From Flavobacteriales bacterium UBA4466 (GTDB taxonomy: Bacteria; Bacteroidota; Bacteroidia; Flavobacteriales_D; Sanyastnellaceae): DNA of 64,000 nucleotides. Position 1 is the first letter of the stretch; each line of letters begins with the position of its first letter. The stretch is from NCBI GenBank assembly GCA_905182895.1, contig CAJJDD010000008.1, forward strand, positions 1-64,000, in the 5' to 3' direction. The translations under genes and the position numbers were made by a program. Shown here piece by piece: positions 1 to 64,000 of this stretch. A model generated the notes under the pieces. That model saw nothing but the letters and a program-made list of their open reading frames with translations. It was not told the origin of the DNA and searched no databases.

Positions 1-5
1 CAGGC

Positions 6-2401
6 TTGAATTTCAGTCTAGGAAATTTTCTTGGGGCATCTGATTTAGATGTGAAAAGAGTAGATATCATAGCAGGTGCTAGTTCGGCATTTTATGGCCC
101 AGGTGCATTTAATGGGGTAATAAATATGGAGACTAAAGACCCATTTATGTTTCCTGGCTTAAGTGCCAGTTTTAAAGTAGGAGAAAGACAGCTAGGAGAA
201 ATAGCTGTGAGGTGGGCGGACTTCTTTACCAATGATCAAGGTCAGCACAAATTTGGATATAAAATAAACCTCTTTGGTATGAAAGCCAATGACTGGGAAG
301 CCACTAATTATAACCCTATAGACGGTTCGGAGTATGGGTTAGACCATCCTTTCGGATTTGATGCAGTTAATGTTTATGGAGATGAGCCAGTAGCCACTAA
401 TAATGATGTGACTGGAAGTATATCTTCGAATAAGGGATTATCGGAATGGTTTAGAAATGGATACAGAGAAGAATACTTGGTAGATTATGATACAGATAAT
501 TTTAAGTTTAACACGGGTTTATATTACTATCTGAATAAAAATTTATTAGCTACCTATAATTTTAATTACAGCACAGGAAGCACAGTTTACCAGGGTGATA
601 ACAGGTATAGGCTGGATGGAATAAAGTTTTACCAAAACCAATTAGAGCTTAGTAATCCGGGAAAGTGGTTTATACGAGGTTATGCCACTCATGAGGATGC
701 AGGAAAAACCTATGATATAGTTACTACAGCTATAAAAATGCAAGAATCTAGTGGCTCTACAGGTGAATGGAACAGTAGATTTAGAACGCTGTGGAATAAT
801 CAGATAGAACCTCTAATAGATGCTAATCCTATAGAGGACGATATCTTTGCTCAAGCTGGCTTAGCGCCAGCTGGTGAGGAATTAGCTTTATACACACAGT
901 TAATGCTAGACTGGATAGCCACAGACTATGACTACTTTAATAACTTTTATGAGCAGAATTTAGATAACGTAAATCAAGCCTCTGGGTCAGTTCTCCAGCC
1001 ATTCTATCAGCCAGGTACGGCTAGGTTTGATGACCTAAGAGAAGATATTACCTCCAGAACCTTTACAGAAGGAGGAAGTCGGTTTTATGACAAAAGTGCT
1101 CTTTATCATGTCCATGGAGAATACCAACTAGATAAGGAATGGGCAGATTATCGTTTTGGAGGAAATGTAAGGATGTACCGTCCAGATTCTAGGGGGACTA
1201 TTTTTAGTGATACTCTTGAGTATGATTATATCTTTAGAGATGACGGCTCTATAGCTATAGATTTGGATGGAAATAGATTGGTAAGTGATAGTTCTAGGGT
1301 TGTAATTACGAATAATGAGGTTGGTTTTTACGGAGGATTAGAGAAGAAATTTATAGAGAATAAGCTAAAGCTTAACCTAACAGGAAGAGTTGATAAGAAT
1401 GAAAATTTTGATTTTTATTTTTAGTCCTGCAGCGAGTTTAGTGTATTCACCTAATAAAAACAGGGTATTCAGACTTACATTCTCATCAGCAGTAAGAAAC
1501 CCTACACTGGCAGACCAATATTTATTCTATGATGTAGGTAGAGCTATTCTCCTTGGAAACATAGATGGTAGATTTGAGGAAGGAAAGGATTCTTTGTTCA
1601 CATGTAGAAAGCTTTGCCGAATATAGAAATACTACCTCTTTAGCAGAAGGGTTAAATAAACTAGAGTACTATAACCTCGATAAAATTAGGCCAGAAAAGG
1701 CGAAGACCATAGAGGTAGGTTACCGGGGAACCCATTTTGAAAGGCTCTATGTAGACATGGGGTATTACCTTACTTTCTACAATGATTTTATTGGGTATAA
1801 TATAGGTTTAAATGGAAAGTTTGACCAAGCCAATGGTTTTCCTGATGGAGGCTTGCAAGTTTTTAGAGTGGCTTCTAATTCTCTAGAGACAGTAACGACC
1901 CAAGGGTATAGCATAGGATTGAATTACTATTTTAAAAAGTATTCATTAAGTGGAAACTATTCATGGAATAAGTTAACTAGCTCTAATGAAGACCCTATAA
2001 TACCAGCTTTTAATACTCCCGAGCATAAATTCAATCTTGGGTTTTCTGGAAGAGAGCTAGTGTTGTTCGACAAAATAAAGAACGTAGGCTTTGGTGTAAA
2101 TTATAAATGGATTCAAGGGTTTACTTTTGAAGGATCCCCTCAATTTACGGGGTTTATACCTACTTATGATATGGTAGATGCGCAAGTTAATTACACAGTT
2201 CCCAAATGGAATTGTACCTTTAAGGTTGGAGGCTCGAATTTATTTGGGTTAATGCCCTTATTTACAAATGAAAACACTATAAATAGAATTGAAGATAATA
2301 ATGTATTAGACAATAGAAATGTACAAGTATACGGAGGCCCCCAAATAGGAAGATTAGCTTACTTTTCTATCCTATATGATTTTAACCATAAAAATAAATA
2401 A
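6..2401 (+). CDS. TonB-dependent receptor, 5'-truncated by window edge and split by frameshifts
   Basis: ORFs 6-1424, 1390-1626 and 1565-2401 are consecutive pieces. Plug motif 'VDIIAGASSAFYGPGAFNGVINMETKDP' and C-terminal beta-strands ('NLFGLMPLFTNENT...GGPQIGRLAYFSILYDF') are typical of TonB receptors. Confidence 0.87.
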
Positions 2402-2419
2402 TCAACAAATAAAAATAAA

Positions 2420-4120
2420 ATGAAGAGAACTTTACAAATTTTACTTTCGGGAATCTTGGTTTGTACGATCCAGTTAGGTTTCGCACAAACTAGATACCTT
2501 GATGAGGTATTCACAGATGAGGAAATAATGACGACTACGGTTACATTCGGTACAAACATTGACTTCATGACTTCTGATTTTTCAGACCCAGCCACCTTTG
2601 GGCCTAATATATTTGAACTTCAAGTCGCAGCTGCGACTCCAGGTGTTGAGATTCCAGCCGCTTACTTTGATCCAGCTGATGAATCTACTGCTGTGAAGGT
2701 TACTAATGTAGATATGGATGTTTATGAGCCAATCCAAGATAATGATGATGTAACAGAAAGGCCAGTAATGATTTATATCCATACAGGAAACTTTTTACCT
2801 CCACCTCTAAATGGATCTCCTAATGGTAGAAAGAATGATTTAGCTGCTGTAGAATTATGCCAGCAATGGGCTAAAAGAGGTTACGTAGCTATCTCTGTAG
2901 ATTACAGGTTAGGATGGAACCCTATAGCAGAGACTGTTCAGGAAAGAACAGGAACATTATTAAATGCTGTTTATAGAGCTATTCATGATGTGAAGCATGG
3001 TGTAAGATATTTAAGAAGAGATGCAGCAGCGGATAATACTTTCGGAATAGATGAAAGTAAAATTGTGCTTTACGGGCAAGGTTCTGGAGGATATGTTTCT
3101 CAGGCATATACTACACTGGATAATCCTTCTGTAGAGTTATTCTTGGAGAAATTCAGACCTGATCCATTCGATGCAACGGTATCATACGTAGATACCCTTA
3201 CAGTAGGTAACCCAGAAGGCCTAGATGGCCAACTTACACTGTATCAAAACCCAGATAATATGACATCAGAAGTTCATATGTCTGTAAATGCAGGTGGAGC
3301 TTTAGCTGATGAATCATGGCTAGAAGCTGGAGATGTTCCTATGGTTGCTTTTCATGCTGTAAGAGACGATTTCGCACCATTTACAGAGGGAACAGTAATT
3401 GTGCCTACTACTAATGAGCCAGTAGTAGATGTAATGGGAAGTAACTTCTTTATTCAGAAAGCTAACGATTTAGGGAATAATGATGTTTTTGCTTCTATTC
3501 CTAGTGGTGATGTTTATACAGATGCTGCTAGAGCTCTTTATGGAACTAGTCATGAAGTTTCATTTGGTGAGACAGAGACTGTAAACACTGCAGAAGGATT
3601 ATATCCAATAGTACTTCCATTAGCTGCTTACCTAAGTAATCAAGCTTCTCCATGGGAATGGTGGGATCCAATGTCTCCATTGGCTACAACAGTCGTAGGG
3701 ATGATAGGAGATACTCCTATTACAGCTCATATGGCTAGTTTAGGTTCTAACCCAGACATGTCTGAAGCCAAAGGATTATCTTATTTAGATACTATCCAAG
3801 GATATTTATTACCTAGAGTTATGTGTGCATTAGATTTAGAGGGAGCTGCCTGTTCTACAGAGGATAGTGTAAATGAGATAAAAGAAAACAATAGTCTGGT
3901 TGTTTATCCTAACCCGGCATCTGATGTTGTGTTTTTAGAAGGAGAAGAGAATATTTTATCTGTTGCTGTATATGACATAACAGGTAAACTAGTTGATTCT
4001 TTAGTAGGGAAGTCTGGAAACAGATTAGAAGTTTCTATGACAGGTTACACTCCTGGATATTATTCATTCCAAGTGAGAACTGCTTCTGGTATTTCTACAG
4101 AGAGAGTAATAAAGAAATAA
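2420..4120 (+). CDS. Secreted carboxylesterase-like alpha/beta hydrolase with T9SS type A sorting domain
   Basis: Signal peptide; 'PVMIYIHTGNF...GYVAISVDYRLGW...GQGSGGYVS' esterase core; C-term 'VVYPNPASDVVFLEG...YDITGKLVDSL...GYYSFQVRT..ISTERVIKK' Por-type sorting domain. Confidence 0.82.
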   Translation: MKRTLQILLSGILVCTIQLGFAQTRYLDEVFTDEEIMTTTVTFGTNIDFMTSDFSDPATFGPNIFELQVAAATPGVEIPAAYFDPADESTAVKVTNVDMDVYEPIQDNDDVTERPVMIYIHTGNFLPPPLNGSPNGRKNDLAAVELCQQWAKRGYVAISVDYRLGWNPIAETVQERTGTLLNAVYRAIHDVKHGVRYLRRDAAADNTFGIDESKIVLYGQGSGGYVSQAYTTLDNPSVELFLEKFRPDPFDATVSYVDTLTVGNPEGLDGQLTLYQNPDNMTSEVHMSVNAGGALADESWLEAGDVPMVAFHAVRDDFAPFTEGTVIVPTTNEPVVDVMGSNFFIQKANDLGNNDVFASIPSGDVYTDAARALYGTSHEVSFGETETVNTAEGLYPIVLPLAAYLSNQASPWEWWDPMSPLATTVVGMIGDTPITAHMASLGSNPDMSEAKGLSYLDTIQGYLLPRVMCALDLEGAACSTEDSVNEIKENNSLVVYPNPASDVVFLEGEENILSVAVYDITGKLVDSLVGKSGNRLEVSMTGYTPGYYSFQVRTASGISTERVIKK

Positions 4121-4144
4121 GAATAGATCAAACTATAAAAAAAA

Positions 4145-4170
4145 GGGAGGCCAGATGGCCTCCCTTTTTT
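4145..4170. terminator. Bidirectional intrinsic terminator between convergent genes
   Basis: GGGAGGCCAGATGGCCTCCC hairpin flanked by A-tract and T-tract, between the + gene ending 4120 and the - gene ending 4193. Confidence 0.85.
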
Positions 4171-4192
4171 GTTTTAGACATTTCTATAGATA

Positions 4193-4567
4193 TTAGTTGG
4201 TCACTTTTACCCTAACTTCTATCCAATAAGGTGTTTTCTTAGTATTAGCATACAATAGAATCTTTCTATACTGCCAGCCAAATTTTCCTTTTGTATCTAA
4301 TGAGATATTAATTTCGCCCTTTTCTCCAGGCAGAATAGGAGCCTTCGGGTAAACAGCTTTGGTGCAATCACACTCTACTTCATACTTGGAGATTACCAGA
4401 GGTAACTTACCCTTGTTTTCAAAAGTAAACACGTGCTCTAGTTGAGTACCTTCATGTACCTCTTCGAACTTATGAATTCTTTCATCAAAAGAAAACTCCG
4501 CATACTGTCCTAAAACAATAGCGGAGTTTAATATCATGATAAAAGCTGCTATAGCTTTTATAGTCAT
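4193..4567 (-). CDS. DUF1573-family secreted protein
   Basis: 'HVFTFENKGKLPLVISKYEVECDCTKAVYPKAPILPGEKGEINISLDTKGK' matches the DUF1573 pattern; signal peptide. Confidence 0.8.
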   Translation of the reverse strand: MTIKAIAAFIMILNSAIVLGQYAEFSFDERIHKFEEVHEGTQLEHVFTFENKGKLPLVISKYEVECDCTKAVYPKAPILPGEKGEINISLDTKGKFGWQYRKILLYANTKKTPYWIEVRVKVTN

Positions 4568-4572
4568 ATTTT

Positions 4573-5010
4573 TTAGTTGTTTACTGGAGCTCCAGAATCT
4601 TGAAGAACAGGTGTTCCACTTGAAGCCGCTAAAACAGTTCCTTTAATTCTTACCGTTTTTGTAGGGTCATTAACAGCGTTAGACGTAATAGTCACAGACT
4701 TGTTAATTGGTCCAGTTCTTTTAGTGTCATACTTTACTTTAACAGATGAAGTTTCACCTGGAGCTATAGGAGCTTTCTCACACTGAGGAACAGTACATCC
4801 ACAAGAACCTTTACATCTAGAAATAATAAGAGGCTCAGTTCCGATATTCGTTACTGTAAACTCACATGTTCCGTCACCACCATTTTCTATATCACCGTAA
4901 TCATGAACATCTTTATCCAACTCGATAGCTGGTCCAGTAATTAACTCTTGAGCTTGAACCCCAAAGCTGAATGCAAGTATCAACCCTAATCCTAAAATTA
5001 ACTTTTTCAT
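4573..5010 (-). CDS. DUF1573-family secreted protein
   Basis: 'FTVTNIGTEPLIISRCKGSCGCTVPQCEKAPIAPGETSSVKVKYDTKRTGPINKSVTITSNA' with signal peptide MKKLILGLGLILAFSFGVQAQ. Confidence 0.9.
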   Translation of the reverse strand: MKKLILGLGLILAFSFGVQAQELITGPAIELDKDVHDYGDIENGGDGTCEFTVTNIGTEPLIISRCKGSCGCTVPQCEKAPIAPGETSSVKVKYDTKRTGPINKSVTITSNAVNDPTKTVRIKGTVLAASSGTPVLQDSGAPVNN

Positions 5011-5206
5011 TTTCGTATTATTTTATTAGTTTTTAAATTCTATTTTACGTTTCAAAGATATGTGTAAAGTCCTTAATAGGTTACCATTTTAACAAGACAT
5101 TAACACACGTTTTTTGGATTATCCAACTATCATGCCTTTTATAGTCACTATTTTTTCTGGCTCGTATACAGAGTTACTGAAAATGGTCTATGCTTAGAAA
5201 AAGAAC

Positions 5207-5482
5207 CTACTCTTGGGAGTCGTACCTAACTTTTATAGTAGTAGACGATTTGGGGGATATTGGTGTTTTAGAACATATGGGAGTAGTGCATCCGCAGGAC
5301 CCTTTGCATTTAGAGATTATGAGGGGTGCGGTTCCCCGATTCGTAACCTCAAATTCACAGAATATAAATGAGCCTTTTTCTGTTTGTGCTACCTCTCCGA
5401 AATCATAAACGTCTGCATCTAATTCTATGGCAGCTTGATTAACGTAAAGGGGTGGTTGGGAATTTACTAGTATTGATAACAC
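5207..5482 (-). CDS. Third DUF1573 paralog, C-terminus lost to frameshift
   Basis: 'FCEFEVTNRGTAPLIISKCKGSCGCTTPICSKTPISPKSSTTIKVRYDS' aligns to the neighbouring DUF1573; after RYDS another frame resembles the rest ('RVGSFSK...'). Confidence 0.7.
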   Translation of the reverse strand: MLSILVNSQPPLYVNQAAIELDADVYDFGEVAQTEKGSFIFCEFEVTNRGTAPLIISKCKGSCGCTTPICSKTPISPKSSTTIKVRYDSQE

Positions 5483-5622
5483 AGGACAAAAACGTCCAGA
5501 ATTTATTTTAAATAAGTTTTATATATTTAAGCCAAGAGTACACTACGGCATGGATAAAGGTCAAGAATTAAGAGGGCTTTAAGCTTTTTAACGATAAATT
5601 AAACGAATAACGAAAGGTTAAA

Positions 5623-8600
5623 TTATCTTACAATAGTTACCGAACCGTAGATTTTATCGGCAGCTACTCTGTTTTCTATATCCTTACTAGAGTATTTAAG
5701 CAAGTAGTTGTATACTCCTAAAGGAACGAAGTGGTTTCCATTTTGATGATCACCTTGCCAAAAGGCGTCTGGATCTTTAGATTGGAAAACAACTTCTCCC
5801 CATCTATTAAAGATGAATAACTCGTATTCTACGAAGTCACAGTCATGTGCTACGTAAAAGACATCATTAATGTTATCGGAGTCGGCTGTAAATGCGTTAG
5901 GAATATAAATAGTACAGCTACAATCTGTAAGTGCTAGGTCATACTCATATATAAATGCCCCACAGGCGTTCTGCACATTGGCAGTGTATATGCCAGGTTC
6001 CGAAACGATAATTTCATCTCCTTCTGTTCCATCACTCCAAGTTACATTGCCGTTTTCTTCAGGAAGGTTGATAGTCCTTGCACTGCCTATACATAGGTCT
6101 AATTCAGTTTCAGGAATAAAAGGAATTTCGTGAACATGAATTACTATCGTGTCAGAGGCAGAACAATTCATCGAGGTTACCTCTACCCAGTATTCACCTT
6201 CTTCAGAGAATGTTTCATCTTCTTCAGATGAACCAGTACTCCAGGTGATGATAAAGTCATCTGCTATTCCTGCAAGAGAGGCTACAAATGATTGTCCTTC
6301 ACAGATAGAGATGCTTTCAGGTAGAAGAACTTGTGGGTCAATATATTCTAAATATGTGAATATAAGTGAGTCACACCCTGAAGTGGTACTTAATGAGTCC
6401 ACAAATCGATTGTTTGGTTCGTCAAAATAGATTCCTAAATCAGGAAGAGGTGCTCCTTCACAAACAGTCATACTTAAATCAGTACTTACGTTTTGATTCA
6501 CGGTGAGTAGTGTAGTTACCGTAGAGTCGCATCCGTTAACAGAGGGGTAAACATCCGTATATATTCCAGTAGAGGTGTAAGAAGAAGAACCTTCAATATA
6601 AGTTTCTCCAGCACAGATGTTAACTGTGTTAGATGAGCTCTCAAGTGGGTGAACTGTTAGATTAGTTATGACTATAGAGTCGCACCCTTGAGCTGAGGAG
6701 TACACGTCAGTGTAAAGTCCTGTAGCAGTATATTCTGCCGTATCTTCATATATAAGTTTCTCCTTCACATATAGATACTGAATTAGTGGAGGTAGATATT
6801 TCCAACACCGTTAATTCTGTTGTAACTATTGAGTCACATCCAAGTATGGTTTGATAAGTATCAGTGTAAATTCCGTCTGAGGAATAATTGGAAGTTCCTT
6901 CACTATAAGTCTCACCTTCACAGATGGTTATTACGTTAGTGAAATATTCTATTGGTAGCACAGTAAGAGTAGTAGTGACTAAGCTGTCACATCCAGAAGC
7001 AGTAGAAAGTGGCGTTATAGATGCCAGATTCTGTATATATATCGACACCTTCGTTATACGCTTGTCCCTCACAAATAGTCGCTAGTACTGTATTAGTTAC
7101 GAAATCACTTATTACTAGAATAGTAATTACCAATGAGTCGCAGCCTTCAGCTGTCTGATAGCTTTCTGTATAAGTCCCCGCGGTTTCGTAAGTCGAAGTT
7201 CCCTCGGTAAATGTGCTGCCTAAACATATTTCTACATTGTTAGTCTGTTCGATTTCGGGAAGTACTGTAAGGTTCGTTACCACTAGAGAATCACATCCAT
7301 CTATATCTTGGTAAACATCTTCGTATGTTCCTGTAACTGAATAGACCGATGTTCCTTCAGAATAACTGCCTCCCAGCACAAATTTCCACATCATTACTAG
7401 AAATATCAGTATCAAGGATAAGTAATTCTGTAATTACTAAGGAGTCACATCCACTGGCTGATGTGTACATATTCTCATACGTTCCAGAGATATCATAAGT
7501 AGAGGTGCCCTCATCATATACTTCTCCTGCGCATAATACTATGAAATTAGGGGAAATGAAGGCTTCATTTATTACTAGAACAGTTGTTACTAGGCTATCA
7601 CAACCTAATAGACTTGTATATAAATCAGTATAGGTGCCTGTTTCATCATAGATTGATGTTCCTTCTGAATAAGATTCTCCAGCACATAAAGAAATGTCAT
7701 TGGTAGTAGCGAGAACATCTACTACTGTTAATTCAGTAATGACCGTAGAATCACACCCTAAGGTGGTAGTGTAAATGTCAGTATAAGTTCCAGTTTGGTT
7801 ATAGATAGAGGATCCTTCAGTATAAGACTCTCCATCACAAATGGTAATAGTATTCGTTATAATCGGAGATGGATTAACTGTTAGAATAGTAGTAACAGTA
7901 GAGTCTGTACCTAAAACAGAAGTATATAAATCTAAATAAGTACCGCTATTAATGTATTCAGATGTTCCTTCTAAATAGATTTCTCCATCACATATACTAA
8001 GCGTATTTGTGACATCATAGCTAGCGTTTACCGTGAGAATAGTAGTTATGGTAGAATCACACACAAATATGTTTTCATATACATCTAAATAGGAGCCAGA
8101 TTCAGTGTATTCATTATCTCCTTCGAAGTAAACTTCTCCATCTGTTATAGTAACGAAATTGGTGAAGTCGTGAATCTCATTCACGCCTACTATTGTCGTG
8201 ACAGTGGAGTCACATCCATTTATTGTTTGGTAAAGATCGAAATATGTTCCTTCGGCAGAATACACATTGCCTCCTTCAATATAAGTTTCTCCTTCACATA
8301 GCGTAATTGTTACTAGCGTTTGCGCTTCAGGATTAATCGTTAAATCTGTAGTTACTATAGAATCACATCCTTGAACTGAAATGTACGAGTCTGTATAAAT
8401 CCCTGTAACACCATAAGTAGAAATCCCTTCAGTGTATGATTCTCCCTCACATAGTTCTATAACATTAGTACTAGTTATTACTTGGTCTATACTAAGCACT
8501 GTAGTTACGGTGGAGTCACATCCATTCACGGAAACATATATATCGTTATAGGAACCAGCTATCGAATATTCAGATGTTCCCTCGAAGTATGAACTTCCTT

Positions 8601-11600
8601 CACATATAGATACGTTATTAGTAGTAAACTCAAGAGGAATTATGCTCAGGGTTGTTGTAACCGTGGAGTCACACCCATCTGCAGAAGCGTAAAGGTCAGT
8701 GTAAGTTCCCGCAGCAGTGTATTCCGAAGCCTGTTCAAAGTAAGAGTCACCATCACATATGGAAACATCGTTGGCAGTGAATTGGTCTATGCAGCAGTTG
8801 ATAACCGTTAAGTTGGTAGTCACTACAGAATCACACCCAAGAGAAGAAATGTAAGTGTCAGAATAAGTTCCCGCAACAGTATAAACTGAAGCACCTTCAG
8901 TATAGGAATCTCCGTCACAAATCTCTACATCTACAGAAACAGAGAACTGCGTATCTACGGTCAGGATTGTAGTAATGATAGAATCACATCCATTGACAGA
9001 AGCGTACATATCTGTATACGTTCCAGCTGCAGTATAATCCGAAGTACCTTCAGTATACGTTCCACCTTCACAAATAGTAGGAGAGTTGGTAGTAGCAAAT
9101 ACAGGATTCACTGTAAGAACAGTAGTTACTGTAGAATCACATCCATCTACTGAAACGTAAAGATCTGTATAGGTTCCAGCAGCAGTGTATTCCGAAGCCT
9201 GTTCAAAGTAAGAATCACCATCACATATGGAAACATCGTTGGCAGTGAATTGGTCTATGCAGCAGTTGATAACCGTTAAGTTGGTAGTCACTACAGAATC
9301 ACACCCAAGAGAAGAAATGTAAGTGTCAGAATAAGTTCCAGCAAAGTATAAACTGAAGCACCTTCAGTGTGGGAATCTCCGTCACAAATCTCTACATCTA
9401 CAGAAACAGAGAACTGAGTATCTACGGTCAGGATTGTAGTAATGATAGAATCACATCCATTGACAGAAGCGTACATATCTGTATACGTTCCAGCCGCAGT
9501 ATAATCCGAAGTACCTTCAGTATACGTTCCACCTTCACAAATAGTAGGAGAGTTGGTAGTAGCAAATACAGGATTCACTGTAAGAAGTAGTGGTCACCGT
9601 AGAATCACATCCAAGAACAGAAGTATAAATCAGTTCAGTACCCGCAGCAGTGTATTCCGAAGCCTGTTCAAAGTAAGAGTCACCATCACATATGGAAACA
9701 TCGTTGGCAGTGAATTGGTCTATGCAGCAGTTGATAACCGTTAAGTTGGTAGTCACTACAGAATCACACCCAAGAGAAGAAACATCTAAGTGTCAGAATA
9801 AGTTCCTGCCACAGTATAAACGGAAGCACCTTCAGTGTGGGAATCTCCGTCACAAATCTCTACATCTACAGAAACGGAGAACTGCGTATCTACGGTCAGG
9901 ATTGTAGTAATGATAGAATCACATCCATTGACAGAAGCGTACATATCTGTATACGTTCCAGCCGCAGTATAATCCGAAGTACCTTCAGTATACGTTCCAC
10001 CTTCACAAATAGTAGGAGAGTTGGTAGTAGCAAATACAGGATTCACTGTAAGAACAGTGGTCACCGTAGAATCACATCCAAGAACTGAAGCATAAAGGTC
10101 AGTATAAGTTCCCGCAGCAGTGTATTCCGAAGCCTGTTCAAAGTAAGAGTCACCATCACATATGGAAACATCGTTGATGGTATTATACTCCGGATGAACG
10201 ATTAGTTCTGTAATGACAACAGAATCACAACCCAATGCTGTTTGGTAATTGTCTGTATAAGTTCCTGTAGCATTATAAATCGAAGTTCCTTCTATGTATG
10301 TTTCTCCTTCACACATTGCAACGCTTACAGTGCTTTCAAAAGTTTCTCCTACAGATAAAACCGTAGTAACTATACTGTCACAACCAAGAGTGCTGATGTA
10401 TATGTCTGTATATGTTCCTGTAGCATCATAAATCGAACTTCCTTCAGTGTAAGTTTCACCAGCACAAATGTTGATGTTATTGGTTACTTCATACTGAGAG
10501 TCGACACTTAGAATAGTGGTAATAATAGAATCACAGCCGCTTATTGTGGTGTAAGTATCTGTGTAAACGCCTTCTTCGGTGTATTCGCTAGTGCCTTCTA
10601 AATAAGCGCCTCCTACACAAATGCTCGATGTATTGGTTATATCATAGATAGGATTCACAGTAAGAACAGTAGTTACTGTAGAATCGCATCCTGCTGCAGA
10701 AGTATATGCATCTGTAAATACTCCGCTTGCTGAATAAACAGAAGAACCTTCTGAATAAGTATCTCCATCGCAAATCTCCACTGTATTAGTTACTTCATAC
10801 TGAGAGTCGACACTTAGAATAGTGGTAATAATAGAATCACAGCCGTTTATAGAAGTGTACATATCGGTATACGTTCCAGCAGTAGTATAATCCGAAGTAC
10901 CTTCAGTATACGTTCCACCTTCACAAATAGTAGGAGAGTTGGTAGTAGCTGTATTCTGGGTTTACAGTTAATACGGTAGTTACCACAGAATCACACCCTA
11001 AACTAGACGTGTAAGAATCGGTAAACACTCCAGAGACAGAATAAACAGAAGCACCCTCGGTGTAATCATCACCATCACAGATAAATACATCATTAGAAAT
11101 GCTGTAAATAGGATTTAAGGTTAGCTCAGTAATGATGGTAGAATCACAACCTAATATAGATTGGTAAATGTCTGTGTATGTTCCAGAAGCATCGTAAATC
11201 GAAGTTCCTTCTATATAAGTTTCTCCTTCGCATATAGATACAGTATTGGTAAACTCGAAATCCTCACTAACGGCCAGGATGGTAGTTACCACAGAATCAC
11301 ACCCAATAGTGCTAGGATAAGTATTCTCGTATGTTCCAGAGGTATTGTAAACAGTAGTTCCTTCTGTATAAGATTCTCCTTCGCAGATGTTCACTGTATT
11401 GGTAACTTCAAACTGTGAAGCCACAGATAAGATACTGGTTACGGTAGAATCACATCCATTTATGCTTGAATAGACATCTATAAAGGTTCCAGGTTCTGTG
11501 TATGTGTTGGTTCCTTCCTCATAAACTCCTCCTTCGCATATACTTGGAGAATTCGTAACACTATAAACAGGGGCTACTGTAAGAATCGTAGTTACGATAG

Positions 11601-14600
11601 AGTCGCATCCGTTTACTGTGGAGTATAAGTCGGTATAAACACCTTGATCAACATAAGCTGAAATTCCTTCTATGTAAGTTTCTCCATCACAGATAGTGAT
11701 TGTATTGGTCTGCGTTGCAACGCTAAACACTTCTAATACCGTGATGATAATAGAATCACAGCCGTTTGCTGTGAGGTAAACATCTGTATAGGTTCCAGTG
11801 GTAGTATAAAAAGAAGTTCCTTCGATGTGCGTTTCCCCATCACAAATAGCTACTTGATTAGTGCTAGCATAAACTGGATTCACTGTGAGTTCTGTGGTTA
11901 CAATAGAATCACATCCTTGAACAGAAGTGTAAACATCTTGATAGCTTCCAGTGGTCATGTAATCACTAGCTCCTTCTTCATAAACATCGCCTTGACAAAT
12001 AGAAACAGAATTGGTTACGCTTAGAATTGGGTTTACTGTTAGAAGAGTAGTGATAGTAGAGTCACATCCATTTATAGAAAGGTAATCATCTGTATAAGTT
12101 CCAGAAGTAGTTATTGGCTAGTTCCTTCTGAGTAGGTTTCACCTTCGCAAATAGTAATAGAATTAGTAGCAGTAAATTCAGGATTAACTGTAAGAATGGT
12201 AGTTACTGTAGAATCACATCCATTCACTGTAAGATATTCATCAGTGTAAGTTCCATTGGTGTTGTAAATACTAGTTCCTTCTGTATACGTTTCTCCCTCA
12301 CAAATAGAGATGCTATTGGTCACAACTGCTACTGGGTTTACTGTTAGGATTGTGGTAATTATAGAGTCACATCCGTTTACAGTGAGGTAATTATCTGTGT
12401 AATTTCCAGAAGCGTTATAATCAGAAGTTCCTTCAGAATAAGTTTCCCCTTGGCATATTACTGGTTCATTGGTAATGTCAAACGTAAGGTTGACAGTAAG
12501 AATCGTAGTAACCACAGAGTCGCATCCAGCAGCTGATGTGTAAACGTCTTCATAAACTCCAGAAGTAGTGTAAGTAGAAGTCCCTTCTGTATGGGTTTCT
12601 CCATTACAGATGCTAGTATTTATGGTGTTTAAAACCACAGGAATCACAGTAATAGTAGTGGTCACCGTAGAATCACATCCAAGAACAGAAGTATAAACAT
12701 TCACCACATCCTGAGCCGTAGTGTAATCGGTTCCATTCACTGTAGCAGTTTCCCCATCGCATATCGTTACTGATTCATTAAAGGTCACCAGAGGATTTAC
12801 CACAATGGTAGTGGTCACCGTAGAATCACATCCAAGAACAGAAGGATAAACATTCACCACATCTTGAGCCGTAGTGTAAGTCGGTTCCATTCACTGTAGC
12901 AGTTTCCCCATCACATATCGTTACTGATTCATTAAAGGTTACCAGAGGATTTACCACAATGGTAGTGGTCACCGTAGAATCACATCCAAGAACAGAAGTA
13001 TAAACATTCACCACATCTTGAGCCGTAGTGTAATCGGTTCCATTCACTGTAGCAGTTTCCCCATCACATATCGTTACTGATTCATTAAAGGTTACCAGAG
13101 GATTTACCACAATGGTAGTGGTCACCGTAGAATCACATCCAAGAACAGAAGGATAAACATTCACCACATCTTGAGCCGTAGTGTAATCGGTTCCATTCAC
13201 TGTAGCAGTTTCCCCATCACATATCGTTACTGATTCATTAAAGGTTACCAGAGGATTTACCACAATGGTAGTGGTCACCGTAGAATCACATCCAAGAACA
13301 GAAGTATAAACATTCACCACATCTTGAGCCGTAGTGTAATCGGTTCCATTCACTGTAGCAGTTTCCCCATCACATATCGTTACTGATTCATTAAAGGTTA
13401 CCAGAGGATTTACCACAATGGTAGTGGTCACCGTAGAATCACATCCAAGAACAGAAGTATAAACATTCACCACATCTTGAGCCGTAGTGTAATCGGTTCC
13501 ATTCACTGTAGCAGTTTCCCCATCACATATCGTTACTGATTCATTAAAGGTTACCAGAGGATTTACCACAATGGTAGTGGTCACCGTAGAATCACATCCA
13601 AGAACAGAAGTATAAACATTCACCACATCTTGAGCCGTAGTGTAATCGGTTCCATTCACTGTAGCAGTTTCCCCATCGCATATCGTTACTGATTCATTAA
13701 AGGTTACCAGAGGATTTACCACAATGGTAGTGGTCACCGTAGAATCACATCCAAGAACAGAAGGATAAACATTCACCACATCTTGAGCCGTAGTGTAATC
13801 GGTTCCATTCACTGTAGCAGTTTCCCCATCACATATCGTTACTGATTCATTAAAGGTTACCAGAGGATTTACCACAATGGTAGTGGTCACCGTAGAATCA
13901 CATCCAAGAACAGAAGGATAAACATTCACCACATCTTGAGCCGTAGTGTAATCGGTTCCATTCACTGTAGCAGTTTCCCCATCACATATCGTTACTGATT
14001 CATTAAAGGTCACCAGAGGATTTACCACAATGGTAGTGGTCACCGTAGAATCACATCCAAGAACAGAAGTATAAACATTCACCACATCTTGAGCCGTAGT
14101 GTAATCGGTTCCATTCACTGTAGCAGTTTCCCCATCACATATCGTTACTGATTCATTAAAGGTTACCAGAGGATTTACCACAATGGTAGTGGTCACCGTA
14201 GAATCACATCCAAGAACAGAAGTATAAACATTCACCACATCTTGAGCCGTAGTGTAATCGGTTCCATTCACTGTAGCAGTTTCCCCATCACATATCGTTA
14301 CTGATTCATTAAAGGTTACCAGAGGATTTACCACAATGGTAGTGGTCACCGTAGAATCACATCCAAGAACAGAAGTATAAACATTCACCACATCTTGCGC
14401 AGTCGAATAAGTAGTTCCATTCACTGTAGCAGTTTCCCCATCACATATCGTTACTGATTCATCAAAGGTTACCAGAGGATTTACCACAATGGTAGTGGTC
14501 ACCGTAGAATCACATCCAAGAACAGACGGATAAACATTCACCACATCTTGAGCCGTAGTGTAATCGGTTCCATTCACTGTAGCAGTTTCCCCATCACATA

Positions 14601-17600
14601 TCGTTACTGATTCATTAAAGGTTACCAGAGGATTTACCACAATGGTAGTGGTCACCGTAGAATCACATCCAAGAACAGAAGTATAAACATTCACCACATC
14701 CTGAGCCGTAGTGTAATCGGTTCCATTCACTGTAGCAGTTTCCCCATCGCATATCGTTACTGATTCATTAAAGGTTACCAGAGGATTTACCACAATGGTA
14801 GTGGTCACCGTAGAATCACATCCAAGAACAGAAGTATAAACATTCACCACATCCTGAGCCGTAGTGTAATCGGTTCCATTCACTGTAGCAGTTTCCCCAT
14901 CACATATCGTTACTGATTCATTAAAGGTTACCAGAGGATTTACCACAATGGTAGTGGTCACCGTAGAATCACATCCAAGAACAGAAGGATAAACATTCAC
15001 CACATCTTGAGCCGCAGTGTAATCGGTTCCATTCACTGTAGCAGTTTCCCCATCGCATATCGTTACTGATTCATTAAAGGTTACCAGAGGATTTACCACA
15101 ATGGTAGTGGTCACCGTAGAATCACATCCAAGAACAGAAGTATAAACATTCACCACATCTTGAGCCGTAGTGTAATCGGTTCCATTCACTGTAGCAGTTT
15201 CCCCATCACATATCGTTACTGATTCATTAAAGGTTACCAGAGGATTTACCACAATGGTAGTGGTCACCGTAGAATCACATCCAAGAACAGAAGGATAAAC
15301 ATTCACCACATCTTGAGCCGTAGTGTAAGTCGGTTCCATTCACTGTAGCAGTTTCCCCATCGCAGATCGTTACTGATTCATTAAAGGTTACCAGAGGATT
15401 TACCACAATGGTAGTGGTCACCGTAGAATCACATCCAAGAACAGAAGGATAAACATTCACCACATCTTGAGCCGTAGTGTAATCGGTTCCATTCACTGTA
15501 GCAGTTTCCCCATCGCATATCGTTACTGATTCATTAAAGGTTTCCAGAGGATTTACCACAATGGTAGTGGTCACTGTAGAATCACATCCAAGAACAGAAG
15601 GATAAACATTCACCACATCTTGAGCCGCAGTGTAATCGGTTCCATTCACTGTAGCAGTTTCCCCATCACATATCGTTACTGATTCATTAAAGGTTACCAG
15701 AGGATTTACCACAATGGTAGTGGTCACCGTAGAATCACATCCAAGAACAGAAGGATAAACATTCACCACATCTTGAGCCGTAGTGTAATCGGTTCCATTC
15801 ACTGTAGCAGTTTCCCCATCGCAGATCGTTACTGATTCATTAAAGGTTACCAGAGGATTTACCACAATGGTAGTGGTCACCGTAGAATCACATCCAAGAA
15901 CAGAAGTATAAACATTCACCACATCTTGAGCCGTAGTGTAATCGGTTCCATTCACTGTAGCAGTTTCCCCATCACATATCGTTACTGATTCATTAAAGGT
16001 TACCAGAGGATTTACCACAATGGTAGTGGTCACCGTAGAATCACATCCAAGAACAGAAGGATAAACATTCACCACATCTTGAGCCGTAGTGTAATCGGTT
16101 CCATTCACTGTAGCAGTTTCCCCATCGCATATCGTTACTGATTCATTAAAGGTTACCAGAGGATTTACCACAATGGTAGTGGTCACCGTAGAATCACATC
16201 CAAGAACAGAAGTATAAACATTCACCACATCTTGAGCCGCAGTGTAATCGGTTCCATTCACTGTAGCAGTTTCCCCATCACATATCGTTACTGATTCATT
16301 AAAGGTTACCAGAGGATTTACCACAATGGTAGTGGTCACCGTAGAATCACATCCAAGAACAGAAGTATAAACATTCACCACATCTTGAGCCGTAGTGTAA
16401 TCGGTTCCATTCACTGTAGCAGTTTCCCCATCACATATCGTTACTGATTCATTAAAGGTTACCAGAGGATTTACCACAATGGTAGTGGTCACCGTAGAAT
16501 CACATCCAAGAACAGAAGGATAAACATTCACCACATCTTGAGCCGTAGTGTAATCGGTTCCATTCACTGTAGCAGTTTCCCCATCACATATCGTTACTGA
16601 TTCATTAAAGGTTACCAGAGGATTTACCACAATGGTAGTGGTCACCGTAGAATCACATCCAAGAACAGAAGTATAAACATTCACCACATCTTGAGCCGCA
16701 GTGTAATCGGTTCCATTCACTGTAGCAGTTTCCCCATCGCATATCGTTACTGATTCATTAAAGGTTACCAGAGGATTTACCACAATGGTAGTGGTCACCG
16801 TAGAATCACATCCAAGAACAGAAGTATAAACATTCACCACATCTTGAGCCGTAGTGTAATCGGTTCCATTCACTGTAGCAGTTTCCCCATCGCATATCGT
16901 TACTGATTCATTAAAGGTTACCAGAGGATTTACCACAATGGTAGTGGTCACCGTAGAATCACATCCAAGAACAGAAGTATAAACATTCACCACATCTTGA
17001 GCCGTAGTGTAATCGGTTCCATTCACTGTAGCAGTTTCCCCATCGCAGATCGTTACTGATTCATTAAAGGTTACCAGAGGATTTACCACAATGGTAGTGG
17101 TCACCGTAGAATCACATCCAAGAACAGAAGTATAAACATTCACCACATCTTGAGCCGCAGTGTAATCGGTTCCATTCACTGTAGCAGTTTCCCCATCGCA
17201 TATCGTTACTGATTCATTAAAGGTTACCAGAGGATTTACCACAATGGTAGTGGTCACCGTAGAATCACATCCAAGAACAGAAGTATAAACATTCACCACA
17301 TCCTGAGCCGTAGTGTAATCGGTTCCATTCACTGTAGCAGTTTCCCCATCGCAGATCGTTACTGATTCATTAAAGGTTACCAGAGGATTTACCACAATGG
17401 TAGTGGTCACCGTAGAATCACATCCAAGAACAGAAGTATAAACATTCACCACATCTTGAGCCGTAGTGTAATCGGTTCCATTCACTGTAGCAGTTTCCCC
17501 ATCACATATCGTTACTGATTCATTAAAGGTTACCAGAGGATTTACCACAATGGTAGTGGTCACCGTAGAATCACATCCAAGAACAGAAGTATAAACATTC

Positions 17601-19876
17601 ACCACATCTTGAGCCGTAGTGACCCCCTCAATGTCTATCGTTTCTCCATCGCATAAGTCTAGGTTGATAGTTGTAGTTTGAGGGAAAGCAAAGAATATAT
17701 TTAAAGTTACAGTGGAATCTTGAGTGCAGTATTGACTGTCAAAGACATCTGTATAAGTTCCAGAAGTAGTTATTGGGTTCCCATTAAAGATGTAAGGTGT
17801 CCCGAAGCATGCTATTACGTTTGAGGTTGTTGTGGTTGGGTCAACTATGGTTAAATTAGTGATTACTGTTGAGTCACATCCTGATGCTGTAGCGTTAATA
17901 TAAGTGTAGCTGTAGGTTCCTGCCTCAGTGTAATAATCCCCATTTTCATTGTGGACTAATCCATAACAAAGTTGAATGTCCTGTTCTGTTACAATTTCAT
18001 TGAAATCTAAAACAGTTGTGAGTAAGGAGTCGCATCCATCTGCAGTTTGAAGCAAATTAGTAAAGGTCCCTCCCGTCCAATAGGTGTTGCCTGCCACTGT
18101 ATAGGTAGATCCAATACAGGTAGTTACAAATTCAGTATGCTCTATGAGTGGAATTAATGTAATGTTCGTAACGACTGTAGAATCACACAGGCTTGAAGTT
18201 AAGTAAGTATAAGAGTATGTTCCATCAGTAAAATAGGTTTCAGGCCCTTCAACATGAATTTGTCCTTGACAGAGTTCAATATCATTGACCGTGTCTGGGA
18301 TTATAGGCAGCACCGTGATTTCTGCTGTTACTATAGAATCACAGCCATTTACGGAAAGAAAGGTCTCTACCACCGTTTGACTAGTGAAATAGGTGTTCCC
18401 GTTATAGTCTACAGATGCACATCCTATTAGCTCTTCGGTTAAAATTGTTAGATCTTCAGGATTGTCTAGTTGGAACGAAACTTCTGTAGTGCAATCTTCA
18501 ACATCAGTGACATAAATAGTGTACTGACCTCCGCACAAGTTACTGAAGGTTTGTTCTGTTGAACTATTAGTAATAGAAGCTATTACAGAGTTGTCGATTG
18601 AGTTTTCTAGGGAGTAATCAAATGGAGCAGCACCGTTTCCTTCAATGACTATTTGCCCATCACATTCATCGAAGCATGATATCTCGTCAACTGTATAACT
18701 TGGATCTTCACAGCATGGAGATGGTGCTGTGAAATCTTCGGAATACTCACAGGCAGATTCGTCAGTGAATGATGCGGTTAGAAAGCATGGTGATCCATCT
18801 GCGCTTAAGCCAGTGAAATTAAAGTTATACGAGTTACTAAAAGGCGCATTATAAGTCATCGCGTTTCCAGAGCAATCTTGAAGAGTGAAAGATCCAGAGG
18901 ATGGAGTGTCCTCTAGTTCAATTTGACCAGAAAGTGTATAGGTATTAGCATTATCAGCACAAGGTGTGATTGTGTAGTTTATGACTATTTCACATAAGAT
19001 ATCACAATTGGTAGACCCTGTTCCTCCGGTTTGTTGTAAAGTAATATCCTGAACTACACTTGCGTAATTAGTGATTAACATTACGTAAACATCTCCTGTT
19101 TGAGCATTTGGTATGATAGGATATTCATCTTCCGTGGGGTCAAAACTACAATCGATAAGGCTTCCATTGGCAGAAGTAGGTGCTTGACCTAAGCTACCAC
19201 ATGCCCCCTGGGCATCATCTAGATCATCAAAAGGGCCCCATATAGCATAATCTATATCTTGCGGAGCATTAAGGTTCATGTCAATATTTCCAGAATCTTC
19301 TATTTCCAGATAATACCATGTCGGATTAGGTGTTAGGAATAAACAAGCATAATTATTTCCCGGATCTAAGAAATCGGCATACCCTCCATTAGAAGTTGCT
19401 GTAAAGGAAAGACCATCATCTGTACAGATAGGATCCATTCCTAAACAGCTAGTTGGGCCCTCCGACTCAACCTCAAAATCACAATCAGCAGTGGCGTTGT
19501 AATTAACACCTGAGCTTGGCAAAAAATCTGAGGAATAAATTTGAGAACCGTTTAAGGTAAGTAAATAAGAAACCTCATTCTCATAAATCCCTCCACCGTT
19601 GAAATAGACAAGTGAAATGTTATCACTTGTACATGCTTCAAAAGTTAATGCTGCTGAATCGAATAAAACCGTACCTGAAGCTACCGTAGACCCATTTACT
19701 TGCACTGTTACCGTTGATCCATCCCATCCATCCCCCCAAGAATCATACATGAAAATGTTGTATGAACAACATTGGGCCCCTAAATAGTTGATGCCACCAA
19801 TGCAGAAGAATAAATTTAAGAAGACAATCGCCTTTATTGTAGCTCTGAAGTGGGAAAAGTAAGACGGTATTTTAAT
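5623..19876 (-). CDS. Giant secreted repeat protein (about 4.7 kaa if repaired) with T9SS type B (gliding-motility-associated, CHU_C-type) C-terminal domain; split into many ORFs by frameshifts
   Basis: Consecutive minus-strand ORFs 15275-19750, 12826-15339, 12111-12890, 10921-11958, 9786-10862, 9291-9578, 7357-9291, 6987-7415, 6746-7072 and 5623-6768 share one repeat ('ICDGET...GTYTDxYxSxxGCDSxVTTxLTVNP'). C-term 'CSCTIYIPNAFTADSDNINDVFYVAHDCDFVEYELFIFNRWGEVVFQ...' is the type B sorting domain. N-terminal frame reads through to a signal peptide (see findings). Confidence 0.85.
6450..12640 (-). repeat. Diverged about 153-bp coding repeats of the same family
   Basis: Units such as 'ICDGDSYFEQASEYTAAGTYTDLYASVLGCDSTVTTVLTVNPVFATTNSPT' are 51 aa, as in the core array, but with low unit-to-unit identity. 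Confidence 0.85.
8640..10190 (-). repeat. Higher-order repeat: three copies of a three-unit block of about 465-468 bp
   Basis: 'ggcagtgaattggtctatgcagcagttgataaccgttaagttggtag' occurs at 8773, 9241 and 9706. Flanking units are repeated too. Confidence 0.85.
12640..17625 (-). repeat. Homogenised tandem array, about 33 units, exact 153-bp (51-aa) period
   Basis: 'ggtagtggtcaccgtag' recurs at 12961, 13114, 13267 ... with 153-bp spacing. Each unit encodes 'TFNESVTICDGETATVNGTDYTTAQDVVNVYTSVLGCDSTVTTTIVVNPLV'. Confidence 0.95.
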
Positions 19877-19914
19877 TCGTTGAAAAATGGTTAACTATGG
19901 TTTGAGGTCTACAG

Positions 19915-19922
19915 CAAAAGTA
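19915..19922 (-). promoter_or_regulatory. Candidate -7 box TACTTTTG of the giant repeat gene
   Basis: Reverse strand reads TACTTTTG (plus CAAAAGTA), matching the Bacteroidota TAnnTTTG consensus upstream of the signal-peptide frame. Confidence 0.5.
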
Positions 19923-20011
19923 TAAAAAAAATCATCTAAATATGCATTATCACGTAGCTTACGTGGATAATTAAAATGATTTTGGATGTTAATGTACTAG
20001 CTGGGTTGAGT

Positions 20012-20019
20012 TACCTTTG
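20012..20019 (+). promoter_or_regulatory. Candidate -7 box TACCTTTG of valS
   Basis: Matches TAnnTTTG; 17 nt before the ATG at 20037. Confidence 0.5.
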
Positions 20020-20036
20020 AATAATAATTTTGTGAA

Positions 20037-22649
20037 ATGGAAATTCCGAGTAAATACGACCCGAGAGAAACAGAAAGTAAATGGTACGAGTTTTGGATGA
20101 AAAATGATTATTTTCATTCTGAACCAGATGATAGAGAGTCGTATACGGTAGTAATCCCCCCTCCAAATGTTACTGGGGTTTTGCATATGGGGCACATGTT
20201 GAACAATACCATCCAAGATGTTCTGGTTAGAAGGGCTAGGTTACAAGGGAAAAATGCTTGTTGGGTTCCAGGAACAGACCATGCGTCTATAGCTACAGAA
20301 GCCAAAGTAGTTAAGCGATTGAGAGAGAAAGGAATTAAGAAATCCGATATAGGAAGAGAAGAATTTTTAAAACATGCTTGGGAGTGGAAAGAAGAGTACG
20401 GTGGGATAATCTTAGAGCAGCTTAAAAAGCTCGGTGCTAGTTGTGATTGGGAAAGAACCTCCTTTACCATGGATGAGACTTACTACCAAGATGTAGTAAA
20501 TACGTTTATTAGACTCTACGAAAAAGGGTTGATTTACAGAGGTGAGCGAATGATTAATTGGGATCCAGCTGCTTTAACAGCTTTGTCCGATGAAGAGGTA
20601 ATTCATAAGGAAGTAAATTCAAAATTATATCATGTAAGATATCAGATAAAAGACTCTAAAGAATATGTAACTATAGCTACCACTAGGCCTGAGACTATAT
20701 TAGGAGATTCAGCTATTTGTATTCACCCAGATGATACGCGTTATACGCATTTACATGGTAAGCATGCGCTAGTTCCGTTGATAGGTAGAGAGATTCCTAT
20801 AATTCTGGATGATTATGTAGATATGGAGTTCGGTACAGGTTGTCTTAAGGTTACTCCTGCTCATGATGTGAATGATTTTGATTTAGGCGCTAAGCATAAC
20901 TTGGAAATTATAAATATTATGAACCCAAATGGGACATTGAATGAGAATTCGGTGCTGTTTGATGGTGTGGATCGTTTTAAGGTTAGAAAGCAAATAGAGA
21001 AAGACTTGGAGGAGTCAGGAAACCTTGTTGAGGTAGAATCTTACCAGAATAAAATCGGCTATTCAGAGAGAACTGATGTGGTTATAGAGCCTCGCCTTTC
21101 ACTGCAGTGGTGGGTGAAGATGGATGACATTGTTAAGCCCGCGTTGCAAAGCGTAAAAGATGGTGAGATTAATTTCTATCCAAGCAATTTTGTAAACACA
21201 TACAATCATTGGTTGAATAACGTCAAGGACTGGTGTGTTAGTAGGCAGTTATGGTGGGGGCATCGAATTCCAGCATGGTTTTATGGACAGGGAGATGATG
21301 ATTTCGTGGTATGTGTTACCGCGGAGGAGGCTTTGGAAAAAGCTAAATCTAAATCTGGAAATGAAGCACTAACAGCAGAGGATTTAAAGCAAGATGAAGA
21401 TGTAATTGGATACTTGGTTCTCTTCTTGGTTATGGCCTATGTCTGTATTCAATGGTCTCCAAGATGAAAAAGAAGTATCTTACTATTACCCTACTGCTGA
21501 TTTAGTTACAGGCCCTGATATTATATTCTTCTGGGTAGCTAGAATGATTATGGCGGGTTATGAATACAGAGATGAGAAACCTTTCTCTAATGTTTATTTC
21601 TCTTGGTATAGTTAGGAGATGAGCAAGGGAGAAAAATGAGTAAAACACTAGGGAATTCTCCTGACCCTATTGAGTTAATAAAAAAATATGGAGCTGATGG
21701 AGTGAGAGTAGGAATGTTACTCTGTGCGCCAGCAGGAAACGACATCCCTTTTGATGAAGGGCTTTGTGAGCAAGGCCGTAATTTCTCTAACAAAATATGG
21801 AATGCTTTTCGTTTAATAAAAGGATGGGAGGTGTCTGAAAAAGAACAACCTTTAGAGGCCAAACAAGCAGTTAAATGGTTTAACTCTAGAATAGGAACTG
21901 TATTAGAAGAAATAAATGACAGCTTTACTAAATTCAGACTTTCTGAAGCTTTAATGTCTTCTTATAAACTGATTTGGGATGATCTATGTTCGTCATATTT
22001 AGAAGCTGTAAAGCCAGCTTATGGAGGGAAGATTGATCCTCGGAGTTTGAAAGAAACAATTGAATTTTTTGAGACTACACTGAAAATAATTCACCCATTT
22101 ATGCCTTTCTTAAGTGAAGAGATCTGGCATAGATTAGCTGATAGGCCAGAAAAAGAAGATGCGCTAATCGTGGCTAAATGGCCAGAGCAGGAGAAGGGTG
22201 ATGAATTATTGCAACGCGAATGGGAAGTGCTAAGTGAGATTCTCTCAGATGTAAAGAACCAAAGAAACCAATATGGCATAAGTCCAAAAGAGGCATTAAC
22301 AGGTTCTGTGAATATTAGCGGAAGATTAAATCAAGATTTCTCGAGGTTGTTTAAGAAATTAGGAAATTGTACCATAGATATTATCTCTGATGGTGGAGAT
22401 ACATCGCCAAGAAAAAATGGAGTGGTATCTTTGGATTTAGGAGATAAGCTTCAGGAAGAGGAAAAAAAGAATTTAGAAAAAGAATTAGAATACTCCAAAG
22501 GATTTGCTAAATCAGTCGAAAAGAAACTATCTGATAGCGATGTTTTATTATGGGCCCACTCAAAAAGAAGAAATTCTGAAAGAAAAAAATTAGCAGATGC
22601 CTTGGCTAAGATTAGTCAGATAGAAGAGAAATTAGAACAAATGAAATAA
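20037..22649 (+). CDS. valS: Valine--tRNA ligase (frameshifts near 21.40 and 21.61 kb)
   Basis: '[51 protein letters not shown]', '[10 protein letters not shown]' and '[12 protein letters not shown]' across ORFs 20037-21467, 21406-21615 and 21636-22649. Confidence 0.96.
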
Positions 22650-22656
22650 AATCGAA

Positions 22657-23733
22657 ATGAAAAACATTTACTTATCGTTCATAGCGCTGTCTTTAGTGAT
22701 CACCGGTTGTAAAGATGATTTCGAAGATCTGGAGTTTGAAGATTGGAAACCAATTATTGCTATTCCACTGGTGTCTTCGGAGATAACAGTAGATGACGTG
22801 TTAACAGAATTAAATCATCCAGAAGAAGTTTTAATTCTAGAAAATGGCTTGGTAGCTCTAAACTATAAAGGAGAGTTGTTTTCTTTTAGTGCTGAAAGCA
22901 TAATAGCTATTCCAAACCAACTGTTTTCTGAATCTATAGTTTTAGGTGAAGCAGAGGCGCTCATTTTAGACAATACAGGAACAGTAACTCCTCCTGCTTT
23001 TGATCTCCCTGTAAATTTAAACCTCTCACCAGCAGATGTAATGGTGTCGGAAGTTAAGTTTTTAGCAGGAGATTTGACAATGAGCCTAACCCGTGAACAA
23101 GATGAAGGTATATCTGGTGTGGTTTCGGTAAATGAGTTGGTAGATGGAGACGGCCAAGTGGCTTCTTTCAGTTTTTCAGGTTCAGAAGCTTTAGGTGTGC
23201 CAGAGATAGTAGGTATAGACTTAACTGGTTACAGATTAAGTCCATTGATCGAATCTTCTAATCAGATTAATTTATCAGCTTCTATCACATTCACGAATAA
23301 TGAGCTGAATACAGCTGTAGAAGGTGATTTTGTCTCTATAGACTTTGATTTATCTAATCTTCAGTTTGAACATATCATAGGAGACTTCGGGAACCTCTCT
23401 CTTTCAGCTGATAATGACTCTATTAGTATAAATCTGTTTGAAAACATCCAAGGAGGCTCTTTCGCTTTAACTAATGCCATTTGTGATCTTACAGTTACTA
23501 ACTCGTTTGGTTTCCCCTCAGATATTGAGCTTGGTCAAGTAGTAAGCATAAACGAAAATACTGGAGTACAAACACCGTTAATTCTAGACGATATAAGTCT
23601 GCAAGGACAGCAGGAATTGGGAGGAGCTCCAGAGGTTGGGATCTTTAGTTTTGACAATGAGAATTCTGATGTCACCTCTTTGTTCGATCCCGCACCGTTA
23701 TTGGTCGTGTTTAATATGTACTGCAGTGTCTAA
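22657..23733 (+). CDS. Hypothetical lipoprotein; downstream continuation unreadable
   Basis: Signal with lipobox 'SLVITGC'. The ORF ends just before a stretch without a coherent frame. Confidence 0.6.
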   Translation: MKNIYLSFIALSLVITGCKDDFEDLEFEDWKPIIAIPLVSSEITVDDVLTELNHPEEVLILENGLVALNYKGELFSFSAESIIAIPNQLFSESIVLGEAEALILDNTGTVTPPAFDLPVNLNLSPADVMVSEVKFLAGDLTMSLTREQDEGISGVVSVNELVDGDGQVASFSFSGSEALGVPEIVGIDLTGYRLSPLIESSNQINLSASITFTNNELNTAVEGDFVSIDFDLSNLQFEHIIGDFGNLSLSADNDSISINLFENIQGGSFALTNAICDLTVTNSFGFPSDIELGQVVSINENTGVQTPLILDDISLQGQQELGGAPEVGIFSFDNENSDVTSLFDPAPLLVVFNMYCSV

Positions 23734-24298
23734 CCCAGAGTGGTCCGCCTCCGCCTGAATGATCTTAATCTTTATTACGAGTGAAAGTGCTTTCGATGTA
23801 GGCATTGACTTAATTCTTACCTCTGGAAGGTTATGCGCTGAATATGTCTGGTCGTAACAGATACCATGCCTGCCATTCAGTATCTCTTTTGATGCTCATG
23901 AACGAAGAAATAGACTCCATTGAGTTTAAGTTCCAGATGGACAATGCGATTTCCATTAGATATTGCTTTCCAGGCATTAATTCTTAGATAGTAATAAGGA
24001 CATGGTGACTGATAGCCTTTGTTTCTAGAACAATCCTACTAATTATGGCGTCGGCACTGGTAACTGACTGCCGATGGAAATGTAACTTCTCCTTCCCAGT
24101 GCGGTTAACTTCATCTTATTAGAGGATGAAAGAGTTACAGAGGGTATTCAAAGGACACGAAGATTGTGTTTTGTTCAGAGTCTATATTCAATAGTCTCCT
24201 GGGTGCTGAGAATCAGGATGTGATTACGGGTCAAAGAGACGCAGAAAGTGGATATTACATTGGGAGCTAACATAGTAGGGCTTTGGACATATAGCCTT

Positions 24299-25642
24299 TT
24301 GAAAGTACTGATATTCCTCTTCGCCATCCTCGTGTTCTTTAGAAGGACTGAGGTCAGGTAAATACATATTACTTCAGTGACTGGTCTGCAGAAAGTCAGT
24401 GGAATTATAATCCAGCGTTGCAAAGCAAAGAAAAGTTATTTATTTATGTTCCTGTAATCTCTGGTATACATGTTTCTACTGGGCATACGGGATTTGCCTA
24501 TGAAGATGGTATCCAAAATAAAAGCGTAGACTTTTCGAGTTTAATAAATGGCCTAGACCAAAAGAATCATCTGTTAAATGAGATTAATACCACACTTTTC
24601 GCATTGGGAGTGAAGTTTGGAAAAGTTCAATTAAGAACTGGTGTCAGCACTCATCTCGAGTCTAGATTTTCTTATACAAAGGATTTGTTAGAATTGGCAT
24701 GGAAGGGAAACGGTCATCCTGATGTTATAGGCAGAAGACTATCTATGGATGGAACAGGTTTTAGCTCTGTTCTTTACTCAACATTTCTTCTTAGGAGGTT
24801 CTGTGAGTCTGTTAGACGATAAGCTGAATCTGGGAATAAATGGGAAATTCTTCAATGGCCTAGCTACTGTTTACACAGAAAACAGCACTTTCGGTTTAAG
24901 AACTAGTGCAGATGATTATACCGTAACTGTAGATGGAAGTTTTGACTTGAGAACATCAGGGCTAAATACCCTTGGAGATAGCCTTGAATATAACCGATTC
25001 TTACCATTTTCAGCAGAAGGAAATAGAGGGTTTGGAGTTGATTTAGGCTTCACTTATTCACCTGTAGAAAAATTCACATTGGAAGCTTCAGCCACTAATC
25101 TAGGGTCTATTAATTGGAAGCAAGATACCGAAGGGTACAAGCTGAATAATCAAGATATAGCTTACTCAGGATTTGATTTAGATCAGTTTTTATCCGCACC
25201 TGACTCTGCAGAGTCAACTATAGAACAGTTTGCAGACTCCATTACTGATTTATTTATACCAGAAGAAAATTCAGATAATTTTTCTACTAAAATGAACAGG
25301 AATATTTTCCTTGCAGGAACTATAAATTTCAGTAAGAAATCTAAGGCTACTGTTTTTTTCAATAGTAGAAATAGTTTTGGAGAAACATTTAACTCTCTAG
25401 GAGGTATTTACTCCAAGAACTTTGGAAGAACCCTTCAATTAAGAGGTGGGCTTCAGATTTTCAATATGAAAGACATGTTGATTCCTGTTGGTTTCATGAT
25501 AAACGTGGGGCCGGTTCAGCTTGGATTGCATACTGATAATGTAGCATCAGTGATTCAAAGAAAAAAGGCCAAGTATGTATCAGGAATGTTCTCGATAGGA
25601 TTAAGGTTCGGGAAGGACGAAAGAGTGAAAATCACAGATTAA
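24299..25642 (+). CDS. DUF5723-like outer membrane protein, frameshifted
   Basis: Possible TTG start with hydrophobic leader 'KVLIFLFAILVFF'; ORFs 24418-24822 and 24749-25642 continue. Ends 'VGPVQLGLHTDNVASVIQRKKAKYVSGMFSIGLRFGK'. Confidence 0.6.
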
Positions 25643-27672
25643 TTGGGCTATTATAATAGAGAATTAAGTTGGCTATCCTTTAACGAAAGGGTTTTACAGG
25701 AAGCCGAAGATAAATCAGTTCCTCTTACAGAGAGAATGAGATTCTTAGGTATATTCTCTAATAATTTAGATGAGTTTTTTGAAGTTCGCGTAGCTGGGAT
25801 AATTCAACAAGTTGAGATTAGCGATCTAAGACTAAAGCTAAATTCGATGAAGATCCAGCAGACGTTTTAGCAAAAGTAGGAGCTAAAATCAGAACACTTC
25901 AGACTAGGAGGGACGAAGTCTACACAAGGTTAAAAAAGGAATTCAATAAAGAAGGAATAGAAATCATCTCCCATGAGAATATTCCGTCAGAAAACATCGA
26001 AGAATTAAAAGCATTTTTTTATCAGGTACTTCGACCTAAGCTTGTGCCTATAATGCTTGACCAGGTAAACGAATTTCCAAGTCTAGAAGATAAAGAGATT
26101 TATCTATTAGTGAAATTAGAATTAGAAAATGGGGGTATTAATTTTTCGCTCATAGAAATACCTGATTCTATTGATAGATTTTATGTTATAAATTCTTCCA
26201 ATGGAACTTCCAAGGTCATTTATATAGATGACATCATTCGCTTTAAATTGAGTAAACTCTTCAGAACATTAAATTTAAAGCAAGTCAGTTCCTATACCAT
26301 TAAAATCACAAGAGACGCTGAGTTAGATTACGATGATGACTTCAGTAAGGGGGTAATGGAGAAAATGGAGAAGTCCGTAAAAAAGAGAAAAAAAGGGGAT
26401 TATGTACGACTTCTTTATGATAAAGAAATGCCTGAAGATATGGTGGTTTTTCTTAAAAGTAAGCTTAAGATAAAAGGAAAGTCGAACATTATAGCAGGGG
26501 GGAAATATCATAATAAAAAGGATTTGCTTTCGTTCCCTTCGTTTGATAAAGGAAAGCTTTCATTCAGAAAAAAGGAAATACTCAGACATCCAGACTTTAA
26601 GGGAGAACACAGCCTATTTAATGTGATCCTGAAAAAGGATGTGATGATTCATATGCCTTACCAGAGTTTTGATTACATCACTGCTTTTTTACGAGAGGCA
26701 GCCATTGATCCCTTTGTAAAATCTATTAGTATTACACTTTATAGAGTAAGCAAGGATTCCGATATCGTACACGCCTTAATTAATGCCGCTAAAAACGGAA
26801 AAAAGGTAACGGTAGTTATTGAATTACAAGCCAGATTTGACGAAGAAAACAACATCTATTATTCAGACTTACTGAAAGATGCAGGCGCTAGAGTTATATT
26901 CGGTGCTTATTGCTTAAAAGTTCATTCAAAAATAATTTTAATTCAATAACCGTAATTAATTTCTAGGCACATGGGATATCTAGGCACTGGGAACTTTCAT
27001 GAAGGGAACTCTAAAATTTATGAAGACCTAGGAATATTTACAGCCAGTAATCTTATCGTCTCTGATTTAAAAAAGCTATTCAGTCTATTCGAAAATGCCT
27101 TCCAAAGAATAAGGTTCTCGTCTCTTGTCGTTTCGCCATTTGACACTAGAATTAAATTTTCTGAGCTTATTCTAAACGAGATACTTCATGCGCAGCGAGG
27201 CAAAGAAGCATACATTAATTTAAAATTAAACAACCTTGTAGATAAACAAATGATAAATCTGCTTTATCAAGCCAGCAAGTCTGGAGTAAAAATAAAGCTA
27301 ACAGTACGTGGGATTTGCTGTCTAATTCCTGGGAAAGCAGGGCTCAGTGAAAATATAGAAGTTCGAAGCATCGTAGGACGTTATCTTGAACATAGCAGAG
27401 TTATTGAGTTTGGTAACGCTGGAAATCCCCTTATATACATCTCCTCTGCAGATTGGATGGGGCGTAACTTAGATAAGAGGATTGAGGTTAGTATGCCAGT
27501 GTTAGACAAGAAGCTTATTTCGGAGTTGAGGTCTTATTTTGCGTTGCAATGGTCAGATAACCAAAAGTCAAGAATTATAGATGTAGACCAAACCAACCCT
27601 TACTTCATAGAAGGAGAGGCCAAGATAGATGCTCAGCAGGTGAGGTATAATGAACTAAAAGAATTATTATGA
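25643..27672 (+). CDS. ppk1: Polyphosphate kinase 1, split by frameshifts
   Basis: '[47 protein letters not shown]', '[66 protein letters not shown]' and '[22 protein letters not shown]'. Confidence 0.95.
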
Positions 27673-28565
27673 GATTAGCAGCTATAGATATAGGGTCCAA
27701 TGCCATAAGATTATTAATAGAAGAGGTGATAAGAACAGAAAGTCAAAATTATGTTCGAAAGATATCCTTAACAAGAGTCCCTTTGAGGCTAGGAGAAGAT
27801 TCATTCAGCGTAGGGAAGATTACCACTAAAAAGACAAATCAATTAGTTCGAACCATGGAAGCTTTTTGGAATCTGATGGATGTTCATGAAGTCTCCGATT
27901 TTAGAGCTTGTGCCACATCGGCTATGAGAGAAGCTTCTAATGGAGTTAGTGTGGCAGAAATAGTCAGGTTAAGAACCAATGTAGATATCGAAATTATCTC
28001 AGGTACAGAAGAGGCTTCATTGCTCTTTTCTAACTTCAAAGACTCTAGGCATATAGAGGCTCTAAAATCCTATCTCTACATAGATTTAGGTGGCGGAAGT
28101 ACAGAGATTACACTTATAGAAAAGGGAAAAAGAACCGCAGCTAAATCATTTAAAATAGGAACGGTAAGAGGATTAAATAGGTCTAATATTGAGTCTATAT
28201 GGGAAGAGTTAGAGGACTGGTTGATAGAGAATAAAATTAGAGAAAAGAAGCTTATAGGGATTGGAACTGGAGGAAACATAAACAGATTACATAAAGAGTC
28301 TGGTTTAAAATCGGTTGAAAATCTAGAATTGGCTGTATTAGAAAACACCCATGATTACCTCGCTAGCTACACCTATGAGGAACGAATTAGTAAATTAGGC
28401 CTAAAACCTGATAGGGCAGATGTAATAGTAATAGCCGCAGAAATTTACACGAGAATTATGAAGTCGGCATTAGTTGACGAAATCAAGGTGCCTAAAGTCG
28501 GTTTGTCAGACGGGATAATACTGGAGTTATATAAAAATTGGGAGAACAAAATCTTTAATGAATGA
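27669..28565 (+). CDS. ppx: Ppx/GppA-family exopolyphosphatase
   Basis: 'AAIDIGSNAIRLLIEEV', 'ACATSAMREASNG', 'YIDLGGGSTEI'; overlaps the ppk1 end by 4 nt. Confidence 0.88.
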   Translation: MRLAAIDIGSNAIRLLIEEVIRTESQNYVRKISLTRVPLRLGEDSFSVGKITTKKTNQLVRTMEAFWNLMDVHEVSDFRACATSAMREASNGVSVAEIVRLRTNVDIEIISGTEEASLLFSNFKDSRHIEALKSYLYIDLGGGSTEITLIEKGKRTAAKSFKIGTVRGLNRSNIESIWEELEDWLIENKIREKKLIGIGTGGNINRLHKESGLKSVENLELAVLENTHDYLASYTYEERISKLGLKPDRADVIVIAAEIYTRIMKSALVDEIKVPKVGLSDGIILELYKNWENKIFNE

Positions 28566-28598
28566 AGATGATATTATTTACAGAGTTTTTTTAAAGGT

Positions 28599-30047
28599 CT
28601 AGTTGAAATTTTCGTTCATCCATTTCTCCAGCTTGAAAGCTCTGTCTGGCTTCAGTAATAATTCACCTTTAGAGTCTAAAAGGAACATCACTGGAGTAGT
28701 TGCAATTCGGTAATCCCTAGCTACATCACTTTGCCATCCTTCCAGTTGACTTACGTTGATCCAGTTACACTGTTTCGCTTTTATTCCGTTCAGCCATGCA
28801 TTCCTTTCCATGTCTACAGAGACTCCTATTATCTCGAATCCTTTAGCTTTGTGAGCATCATATATTTTCTTGATTACTGGCATCTCTTGTTCACACTTGT
28901 GACACCAGGAAGCCCAAAACATAACTAGAGTTAGATCATTTTTAGCTGCCACCGTTCTTAGGTTTACGCTTTTTCCGTTTTCATCCAAAATGGTAAAATC
29001 TGCAGGGGTATTTCCAATTTTAAGACTCTTTAAATCCTGTTTCCTGCGCTTCATAATATTGGCTACATCTGAATCACTACAAGCATTATCGTTCAAATAA
29101 TTATCAGCTATATAGAATGCCTCATCTTCCATTCCGCTTGTGTAAAATCCTTCCATCATAGTAAACAGCATGAAGTATTTGACCTTATCGTTAACCGATG
29201 CTTTATCTTGAATTTCATCAGCAGCATTGTAAAATCCATTCTCTCTATCCTTACTAGCATGAATCCTCATGTAATCTTGTATCCTATCATTAAGGGCCAT
29301 ACTTCTCACTAAAGACTCATCAGAGAAGTCGATGTCCTTCCAGTAATTTCCTTGGTCAAATCTATTCGGGCTCTGCATTCTTCTAATCATCTTAGCGAAG
29401 AATGTATTCGGATAACTTTCAGCCATAGCGTCTTGCTGAACTTTAAGCGTTTTTTCTTGCTCATAAATTAATTTCAGTTTAACATCTGTAGATGCCTTCA
29501 TCCCTCTGATTTTTTTCAGTTCAGCCTTGTGCTTATTTGAGGCGCTCTTATGTTCTGTAAGCGCCTTATTTTCCTCTGAATTCGTTATTTTAATTGTTCT
29601 CTCTATATTGAAAGCATTTCCAGAAAGGTTAATGCTCTTTTCATTGGGATTTAGAATGAATTCACCTAGCTGATATTTTTTAAACCCAATTTTATGAACA
29701 CCTATTTTGGCATCCTTGAGGTTCAGGGTGAAAGCCCCGTTTTTTACTATAGTACTGTCTAAGATGAAAATATCTTTTCCCTCAGTTTCATAAATTCTCA
29801 CAAGTTTTCCTTCCACAGTGGCTCCATTGGTAATAGTTCCATTAATAGTGAAATCACCTGAAATATCTCCTATTTCATTTTTATCTGTGTAATCAATAGA
29901 TGAAGATTTAGAAACTTGCGAAGAAGAAGTATCCTCTGCATTTTTAGTAGAAATTGATTTCTCATCATTCGAGGCATCAGAAGCTGCAGATTCGCAGCCC
30001 GCGGCCGTTAATAAGAATAAAGTTAGAAAGCTAAAAAGTATTTTCAT
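28599..30047 (-). CDS. TlpA/ResA-like thioredoxin-fold lipoprotein
   Basis: 'TPADFTILDENGKSVNLRTVAAKNDLTLVMFWASWCHKCEQEMPVIKKIYDAHKAKGFEIIGVSVD' with CxxC and a lipoprotein signal. Confidence 0.88.
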   Translation of the reverse strand: MKILFSFLTLFLLTAAGCESAASDASNDEKSISTKNAEDTSSSQVSKSSSIDYTDKNEIGDISGDFTINGTITNGATVEGKLVRIYETEGKDIFILDSTIVKNGAFTLNLKDAKIGVHKIGFKKYQLGEFILNPNEKSINLSGNAFNIERTIKITNSEENKALTEHKSASNKHKAELKKIRGMKASTDVKLKLIYEQEKTLKVQQDAMAESYPNTFFAKMIRRMQSPNRFDQGNYWKDIDFSDESLVRSMALNDRIQDYMRIHASKDRENGFYNAADEIQDKASVNDKVKYFMLFTMMEGFYTSGMEDEAFYIADNYLNDNACSDSDVANIMKRRKQDLKSLKIGNTPADFTILDENGKSVNLRTVAAKNDLTLVMFWASWCHKCEQEMPVIKKIYDAHKAKGFEIIGVSVDMERNAWLNGIKAKQCNWINVSQLEGWQSDVARDYRIATTPVMFLLDSKGELLLKPDRAFKLEKWMNENFN

Positions 30048-30134
30048 TTCGTGCTATTTTTGATGTACAAATATACAAAGTAGGTTAGGCTCATTCAAGG
30101 TTTAACAGTTCTCTAACAAAAATAAGATTAACTA

Positions 30135-30692
30135 TTGGAAATTTCTCAAGTATTAAATACCCTTCAGTTAACAGAAATTCCGCCAAAGGATGTTTTAGAA
30201 GAGATAGTCGAAGACCATATATTTCAGTTGCGTGATTATTTTCTTCGAAACCCTGTAGTTAAACAGCTTTACGCTGCTAGGATTAGAAAGCTGAATAGGC
30301 TTTTCGAAATACAAGAGCAATACATAAACAACAAAGAGCATAAATCTTTAGATGTATATGAGGATATTAAGTTGATCGGTTCAGATTTCCTTGACCTATT
30401 GAAGGACTTCGAGAAAAACCAATCTATTTTGAGAGGTCAGCTAGCATCCACTTTATGCATTAGACGGCTTATAAAAACAGTAGAAACATTAATCCAGCTG
30501 CAGCAGGAGTATGAACTGCAATTTAAATTAATCTTTGAAAAAAAATTCTCTGGGTTTAGCGATTTAGTGCCAGTTAAGTTATCCGAGCATCTAGCTACTG
30601 GAGAGGTCATTCGTTTTCTTCAGCAGAAAGATTTAGAGGCTGCTAGGCCTTTAATAGAAAAAGAATATTCCAGAATTTTACTCATACCTTAG
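30135..30692 (+). CDS. Hypothetical protein
   Basis: Open 185-aa frame with apparent TTG start; convergent 15-bp overlap with the downstream gene. Confidence 0.55.
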   Translation: MEISQVLNTLQLTEIPPKDVLEEIVEDHIFQLRDYFLRNPVVKQLYAARIRKLNRLFEIQEQYINNKEHKSLDVYEDIKLIGSDFLDLLKDFEKNQSILRGQLASTLCIRRLIKTVETLIQLQQEYELQFKLIFEKKFSGFSDLVPVKLSEHLATGEVIRFLQQKDLEAARPLIEKEYSRILLIP

Positions 30693-31913
30693 AGCATCTA
30701 TAGGGTCAAGTTCAGACGCTTTTTTAGCAGGGTAATATCCGCTAACTACACTAACCACAAAACAAAGAGCGACACCTATAAAAAGCCACATCCATGGCAC
30801 TGTAAAACCTGTGCTTAAGAAAAGAGCAGTTATATTTCCGAATAACACCCCGAAAACTATTCCTACTATACCTCCTATTTGACCTATGATTATAGCCTCG
30901 ATTAAAAACTGCTGCTTAATTAAAGAAGCACTGGCTCCTATAGCTTTTCTCACTCCTATTTCTTTAGTTCTTTCGGTTACTGAAACCAACATGATATTCA
31001 TTAACCCTATGCCGGCCCCCAAGAGAGTTATAAAGCCCAGGACAGTGGCAGCCACGGTGACATTACTCAGGTTTTCTATAACCATATTTGCAGTACTATC
31101 GGCTTTGTTAATTTGAAAGGACTCTTCGCTAATGCCGTCTTTTCTAATAAGTTTCATGTTGCCCATAGCCACTTGGATGGCGTCATCTAGCTCTCTCGGG
31201 TCAGTCACCATCACATTTGTTCTGTACTCTGTAGATTTAGTTTCGTATGATTTTCTAGTAACGCTTACAGGAATTAGACATTGATTGTCACCACTTAAAT
31301 TCAGAGTATTTCCCTTAGAGGCCAAAATTCCTATGACAGTGAACTTTCGAGAGTCTATAGATATGTGGGAGCCGACAGCTGTTTCAGGGTTTGTAAATAG
31401 CTTTTTCACTATATCTGAGCCCATCACTACTACATTGTTCCCTAAAGAAATTTCAGTCCTAGAAAAATTCCTACCAGATTCTATAGAGTAGCCAGAGAGT
31501 TCTAAATAATTCTCATCTACTCCATTAACCATTACGTTAGGGTTTGTTAATTCAGAAAGGTGTTTAACCGTAGCTCCAAATTTGGCCATGGCTGTAATGC
31601 TTACTAGATCTTCCCTAGGATATTCTCGTTTGAATTCTTTGGCTTCAGAGTAGCTAATATCGGTATACTTTTTATTGACTTGACCTCTTCGTCTTCCTCT
31701 GGTGTTATTTGCTTTAATAATAAATGTATTGGTGCCTAGAGAGGTGAATTCACTGCTTATTTTCTTCTCTAGTGCAGTGGTGGCAGTGATTATGCTTATT
31801 AAAGCCGTGATACCTATCGCTATAATAAGAACTGTAAGAGTAGTCCTTAGAAGTTGTGCTCTCACCGACTTAATAGCCACATTTATATTCTCGATAACTG
31901 CTTTTCTTTTCAC
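30678..31913 (-). CDS. ABC transporter permease, MacB/FtsX family
   Basis: 'LRTTLTVLIIAIGITALISIITAT', 'VTERTKEIGVRKAIGASASLIKQQFLIEAIIIGQIGGIVGI', 'PAKKASELDPIDALRYE'. Confidence 0.93.
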   Translation of the reverse strand: MKRKAVIENINVAIKSVRAQLLRTTLTVLIIAIGITALISIITATTALEKKISSEFTSLGTNTFIIKANNTRGRRRGQVNKKYTDISYSEAKEFKREYPREDLVSITAMAKFGATVKHLSELTNPNVMVNGVDENYLELSGYSIESGRNFSRTEISLGNNVVVMGSDIVKKLFTNPETAVGSHISIDSRKFTVIGILASKGNTLNLSGDNQCLIPVSVTRKSYETKSTEYRTNVMVTDPRELDDAIQVAMGNMKLIRKDGISEESFQINKADSTANMVIENLSNVTVAATVLGFITLLGAGIGLMNIMLVSVTERTKEIGVRKAIGASASLIKQQFLIEAIIIGQIGGIVGIVFGVLFGNITALFLSTGFTVPWMWLFIGVALCFVVSVVSGYYPAKKASELDPIDALRYE

Positions 31914-32113
31914 AAGAGTAAAATTAAGGTTTGATCACATAGACCAAAGTGAATAAAGCATAAGATTTCGGCTAAGAAATAGATGAGTAAATCTTCGTTT
32001 TTTTTCGAGAAACTAGAACTTTGAAAACTCCGTGTATTAAATACACGGTATAAGGGTTTGTTTATTAACTCATTAAGAGATTGCGTTGCAACACTGAATT
32101 CCATAGTAATGAG

Positions 32114-32121
32114 TACTTTTG
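32114..32121 (+). promoter_or_regulatory. Candidate -7 box TACTTTTG of aconitase gene
   Basis: TAnnTTTG match 22 nt before the ATG at 32144. Confidence 0.5.
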
Positions 32122-32143
32122 AGCACCGATAAAATTTAACAGA

Positions 32144-34465
32144 ATGGCATTTGACATAGATATGATAAAAGCGGTCTATGACCGTTACCCTAGTAGAGTA
32201 GCAGCAGCGAGAAAAGCTGTTGGAAAACCGCTGACTCTCTCAGAAAAAATTCTGTATTCCCATCTTTGGGATGGAGACGCTAGTACCGTTTTTCAGAGAG
32301 GTAAATCATATGTAGATTTTGCTCCAGACCGCGTAGCAATGCAGGATGCTACAGCTCAAATGGCACTTATGCAATTCATGCAAGCAGGAAAGAAAAAGGT
32401 TTCTGTTCCTTCTACAGTGCACTTGGATCACTTGATTCAAGCTAAAATGGGAGCAGATAAAGATCTTCAGAATGCAATTAATCAGTCTAGTGAAGTATTT
32501 AACTTCTTAGAGTCTGCATCTAATAAATACGGGATAGGATTCTGGAAGCCCGGAGCAGGAATCATTCACCAAGTAGTTCTAGAAAATTACGCATTCCCCG
32601 GAGGAATGATGATAGGTACTGATTCTCATACAGTAAATGCAGGAGGACTTGGTATGGTAGCCATCGGAGTAGGTGGAGCAGATGCCGTAGATGTAATGGC
32701 AGGAATGGCTTGGGAGCTTAAATTTCCTAAACTAATAGGAATTAAGCTAACAGGAAAACTTAGCGGATGGACAGCTTCCAAAGATGTAATCCTTAAAGTA
32801 GCAGGTATTTTAACTGCTAAAGGTGGAACAGATGCTATCGTAGAATACTTCGGAGAAGGAGCTATAGGATTATCTGGAACAGGAAAAGGAACTATCTGTA
32901 ACATGGGAGCAGAAATAGGAGCTACTACTTCTACTTTCGGTTATGATGATTCTATGGAAAGATACCTAAGAGCTACAGGACGTGACGAGGTGGCAGATGC
33001 TGCTAATGGAATTAGAGAACATTTAACAGGAGACCCAGAAGTATATGCTAATCCAGACGAGTACTTTGATCAGGTAATAGAAATTAATTTAGATGATTTA
33101 AAGCCACACCTAAACGGACCGTTTACTCCAGATTTAGCTACACCAGTTAATGAAATGAAACAAAAGGCTAAAACTGAAGGCTGGCCTTTAGATGTAGAGT
33201 GGGCGTTGATTGGCTCGTGTACCAACTCCTCTTATGAAGATTTATCTAGGGCAGCTTCTATTGCTGAAGATGCAGCTAGATCAAGGGACTTAAACCTAAA
33301 AGCTAACATTAGGAATTAACCCTGGTTCGGAGCAAGTAAGATATACAGCTGCTAGAGATGGTCTTTTGAACATATTTGAAGATTTAGATGCCACTATTTT
33401 CACTAACGCCTGTGGTCCATGCATAGGTCAGTGGGCTAGATACAGTGACCCTAAAAATGCTCCTAAAAACAGCATCGTTCACTCGTTTAACAGAAACTTT
33501 GCAAAGCGAGCAGACGGAAACCCGAACACACACGCATTTGTGTCATCACCAGAAATGGTAGCAGCTATAGCTATTAGCGGAAGATTAGACTTTAACCCAC
33601 TTACCGATACATTAGTAAATAAGGATGGGGAGGAAGTAAAGTTAGATGAGCCTACCGGTTTTGAGCTTCCGCCTAAAGGATTTGATGTTGAAGATAATGG
33701 TTATATAGAGCCCGCTGCAGATGGGTCTCAAGTGCAGATTGTAGTAAAAGATGACTCTGAAAGATTGCAGGTTTTAAGTCCATTTAAGCCATGGAATGGT
33801 GAGAATATAACAGGAATGAAACTGCTAATTAAAGCACATGGAAAATGTACCACAGACCACATTTCTATGGCAGGTCCATGGTTAAGGTATAGAGGACATT
33901 TAGATAATATTTCTAATAACTGTCTGATAGGAGCTGTGAATGCATTTAATATGGAGACAAACAAGGTAAAGAGCCAGTTAACAGGTGAGTACGGTGAGGT
34001 TCCAGCTACAGCGAGAGGATATAAGGCAGACGGGGTTTCTACTGTTGTAGTGGGAGATCATAACTATGGTGAAGGTTCTTCTAGAGAGCATGCTGCGATG
34101 GAGCCAAGACACTTAGGTGTTATGGTAGTTGTAGTAAAGTCTTTTGCTAGAATTCATGAAACAAACTTAAGAAGCAGGGAATGTTAGGTTTAACATTTTC
34201 TACCGAGACTGATTACGATTTAATTCAGGAAGACGATACGCTTAATTTCTTAGATCTTAACACATTCACGGCAGGGAAACAGTTAACGCTAGAGGCAGTT
34301 CATAAAGATGGATCTAAAAATGAAATCAAGTTAAACCATACTTACAATGAATCTCAGATAGAATGGTTCAAAGAAGGTTCAGCGCTTAACTTAATAAGAA
34401 AGAATGAATTTCTTAATTACAGGGAAATTTCCAACATGAAGAACATTATTAATCTCTTTTTTTGA
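32144..34465 (+). CDS. Aconitate hydratase, frameshifted near 33.3 and 34.18 kb
   Basis: 'HLDHLIQAK', '[58 protein letters not shown]', '[15 protein letters not shown]', '[12 protein letters not shown]', '[22 protein letters not shown]', '[14 protein letters not shown]'. Confidence 0.95.
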
Positions 34466-34787
34466 TTTAAAAGAATCGCTAAGTTTTATCCAGGCATTAA
34501 AATTTGTTTTTTCAAATAATAAAGAATCATTTACACTTAGAGATTATTCAAAGTAGAAAAAAAGGAAGAGTTTATTTTACACATGAACCACAATCAGCCG
34601 GGGATATTCTATTCGCTGTCAATCCCATACTGCTATGAGATTAAAAAAAACACGTCAAAACCTGAAGTTGCCATGTTCTCAATTCGGGAAAGAGATGTTT
34701 TTATCACCTGCGCTTGGCTAGTTTTCAGGAATTTAGAATGTTAAAACAGAGAGGTGTTTTGTAATAGTAAAGGAAAAATCATAGGCT

Positions 34788-35171
34788 TTAGTTAATCGAA
34801 GTCTTGCTGACTAACACTCCTCTTGTATAGATGTACTCGGTGTGCTTGTCACCTAATTTATCATAGTCATACATGGTGCCTTCTTCAAGACCATTTTGAT
34901 AAAACTCTTGAGATTTCATTGAACCGTTCTCCCAGTAATAGGTCCAAAAGCCGTGCTCTACTCCACTCTCATAACTTCCTTCATAGTCTAACTGACCATT
35001 CTTATAGAATACTTGTTCTTTAAGAATTTCTTGACTTCCGGATTCTAGAAAATACACTACCATGGGGTTTCCATTCGGCCAAGAACGAGCGAGGTATTCA
35101 TTTTGAGCACTAATATCATTAGTAATGATACTGATAATGAAGATGAAAGATATGTTTAAAATGGTTTTCAT
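34788..35171 (-). CDS. MORN-repeat/YwqK-like secreted protein
   Basis: 'YKNGQLDYEGSYESGVEHGFWTYYWENGSMKSQEFYQNGLEEGTMYDYD'. Confidence 0.75.
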   Translation of the reverse strand: MKTILNISFIFIISIITNDISAQNEYLARSWPNGNPMVVYFLESGSQEILKEQVFYKNGQLDYEGSYESGVEHGFWTYYWENGSMKSQEFYQNGLEEGTMYDYDKLGDKHTEYIYTRGVLVSKTSIN

Positions 35172-35295
35172 AAGTGTAATGTGCTTGGATACGTCAGTTT
35201 TTCTAAAGCGGTTACCAAAAACACGCCAAACTTTTTATCTGATCTCTAAGCAACTAAAATAGAGGAGCTACGTAAAAGATAAATCACACAAGCTA

Positions 35296-36712
35296 TTGAA
35301 AAGTTTATTTACAATATTATTCATTTTATTCCTTTCTGCGTCAGGATGTACTCAGTCATTTTTAAATTCTTCATATTTTTTCCAAGCAGATATAGAGTTT
35401 TTATTTAGTCATTTACAGGAGATTCATCCTAATTCCTCGGAAGTGGATTCATCTAAGGTTGAAATAATAAAGAGTGGATTAAAGTCAGAATATTACTCTG
35501 AGAGTGATGCCTTTTTCATTTTTAATGGATTCTTGAAGCTTCTTAATGATGGTCATAGTAATGTTAAATTTTCTTCGGAGAGAACAAAGGAAATTATTCA
35601 ATATGGAGAGTTTTTTCCCTACCAATTACAGTTTTTCGATTCTACAGCTGTTGTTACAGGTACTATTGGGTTGCGGTATGAAGAAATTCAAAGAAGAGAA
35701 ATATTCAAAATAAATAATATTCCTATTAAATCTATTCTAGAAGATTTGGCTATAGTGTCTATGGTAGACGGAGAACATAACACCTCTAGCAGTGAGTGGC
35801 TGTCTGATGATTTTTGGTTCTATTTCACACTTTATATTAAGTTTAGAAGTTCCTACAGTATCTAATAGAGAGATATTAAGCGTTAGAAGGTATATGACAA
35901 GTGCCTCTCTCAAAGAATTTTTAAAAACATCTTTTTTAGAGGACTTTAATTCGGGGCCATTTGATCTAAGTTGTATGAATGGAATAACCGTGTTATCTGT
36001 TTCTAATTTTAATCAGAAGTCTCCATTATGGTGGAAAATAAAATTGAAGTCCATATTTAAAGAACTAGATAAACAGGATATTTCTGAACTCGTTTTGGAT
36101 TTAAGAGATAACGGAGGAGGACAAGAAAATCTGCAGAATATTCTTTTAGAGTCTTTCGGAGTATCAACCTCCGAGAAGTATGAACTGGAAGTAATTAAGA
36201 AGATTGATTTTAGGACAGTCAGCGGGATTCAAAACGAACGGAAGGAGAAATTGAAATCGATGGGCCTAGAAAATTTCGTGTTTAGGGAAGATTATGGAGA
36301 TGATTTCAAAGGGAGAAAAGGAGCTCATTATAAATCAGCCAAACAGCGCTACTCTGGAGAGTTATTTATTCTTATAGATGGGACTACATTTAGCTGCGCT
36401 AGTGATGCTGCTGCTATACTGAAAGAAAATTACCCTCGAACAAAATTAATTGGCACCGAAACCAGAGGAAGCGGGAAAGTTAATTATGCAGGTTATTTTG
36501 TGCATGTAGAATTACCTAAAACAGGTTTTGTTATAAGAGTGCCCCGAGTAAAGTATATTTTGAATAACAAGTTGTGTTCTGAGTATTCAGGTATTATTCC
36601 TGATATTCATGTGGCCATGGATAAGTCAGACGTTCAGAAAGATGTAGACTCTCAACTAACGTTTCTATTCAACTATTTGAGAGAGAAAGAAAGTGCTTTA
36701 GAAGAGAATTAA
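35296..36712 (+). CDS. S41 family peptidase, frameshifted near 35.85 kb
   Basis: 'ISELVLDLRDNGGGQENLQNILLESF', 'GELFILIDGTTFSCASDAAAILKENYPRTKLIGTETRGSGKVNYAGYF'. Confidence 0.85.
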
Positions 36713-37287
36713 AGTTCTTCTTTATCAGCTAGAAAACTACCGCTGAAAGAAGATGAGGTGGTCAAAGGAGTTAACCCGTCTAATGAAGGGGCTATATCTA
36801 ATTGAAATGTAATATCATCAGCCACTATGCCTGGCTCACCTTGAGTCAATTCAAAGGCTCCAGCAGTAACGACATATTTAGTTAAAGGAGAAAGAGAATT
36901 GAAATTTACCTCCTCAATTACAAAAGTCACATTATTAGAATCTGGATGAGCTTGGAAGAATCTCACATTACTTAAGCCTAAAAGATCACCCTCACTGAGC
37001 GCTGGAATAACTACTCTCATATTTAAATGATGAGGCTCTACTTCTCCTTCTAATTCTATTTTAGTAGTAGTGTAATAGTCTTTCCCCGTAATAATATCCG
37101 ATCCAAAATCATCTGTATCATTGGCTAAAGTTACCCAATGAGCATCGGTAAGCTGATATTCAGTGCCATCAAGAGATAAGCTTCCACATTCACATGTATA
37201 GGTTAAATCGTTCAGGGGAACTTCTTTTTTACAAGAAGCGAAAAGCAGCACATCAAGGATTAAAAAAATGAGAATTTTCTTATACAT
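36709..37287 (-). CDS. Hypothetical lipoprotein
   Basis: Lipobox 'FASCKKE'; 192-aa open frame. Confidence 0.6.
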   Translation of the reverse strand: MYKKILIFLILDVLLFASCKKEVPLNDLTYTCECGSLSLDGTEYQLTDAHWVTLANDTDDFGSDIITGKDYYTTTKIELEGEVEPHHLNMRVVIPALSEGDLLGLSNVRFFQAHPDSNNVTFVIEEVNFNSLSPLTKYVVTAGAFELTQGEPGIVADDITFQLDIAPSLDGLTPLTTSSSFSGSFLADKEEL

Positions 37288-37321
37288 AAGTCTAATTTAG
37301 AATTTGTGAAATTACCGATTT

Positions 37322-38558
37322 TTAAGGGTATAGAAGGTATTTCGATCGTGTTTTTTTAAACTCTTGAAGTCCATCGTGCCATAATTCTCTTATTTGCGCC
37401 TCATTTTTTCCTTCTGAAATTTGTTTTCTTAAGTTATCACTTCCTGCCAATAAATCGAAGAAATTAGGCCTACTGAATAAATCTTCACCTAAAACTTCAT
37501 GAGCCTCCAGTATACTATTTAAATTGAGTTGAGCTGAGCAGATATAGTTTTCAGTGTCATTGTCATTAAAAGAATAAGCGTTACATCTTATGCCCTTTAG
37601 CTTTGGGGTAGGAGCCTCTTTTCGAGGTTCGGGAGTGAAGAAAGTTCCGTCTCCTCTAAGTTTTGGATGACCGTAAACCTGAAAGGGATTATCTGTACCG
37701 CGCCCTACACTAACTGAGGTCCCTTCAAAAAAGCACAGTGAAGGATATAGAATTACACTTGTGTAGTTCGGTAAATTGGGGCTTGGTTTTACTGGTAAGA
37801 AATACCTGGTAGAATGAGTGTATTCTTTACATGAAATAATTCTCAAATCACAAGAGAGTCCTTTCTCTAACCACCCTTCTCCGTTAATCATAAGAGCATA
37901 TTCCCCTATAGTCATTCCGTGACAGACTGGAATCGCGTGCATTCCTATAAATGATTTGAAATCAGGATTTAGAATAGGTCCATCTATCACATGTGCATTC
38001 GGGTTCGGTCTATCTAGCACCAGTACTTCTATCCCAACTTCAGCTGCTGCCTCCATAATGTAATGTAGAGTAGAGATATACGTGTAGAACCGAACTCCTA
38101 CATCTTGAATATCGAAGACGAGTACATCTAAGCCTTTAAGTAATTCTAACGAGGGTTTTTTATTTTTTCAATAATATTTCTGATGAAGAAAAGCTTGTGG
38201 CTTTAGAGTCATTAATTATTGCGCCCGCAGCGCCTTCACCTCTAAATCCATGCTCAGGGCAGAAAATGCGTTGCAATGCTATTCCATGAGCCATTAAAGT
38301 GTCCACTAGATGAACACCATTTATCTGTGAGGAAGGGTTGCCTACTAGGCCTACATTTTTATCTCTTAGCAGCTCTACTACTTTTATTATCTGGTCTGCA
38401 CCAGTTTTGAAATTTTCCGAAAGTGGCGTTAAACAATTTTCTCTTTTAGGAACGTGCACCGCGTCATTTTTAAGTTCCGAAACTGAGGTGGAATCAGTAT
38501 CCACCTTAAGGGCGCATGAAAGAATGAGAAGAGAGATAGAGTATAAAATAAATTTCAT
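37322..38558 (-). CDS. DUF1343 (NamZ-like exo-beta-N-acetylmuramidase) lipoprotein, frameshifted near 38.1 kb
   Basis: 'LLRDKNVGLVGNPSSQINGVHLVDTLMAHGIALQRIFCPEHGFRGEGAAGA' and 'VLVLDRPNPNAHVIDGPILNPDFKSFIGMHAIPVCHGMTIGEYALMINGEGWL'. Confidence 0.9.
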
Positions 38559-38738
38559 GATAAGGTCGATTACAAAAACCGTGTCAGCTTTCTTCAAAGA
38601 TCAAAAATGTTTCTAACCAATAAACTAGAATTTGAATTCTCTTTGAATAAAATGTTGTTCACTACAGCTTAGCTATTTTAACTTTGATTAAATTAAGATA
38701 GATAAACCAAGAATTAGCTATTCTAATGTAGCTTGGCT

Positions 38739-38746
38739 TACTTTTG
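38739..38746 (+). promoter_or_regulatory. Candidate -7 box TACTTTTG close to the start codon
   Basis: TACTTTTG 13 nt before the ATG at 38760, implying a very short leader. Confidence 0.45.
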
Positions 38747-38759
38747 CAGGCGACTTTAT

Positions 38760-40274
38760 ATGACGAACTTTTACTGGTACATATCAAAACGAATTAGCTC
38801 GGGAAAGGGCTTTAAAAAAGGCTTTTCACGGCCTATTATTCATATAGCCACAGGAGCTGTGGCTCTGGGGATAGCAGTGATGCTTATAAGCATAGCTATA
38901 GTGATAGGTTTTCAGAATGAGGTTAGAGATAAAGTAGTCGGTTTCGGTTCTCATGTGCAGATAAGTCAAAACTCCGGAGCTCAAAGCAAAGAGTCCATTC
39001 CTATGTTAACCAATGATTCACTTGTCAGTGAAATCAAAAAAATAAGCTGTGTTAAGCATGTCCAGAAATTCGCTATTAAGCCCGGGATATTAGAAACAAA
39101 AAAAGACGTAGAAGGCGCTATAATTAAAGGTGTTTCTTCGGATTTTGATTGGACTTTCTTCAATGATAAATTAGTGAAGGGGACTACGCTGTCTGCAGAC
39201 TCTTTAGAGGTAAAGAAGCACATAATGCTTTCCGAAACCATAGCTAAAAGGCTAAGAATAAGCGTAGGAGAGAGGTTGACTGTGTATTTCGTGCTTAACC
39301 AAGAGGATTTAAAACCTAGAACGTTTAAGGTGGTAGGAATATATAACTCTGGATTTGTAGAGTTCGATGAACAATTTGTTTTTGTGCCCTTAGACATAAT
39401 GGCCAAAATCAGCAAATGGGGTATAGAGTCTCAAGTAAAAGTAACGGAGGAAAAAGAGAAAAACAGATGGAAAGGTTCTGAAAGTGGCTTTGGGGGTGAA
39501 GGACTTTTAAAATTTGAATGGAGTAAAATGAAATGGCGTGGATCAGGGCCGCATTATTTGAGCTACAAGGATACTTCCATAATAGAGTTGATCGTTAGAG
39601 ATAGGTTCGAAACCATTCCGGATACGTCTAGAATTATGTTTTCGGTTGACGGTGAAGACCCGCTTAGATTGCTTCCATTAGTGGTTAGTTCGGGTGCTAC
39701 TCATTCTGAATACTGTGGCGGATATGAAGTACTGCTCACGGACTATGAGTCGATATTAAATGCGGATGACGCGTTAACTTTTTCTTTGCCGTACTACTAC
39801 CGAAGTGATACTATATTGTCTCGGTTTCCAGAGATCTTTAATTGGCTAGCTACACTGGATATAAATGTCATTATACTAATTATTCTTATGATATTCGTGG
39901 CTATCATTAATATAGCGAGTGCTATTTTGATAATCATCATAGAAAAAACGAGTTTGATAGGATTGTTTAAGGCCTTTGGCGCGAGTACGACTAGGCTTAG
40001 TGGTCTTTTTATAGTGCTTGCTGGCAGAATTCTTGTAATCGGTTTAATCGTGGGGAACATCTTAGGCTTAGGGTTTTGTATTCTTCAAGATAAATTTGGG
40101 TTGGTGAAGTTAGACCCTGAAAAATATATTTTAGATAAAGTTCCGATTGACTTAAACTGGACTTATGTCTGTCAGATTAATCTTATAACACTGGTTATAT
40201 GTGTTTTGTTTATGATTCTCCCAGTATTATATGTCTCTCGAATAGACCCTGTAAGGGCCATTAAGTTTGACTAA
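38760..40274 (+). CDS. ABC transporter permease, LolC/LolE (FtsX-like) type
   Basis: 'YISKRISSGKGFKKGFSRPIIHIATGAVALGIAVMLISIAIVIGFQNEVRDKVVGFGSHVQI' and C-term 'SRIDPVRAIKFD'. The ORF track starts at 38733, but ATG 38760 fits the family start better. Confidence 0.88.
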   Translation: MTNFYWYISKRISSGKGFKKGFSRPIIHIATGAVALGIAVMLISIAIVIGFQNEVRDKVVGFGSHVQISQNSGAQSKESIPMLTNDSLVSEIKKISCVKHVQKFAIKPGILETKKDVEGAIIKGVSSDFDWTFFNDKLVKGTTLSADSLEVKKHIMLSETIAKRLRISVGERLTVYFVLNQEDLKPRTFKVVGIYNSGFVEFDEQFVFVPLDIMAKISKWGIESQVKVTEEKEKNRWKGSESGFGGEGLLKFEWSKMKWRGSGPHYLSYKDTSIIELIVRDRFETIPDTSRIMFSVDGEDPLRLLPLVVSSGATHSEYCGGYEVLLTDYESILNADDALTFSLPYYYRSDTILSRFPEIFNWLATLDINVIILIILMIFVAIINIASAILIIIIEKTSLIGLFKAFGASTTRLSGLFIVLAGRILVIGLIVGNILGLGFCILQDKFGLVKLDPEKYILDKVPIDLNWTYVCQINLITLVICVLFMILPVLYVSRIDPVRAIKFD

Positions 40275-40312
40275 CTCCGCAGAACGTTTAACTATTGTTA
40301 CTTCTAAAAGAG

Positions 40313-40320
40313 TACTTTTG
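40313..40320 (+). promoter_or_regulatory. Candidate -7 box TACTTTTG immediately followed by CAACGC
   Basis: TAnnTTTG 21 nt before the ATG at 40342; overlaps a TTGCAACGC word. Confidence 0.5.
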
Positions 40321-40341
40321 CAACGCTAAAAAAAGACAAAT

Positions 40342-41325
40342 ATGAAACGCGTTTATGATAACATTCTAGGAGCTATAGGTGATACTCCATTAATAAGATT
40401 AAATAACATAGCCAAGGATATTCCAGGTGAAGTTTGGGCTAAAGTTGAATATTTTAATCCTGGCCATTCTACCAAGGATAGAATGGCTTTGCAGATGCTA
40501 GAAGATGCCGAAAAAGCGGGGAAAATAAAGCCTGGAGGAACTATTATAGAATGTACTTCTGGTAATACAGGAATGGGATTAGCACTAGCAGCATGTGTTA
40601 AAGGGTATAAGCTGATCTGTACTATGAGTGATAAGCAGAGTAAAGAGAAAATAGACATTCTAAGAGCCATGGGAGCAGACGTAAGAGTGTGTCCTACGAA
40701 TGTAGAAGCAGATCATCCTGAAAGTTATTATAGCGTGGCTACAAGATTAGCCAATGAAATTCCTAATTCATTTTATCCATTTCAGTATGATAATCTTTCT
40801 AATAGAAAGGCTCATTACTTAACTACTGGCCCAGAAATTTGGGACCAAACAGATGGGAAAATAACTCATTTTGTAGTAGGGGTAGGGACTGGAGGGACTA
40901 TTTCAGGTGTAGGTCAGTATTTAAAAGAGCAAAACCCTGAGGTGAAACTCTGGGGTGGAGATACGTATGGATCTGTTTTTAAGAAATACCACGAAACTGG
41001 AATTTTCGATGAGAATGAAATTCATTCATACATCACCGAGGGTATAGGAGAAGATATTCTTCCTAAAAATGTAGATTTCGATTTAATAGATCACTTCGAA
41101 AAAGTAACAGATAAAGATGGTGCTTTAGTAGCTAGAGAATTGGCTTTAAAAGAGGGATTACTTTTAGGTTATTCATGTGGATCAGCATTTCAGGTAATTC
41201 GTCAAATGAAAGATCAGCTTACGGAAGATTCCGTTACTGTAGTATTATTCCACGATCACGGAAGTAGATACGTAGGTAAAGTCTTTAATGATGAATGGAT
41301 GAGAGAGCAAGGGTTTATAGACTAG
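40342..41325 (+). CDS. Cysteine synthase / cystathionine beta-synthase family PLP enzyme
   Basis: 'IGDTPLIRLNNIAK...VEYFNPGHSTKDRMALQMLEDAEKAGKIKPGGTIIECTSGNTGMGLALAA', 'VVGVGTGGTISGVGQYLKE', 'GYSCGSAFQVI'. Confidence 0.93.
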   Translation: MKRVYDNILGAIGDTPLIRLNNIAKDIPGEVWAKVEYFNPGHSTKDRMALQMLEDAEKAGKIKPGGTIIECTSGNTGMGLALAACVKGYKLICTMSDKQSKEKIDILRAMGADVRVCPTNVEADHPESYYSVATRLANEIPNSFYPFQYDNLSNRKAHYLTTGPEIWDQTDGKITHFVVGVGTGGTISGVGQYLKEQNPEVKLWGGDTYGSVFKKYHETGIFDENEIHSYITEGIGEDILPKNVDFDLIDHFEKVTDKDGALVARELALKEGLLLGYSCGSAFQVIRQMKDQLTEDSVTVVLFHDHGSRYVGKVFNDEWMREQGFID

Positions 41326-41642
41326 GCCTGTTTTTTACGGTTCCATTTATAAAGTTGAAATCGAGTTTTAGCGCTCTTTATTGAATTCGTTTACAACAGA
41401 GGTCTATTCCCTCCTTGATCGACAAGCTATAAATTTCCAGCAGAATCCTAGTACGTTTCGAGTAGATTAAATTGCGGTTAGTTCATTCTCTGAGCTGTTT
41501 GTTTTGAGTTAACTAGCTTAATGTAATCCTATGCAGATGCTATGATTAGCCAGAGTGACAATCTGAAAATCAGCAGTTTTTACAGATACGATTTTAAATT
41601 AATGTTATTTGTGGTCTTAACCCTTAGTTATACGGATGGTGT

Positions 41643-44600
41643 CTAGCGAATAATCAAAATGTGACCAAACTGCTCTTCCCCTTTTGTGCCTTTCTCGTCC
41701 TCAAAAGTGAATAACAATCTCCAAGTGTAAATACCGTCTTCTACATAATGAGTTCCCTGCTGAAATGAACCATCCCAGTATAAATCTGGAGATTGACTGG
41801 TGAACACTACGTCTCCATTTCTATCCATTATCCAAAAGTTATAGTTGTTGAAATTACATTTGGAAGCGCTCACCTCAAAAATATCATTTATCCCATCATT
41901 GTCAGGAGTAAATGTGTTAGGTACATATATTCTGCAATCTTCACATTGCTCAAATTCTAGAAATATTTCATCTGTCTTGCTTTCACAAGAGCTTATCACT
42001 TCAATTTGGTAAAGACCTGTTTCTGTTACATCACGTATGCTGTCATTTATTTGGTCATTCCAATTTATTTGAACTGGGTAATTGAATGATTCGTCCCACG
42101 CGTCAATAGTGTAAGTGAGTCCAGTACATAAAATCAGATCATCACCGAGATAAAGTTCAAAAGGTGGAATGATTTCAATGTAAATTTCATCTGAGAAAAC
42201 ACAATTATTGAGTTGTGAAGTAGCGGTGTACGTACCTGTTAATGTAGGTGAAATAGCCGCTGTATTCTCTCCGGTTGACCAAATGACTGATGCGTTAGGG
42301 CTTGATGCTAGGGCTTGGATTTGAGCATTCTCATTGTAACAAATTATTCTATCTGCTCCCAAATCAAAATAAGGTATTGGATTCACAACGACTGAGACCT
42401 CATCTGTTTCTGCACACCCGTTTTGAATCACCTCCACTGAATATGTTCCAGACTCATTTACTGTATATGAGCTATCTGTTGTACCGTCTTGCCAGGTATA
42501 GGAATCACCTACATTGGTTAGATTTAGAACTAATATTTCTCCCTGGCACAGCTGGGTATCGATTCCTAGGTTAAATGAAGGCAATGGAATAACCTCAAGA
42601 GCAACACTTTCTGAGAATTCACATCCATTTATTTCGGCTGTTAATTGGTAAACACCTGATGAGTTTGTAGTAATGGATGGAGTGATTTCCCCTGAACTCC
42701 AAATAAATTGATCTGCTAAGACATCTGTATTAAATATCACTTGCTCTCCTTCGCAAATACTTTGGTCAGGTCCTAGACCGATTACGATAGGAGATACATT
42801 ATCAATTAAAACGGTGTCAGTAGCGTTACAGTTGCCTAGGGTTACTATTACCGAGTAAGTACCTGAAATTTCGGCTGGGTAGGTTGTTGAAGTCGAGCCG
42901 TTATTCCATAGATATGAATCTGCCACAACATTAGGTTCTAGTGTTAGAATATCGCCAGGACATAGGGTTTGATCAGGACCTAAGTCGACACTTTCTAGTG
43001 GGCTGTAGTCTACCACTATGTTATCAGTAAACTCACATCCATTAATACTAACGGTTAGAGTGTATGTATCTTCAGACTCTACAAGTAAAGTTGGGTTAGT
43101 TGAACCGTTTGACCAGTTGTATATTCCATCTTGAACGGTTGCGTCTAGAAGTAGAGACTGTCCTATACAAAGAACCGTATCCATAGGCAGTAAACTTGCT
43201 ATTGGTGCCAAGACCTCTAGTGCTCCAATATCTGAAATGCCACTTCTTCCCTGACCGATTTGATCAAGGTTGCTGGCTAAATCATCGTTGCCTGCATTGA
43301 TCGCTGGGCTAATAGGGTCGCAAGATTCCACCTGGTGAGTGTCAGTATTCCCTCCATTGTTAGTCAAAGGAAAAATAAGTGGATTTAAATCCAATAAATC
43401 ACCAGTTGTTACCCCGATAAAAGTCACCTCAGCGTCTGAAGTTTGTACCAGATTGTGACCTCCTGTTGAACTCATTTCACCAGCCAAATGTCTTCCAGAA
43501 TCTGATGAAATGTTTTCAGCTGAAAGACAATTGTTAAGGATTACAGTTCCATCTAGATTAAAAATGGCACCACCGCCACCTGAGCCAGCAGCACCGCCAC
43601 CGCTAAACCATCCACCGCCACCGTTTCCGCCTAATGCTTCATTAAAAGCGAAGGTGCAATTTGTAATGCTAAAATCTCCTGAGTTATTAAATAGCCCACC
43701 TCCAAGACCTGCTCCTCCGCCACCTCCTGAGCCTCCGCTGCAGCATCCTTGTCCTCCATTCCCTCCATAAAGGCCGCCATCACCTGATGGGCCAGAGTTT
43801 CCTCCCCAGGAATTTGCACCACCACCACCACCGCCACCACCAAATCCACCATCACCTCCAGCTCCTGAAATTGATCCACCACCGCCACCACCACCGGCCC
43901 AGTTTCCAACTCCTCCATTCCCATTTTGACCTCCTGCACTACCTCCATTTCCACCTCCAAGTCCACCAGGACTAGAAACCACACCTGAACCTTGGTGATG
44001 GGTGCCGCTACCTCCGCGACCACCAATGGCAATGTTTCCGCTAATTGTTGAATTAACCATTACACCAACTGCATCAGTTGTATTGTAAATTGCGCCACCA
44101 AAACCGGGGCCACCACCACCGCCACTTCCACCTCCAGGGGCAATGCCGTTGCCTCCTTTTCCACCTAAAGCCATACAGTCATTAATGGTTGTGTTTTCAA
44201 TAGTGATAATTCCTTCGTTTGCAATAGCTCCCCCCATTCCTCCAATCTGTGCCCCCTGGGTGTCTCCTTCGGTCATTGAATTCCGAATACCAACCTCAAA
44301 TAAGCTTAAATCACCTTGATTCAGAATAGCTCCTCCGTTTTCAGCGAAAACAAACCCCTGATGTATTTCAAGGTGTTCAATAGTGACTATTACACCAGGC
44401 AAGACATGGAACACACGATCTAGTGAGTCAGCGTTTATAATAGTCTCTCTTGTTAATTCTCCTTGGATCACAAGATCCGAAGTGATATCCAGATCTCCTG
44501 AAACACATCCGTTTTCCGAGGATACATTGAGCGTAATTAAGTACTCATTGTTAGGGATAAATATATTGTTCAATCCAGTTATTGCGTTGGACTCCATAAT

Positions 44601-44762
44601 TGCAGCGCGCAATGAACATTCGCCATTTGAGTCGGCACAAATCCCATCACCTGGGCTAATATCTATAGAGTCAGATGAAGTGTCAACTGTAAACTGCCCT
44701 TTCGAATGTAGAGCACCAAAAAGTAAGGCAACTAATAAAACAATCTGTTTCAGTACGTTCAT
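41643..44762 (-). CDS. Large secreted CSLREA-domain protein with Gly-rich tract, PKD/Ig-like repeats and T9SS type B C-terminal domain
   Basis: 'CADSNGECSLRAAIMESNA' (CSLREA-type), Gly-rich 'GGGGGGGSISGAGGDGGFGGGGGGGG', repeats 'LGPDQTLCPGDILTLEP', C-term 'CRIYVPNTFTPDNDGINDIFEVSASKCNFNNYNFWIMDRNGDVVFTS'. Confidence 0.88.
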   Translation of the reverse strand: MNVLKQIVLLVALLFGALHSKGQFTVDTSSDSIDISPGDGICADSNGECSLRAAIMESNAITGLNNIFIPNNEYLITLNVSSENGCVSGDLDITSDLVIQGELTRETIINADSLDRVFHVLPGVIVTIEHLEIHQGFVFAENGGAILNQGDLSLFEVGIRNSMTEGDTQGAQIGGMGGAIANEGIITIENTTINDCMALGGKGGNGIAPGGGSGGGGGPGFGGAIYNTTDAVGVMVNSTISGNIAIGGRGGSGTHHQGSGVVSSPGGLGGGNGGSAGGQNGNGGVGNWAGGGGGGGSISGAGGDGGFGGGGGGGGANSWGGNSGPSGDGGLYGGNGGQGCCSGGSGGGGGAGLGGGLFNNSGDFSITNCTFAFNEALGGNGGGGWFSGGGAAGSGGGGAIFNLDGTVILNNCLSAENISSDSGRHLAGEMSSTGGHNLVQTSDAEVTFIGVTTGDLLDLNPLIFPLTNNGGNTDTHQVESCDPISPAINAGNDDLASNLDQIGQGRSGISDIGALEVLAPIASLLPMDTVLCIGQSLLLDATVQDGIYNWSNGSTNPTLLVESEDTYTLTVSINGCEFTDNIVVDYSPLESVDLGPDQTLCPGDILTLEPNVVADSYLWNNGSTSTTYPAEISGTYSVIVTLGNCNATDTVLIDNVSPIVIGLGPDQSICEGEQVIFNTDVLADQFIWSSGEITPSITTNSSGVYQLTAEINGCEFSESVALEVIPLPSFNLGIDTQLCQGEILVLNLTNVGDSYTWQDGTTDSSYTVNESGTYSVEVIQNGCAETDEVSVVVNPIPYFDLGADRIICYNENAQIQALASSPNASVIWSTGENTAAISPTLTGTYTATSQLNNCVFSDEIYIEIIPPFELYLGDDLILCTGLTYTIDAWDESFNYPVQINWNDQINDSIRDVTETGLYQIEVISSCESKTDEIFLEFEQCEDCRIYVPNTFTPDNDGINDIFEVSASKCNFNNYNFWIMDRNGDVVFTSQSPDLYWDGSFQQGTHYVEDGIYTWRLLFTFEDEKGTKGEEQFGHILIIR

Positions 44763-44970
44763 AAAATGTAATGTAAATAACCCTTTCAAAGCGAGCTAAT
44801 TATTTTTTATTATGGAGATTATTTAAGTTCATAAATTTAAGTCATTTTTAAAAAAAATCTCAATTGTCCCATGACTTAAAATCGTGTGCTAAAAAGAAAA
44901 TTTTTGTCTCCCTAAATCATTCTTTTGATTAAAATCTAGATTTAACATTTACGGTGAGAAAAGAAATTGG

Positions 44971-46185
44971 CTAGTAGTCAAAGTGCTTTTGAGCCATGTC
45001 TGCTATCTGAGACCCTATGGCTAAGGATGCCGTAGCTGCTGGAGAAGGTGCATTTAAAACATGAATAGAATGATCGGTGTACTCTATTCTAAAGTCATCT
45101 CTAGTGTCTCCGTCTTGGCCCAGAAGAAGTGCTCTTACCCCCGCTCTTCCTGGTCTAATGTCATCCATGGTAAGAGAAGGGACCATGCGTTGCAATGTTT
45201 CTAGAAACAACTTTTTACTAAAGGCTCTTTTGTATTCGTTGATTCCAAACTTCATATTTTTCATGAAAAGTTTCCATGTTCCAGGATAGCTTAGGGCATC
45301 TGCAGTATCTTTTAAATTGAAGTCTGTTTTTCCATATCCTTCTCTTTTAAAAGTGAATACCGCATTTGGTCCGCACTCTATTTCTCCATTAGTCATTCGT
45401 GTAAAGTGAACACCTAAAAACGGAAACTCTGGATTAGGGACAGGATAGATAAGGTGCTTCACTTTATGCTTCGCTTGATCAGTTAATTCATAGTAATCAC
45501 CTCTAAAACCTACTACTTTTTCTTTAAGCTTTACATCATCTTTTCGAGCCAATCTATCGGCTTGAAGACCACCGCAAACTATTAATTTATCACAGCTGTA
45601 AACAGATTTGCTCGTTTGTATAGTTGTGAACTCTCCATTCTTTGTGAGGTTTAGTACTTCTTCTCCCAGTTTTAATGAGTTGAATTGATTGGCGGCTAGG
45701 GCCAAATCGGTCATCTTTTCAGTGGCTCCTCTGTAGTCTATAATTCCAGTACAGCCCACCCTTATTCCTCCAATTGAATTACAGTTTGGTTCTATTTCAC
45801 GAACTTGGTCTGCCGTGATTTTTTCCATGTCTTCAATTTCATTTTGAAGTCCCGTTTGGTAGATTTTCTCCATTTGGGGAAGCTCCCATTCTTCAGTAGC
45901 TACTACGACTTTTCCGCAAACATCATGAGCCACCTTATGCTCTTGGGCGAATTTCACTAACTCTCTTCTGCCTTGGATACAATTCACTGCTTTTAGTGAA
46001 CCAGGTGTATAGTAAAGGCCAGAATGAATCACCCCACTATTATTTCCTGTTTGGTGAGCTGCCAGTCCTTTTTCTTTTTCTATGAGCACGATACTCTTAT
46101 TTGGGAACCTCTCAGAAAGTTTAAAGAACGTTGCTGCTCCTATGATTCCTCCTCCTACTATAGCTATATCAAAATGTTGTTTCAT
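44971..46185 (-). CDS. lhgO: L-2-hydroxyglutarate oxidase
   Basis: 'DIAIVGGGIIGAATFFKLSERFPNKSIVLIEKEKGLAAHQTGNNSGVIHSGLYYTPGSLKAVNCIQGRRELVKFAQEH', 'RAGVRALLLGQDGDTRDDFRIE'. Confidence 0.93.
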   Translation of the reverse strand: MKQHFDIAIVGGGIIGAATFFKLSERFPNKSIVLIEKEKGLAAHQTGNNSGVIHSGLYYTPGSLKAVNCIQGRRELVKFAQEHKVAHDVCGKVVVATEEWELPQMEKIYQTGLQNEIEDMEKITADQVREIEPNCNSIGGIRVGCTGIIDYRGATEKMTDLALAANQFNSLKLGEEVLNLTKNGEFTTIQTSKSVYSCDKLIVCGGLQADRLARKDDVKLKEKVVGFRGDYYELTDQAKHKVKHLIYPVPNPEFPFLGVHFTRMTNGEIECGPNAVFTFKREGYGKTDFNLKDTADALSYPGTWKLFMKNMKFGINEYKRAFSKKLFLETLQRMVPSLTMDDIRPGRAGVRALLLGQDGDTRDDFRIEYTDHSIHVLNAPSPAATASLAIGSQIADMAQKHFDY

Positions 46186-46274
46186 TGCAGAAAATAAATT
46201 TTCAACGCAAATTTACAGCTTTTAATACCTTCTAATTTGGTGAATTAAACACCTTATTATAACTTTCCCCCCTG

Positions 46275-47630
46275 ATGAAGACCTACTCCAAGAAAACCAC
46301 TCAGAATGCATGGGCCATGTATGATTGGGCTAACAGCGTATACTCACTGGTAATTACCTCAGCGATATTTCCGATTTATTATGAGGCCTCAACTAAAAAA
46401 ACTATTCTCATAGATGGGGTCGAGACTATTTCTAATACAGTAGAGTTTCTAGGAAGAGAATTTGTAAATACTGCTTTAATAGGTTATACGGGAGCTATAG
46501 GATTTGTGATTATTTCTTTATTGATGCCTATGTTTACTGGTGTGGCGGATTATTTAGGTAGAAAAAGATTTTTTCTGAGGTTGTTTTCGACAATAGGTGC
46601 AGTGTCGTGCATGGGTTTGTTTTTCTTTGATGCTAATACTACTAGTGGCCTCTTCGCTACTATCTTGTTTTACATAATGGCCCAAATTGGGTTTTGGTTG
46701 TCAATCGTTTTTTATAATTCATACTTGCCTGAAATAGCTTCTCCCGAAGAGCACGATAAACTTTCAGCTAAAGGCTTTTCATTTGGCTATGTGGGGAGTG
46801 TAATTCTCCTTGCTACTATTCTAGGATTATATTTAGGGAAGATAATGGAAATTAAATGGGCTTTTGTAATGACTGGCTTATGGTGGCTTGTATTTACCCA
46901 ATATTCTCTTTATGTGCTTCCAGCCGGCAAATCAAAGGCTTTAGTGGATGCCAAAATTTTAGTTAAAGGTTTTAGAGAGTTGAAGTATGTATGGCAGAAG
47001 GTTAAGAGTACGGTAAGGCTTAAAAGATACATTCAAGCATTTTTCGTTTACTCTATGGGTGTTCAAACGGTGATGTTGGTAGCAGCTTATTTTGCGGCTA
47101 AGGAAATAGACTGGCTGGATGATACATCTAAAACTAATGGGTTAATTATTAGTATAATGCTAATTCAGTTGATAGCTATACCAGGGGCTTATGTTATGAG
47201 CAGAATGAGTGCCAAATGGGGCAACGTAAAGGCTTTAGTGATAGTTAATATTTTTTGGGCTTTTTTAAGTGTAGGCGCTATTTTCATTCATTCACCAACC
47301 GAATTTTATGTAATGGCAGCCATCGTAGGTTTTGTTATGGGCGGGATTCAGTCTTTATCAAGGTCTACTTTTTCTAAGTTTATTCCTGAAGTTAAGGATA
47401 CAGCTTCCTATTTTAGTTTTTACGATGTTTCTGAGAAAATAGGTCTAGCCATCGGTCTTTTTATGTTCGCTTATTTGGAAGAAGTGGGTACTATGAATTC
47501 TGGTGTGTCAGATACTGCTTTAAGTGGGATGAGGTTGTCTTTAGTTTCGCTAGTGGCCTTCTTTGTTTTGGGAGTGCTTTTATTGCTTAGGGTCCCTAAA
47601 AACGAGGTAACTAGTTCTTCTGAGGTTTAG
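46275..47630 (+). CDS. MFS transporter, UMF1 type
   Basis: 'WAMYDWANSVYSLVITSAIFPIYYEA', 'GGIQSLSRSTFSKFIPE', multiple TM segments. Confidence 0.88.
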   Translation: MKTYSKKTTQNAWAMYDWANSVYSLVITSAIFPIYYEASTKKTILIDGVETISNTVEFLGREFVNTALIGYTGAIGFVIISLLMPMFTGVADYLGRKRFFLRLFSTIGAVSCMGLFFFDANTTSGLFATILFYIMAQIGFWLSIVFYNSYLPEIASPEEHDKLSAKGFSFGYVGSVILLATILGLYLGKIMEIKWAFVMTGLWWLVFTQYSLYVLPAGKSKALVDAKILVKGFRELKYVWQKVKSTVRLKRYIQAFFVYSMGVQTVMLVAAYFAAKEIDWLDDTSKTNGLIISIMLIQLIAIPGAYVMSRMSAKWGNVKALVIVNIFWAFLSVGAIFIHSPTEFYVMAAIVGFVMGGIQSLSRSTFSKFIPEVKDTASYFSFYDVSEKIGLAIGLFMFAYLEEVGTMNSGVSDTALSGMRLSLVSLVAFFVLGVLLLLRVPKNEVTSSSEV

Positions 47631-48750
47631 CATGTACGACATAGCTTTTCTCTAGAATTTCAAAGGCTACCCTCCTGTTTTGAGCCCTTCCTTCTGTAGT
47701 TTCGTTTTCTGTTACTGGGGAAGTGCTTCCATGAAATTGTATTTCTAGTCTATTGATGTCTAAACCTTTATTTTCGATAAACTGCTGAACATTTTCGGCT
47801 CTTTCCCTGCTGAGCTTTTGGTTGTAACCCTCTCGTCCTATAATATCCGTATGTCCGTTTATTTGAATGAAGAGGTTTTTGTTGCGGAGTAATTTTTTAG
47901 AAATGTCATTTAGCTTAGCCTCTGCTTCAGAGGTTAATACGGAAGAGTCAAAGTCAAAAAGAACAGATTCTAGTTTTAAAGAAATAGCTTTAGATAGCTG
48001 AGCAGGGGGATTCACCACGAGTTCAGCTAAAAGTTCATTTACACAACTGCATTCCTTCTTTTCTTTAATGGGTTTTATCACTAAACTATCTAGGTATACA
48101 TAAGCCCAGTTATTAGCTGATATGTCTTCTTTGGTTGTTCTTTTTAAGACATTTAATTTACTGTCCGGCTTGAAGTTTCCGATGGTAATATATGCCTCTC
48201 CTCCTTTGGCTATAAACTCATTACTTAAAAGGGTCCATTGTTCATATCCATCTATAAAATGAAGCTCAGGTGATTCCATGATAGGAGTGGTCTCGAGAAC
48301 TTTATCTAGCGTGTATTTAAGTGGCTTTTTACTAAGAGAAACACCTATTCCGTCTGTAACGTAGCGAGAGTGATCTGCAGGGCTTACATAAAGCTCTACA
48401 CAGACCATTTCACCTGCATTTAGCTTTCTGCTAAGTGGAGCTTTTATGTACTCTCGATAGTCTCTTTTAGAGGCAGAGAATGTCACTAAACCTAAATAAG
48501 CTTCTCCAGCTTTGGCGTTCTGTTCACCGAACATATTCTCAGGTACACCTGCTTTATCACTACAGGAATTAAAGTAATCTGGAGTTCCGTCAGAAGCTTG
48601 TCTCCAATTATCCACTAAGGTTAACGAGGTCTGATTATAGGTGACGGGACAATATTTAAATTTCTCGAAACTAGGATTGGGGACTAGGTTTTGGGCTAAC
48701 AAAACTAGGGCAGATAGGGTTAAGAAAAATGACAGAATAATTTCTTTCAC
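47611..48750 (-). CDS. OmpA-family protein with N-terminal extracellular domain
   Basis: 'LVPNPSFEKFKYCPVTYNQ' N-terminal domain; OmpA domain 'LFIQINGHTDIIGREGYNQKLSRERAENVQQFIENKGLDINRLEIQFHG'. Confidence 0.88.
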   Translation of the reverse strand: MKEIILSFFLTLSALVLLAQNLVPNPSFEKFKYCPVTYNQTSLTLVDNWRQASDGTPDYFNSCSDKAGVPENMFGEQNAKAGEAYLGLVTFSASKRDYREYIKAPLSRKLNAGEMVCVELYVSPADHSRYVTDGIGVSLSKKPLKYTLDKVLETTPIMESPELHFIDGYEQWTLLSNEFIAKGGEAYITIGNFKPDSKLNVLKRTTKEDISANNWAYVYLDSLVIKPIKEKKECSCVNELLAELVVNPPAQLSKAISLKLESVLFDFDSSVLTSEAEAKLNDISKKLLRNKNLFIQINGHTDIIGREGYNQKLSRERAENVQQFIENKGLDINRLEIQFHGSTSPVTENETTEGRAQNRRVAFEILEKSYVVHAKPQKN

Positions 48751-48790
48751 TGATTAGATAACTAAATATGGAGTTATTTATTTTGTAAAA

Positions 48791-48817
48791 AGCCCTCAAA
48801 GGTTCACCTTGAGGGCT
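48791..48817 (-). terminator. Intrinsic terminator
   Basis: Minus strand AGCCCTCAAGG..CCTTTGAGGGCT hairpin followed by TTTTTAC, downstream of the minus gene ending 48843. Confidence 0.65.
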
Positions 48818-48842
48818 TAAGAATTTAATTTTTTTAATGCTG

Positions 48843-50036
48843 CTACTGCACAGAGAATTCTACTCTTCTGTTTTTAGCCAATTGCATTGGTGTTTTGTGC
48901 TTAGAAAGAGGAACGCTTGCGGCTTTGTCTTTAGAAGTAAATCGCGATTCTTCCAGACCTTTAGACACAAAGTAATTTTTTAGAGAAGCGGCTCTCTGAG
49001 CACCTATATCAGAAAGTCTGACTTTTACCTTAGACTCATCAAACTCACTTAAATCCATGTGCCCCGTTAGCTTCAGTTTTATAGATGGATTTTCTTTTAA
49101 GTAAGCGATTAAATTTTTCAAGTCTCTTTTAGCCACTGAATTAATTCTGGCAGACTCTTGAGCGAAATAAATCGTGCTTTCAGAAATCTTTTCTTCATCA
49201 GTTAATTCATACAAGGCGGTTTTCCCCTTGAGAATTTTTCTTCTTCAACTCCGCCATTTCCACAGTCACACTGAGAAGCCGCTACTATTTCGTTTACTTC
49301 TACATTTTCTAGGTAGTAATATGCATCCAAAGATTGGGTAGCAGTAAACCCTTTGGGTTTGTTAAGTTTTTCTATCTGTAGATTTTTATCCTCGTCAAAA
49401 CATCCTATAATAATAGCTCCTTCTCCACCATTAGCGGTGTATGTTCCGCATATAGTAGTCCATCCTTCTCTCTCATTAATGACAGGGTTTAATGTGTTTT
49501 TAATCTGAAAAGAAGGTTCTATTATTGACTTTGAATCTCCCTTTTGAACTTTATTCTTAGAGACGTAAACACCTATGCTGTTAACAGCGTATTTAGACAA
49601 ATCTGCTAGACTTACTTGAGCTTTAATACAGTATGTCTTATTCTTTTCCATCTGCTTCAGCAAATTTCTTCCGATATATGTCCTTTGTTTTTTAGAGTCT
49701 TTAGTATACGCTCTGAATCCAGCGTAATTAGTTCCGTCTATAGATTCTTGTTTTCCATAGGCGTTTTCAGGAATTCGAAGTAATTCAGATTTAGCAGATT
49801 CGCTAAACAAGTCTGCTTTTACATAAGTAGCAGAAAACCAGCCATCTATATGGTCGTCAAAATTCTCGGGCTTTTTCATTCCATCTGTTTTAGCCAGTTC
49901 GAAAGACCCGTTATCGATTAAGCTTTTTTCCTTCCTGTCCGCTATCTGAATCTTCTTTTTCTTCCTGTGTAAATGCTGAGTTTGTAAGCATTAATGCCAT
50001 ACATATCATAAGAAGATAATTCTTTAAGTATTTCAT
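48843..50036 (-). CDS. Second OmpA-family paralog, frameshifted near 49.2 and 49.9 kb
   Basis: Signal 'MKYLKNYLLMICMALMLTNSAFTQE' from ATG at 50036; N-domain resembles 47611-48750 ('YVKA...ISVADLSKYAVNSIGVYVSKNK'); OmpA C-term 'IKLKLTGHMDLSEFDESKVKVRLSDIGAQRAASLKNYFVSKGLEESRF'. Confidence 0.8.
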
Positions 50037-50119
50037 GTCTATTCTCTTTTAAGTACCCGTATAAAGACAATGGTCGTGCCATTTCTTCCTTGTCACGCGA
50101 ATATCTGAAAAAATGCGGA

Positions 50120-51133
50120 CTATTTAGGGTCGTGAAGTATTTTATAAGTAAGCTCTTTGAGAATTTGTTCAGCTGGTGTGCTCGGGTTGTTCACTCCTTT
50201 AGACATGGTGTCGGCTTTTCTGAGGTGCCCTATAATCCTAGCCAAACTTCCCGCGTTATAATTTCTCTTGGCTAGGTTGAAGTCATTTAATCCGTATGGA
50301 CTCACCCCTAGAAATTGCGCTGCATTTTCTCCTGGTGGAAGTCTGTGAAGTTTAATCAGTCTGGTGAAGTATTTATAAAGGATGGGCAGGAGTAGTTGTA
50401 AAGGGTAGGTTTTAGGATTAGCCGAGTAGTAATTTATAATTTTATTCGCTTGTAGAACATTTTTAGTTCCGAGTGCTTTCTGAAACTCGAAAATAGTATA
50501 ATCCTTACTTATGCCTATGTTTTTCTCTACATGAAGAGAGGTGATTTGCTCATTTTCTTTTACTAGAGTTAGGAGCTTTTCTAAAGCATTTACTATTTTA
50601 CTAAGATCATTTCCTAGGTATTCTGTCAGCAATGCAGAAGTGGCTGTATCTATATTTCTGCTCTTAGATTTTACGTAATCAGTTATCCAGTTAGGAACTT
50701 TGTATTCGCTTAGTTTTTTACTCTCGTAATAAACTGAGTTGGATTTTATGGTCTTAGTTATTTGACTTCTGCCATCTAAGGTTTTGTGCTTATGCTGAAA
50801 AACGAGAATAGTTGATTCTAATGGAGCTGCTAAGTACTTTGCTAGAAGGGCCGTTTTATCTTTATTTTTCCAATCTTGTATTAAGTATTTCATGATGACC
50901 ACTTGCCGTTCAGACATCATAGGAAACCTTTTCGCAGAAGAGATAATTTCATCCATAGAGGAGTCTCCTCCGTAGAATATTGAGAGATTAAAATCTCTTT
51001 CACCCTCCGCTAGCACATTATCCTCGATATAGTCTGAGATTTCATCTATGTAATAGGGCTCATCTCCAGTAAGAAAGTATACCGGCTTGTAGTCTTTGTT
51101 TTTAAGTGATTTTAAAATACTTAACTCGCTCAT
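50120..51133 (-). CDS. holA: DNA polymerase III delta subunit
   Basis: 'YKPVYFLTGDEPYYIDEISDYIEDNVLAEGERDFNLSIFYGGDSSMDEIISSAKRFPMMSERQVVIMK'. Confidence 0.92.
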   Translation of the reverse strand: MSELSILKSLKNKDYKPVYFLTGDEPYYIDEISDYIEDNVLAEGERDFNLSIFYGGDSSMDEIISSAKRFPMMSERQVVIMKYLIQDWKNKDKTALLAKYLAAPLESTILVFQHKHKTLDGRSQITKTIKSNSVYYESKKLSEYKVPNWITDYVKSKSRNIDTATSALLTEYLGNDLSKIVNALEKLLTLVKENEQITSLHVEKNIGISKDYTIFEFQKALGTKNVLQANKIINYYSANPKTYPLQLLLPILYKYFTRLIKLHRLPPGENAAQFLGVSPYGLNDFNLAKRNYNAGSLARIIGHLRKADTMSKGVNNPSTPAEQILKELTYKILHDPK

Positions 51134-51933
51134 TATTTAAATCTAAGGTGTCTTACAGACCTTCCGTTATTCTTTATCTCTTGGAGAGATTTTATTCCTA
51201 TTTCTAGGTGGTCACTTACATAGTTAGCAGTAACCCCTTCATCACTTTTACTGGTTTTTACGCCTTGAGGAATCATTGGCTGGTCGCTAACTAAAAGCAG
51301 TGCTCCTACAGGTATTTTATTAGCAAAACCAGTGAAAAGCGTAGCAGTTTCCATATCGACAGCCGTAGCCCTAAGTTTTCTTAGATACTTTTTAAATTTA
51401 TCATCATGCTCCCAAACTCGTCTATTCGTGGTGTAAATGGTTCCTGTCCAGTAATCTTTCTCGAAATCACGGATGGTCGAAGAGACAGCGCGTTGCAATG
51501 CAAAAGAGGGCAATGCAGGGACTGCTTTAGGCATGTAATCGTTGGATGTTCCCTCTCCTCGTATACCAGCTAAAGGAAGAATAAAATCACCAAGTTTATT
51601 TCTCTTTTTAAGCCCACCACACTTCCCTAAGAAAAGAACTGCTTCAGGTTTTATAGCAGATAATAAATCCATAATAGTAGCGGCCATAGCGCTTCCCATT
51701 CCAAAATTAATAATGGTAATGTCCTCAGCGGTAGCGCTAGGCATAGCTTTAGTAAGACCATTCACCTCCACTTTGTATTTCTCAGCAAACTGATCTACAT
51801 ATTTATTAAAGTTAGTCAGTAATATATAGCTACCGAAATCCTTTAATTCAACTCCTGTATATCTGGGTAGCCAATTGTTTACTATTTCTTGTTTTGTTTT
51901 CATGGACTCCAAAGATGCTAAATTAGCGTTCAA
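51133..51933 (-). CDS. amn: AMP nucleosidase
   Basis: 'INFGMGSAMAATIMDLLSAIKPEAVLFLGKCGGLKKRNKLGDFILPLAGIRGEGTSNDY', 'VDMETATLFTGFANKIPVGALLLVSDQPM'. Confidence 0.9.
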   Translation of the reverse strand: MNANLASLESMKTKQEIVNNWLPRYTGVELKDFGSYILLTNFNKYVDQFAEKYKVEVNGLTKAMPSATAEDITIINFGMGSAMAATIMDLLSAIKPEAVLFLGKCGGLKKRNKLGDFILPLAGIRGEGTSNDYMPKAVPALPSFALQRAVSSTIRDFEKDYWTGTIYTTNRRVWEHDDKFKKYLRKLRATAVDMETATLFTGFANKIPVGALLLVSDQPMIPQGVKTSKSDEGVTANYVSDHLEIGIKSLQEIKNNGRSVRHLRFK

Positions 51934-51957
51934 AATTGAAGATAATTAGACAAAGTT

Positions 51958-52429
51958 ATGAATGACGCCCTACCCGTTTTAAATTTACCCGAAACACCTT
52001 TAGAGGTAGTAAGGGTAGAGGGTGTCTTAAAGGTTCAGTTGTCTTGTTAGAAAAAAGAGTATAATTCTAACTCCTGAAGAATGGGTTAGACAACATTTCA
52101 TTTACTTCCTGTATAAAGAATTAGGTTATCCGCTGAGTTTAATGAAAGTCGAAAAGCAGATTTTAGTGAATAATCTCAAAAAAAGATTCCCGATATACTT
52201 AACTACAGATGCTAGCGGAGAAATGAAAGTGTTGATAGAGTGTAAAGCCGCTAGAATAGAGCTTGACGCATCTGTTTTCGATCAAGCTGCTCGATACAAC
52301 CTTAGCCTTAAAGTTCCTTATCTAGTGATTACAAATGGGATGAAACATTACTGCGCTGAGGTCAATTTAGAGAGCAAAGCCATTTCACATTTAAACAATA
52401 TACCTACTTATAAAGAGGTTAAGCGTTAG
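51958..52429 (+). CDS. Stand-alone type I restriction HsdR N-terminal-like domain protein, frameshifted near 52.04 kb
   Basis: 'ILTPEEWVRQHFIYFLYKELGYPLSLMKVEKQILVNNLKKRFPIYLTT...MKVLIECKAARIELDASVFDQAARYNLSLKVPYLVITNGMKHYCAEV' fits the HSDR_N pattern. Confidence 0.8.
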
Positions 52430-52434
52430 ATTTG
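52427..52434 (+). promoter_or_regulatory. Candidate -7 box TAGATTTG followed by CAACGC
   Basis: TAnnTTTG match overlapping a TTGCAACGC word, 22 nt before the ATG at 52457. Confidence 0.4.
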
Positions 52435-52456
52435 CAACGCAACAAAATAAAGATTT

Positions 52457-52887
52457 ATGGATTTAAAAGATTTACTCGCTATTACAGGAAAGCCAGGGCT
52501 ATACAAAACAGTAGGGCAGAACAAGAGTAGTTTAATAGTGGAGTCACTGACAGATGGAAAGAAAACACCAGTCTATTCTGCTAATAAAATTAGTGCGTTA
52601 GAAGATATAAGCGTCTATACATATGAGGAGGACATTCCTCTCAAAAAGGTTTTCGCGTTAATAGCTGAAAAGGAAAGTGGAGGAAAAGCCATAACTGCCT
52701 AAAGCATCGTCTGAAGAGTTGAAGAAGTTACATGAGAGAGGTGCTTCCTGATTTCGATCAGGATAGAGTTTATACCTCTGATCTAAAGAAGATCTTTAAT
52801 TGGTATAATAACCTGCAGGAACATGGTTTAATCACATTAGGTGCCGAGGTGGCCTCAGAAGAGGTCTCTTCTGAGGTCAAGAGTTGA
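52457..52887 (+). CDS. DUF5606-like conserved Bacteroidota protein, frameshifted
   Basis: 'MDLKDLLAITGKPGLYKTVGQNKSSLIVESLTDGKKTPVYSANKISALEDISVYTYEEDIPLKKVFALI', then in another frame 'SSEELKKLHERG...DLKKIFNWYNNLQEHGLI'. Confidence 0.75.
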
Positions 52888-52908
52888 ATAACTAGCCTGA
52901 TAGAAAAA

Positions 52909-54628
52909 ATGCTTGTAGAAAAAACGAAGAGAATATACCTCCCAAAAGATTTTAATATTAGTGACTGGGACTCATTGGAGCCTATTTATGATGAGTTATT
53001 GGCCAGGAATATTTCTAGTTTTGATGAATTCAGATCTTGGCTAAATGATTTGAATGAGTTAGAGTCAGCTATGGAGGAGGAGTATGCCTGGTGTTATATA
53101 GCGTATGACTATCAGTTACGTCTAATGAAGAGCACTCGAGTAATTACAACCACTTAGTGACTGAAATCTCCCCTAAATTGAGTCCACTATCTAACCTGCT
53201 CAATAAAAAGTTAAACTGCTCAGAGTTCAAGTCAGAACTGAAGGGTAAATCCTATGAGATTTGGTTTAAAGGTGTCAAGAACGCCATAGATCTATTCCGA
53301 GAAGAGAACATTTCTTTGAATGCTGAAATTCAAACTCTGACCCAAGAATATGGATGTATTACTGGCGGGTATGTCCGTGGAAATAGATGGTGAAAACCTT
53401 ACTATGCCTCAAGCCGGTAAGCGGCTCCAGAGTGAAAAGAGAGAGATTAGAAAAGCAGCATTTGATGCTATAAATCGAAGTTCGGTTGGAGTCTAAAGAA
53501 GAGATGCATTCTATCTTCGATGAATTACTTTCAAAAAGAACTCGAAGTGGCCAGAAATGCTGGTTACGCGAATTTCCGAGATTATAAGTTCGTGAGTCTT
53601 GGGAGGTTTGATTTTACTAAGTGAGGACTGCTTTAATTTTCATGATAGCATAGCCTCTGAGGTTACTCCCTTAGTAAATAAGATATACGCTGAGAAAAGA
53701 GAAAAGCTAGGGTTGGATAAGCTAAGACCCTGGGATACCAATGCGACTCTTCCGGGGAAAGTCGGAGCTTAAGCCGTTTTCAAGTGCTGAAGAACTCGTG
53801 ACTAAGAGTATTAAATCTTTCGGAATGATAGATGAGTATTTTGGTCAAGCGTTAGCTGATATGAAAGAGTTAGGTCATTTAGATTTAGCTTCTAAGCCAG
53901 GCAAGAGCCCTGGAGGCTATAATTACCCTCTTTATGAGAGCGGAGCACCTTTTATTTTCATGAATGCTGTTGGGACTCCGAGAGATTTAGTGACTATGAT
54001 GCATGAGGGAGGCCACGCTGTCCATTCTTTCTTAAGCCATGGTTTAGAGTTTAGTGCTTTTAAATCGTGTCCGAGTGAAGTGGCGGAATTAGCGTCCATG
54101 AGTATGGAGCTAATGAGCATGAAGCACTGGGATGAATTCTACTCCATAGGAAGACTGTGAAGCGCGCTAAAAAAGAGCATTTAGAAGATAGTATAATGGC
54201 ATTGCCATGGATAGCTATGGTAGATAAGTTTCAGCATTGGATTTATGAAAACCCTCAGCATACGGCTGAAGAAAGAGATTTAGAATGGGACGCTATAAAT
54301 AAATTTCACTTGGATATAGTGGGGCACCAACTGGATCAGTTCCTGTTGAGAGGTGAGGAAAAACACTTGGCAGAAGCATCTTCACATATTTGAACTTCCT
54401 TTTTATTACATAGAGTACGGAATGGCTCAGTTAGGAGCTATAGCGGTTTGGAAAAACTTTAAGGAAAACCCAGAGAAAACCATAGCTCAATACAAAGAAG
54501 CTCTCAGCGTTGGCTATACATTAAGCGTTCCTGAGATTTATGAAAAAGCAGGAATTAAATTTGACTTTTCTCAAGGTTATATTCAAGCATTAATGACGTT
54601 CATGATGAATGAACTGGAAAATCTTTAA
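52909..54628 (+). CDS. M3 family oligoendopeptidase, multiple frameshifts
   Basis: HExxH motif in 'TMMHEGGHAVHSFLSHG'; N-term 'RIYLPKDFNISDWDSLEPIYDELLARNISSFDEFRSWLNDLNELESAMEEEYAW'; C-term 'PFYYIEYGMAQLGAIAVWKNFKENPEKTIAQYKEALSVGYT'. Confidence 0.9.
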
Positions 54629-55073
54629 AGTTCGCAGTACATTAATTTATGAGGCCCTATATTTTTAACGTTATAGAAATCTCCTTTATTATTAAATCCT
54701 AGCTTACCGTAGAAGTCTAGCGCCACCTCTCTGGCATCGCACCACAAGACAGCTGTGTTGTTTGCCTTTAGAATGTTTATCGCTTCTAGAACTACTTGCT
54801 CTGACCAGCACTTTTCCCTCTAAAGTCTGGATGCGTGGCCATAGCTCTCAATCTGTAATGATCTCCAGGTAACGCCAATACAGGATTAGTAGTTTTGAAT
54901 AAGGAGCATATACTTATAATCTGACCATCCAATACAGCTCCTAGATGAATAGCATCTTCTTGCTCATCTATATCTATGATACAGTCTTTTTCATATGGAA
55001 TATGCGGCCATAAGACTAGATGTCTTAGCCTTTTACAATCAGTCGAAGTAATCTTCTTCACTATCATCTTCAA
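54625..55073 (-). CDS. GNAT family N-acetyltransferase, frameshifted
   Basis: 'ITSTDCKRLRHLVLWPHIPYEKDCIIDIDEQEDAIHLGAVLDGQIISICSLFK...YRLRAMATHPDFRGKSAGQ'; frame continues to 'HKLMYCEL'. Confidence 0.82.
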
Positions 55074-55428
55074 AATATTTATTAATGGCTCTTCTTTCCT
55101 TTTTAGTCGGCCTTCCTAGCCCTTTGTCTCTTTGTGCTCGGTTAGCTTCTCTTATGAGTTCTAATTTGTTTTTTTCTTCTTGAGGTGTAATATCCTTCAC
55201 GTATAGCTCTACGAGTTTAGCCCCTAATCTGCTTTTAGGGAAGTCGATTACTTTATATGTAAAAAAAACAGGTCCTTTCTTTAATATTATCTCATCATTA
55301 ATAGCTAGAAGCCTGGACGGTTTTACCAGTTCATTCTTAACTATTACGTGATTTTGTTTACACTCCTTAGTAGCTAGACTTCTTGTTTTGTATAATCTTA
55401 CTGTCCATAGATATTTGTCGACTCTCAT
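55039..55428 (-). CDS. S4-domain RNA-binding protein, Hsp15-like
   Basis: 'MRVDKYLWTVRLYKTRSLATKECKQNHVIVKNELVKPSRLLAINDEIILKKGP', 'GRPTKKERRAINKYF'. Confidence 0.88.
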   Translation of the reverse strand: MRVDKYLWTVRLYKTRSLATKECKQNHVIVKNELVKPSRLLAINDEIILKKGPVFFTYKVIDFPKSRLGAKLVELYVKDITPQEEKNKLELIREANRAQRDKGLGRPTKKERRAINKYFEDDSEEDYFD

Positions 55429-55505
55429 TAGTTATATTTGAAAAGCATTAATTGGAGATGGTTTTTATAATATCTTCGTAAATAAGTATATAAAACAAAT
55501 TTAAA

Positions 55506-55958
55506 ATGAAAAAAATAAAAATAACCATTCTAGCTTTAGGTGTTTGCTTCGCGGTTTCAGATTTGGCTGCACAAGATACTAAACCATCTTCTAGTACAGA
55601 GGTCGTAATCAATCCTAAAGAAGTAGCCCTTAAAAAGGTGAAAAATGATATTGGAGAGATATCTGCAGCTCTTAAAATAAAAGATGAGAAGAGACTGTCA
55701 TATATAGCGAGTGCTCTTAGTCAGTATGAAGTAGCTTTATCTAAAACTATGGCTAGTGATAAAACGGCAGAGCATAAAGCTAAAGCTAAGGAGGGTTTAG
55801 AAATGGGTAGAGATAAAAGATTAAGTGCGCTTTTAGATCCTTCTGAATTAAAGCTTTACACTAAATGGAAAGAGAGTAAGGAAGAGGAAGATGCAGTGTT
55901 AGAAAACAAACCTAAAGAGTCAATGGGAACAGGGTCAAAAGCTGCAGTAAAGAAATAA
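55506..55958 (+). CDS. Hypothetical secreted protein
   Basis: Signal peptide; Lys/Glu-rich 150 aa; followed by a terminator. Confidence 0.65.
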   Translation: MKKIKITILALGVCFAVSDLAAQDTKPSSSTEVVINPKEVALKKVKNDIGEISAALKIKDEKRLSYIASALSQYEVALSKTMASDKTAEHKAKAKEGLEMGRDKRLSALLDPSELKLYTKWKESKEEEDAVLENKPKESMGTGSKAAVKK

Positions 55959-55981
55959 TCTTTAGTTCATATAAAATACTT

Positions 55982-56009
55982 AAGCCCTGTTCAGTTATGA
56001 ACGGGGCTT
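55982..56009. terminator. Intrinsic terminator
   Basis: AAGCCCTGTTCA..TGAACGGGGCTT hairpin then TTTAT, between convergent genes. Confidence 0.7.
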
Positions 56010-56010
56010 T

Positions 56011-57706
56011 TTATTTGAGGTCCAAATCAAACATTTCTTTAAGTTTTCCCAACTGAGGGTTCTCTTCTCTTTTCTTTTTTAAGACTTCTACTTAATTGTA
56101 TTTCTTTTTGTAGCAGCTCCGCTTGAATCAGTAACACCTTCAGACCTTAAGCTAAGATGAGTTACGGCAAGTTTTCCTTTTAAAAAGACAGTTAAATCTT
56201 GTCTTACATCATTAAAGTAGCTTTCATCAGTTTCACTTCTTACAGGGAATATAATCTCATTCTTCTCATTTATTTTAGGCTCGGTATGGCTTAAAACTGC
56301 GAAAAGATTTTTCTTTCCTGATTTACCTAAGTGAGAAGTGAATTCTTTCCAGCCAGCATTTACCTCGTTTAACTCGAGTTTATCAAGCAGTACATCATCT
56401 TTTCGCTCATTGACTTCAGCTATCCTAGCCGCTTCTGTGATTTTCTTCTGATGTTGGTCTTCAAGCTTTTTTATTTCACCGTTGAGCGATATTCCATGAG
56501 TAGCATGGACGTAATTATTATTTTCTTTATTGGAGAGAGGTGCAGATTTAGTTACAATTCAAAGATTATTGGGGCATGCTAGTATAGCTACAACACGAGT
56601 TTATCTTGAAATAGGGGATCAAACCTTACGTGAAATATTTTTTTCAGCCTCATTATATTTTTTTTGCAAAAGTACATTAAAGTAAGCTCCACTAGGAGCC
56701 GTTGGTTTTTGCTAGTTCGATAGCCAACATCACAATTATTGATAACGCCTAACCCTTGGATTATTAGGTTTTGGTCAATTTCCAAGCACTGTTCAGCGTA
56801 TTTTTTCTTAATGGAATCAGTTACCTCTAACAAGCTCACGGTAACTTCATCTTTACTTACCAGTAGATTTCTGAAGTGTTCCGCTAGTCCATTAATGAAA
56901 ATATGACCGTCAAATCCATTTTTAAGGATATCGTTAAAAATTACTAGAGAAGAGCTAATGTCCTCTTTGATGATGCAGTCTGCAGCTCTGAAGTAATAAT
57001 CATAGTCCAATACATTGAGGTTCTCAATGACTGATTTATAACTTAAATTCCCATCTGAGAACGATACCATTTGGTCGAAAATAGAAAGTGCATCCCTAAG
57101 AGCTCCGTCTGCTTTCTGACCTATAATATGAAGGCCTTCTTCTTCGAATTTAATGTTTTCTTTTTCTGCTATTTGAACTAAGTGTTTCACTATGGCAGGA
57201 ACACTAATTCTATGGAAGTCGAAAATTTGACACCTACTTAAAATAGTAGGTAGTATTTTATGCTTTTCTGTGGTAGCTAAAATAAAAACTGCATGAGCAG
57301 GTGGTTCCTCTAGCGTTTTTAGAAAAGCATTAAAAGCACTCGCTGATAACATGTGAACCTCATCGATCACATACACATTATAGCTTCCTATTTGTGGCGG
57401 TATTCTAACTTGGGTAGTTAGTTCTCTTATGTCGTCAACAGAATTGTTCGAAGCAGCATCCAATTCGAAAATATTGAACGAAAGGTCTTCCGGTTTTATT
57501 CCGTCAGCCTCATTTATTTTATGAGCAAATATTCTAGCACAAGTCGTTTTCCCTACCCCTCTAGGGCCACAGAAAAGATAAGCTTGGCCAAGTTTTTGAG
57601 AAGCTATAGAGTTCTTCAGGGTAGATGTTATACTATCCTGTCCTACTACCTTTTCCCAGGAGTCTGGTCGATATTTTCTAGCTGAAACTACGAAGTCACT
57701 TGACAT
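56011..57706 (-). CDS. dnaX: DNA polymerase III gamma/tau subunit, C-terminal part frameshifted
   Basis: 'YRPDSWEKVVGQDSITSTLKNSIASQKLGQAYLFCGPRGVGKTTCARIFA', 'VYVIDEVHMLSASAFNAFLKTLEEPP'; C-terminal frame ends 'NPQLGKLKEMFDLDLK'. Confidence 0.94.
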
Positions 57707-57869
57707 TGTTCAAATATCGTTAATTCCTTAGAAATCGAAGTGAATTTCCGCACCTTTTTGTTCACACAAAACGCACAAATAAAATTCAATTTTTTATAAT
57801 ATAGTTTAGTGAATAAATAAATATTCAGGGCTTTAAATTTCTATTAGAAATAATAAATTAAACATGATA

Positions 57870-58190
57870 TTATTTTCTTTCTTCTATTACCTTAGACTTG
57901 CTGCATGATTTAGAACAAGACTTAGAACATTTAGTTTTTTTAGCTGAAGTATCTGCTCCACCTGCAGCAGTTGTTTTAGAGTTTGACGCATTGATTGTTG
58001 CCGTTTTCGCATTATCTGCTTTATCACCTTTAGCCGCTTTTTCGTCAGCTTTAGTGCATGTCTTTCCCATTTTCTTTGAACATTCCTTAGAACATTCGGT
58101 TTTAGCTTTAGTCTCTTTAGTAGCAGACTGAGCGTTAGAGTAGCTGATTCCAAATGTGAAAAGAGCCGCTAGTAAAAATATTTTTTTCAT
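57870..58190 (-). CDS. Small secreted Cys/Lys/Ala-rich protein
   Basis: Signal 'MKKIFLLAALFTFGISYSNAQ'; 'CSKECSKKMGKTCTK' and 'CSKSCSKSCSKSK'. Confidence 0.7.
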   Translation of the reverse strand: MKKIFLLAALFTFGISYSNAQSATKETKAKTECSKECSKKMGKTCTKADEKAAKGDKADNAKTATINASNSKTTAAGGADTSAKKTKCSKSCSKSCSKSKVIEERK

Positions 58191-58311
58191 CTTTTAATTT
58201 CTTTTGTAAATCATCAATTACCGTATGCTTCAGGGACGAATCTAAGATGAACTTGTTCCCAAATTATGTGCCAAGTCGATCAAGTTATGTTTATATCCTT
58301 AATTTTAACGT

Positions 58312-59036
58312 ATGAATAAACTGAGTCTATCGCTGGTGTTTTTAATATCATTAAGTCTTGTCTCTTGCGAAAAGGCTATTAAGGGAGCAGGACATATCGT
58401 TGATGAAGTTGTTGAGGTTAAAAGCTTTGATGAATTAGAATTAAATGAATTATCAATGCGAGCTTCAAGCAAGTTAAATCTACAGATCTAGATAAAGTAG
58501 TTGTTTCTGCCCAAGAAAACTTATTGCCATATATAAAGACGACAGTAGACAATGGGCGATTAATTATAAATATTGAAAGAGCTATTCACACAGATAAAAA
58601 AGTTTTAGTGGAAATTTACGGACATCCTTTTCGTTCTTTAGTGAACAACGGTTCTGGTGATGTGAAGTCTGATGAAAGAATAGTGCTTCAGGAGTTGGCA
58701 TTGTGGGCGGACCTGGCAAGCAATGGTTCTGGAGATATTTTTTTAGCCTTCTAGACCAAAAGCATAGAAGTTGAACTTAACGGAAGTGGAGACGTTTATT
58801 TTTCTGGATCTACAGATTATCTAGAGTTAATCAATAATGGTTCTGGGGATTTAAATACAATTGAAATGAGAAGTTTTGAAGTGGATGTTCTGTCAAATGG
58901 TTCTGGGGATGTTTCTGCACATGCTAAAGAATCATTTGATGTGGAGATAAATGGTTCTGGAGATGTCTATCATGTTGGAAAAGCTGAACTCACCAAATCC
59001 CTCAGGGGGACAGGTTTACTAAAAACGAAAAAGTAA
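58312..59036 (+). CDS. DUF2807 (head GIN domain) lipoprotein, frameshifted
   Basis: Frames contain 'VNNGSGDVKSD', 'SNGSGDIFL', 'LNGSGDVYFSGS', 'NNGSGDLNT', 'SNGSGDVSA', 'INGSGDVYHVG', a typical DUF2807 beta-helix ladder. Confidence 0.8.
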
Positions 59037-59042
59037 CAGTTT

Positions 59043-59804
59043 ATGCCAGAAAACTTTTCTCCAAAAAAAACTTCGACTGTATTGGAAGCTATAGTTCTGG
59101 CTCTTACGATTCATGCTATTGTTTTAATTGTATTGTTTTTTGCAGATGAAGGGATGTTCACTTTTTCTGAAAAACAGACCACTGCTCAAGATGTAAACGT
59201 TGAATTTATAGAACTCACAGAAGAACTATTAGCACTTTCTGCTCCTGAAGAAAGAGATATTTCGGAATTACTAGATAAGTATAAAAATGTAACAGCTAAA
59301 GAGGGCGCCACCACTTCAGACGAAGTGAAGAGTTACCGATTCGATAAAAACCAAACAGATGAAGAGGTGTTAAAAGAAATCTTAGCATTTGAACAAAACG
59401 AGTTCGATAAATTGAAGAAGGAAGATCATTCGTTAGAATCTACCGACCCAATAGATGACCCTTCTGGAGATAGTAAATCAGCAGACAACTCTAAAAGCTC
59501 TTCTAGCTCTGACTCAGATACGAGTTATTCGAAAGCTACAGCTAAATTTGATTTCTCGAGAGATCCAGAATACCGAAAAGCACCGACTTACATGTGTCGT
59601 CTCTTTGGCCAAATAGTAGTGGAAATAGAAGTAAATGAACTGGAGATGTAACCTCTGCTAAAGGAGTAAGTGGAGATTTAGCCAAGATTGTCTATTGTCG
59701 CAATCTGAAGAATAGCAAAAAATGGAAGTTTAAGTCATGCCTCAGGGGCTTCCAAATCTGAAAAAGGAACGATTACTTTTACCTTTTTACCACAAAAAAA
59801 GTAG
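59043..59804 (+). CDS. Energy transducer TonB-like protein, frameshifted
   Basis: N-term TM 'IVLALTIHAIVLIVLFFADEG'; acidic/Ser linker; 'FGQIVVEIEVNELG...AKGVSG', 'KKWKFK' and C-term 'GTITFTFLP'-like frame before TAG 59802. Confidence 0.7.
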
Positions 59805-59808
59805 TTTT

Positions 59809-61021
59809 TTATACTTTTCCGTCTACGTAATCTTGCAGATAGCTAAATTTCTTTGATAGATTCCCTTCTAGTGTGGTCTCCGAAGCTCTTTCTATAACAG
59901 CATGTGGATCATCTCCAATTAGACAAGGCAGTATTTTATCAATGATAACTCTCCCAAAATCTTTACTGGCATCCTTAGGAAGTTCACAGGGAAGATTATC
60001 TACTGCCATTACGGCTATAGCATTTGGGTCACTTAAATCACACTCCTGTTCACTTAGTTTATGGTATCCATACGTAGGGTCTGCTATAGTAGATGGCCTT
60101 ATAGTGCTAGCGACTGGCCCGTCTATGTCGCAGCTAATATCAGCGACTACAGAAATGTTCCATTCTGGAGTTTTCATGTCCTCTCTAGTGAATATAAACG
60201 GAGCACCCTCTCCCCAGTAATGACATGCGATATACATATCGGCTTCTGCTGCATAATCTGGAAATGTACTTTTATATAACTCCGGTTGGTTGTAGAAATC
60301 TTTTTTGCTAAATCCACCGTCACTTATTCTTTTATTATAATCATCCACATCTAAATGAGTGAATACAGGTTCATTAAAAGTGTTGTTTAAGAAATCTGAT
60401 TTAGAAACCTCCTTAATGGGCAAAAGTTTTATAATCTCCCTCGCTCCATTTCCAACTCTTCCTAATCCGGTAAGTACACATTTGAAATTAGATGGAAGCT
60501 TTGCTTTGTGCAAATAACTCTCCATTTCGTCTCTGTTATCGCACTCTGTAAAAAAAGCGTTTAATCTAAGATTTTGATTTAATACCAAGTGTTCTAAATG
60601 CGTTATAACATCCAACTACACCTGCATATCTTCCAAATCCGATTAATCTATTGTTGTTCTCATCTTTTAGAACCTCATAATCTACTAACTTTATTTTTTT
60701 AGCTAAAATCTCGCGCAGCAATGGTGCATTGTAAGGTTGAAGCTTGAACGTATGGCTAAAGAAAAAGTATGTTTTATTCGGAATAAGCATCTCCACAGGA
60801 ACTTCCTTAACTCCCATAAGCACTTCACAGTCAGACAAATCTTCTTGAAGTTCGATTCCGTTAGCTGTATATTCTGAGTCTGAGAATTTACGGATAGGGC
60901 TTGGCTGAACTACTAATTCCACATTAGGGTATTTCGTTTTTACTTCTGCACACTGTTCAGGGCTTAGTGGAACTCTCTGGTCTGGTGGTGTTTTGCCCTC
61001 TCTAATGATACCTATTTTCAT
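59809..61021 (-). CDS. Saccharopine dehydrogenase / alanine dehydrogenase N-terminal-type NAD-dependent enzyme, frameshifted near 60.6 kb
   Basis: 'MKIGIIREGKTPPDQRVPLSPEQCAEV', 'YFFFSHTFKLQPYNAPLLREILAKKIKLVDYEVLKDENNNRLIGFGRYAGVVGCYN', 'VLTGLGRVGNGAREII', 'ISCDIDGPVASTIRPSTIADPTYGY'. Confidence 0.88.
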
Positions 61022-61156
61022 GGAACGATGTAATTAGTAAACGAATTATTTATTGCACCGCGAAAATAAGAAGTACTACTTATAAAGTAGCATAAGTAGA
61101 AAGGTACTATTTTTGTAAACCCATTTACAATTAATGTAACTGGAGTTCTTTACATC

Positions 61157-61551
61157 TGGGGCCGATTTGGTTTTGACAATACGGCCGATTTTTTAGTAAG
61201 CATGTCGAGTGTGGAATGTATACTCGTTAATAAATGTGTTCAAACTTTTAAGTGGAAACACTTCTTACGCTCTCGCGGCTTAATCTGACTTAGTTAGATT
61301 ACCTAATTCCAGCTACTAGGTAGCGGAACGAGATGCCTCGCTGCTGGTTTCGTCTTTTTGCGGCAGACTTGAGGTATCGTACAAATTGACTAGCTAGTTC
61401 TGTGTCTAGGTGCACTAGCGAAATTTAATAGACTAAGCCATAATTTTGCAGTTCTTAGTGTGATTATGGTCGAAAACCAAATAAGAACTACACATGTAGA
61501 AAGCTAACGAATCCCATATCTGGACGAGGGTTCGAGTCCCTCCGGCTCCAC
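61157..61551 (+). ncRNA. ssrA: Transfer-messenger RNA (tmRNA)
   Basis: 5' GGGGCCGATTTGGTTTTGAC pairs with 3' GGTTCGAGTCCCTCCGGCTCC A (7-bp acceptor stem). Internal tag frame GGA AAC ACT TCT TAC GCT CTC GCG GCT TAA at 61254-61283 = GNTSYALAA*. Confidence 0.93.
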
Positions 61552-61560
61552 AAAAAGAAC

Positions 61561-61590
61561 CCCACTCAAATGAGTGGGGTTTTATTTATT
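61561..61590 (+). terminator. Intrinsic terminator after tmRNA
   Basis: CCCACTC AAAT GAGTGGGG then TTTTATTTATT immediately 3' of the tmRNA. Confidence 0.75.
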
Positions 61591-62658
61591 CAAGAATTAT
61601 TTTCTGTCTCAACAGATCCATCATCGTAACGATAGAAAAGTGGAATATTTTTCAACTCCTTTATATTTCTTCCTAACATATCAGTTATGCGAAGTAACTT
61701 TTTGTTTTGAATAATATTAATTTCATGATTACTTGAAGTATTACAATCAATTAATCCATTTATATCATATCGGGAAACAAAATTCCATATTTCTTCAGAT
61801 GCATTAATATCCATATTGCCAAAAGTACCAGGCCAATCATGATCTCCGCCGATTACCTTTAATTCTTCTACTCTAACACAATTATCTCCTCCTTCCCATA
61901 CTCTTCTTTCAACAGTACTACCATCAGAAGTATTAATATTTGGTAATTGAGAAATTATAGGATTAATATCGGTATTATTATAACTTGACCAATAAGTTGT
62001 AATCTCATCAGCAGACATATAATATGGCTGAAATCCACTATATGTAGAATGAGGGCTCATATCATTTGTACCAGGAATTAACATTACTGCAGTTGGATGA
62101 ATAGGTGAGCAAAAGCCTAAATTATAATAACTATCTCTAAAAGCATCTACCATCATACTTCCTGAAACAGAAGCAAAAGCAGCTATTCTGTTATTAAGTC
62201 TACACCCTAATTCATAAGAAAAAATACCTCCCTCTGAATAACCACAAGCATAAACTCTGTTTTCATCTACTAAATATTCATTTGCAAGTGTATCAATTAT
62301 TGCAGCAATAAAATTAATATCATCATGAGTTGTAGGGGCTTTATGTATCCAGGAAGTTGAAGGATCTTGACCAGGTTCAGCTCCATCATAATCAATTGCA
62401 CCTTGCGGATATATTGCAATAAATGCTGCTGTATCTGCTATGGGTCTCATATCATTTATGATAATATGTCCACCTGAGGTTCCGCCCCCACCATGGAAAC
62501 TAAATAGTAAAGGATAGTCTGTGCTAGCATCATAACTTGCTGGTATATACACAATATACTCTCTTTCAATACCGTCATAAATCATGGTTTTATTAATTTG
62601 CTGTTGAGCAGCACTAATTAATGGAAAGCATGAACTAAGGAGTAAGTAATTTTTTCAT
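61590..62658 (-). CDS. PHB-depolymerase/LpqC-like secreted esterase, signal peptide separated by a frameshift
   Basis: 'REYIVYIPASYDASTDYPLLFSFHGGGGTSGGH', 'VYACGYSEGGIFSYELGCRLNNRIAAFASVSG'; upstream frame 'LISAAQQQINKTMIYDG' and ATG AAA AAA TTA at 62658. Confidence 0.82.
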
Positions 62659-62754
62659 AATTATTGGTTTAATTTAAAATAAAACTAGTAAAATAGAATT
62701 TATTCGTTATCGAGTCCCTTTTCTTTAGCCTCTTTAAGATTTCTTAAGAATTAA

Positions 62755-63912
62755 TTAGCATCCTCCATAGTCATACTTAATATATATCTTTTCCTCATCT
62801 TCCGAGATGCTAATCCATATAGAGGCTCCCATTTCGGAAAATGAAATGCTCCATGAATCTTTGCTAATATTTAAATTCCGAAAAGTATGTGAATTTAAAT
62901 ATCTCAATAAGTTATTTGATAATACATAAAAATCATCTCTTGAAGCTATAGGTAATTCAATTGTGTTGGTTCGAGTGTATTTTCCATTAAAATCTTCAGT
63001 AATTCTAATATTATTTTCGTAAGTTTTAATTCTTGTCCAGGACATTTCCTCTCTAACAACACCTTCATAATATTCCTCTGAAATCATCATTGTTGTATCT
63101 TGATCTTTGAAAATTATACCTCCTTCTCCTGTAGTTTGGTCTGTTGAGACTTTAAAAAACATTGAAAAGTCAATAGGTTTTTTCTCAGACAATAACCCAA
63201 AATATACATATCCCTTCACTCCTTTATAATTGGCCTTCACATAGTATGATTTTATTGTATGCGTGTTATAACTAATATTTCTGCGGTTAGCTTTAAAGTG
63301 AGTAGAAAAATTAAATGTTAAATCATGTTTTGTTAATGGTCCGTCAGTTACAGTTAATTCATCACCATATTTAATTCTATTTAATACTTTACTATGAACA
63401 TTAGGTTCTTCTCTAAATAATAAGGGGGCAGATGAATTTGAGTAATACCTTGTATTTGTAGATCTTTGCCTACCTTCTTCGGGCATTAGTCGCGTCCGCT
63501 TAGTTACTCTAGGAGATTCATTATTTGTTACTTCAACTTGTACTAATTGATTCTCTTGTATATAAAAAGTATTCACTCTTAACTCACTATTTCCAAAGTC
63601 ATCTGTTGAGAAATGATCTACTATTAAAGAATCTTTAGTATCCAAAATAGATTTATAAGAGCACATACAACATTGGACTCTTACTGGATTTAACTCCTTA
63701 GTACTATAATTATCTTTATCTAAATCTATATAGAATATATACGAACTAGATGTTACTGCCTTGTAAGAATTTCCTTTAGTATCTAAAGACTCGAGAAAGC
63801 TAAGTGTATCTGACCCGTTTGCCCACTTAGAGTTATTAAATTGTTTGATAAAAGTATTTTGTCCTAACAAAAATAATGGTGCACACAGGAATACTAGTAA
63901 GAGTTTTCTCAT
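62755..63912 (-). CDS. Hypothetical secreted protein, possibly with an SH3-like segment
   Basis: Signal 'MRKLLLVFLCAPLFLLGQ'; 'SAPLLFREEPNVHSKVLNRIKYGDELTVTDGP' resembles bacterial SH3 repeats. Confidence 0.6.
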   Translation of the reverse strand: MRKLLLVFLCAPLFLLGQNTFIKQFNNSKWANGSDTLSFLESLDTKGNSYKAVTSSSYIFYIDLDKDNYSTKELNPVRVQCCMCSYKSILDTKDSLIVDHFSTDDFGNSELRVNTFYIQENQLVQVEVTNNESPRVTKRTRLMPEEGRQRSTNTRYYSNSSAPLLFREEPNVHSKVLNRIKYGDELTVTDGPLTKHDLTFNFSTHFKANRRNISYNTHTIKSYYVKANYKGVKGYVYFGLLSEKKPIDFSMFFKVSTDQTTGEGGIIFKDQDTTMMISEEYYEGVVREEMSWTRIKTYENNIRITEDFNGKYTRTNTIELPIASRDDFYVLSNNLLRYLNSHTFRNLNISKDSWSISFSEMGASIWISISEDEEKIYIKYDYGGC

Positions 63913-64000
63913 ACGACAAAAATACTCAATAATTTTGGTGACGTTCTTAGCCTAAACGGTTTAAGGGCAAACTGTCTAAATTCTAACGAAGAGTTACTTG

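Follow-up and report, generated by a model that had tools for sequence, protein, structure and literature searches.

The window, a stretch of 64,000 nucleotides from Flavobacteriales bacterium UBA4466, exhibits a giant repeat gene, the product of which is probably a surface stalk exported by the T9SS. Each joint of this stalk would be closed by a disulfide bond between the first cysteine of one unit, C1(n), and the second cysteine of the next unit, C2(n+1). The array, the sorting domain, the co-loss of cysteines, the residue contacts and the distribution used in this model were all computed. In each 51-residue unit C1 lies in the motif 'ICxGE' and C2 in the motif 'GCDS'.

The repeat array and its sorting signal

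The gene is composed of the following features (positions in the window):

19.9 to 5.6 kb, minus strand: giant repeat protein gene, encoding about 4,750 residues
18446..19894, minus strand: N-terminal region with a probable signal peptide (...AIVFLNLFFCIGGINYLGAQ), a 'YDSWGDGWDG' beta domain and further domains
within 18446..19894, minus strand: SprB-repeat-like stretch, recognised by eye
17678..18445, minus strand: five divergent leading units
12627..17677, minus strand: 33 nearly identical 153-bp units
6325..12626, minus strand: 41 diverged units with a 51-aa period
8660..10176, minus strand: higher-order repeat of three units (468 bp; 3.2 copies, 94% matches) whose linker carries the insert 'VINCCIDQF'
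8011..8163, minus strand: unit without C1 (ITDGE) but with C2 (VCDS), the same in orthologs L059 and L060
7858..8010, minus strand: adjoining next unit without C2 (GTDS) but with C1, the co-lost partner
5908..6324, minus strand: two Ig-like domains, each with its own Cys pair, recognised by eye
5683..5907, minus strand: CHU_C / T9SS type B sorting domain

The array contains 77 in-frame CDS motifs and two variant units (TQDST near 17.7 kb and GTDS near 7.9 kb), corresponding to about 79 units with a mostly exact 153-bp spacing. Tandem Repeats Finder assigns a score of 9553 to positions 12651-17621 (32.5 copies of 153 bp, 98% matches) and a score of 2699 to positions 8660-10176 (the 468-bp three-unit block, 3.2 copies), both far above chance. 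Within the 33-unit block the differences are confined to a few sites, and the mean pairwise DNA identity is 97.7% among the 30 normal-length units that follow the first one. Two-unit blocks of the 41 diverged units exhibit 37-59% identity to the first row of our alignment A1. When more than 1,000 units from the window and related loci are considered, the spacing is 51 in most of them, and conservation reaches about 98-99% at C1, at C2 and at the Asp and Ser of GCDS alike.

The C-terminus of the protein matches both CHU_C (PF13585; 62.9 bits, cut-off 27) and TIGR04131 (36.0 bits, cut-off 35). The source genome exhibits 27 CHU_C matches and 15 PorP-family matches, 11 of the latter over the cut-off, consistent with type B T9SS cargo for which PorP-like proteins act as carriers (review PMC11205867). 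The N-terminus is hydrophobic by eye, suggesting a putative Sec signal peptide, and a Pfam search with the N-terminal region (18446..19894) returned no match. A Pfam EAD6 match (47.5 bits) on the first ORF was rejected, such matches being weak, scattered or summed over repeats. On the minus strand of 19740-19894, no in-frame ATG, GTG or TTG precedes the probable signal peptide either in the window or in the ortholog, and an ATT is found at the equivalent place in both. The giant protein possibly begins with a rare ATT start, or its start is hidden by an error.

Several other loci are related by position or by content. Just downstream of the array gene, three DUF1573-like genes or fragments stand in tandem (4196-5518, minus strand); one of them is broken, and two are found in the same order at the ortholog locus. 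In the source genome, a closely matching C-terminal half lies at a contig start (L016; G000 C14:1-1201), and another protein sharing the N-terminal domain is encoded on the same contig as the window (L152; G000 C8:110500-113320).

The preliminary description had reported a 14-kb minus-strand array of two-cysteine 51-aa units and had proposed a long adhesin or fibre. The array was recovered as described, its size being corrected from about 70 to about 79 units, and a long repeat fibre is supported. Two further proposals are supported: T9SS type B export, by the two sorting-domain models that both score over their cut-offs, and change of length through gain or loss of units. The latter fits the 33 near-identical units and the block of 468 bp that carries the 'INCC' insert, a situation resembling Periscope Proteins. 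This block is present in three copies in the window and two in the matching part of the ortholog, a difference between species, with the ortholog split at contig ends.

Pairing of the cysteines

Three possible pairing registers were compared through the joint loss of cysteines in 177 arrays with 1,436 units kept, leading units without C1 being left out of the count. In the C1(n)/C2(n+1) register, 1,254 of 1,259 inner junctions have both cysteines, five have neither, and none has a single one. Within single units, C1(n)/C2(n), both cysteines are present in 1,416 cases, a single one in 20, and there is no case of neither. The C2(n)/C1(n+1) register leaves 16 single cysteines. Fisher's test gives p = 4e-14 for the C1(n)/C2(n+1) co-loss, a value that is not a true probability, since the junctions are not independent events and the five double losses represent about two independent lineages (the genus of the window, and the protein L085 with its internal duplications).

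L085, a Bacteroidales protein of 12 units, exhibits the cysteine pattern 121BB21BB212, with its first unit lacking C2 and its last unit lacking C1; its 16 cysteines at C1/C2 positions pair without remainder only under the n to n+1 rule. In the genome of the window itself, a two-unit array (L154) has only C1(1) and C2(2). The last unit keeps C2 and lacks C1 in L259, L244, L258, L226, L087, L085 and L207. Other array ends exhibit an additional "cap" cysteine, located 10-15 residues before the first C1 (49/138 arrays) or 13 residues after the last C2 (15/161 arrays). L112 and L121 have neither the last C1 nor the end cap, both of which are kept in their relatives L088, L089, L091, L099 and L110.

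Most of the apparent violations of the pairing rule at first units turned out to be either foreign Ig-like, PKD or SprB-like domains, in which C1 is more distant, or units truncated by a contig end or a frame break. One first-unit exception (L153) is left without explanation, and L258 exhibits two inner exceptions in which C1 is shifted to 18 residues before C2. Some units without C1 in L273 and L161 have a cysteine near residue 48, which could replace C1 at the same joint.

Mean-field direct coupling analysis of 685 three-unit blocks (about 461 effective sequences) reveals three contact signals: within a unit, a parallel pairing of strands 1 and 4 (offset 39) and an antiparallel one of strands 3 and 4 (sum 66), and between units, contacts from the linker of unit n (46-51) to residues 31-34 of unit n+1. 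Each signal was recovered in eight half-samples drawn by protein, and shuffling unit 2 abolishes the inter-unit coupling signal. C1 (residue 7) is thereby placed beside residue 46, and the turn with C2 of the next unit (residue 35) at 46-49. The coupling between the C1 and C2 columns is itself uninformative, as both columns hardly vary. From these contacts, C1 and C2 of one unit would lie at opposite ends of strand 4, and C1(n) and C2(n+1) would share a joint. AlphaFold2 models of five units (pLDDT 88.9, pTM 0.49) and of two units (pLDDT 91.4, pTM 0.63) exhibit strands coinciding with those from coevolution, with a continuous strand 36-46.

These data bear on two other ways of accounting for the conserved cysteines. 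Each unit could be a bead stapled independently by its own C1(n)-C2(n) disulfide, in the manner of ordinary Ig-like stalk domains. The conservation of both cysteines at about 99% and the common size of the resulting 28-residue loop are in agreement with such an arrangement, but every unit missing one cysteine would then leave an orphan (20 single, 0 double), and the contacts put C1 by residue 46 of an extended strand on which C2 occupies position 35, a separation of about 11 residues; we regard an internal bond as very unlikely. The cysteines could otherwise be lost together by virtue of binding a metal at the joint with the Asp of 'CDS'. This residue is conserved as much as the cysteines, and RTX adhesins are stiffened by calcium in their linkers (PMC7493085). 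However, Asp and Ser are kept where C2 is lost (GTDS, KDS, NDS, TDS) and so are not tied to the Cys pair, while the cap cysteines restore pairs and not larger sites, making a metal joint unlikely.

Co-loss, cap cysteines and coevolution contacts together argue that C1(n) is paired with C2(n+1) and not with C2 of its own unit, presumably through a disulfide. The stapled fibre anticipated in the preliminary description is thus retained, and pairing inside one unit is not supported.

Family, distribution and state of the reading frame

No family covering the 51-aa unit was found in Pfam, NCBIfam or PDB sequence searches. A comparison with Pfam, along the lines proposed in the preliminary description, gave no consistent match over a curated cut-off. 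Among 78 related five-unit blocks, no Pfam family is matched by more than four at E 0.1, and the NCBIfam matches of these blocks are spread over unrelated families. Matches of a few blocks to CBM_X2, PKD and similar Pfam families were discarded as weak, scattered or summed over repeats, and a PDB match to a J-chain (E-value = 0.17) as due to chance. Neither a name for this repeat nor an experiment on any family member was found in the open-licence literature. Ig_7 (PF19081), HYR_4C (PF23237) and SprB-repeat domains are likewise small beta domains found beside CHU_C in Bacteroidota proteins, but their Pfam models do not match the 51-aa units of the window.

The repeat unit is present in 45 of 60 relatives, in 305 of 395 genomes sampled from the class Bacteroidia and in 33 of 396 sampled from the phylum, the last two fractions coming from samples drawn differently and not being comparable. 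The plasmid collection that we searched returned no match. The unit is thus common across the sampled Bacteroidia, yet without a family model or a solved structure in the collections searched. A 634,780-bp record labelled uncultured phage (LR745206.1) exhibits a 1,207-aa open frame (L289; 1967-5590) that combines about nine units of the CDS type with a 'DSFGDGWNG' domain and an end resembling CHU_C. Either a very large phage encodes an entire surface protein of the T9SS type, or non-phage sequence is mixed into the record.

In the window, the array is divided into several ORFs by about ten frame changes. The adjoining class I tRNA synthetase gene is also split (20037-21467 and 21636-22649), and a syntenic neighbouring gene has a frame change near 1.4-1.7 kb. 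The ortholog of Cryomorphaceae bacterium ASP10-05a (L059; G002, LAQC01) has an uninterrupted frame of 1,689 aa across the corresponding part, with its N-terminal half at the end of another contig; contig C37 of this genome carries the matching protein start (69% identity over 240 aa). Given the broken neighbouring genes and the open ortholog, sequence errors are the most likely cause of the frame changes. The same +1 base (GACTTACAC) occurs at 15279 and 12830, in two otherwise distinguishable units 2.4 kb apart, so that the exact copy number and the frame are uncertain in the window.

The frame changes, the 33 near-identical units, the identical +1 base in two units and the 62.9% completeness of the source genome might also be expected of an assembly artefact or a decayed pseudogene. 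Yet the same kind of array is open elsewhere (L081, a 5,233-aa open frame with 68 units), the frame of the ortholog is uninterrupted in the corresponding part, and a neighbouring housekeeping gene is broken along with the array. We therefore consider an artefact or a pseudogene very unlikely.

The proposed fibre compared with known systems

The stalk that we propose would be a chain of about 79 small beta domains, each 51 residues long. In each of them strand 1 (residues 1-7, with C1 as the last) would lie parallel to strand 4, which spans 36-46 and begins directly behind C2, and strands 3 and 4 would form a hairpin. C1 of unit n would meet C2 of unit n+1 at the joint and form a disulfide, successive disulfide loops overlapping in a chain-link fashion; at the array ends, the spare cysteine would be met by a cap cysteine or lost. 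With such overlapping bonds the shortest covalent path would be 23 residues per two units, where within-unit bonds would leave 46, so that the fibre would be nearly inextensible and could not be pulled out far even with its units unfolded. Its length would change by gain or loss of nearly identical units. Disulfides of a single polypeptide normally form on entry into the periplasm (PMC12635249); bonding of a first to a fourth cysteine would thus need isomerisation.

Bond formation, surface display, the mechanical role and adhesion by the tip are what we infer in this model. An adhesin role is plausible; no recognisable binding or adhesive tip domain was found in the giant protein. We think it likely that the unit represents an unnamed but common stalk domain of Bacteroidota, with first-to-fourth-cysteine disulfides interlocked dozens of times in a nearly inextensible fibre whose non-consecutive bonds would need isomerisation ahead of T9SS export. 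If true, joint stapling would stand beside calcium, isopeptide bonds and shared interfaces as a further solution for bacterial stalks, and would place a heavy demand on the correctness of oxidative folding prior to export.

Periscope Proteins (Rib, SHIRT, SasG/G5-E; PMC9704523) are also single-chain stalks of tandem domains with repeats very alike in DNA, for which length change by recombination is expected (PMC9704523); their stalks are rod-like and monomeric. Their tandem repeats of more than 50 residues with high identity have a counterpart in the 33 units of 51 aa (97.7% DNA identity). However, they are anchored by sortase or as inverse autotransporters, where the window protein exhibits a T9SS type B signal, and they have short rigid linkers or shared interfaces in place of the putative inter-unit disulfides.

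The grappling hook GhpA of Aureispira (PDB 9flp, 9fly and others) is, like the window protein, a giant T9SS substrate in Bacteroidota; GhpA assembles as a heptamer. It is the best structural match of the five-unit model (E-value = 7.5e-10, TM-score 0.38), and the two-unit model matches it with a TM-score of 0.51. A PDB profile search with the five-unit profile, up to E 10, returned no sequence match, GhpA included. Given these modest TM-scores and no sequence match, the fibre is kept apart and is not classed as GhpA.

The gliding adhesin SprB (PMC12635249, PMC9870892) is, as here, a very long type B T9SS surface filament, but the disulfide of that system joins the carrier SprF to the GldK track and not the filament repeats. 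The giant adhesin of Mobiluncus mulieris consists of many covalently cross-linked Ig-like domains, and the abstract of PMC10619420 places its cross-links (ester, isopeptide, disulfide, thioester) in each domain, where those proposed here would connect neighbours. Overall, the window protein would work like a fibrillar stalk; it has the features of T9SS type B cargo and shares a part of the defining features of Periscope Proteins, and its predicted joint staple would set it apart from the comparators examined.
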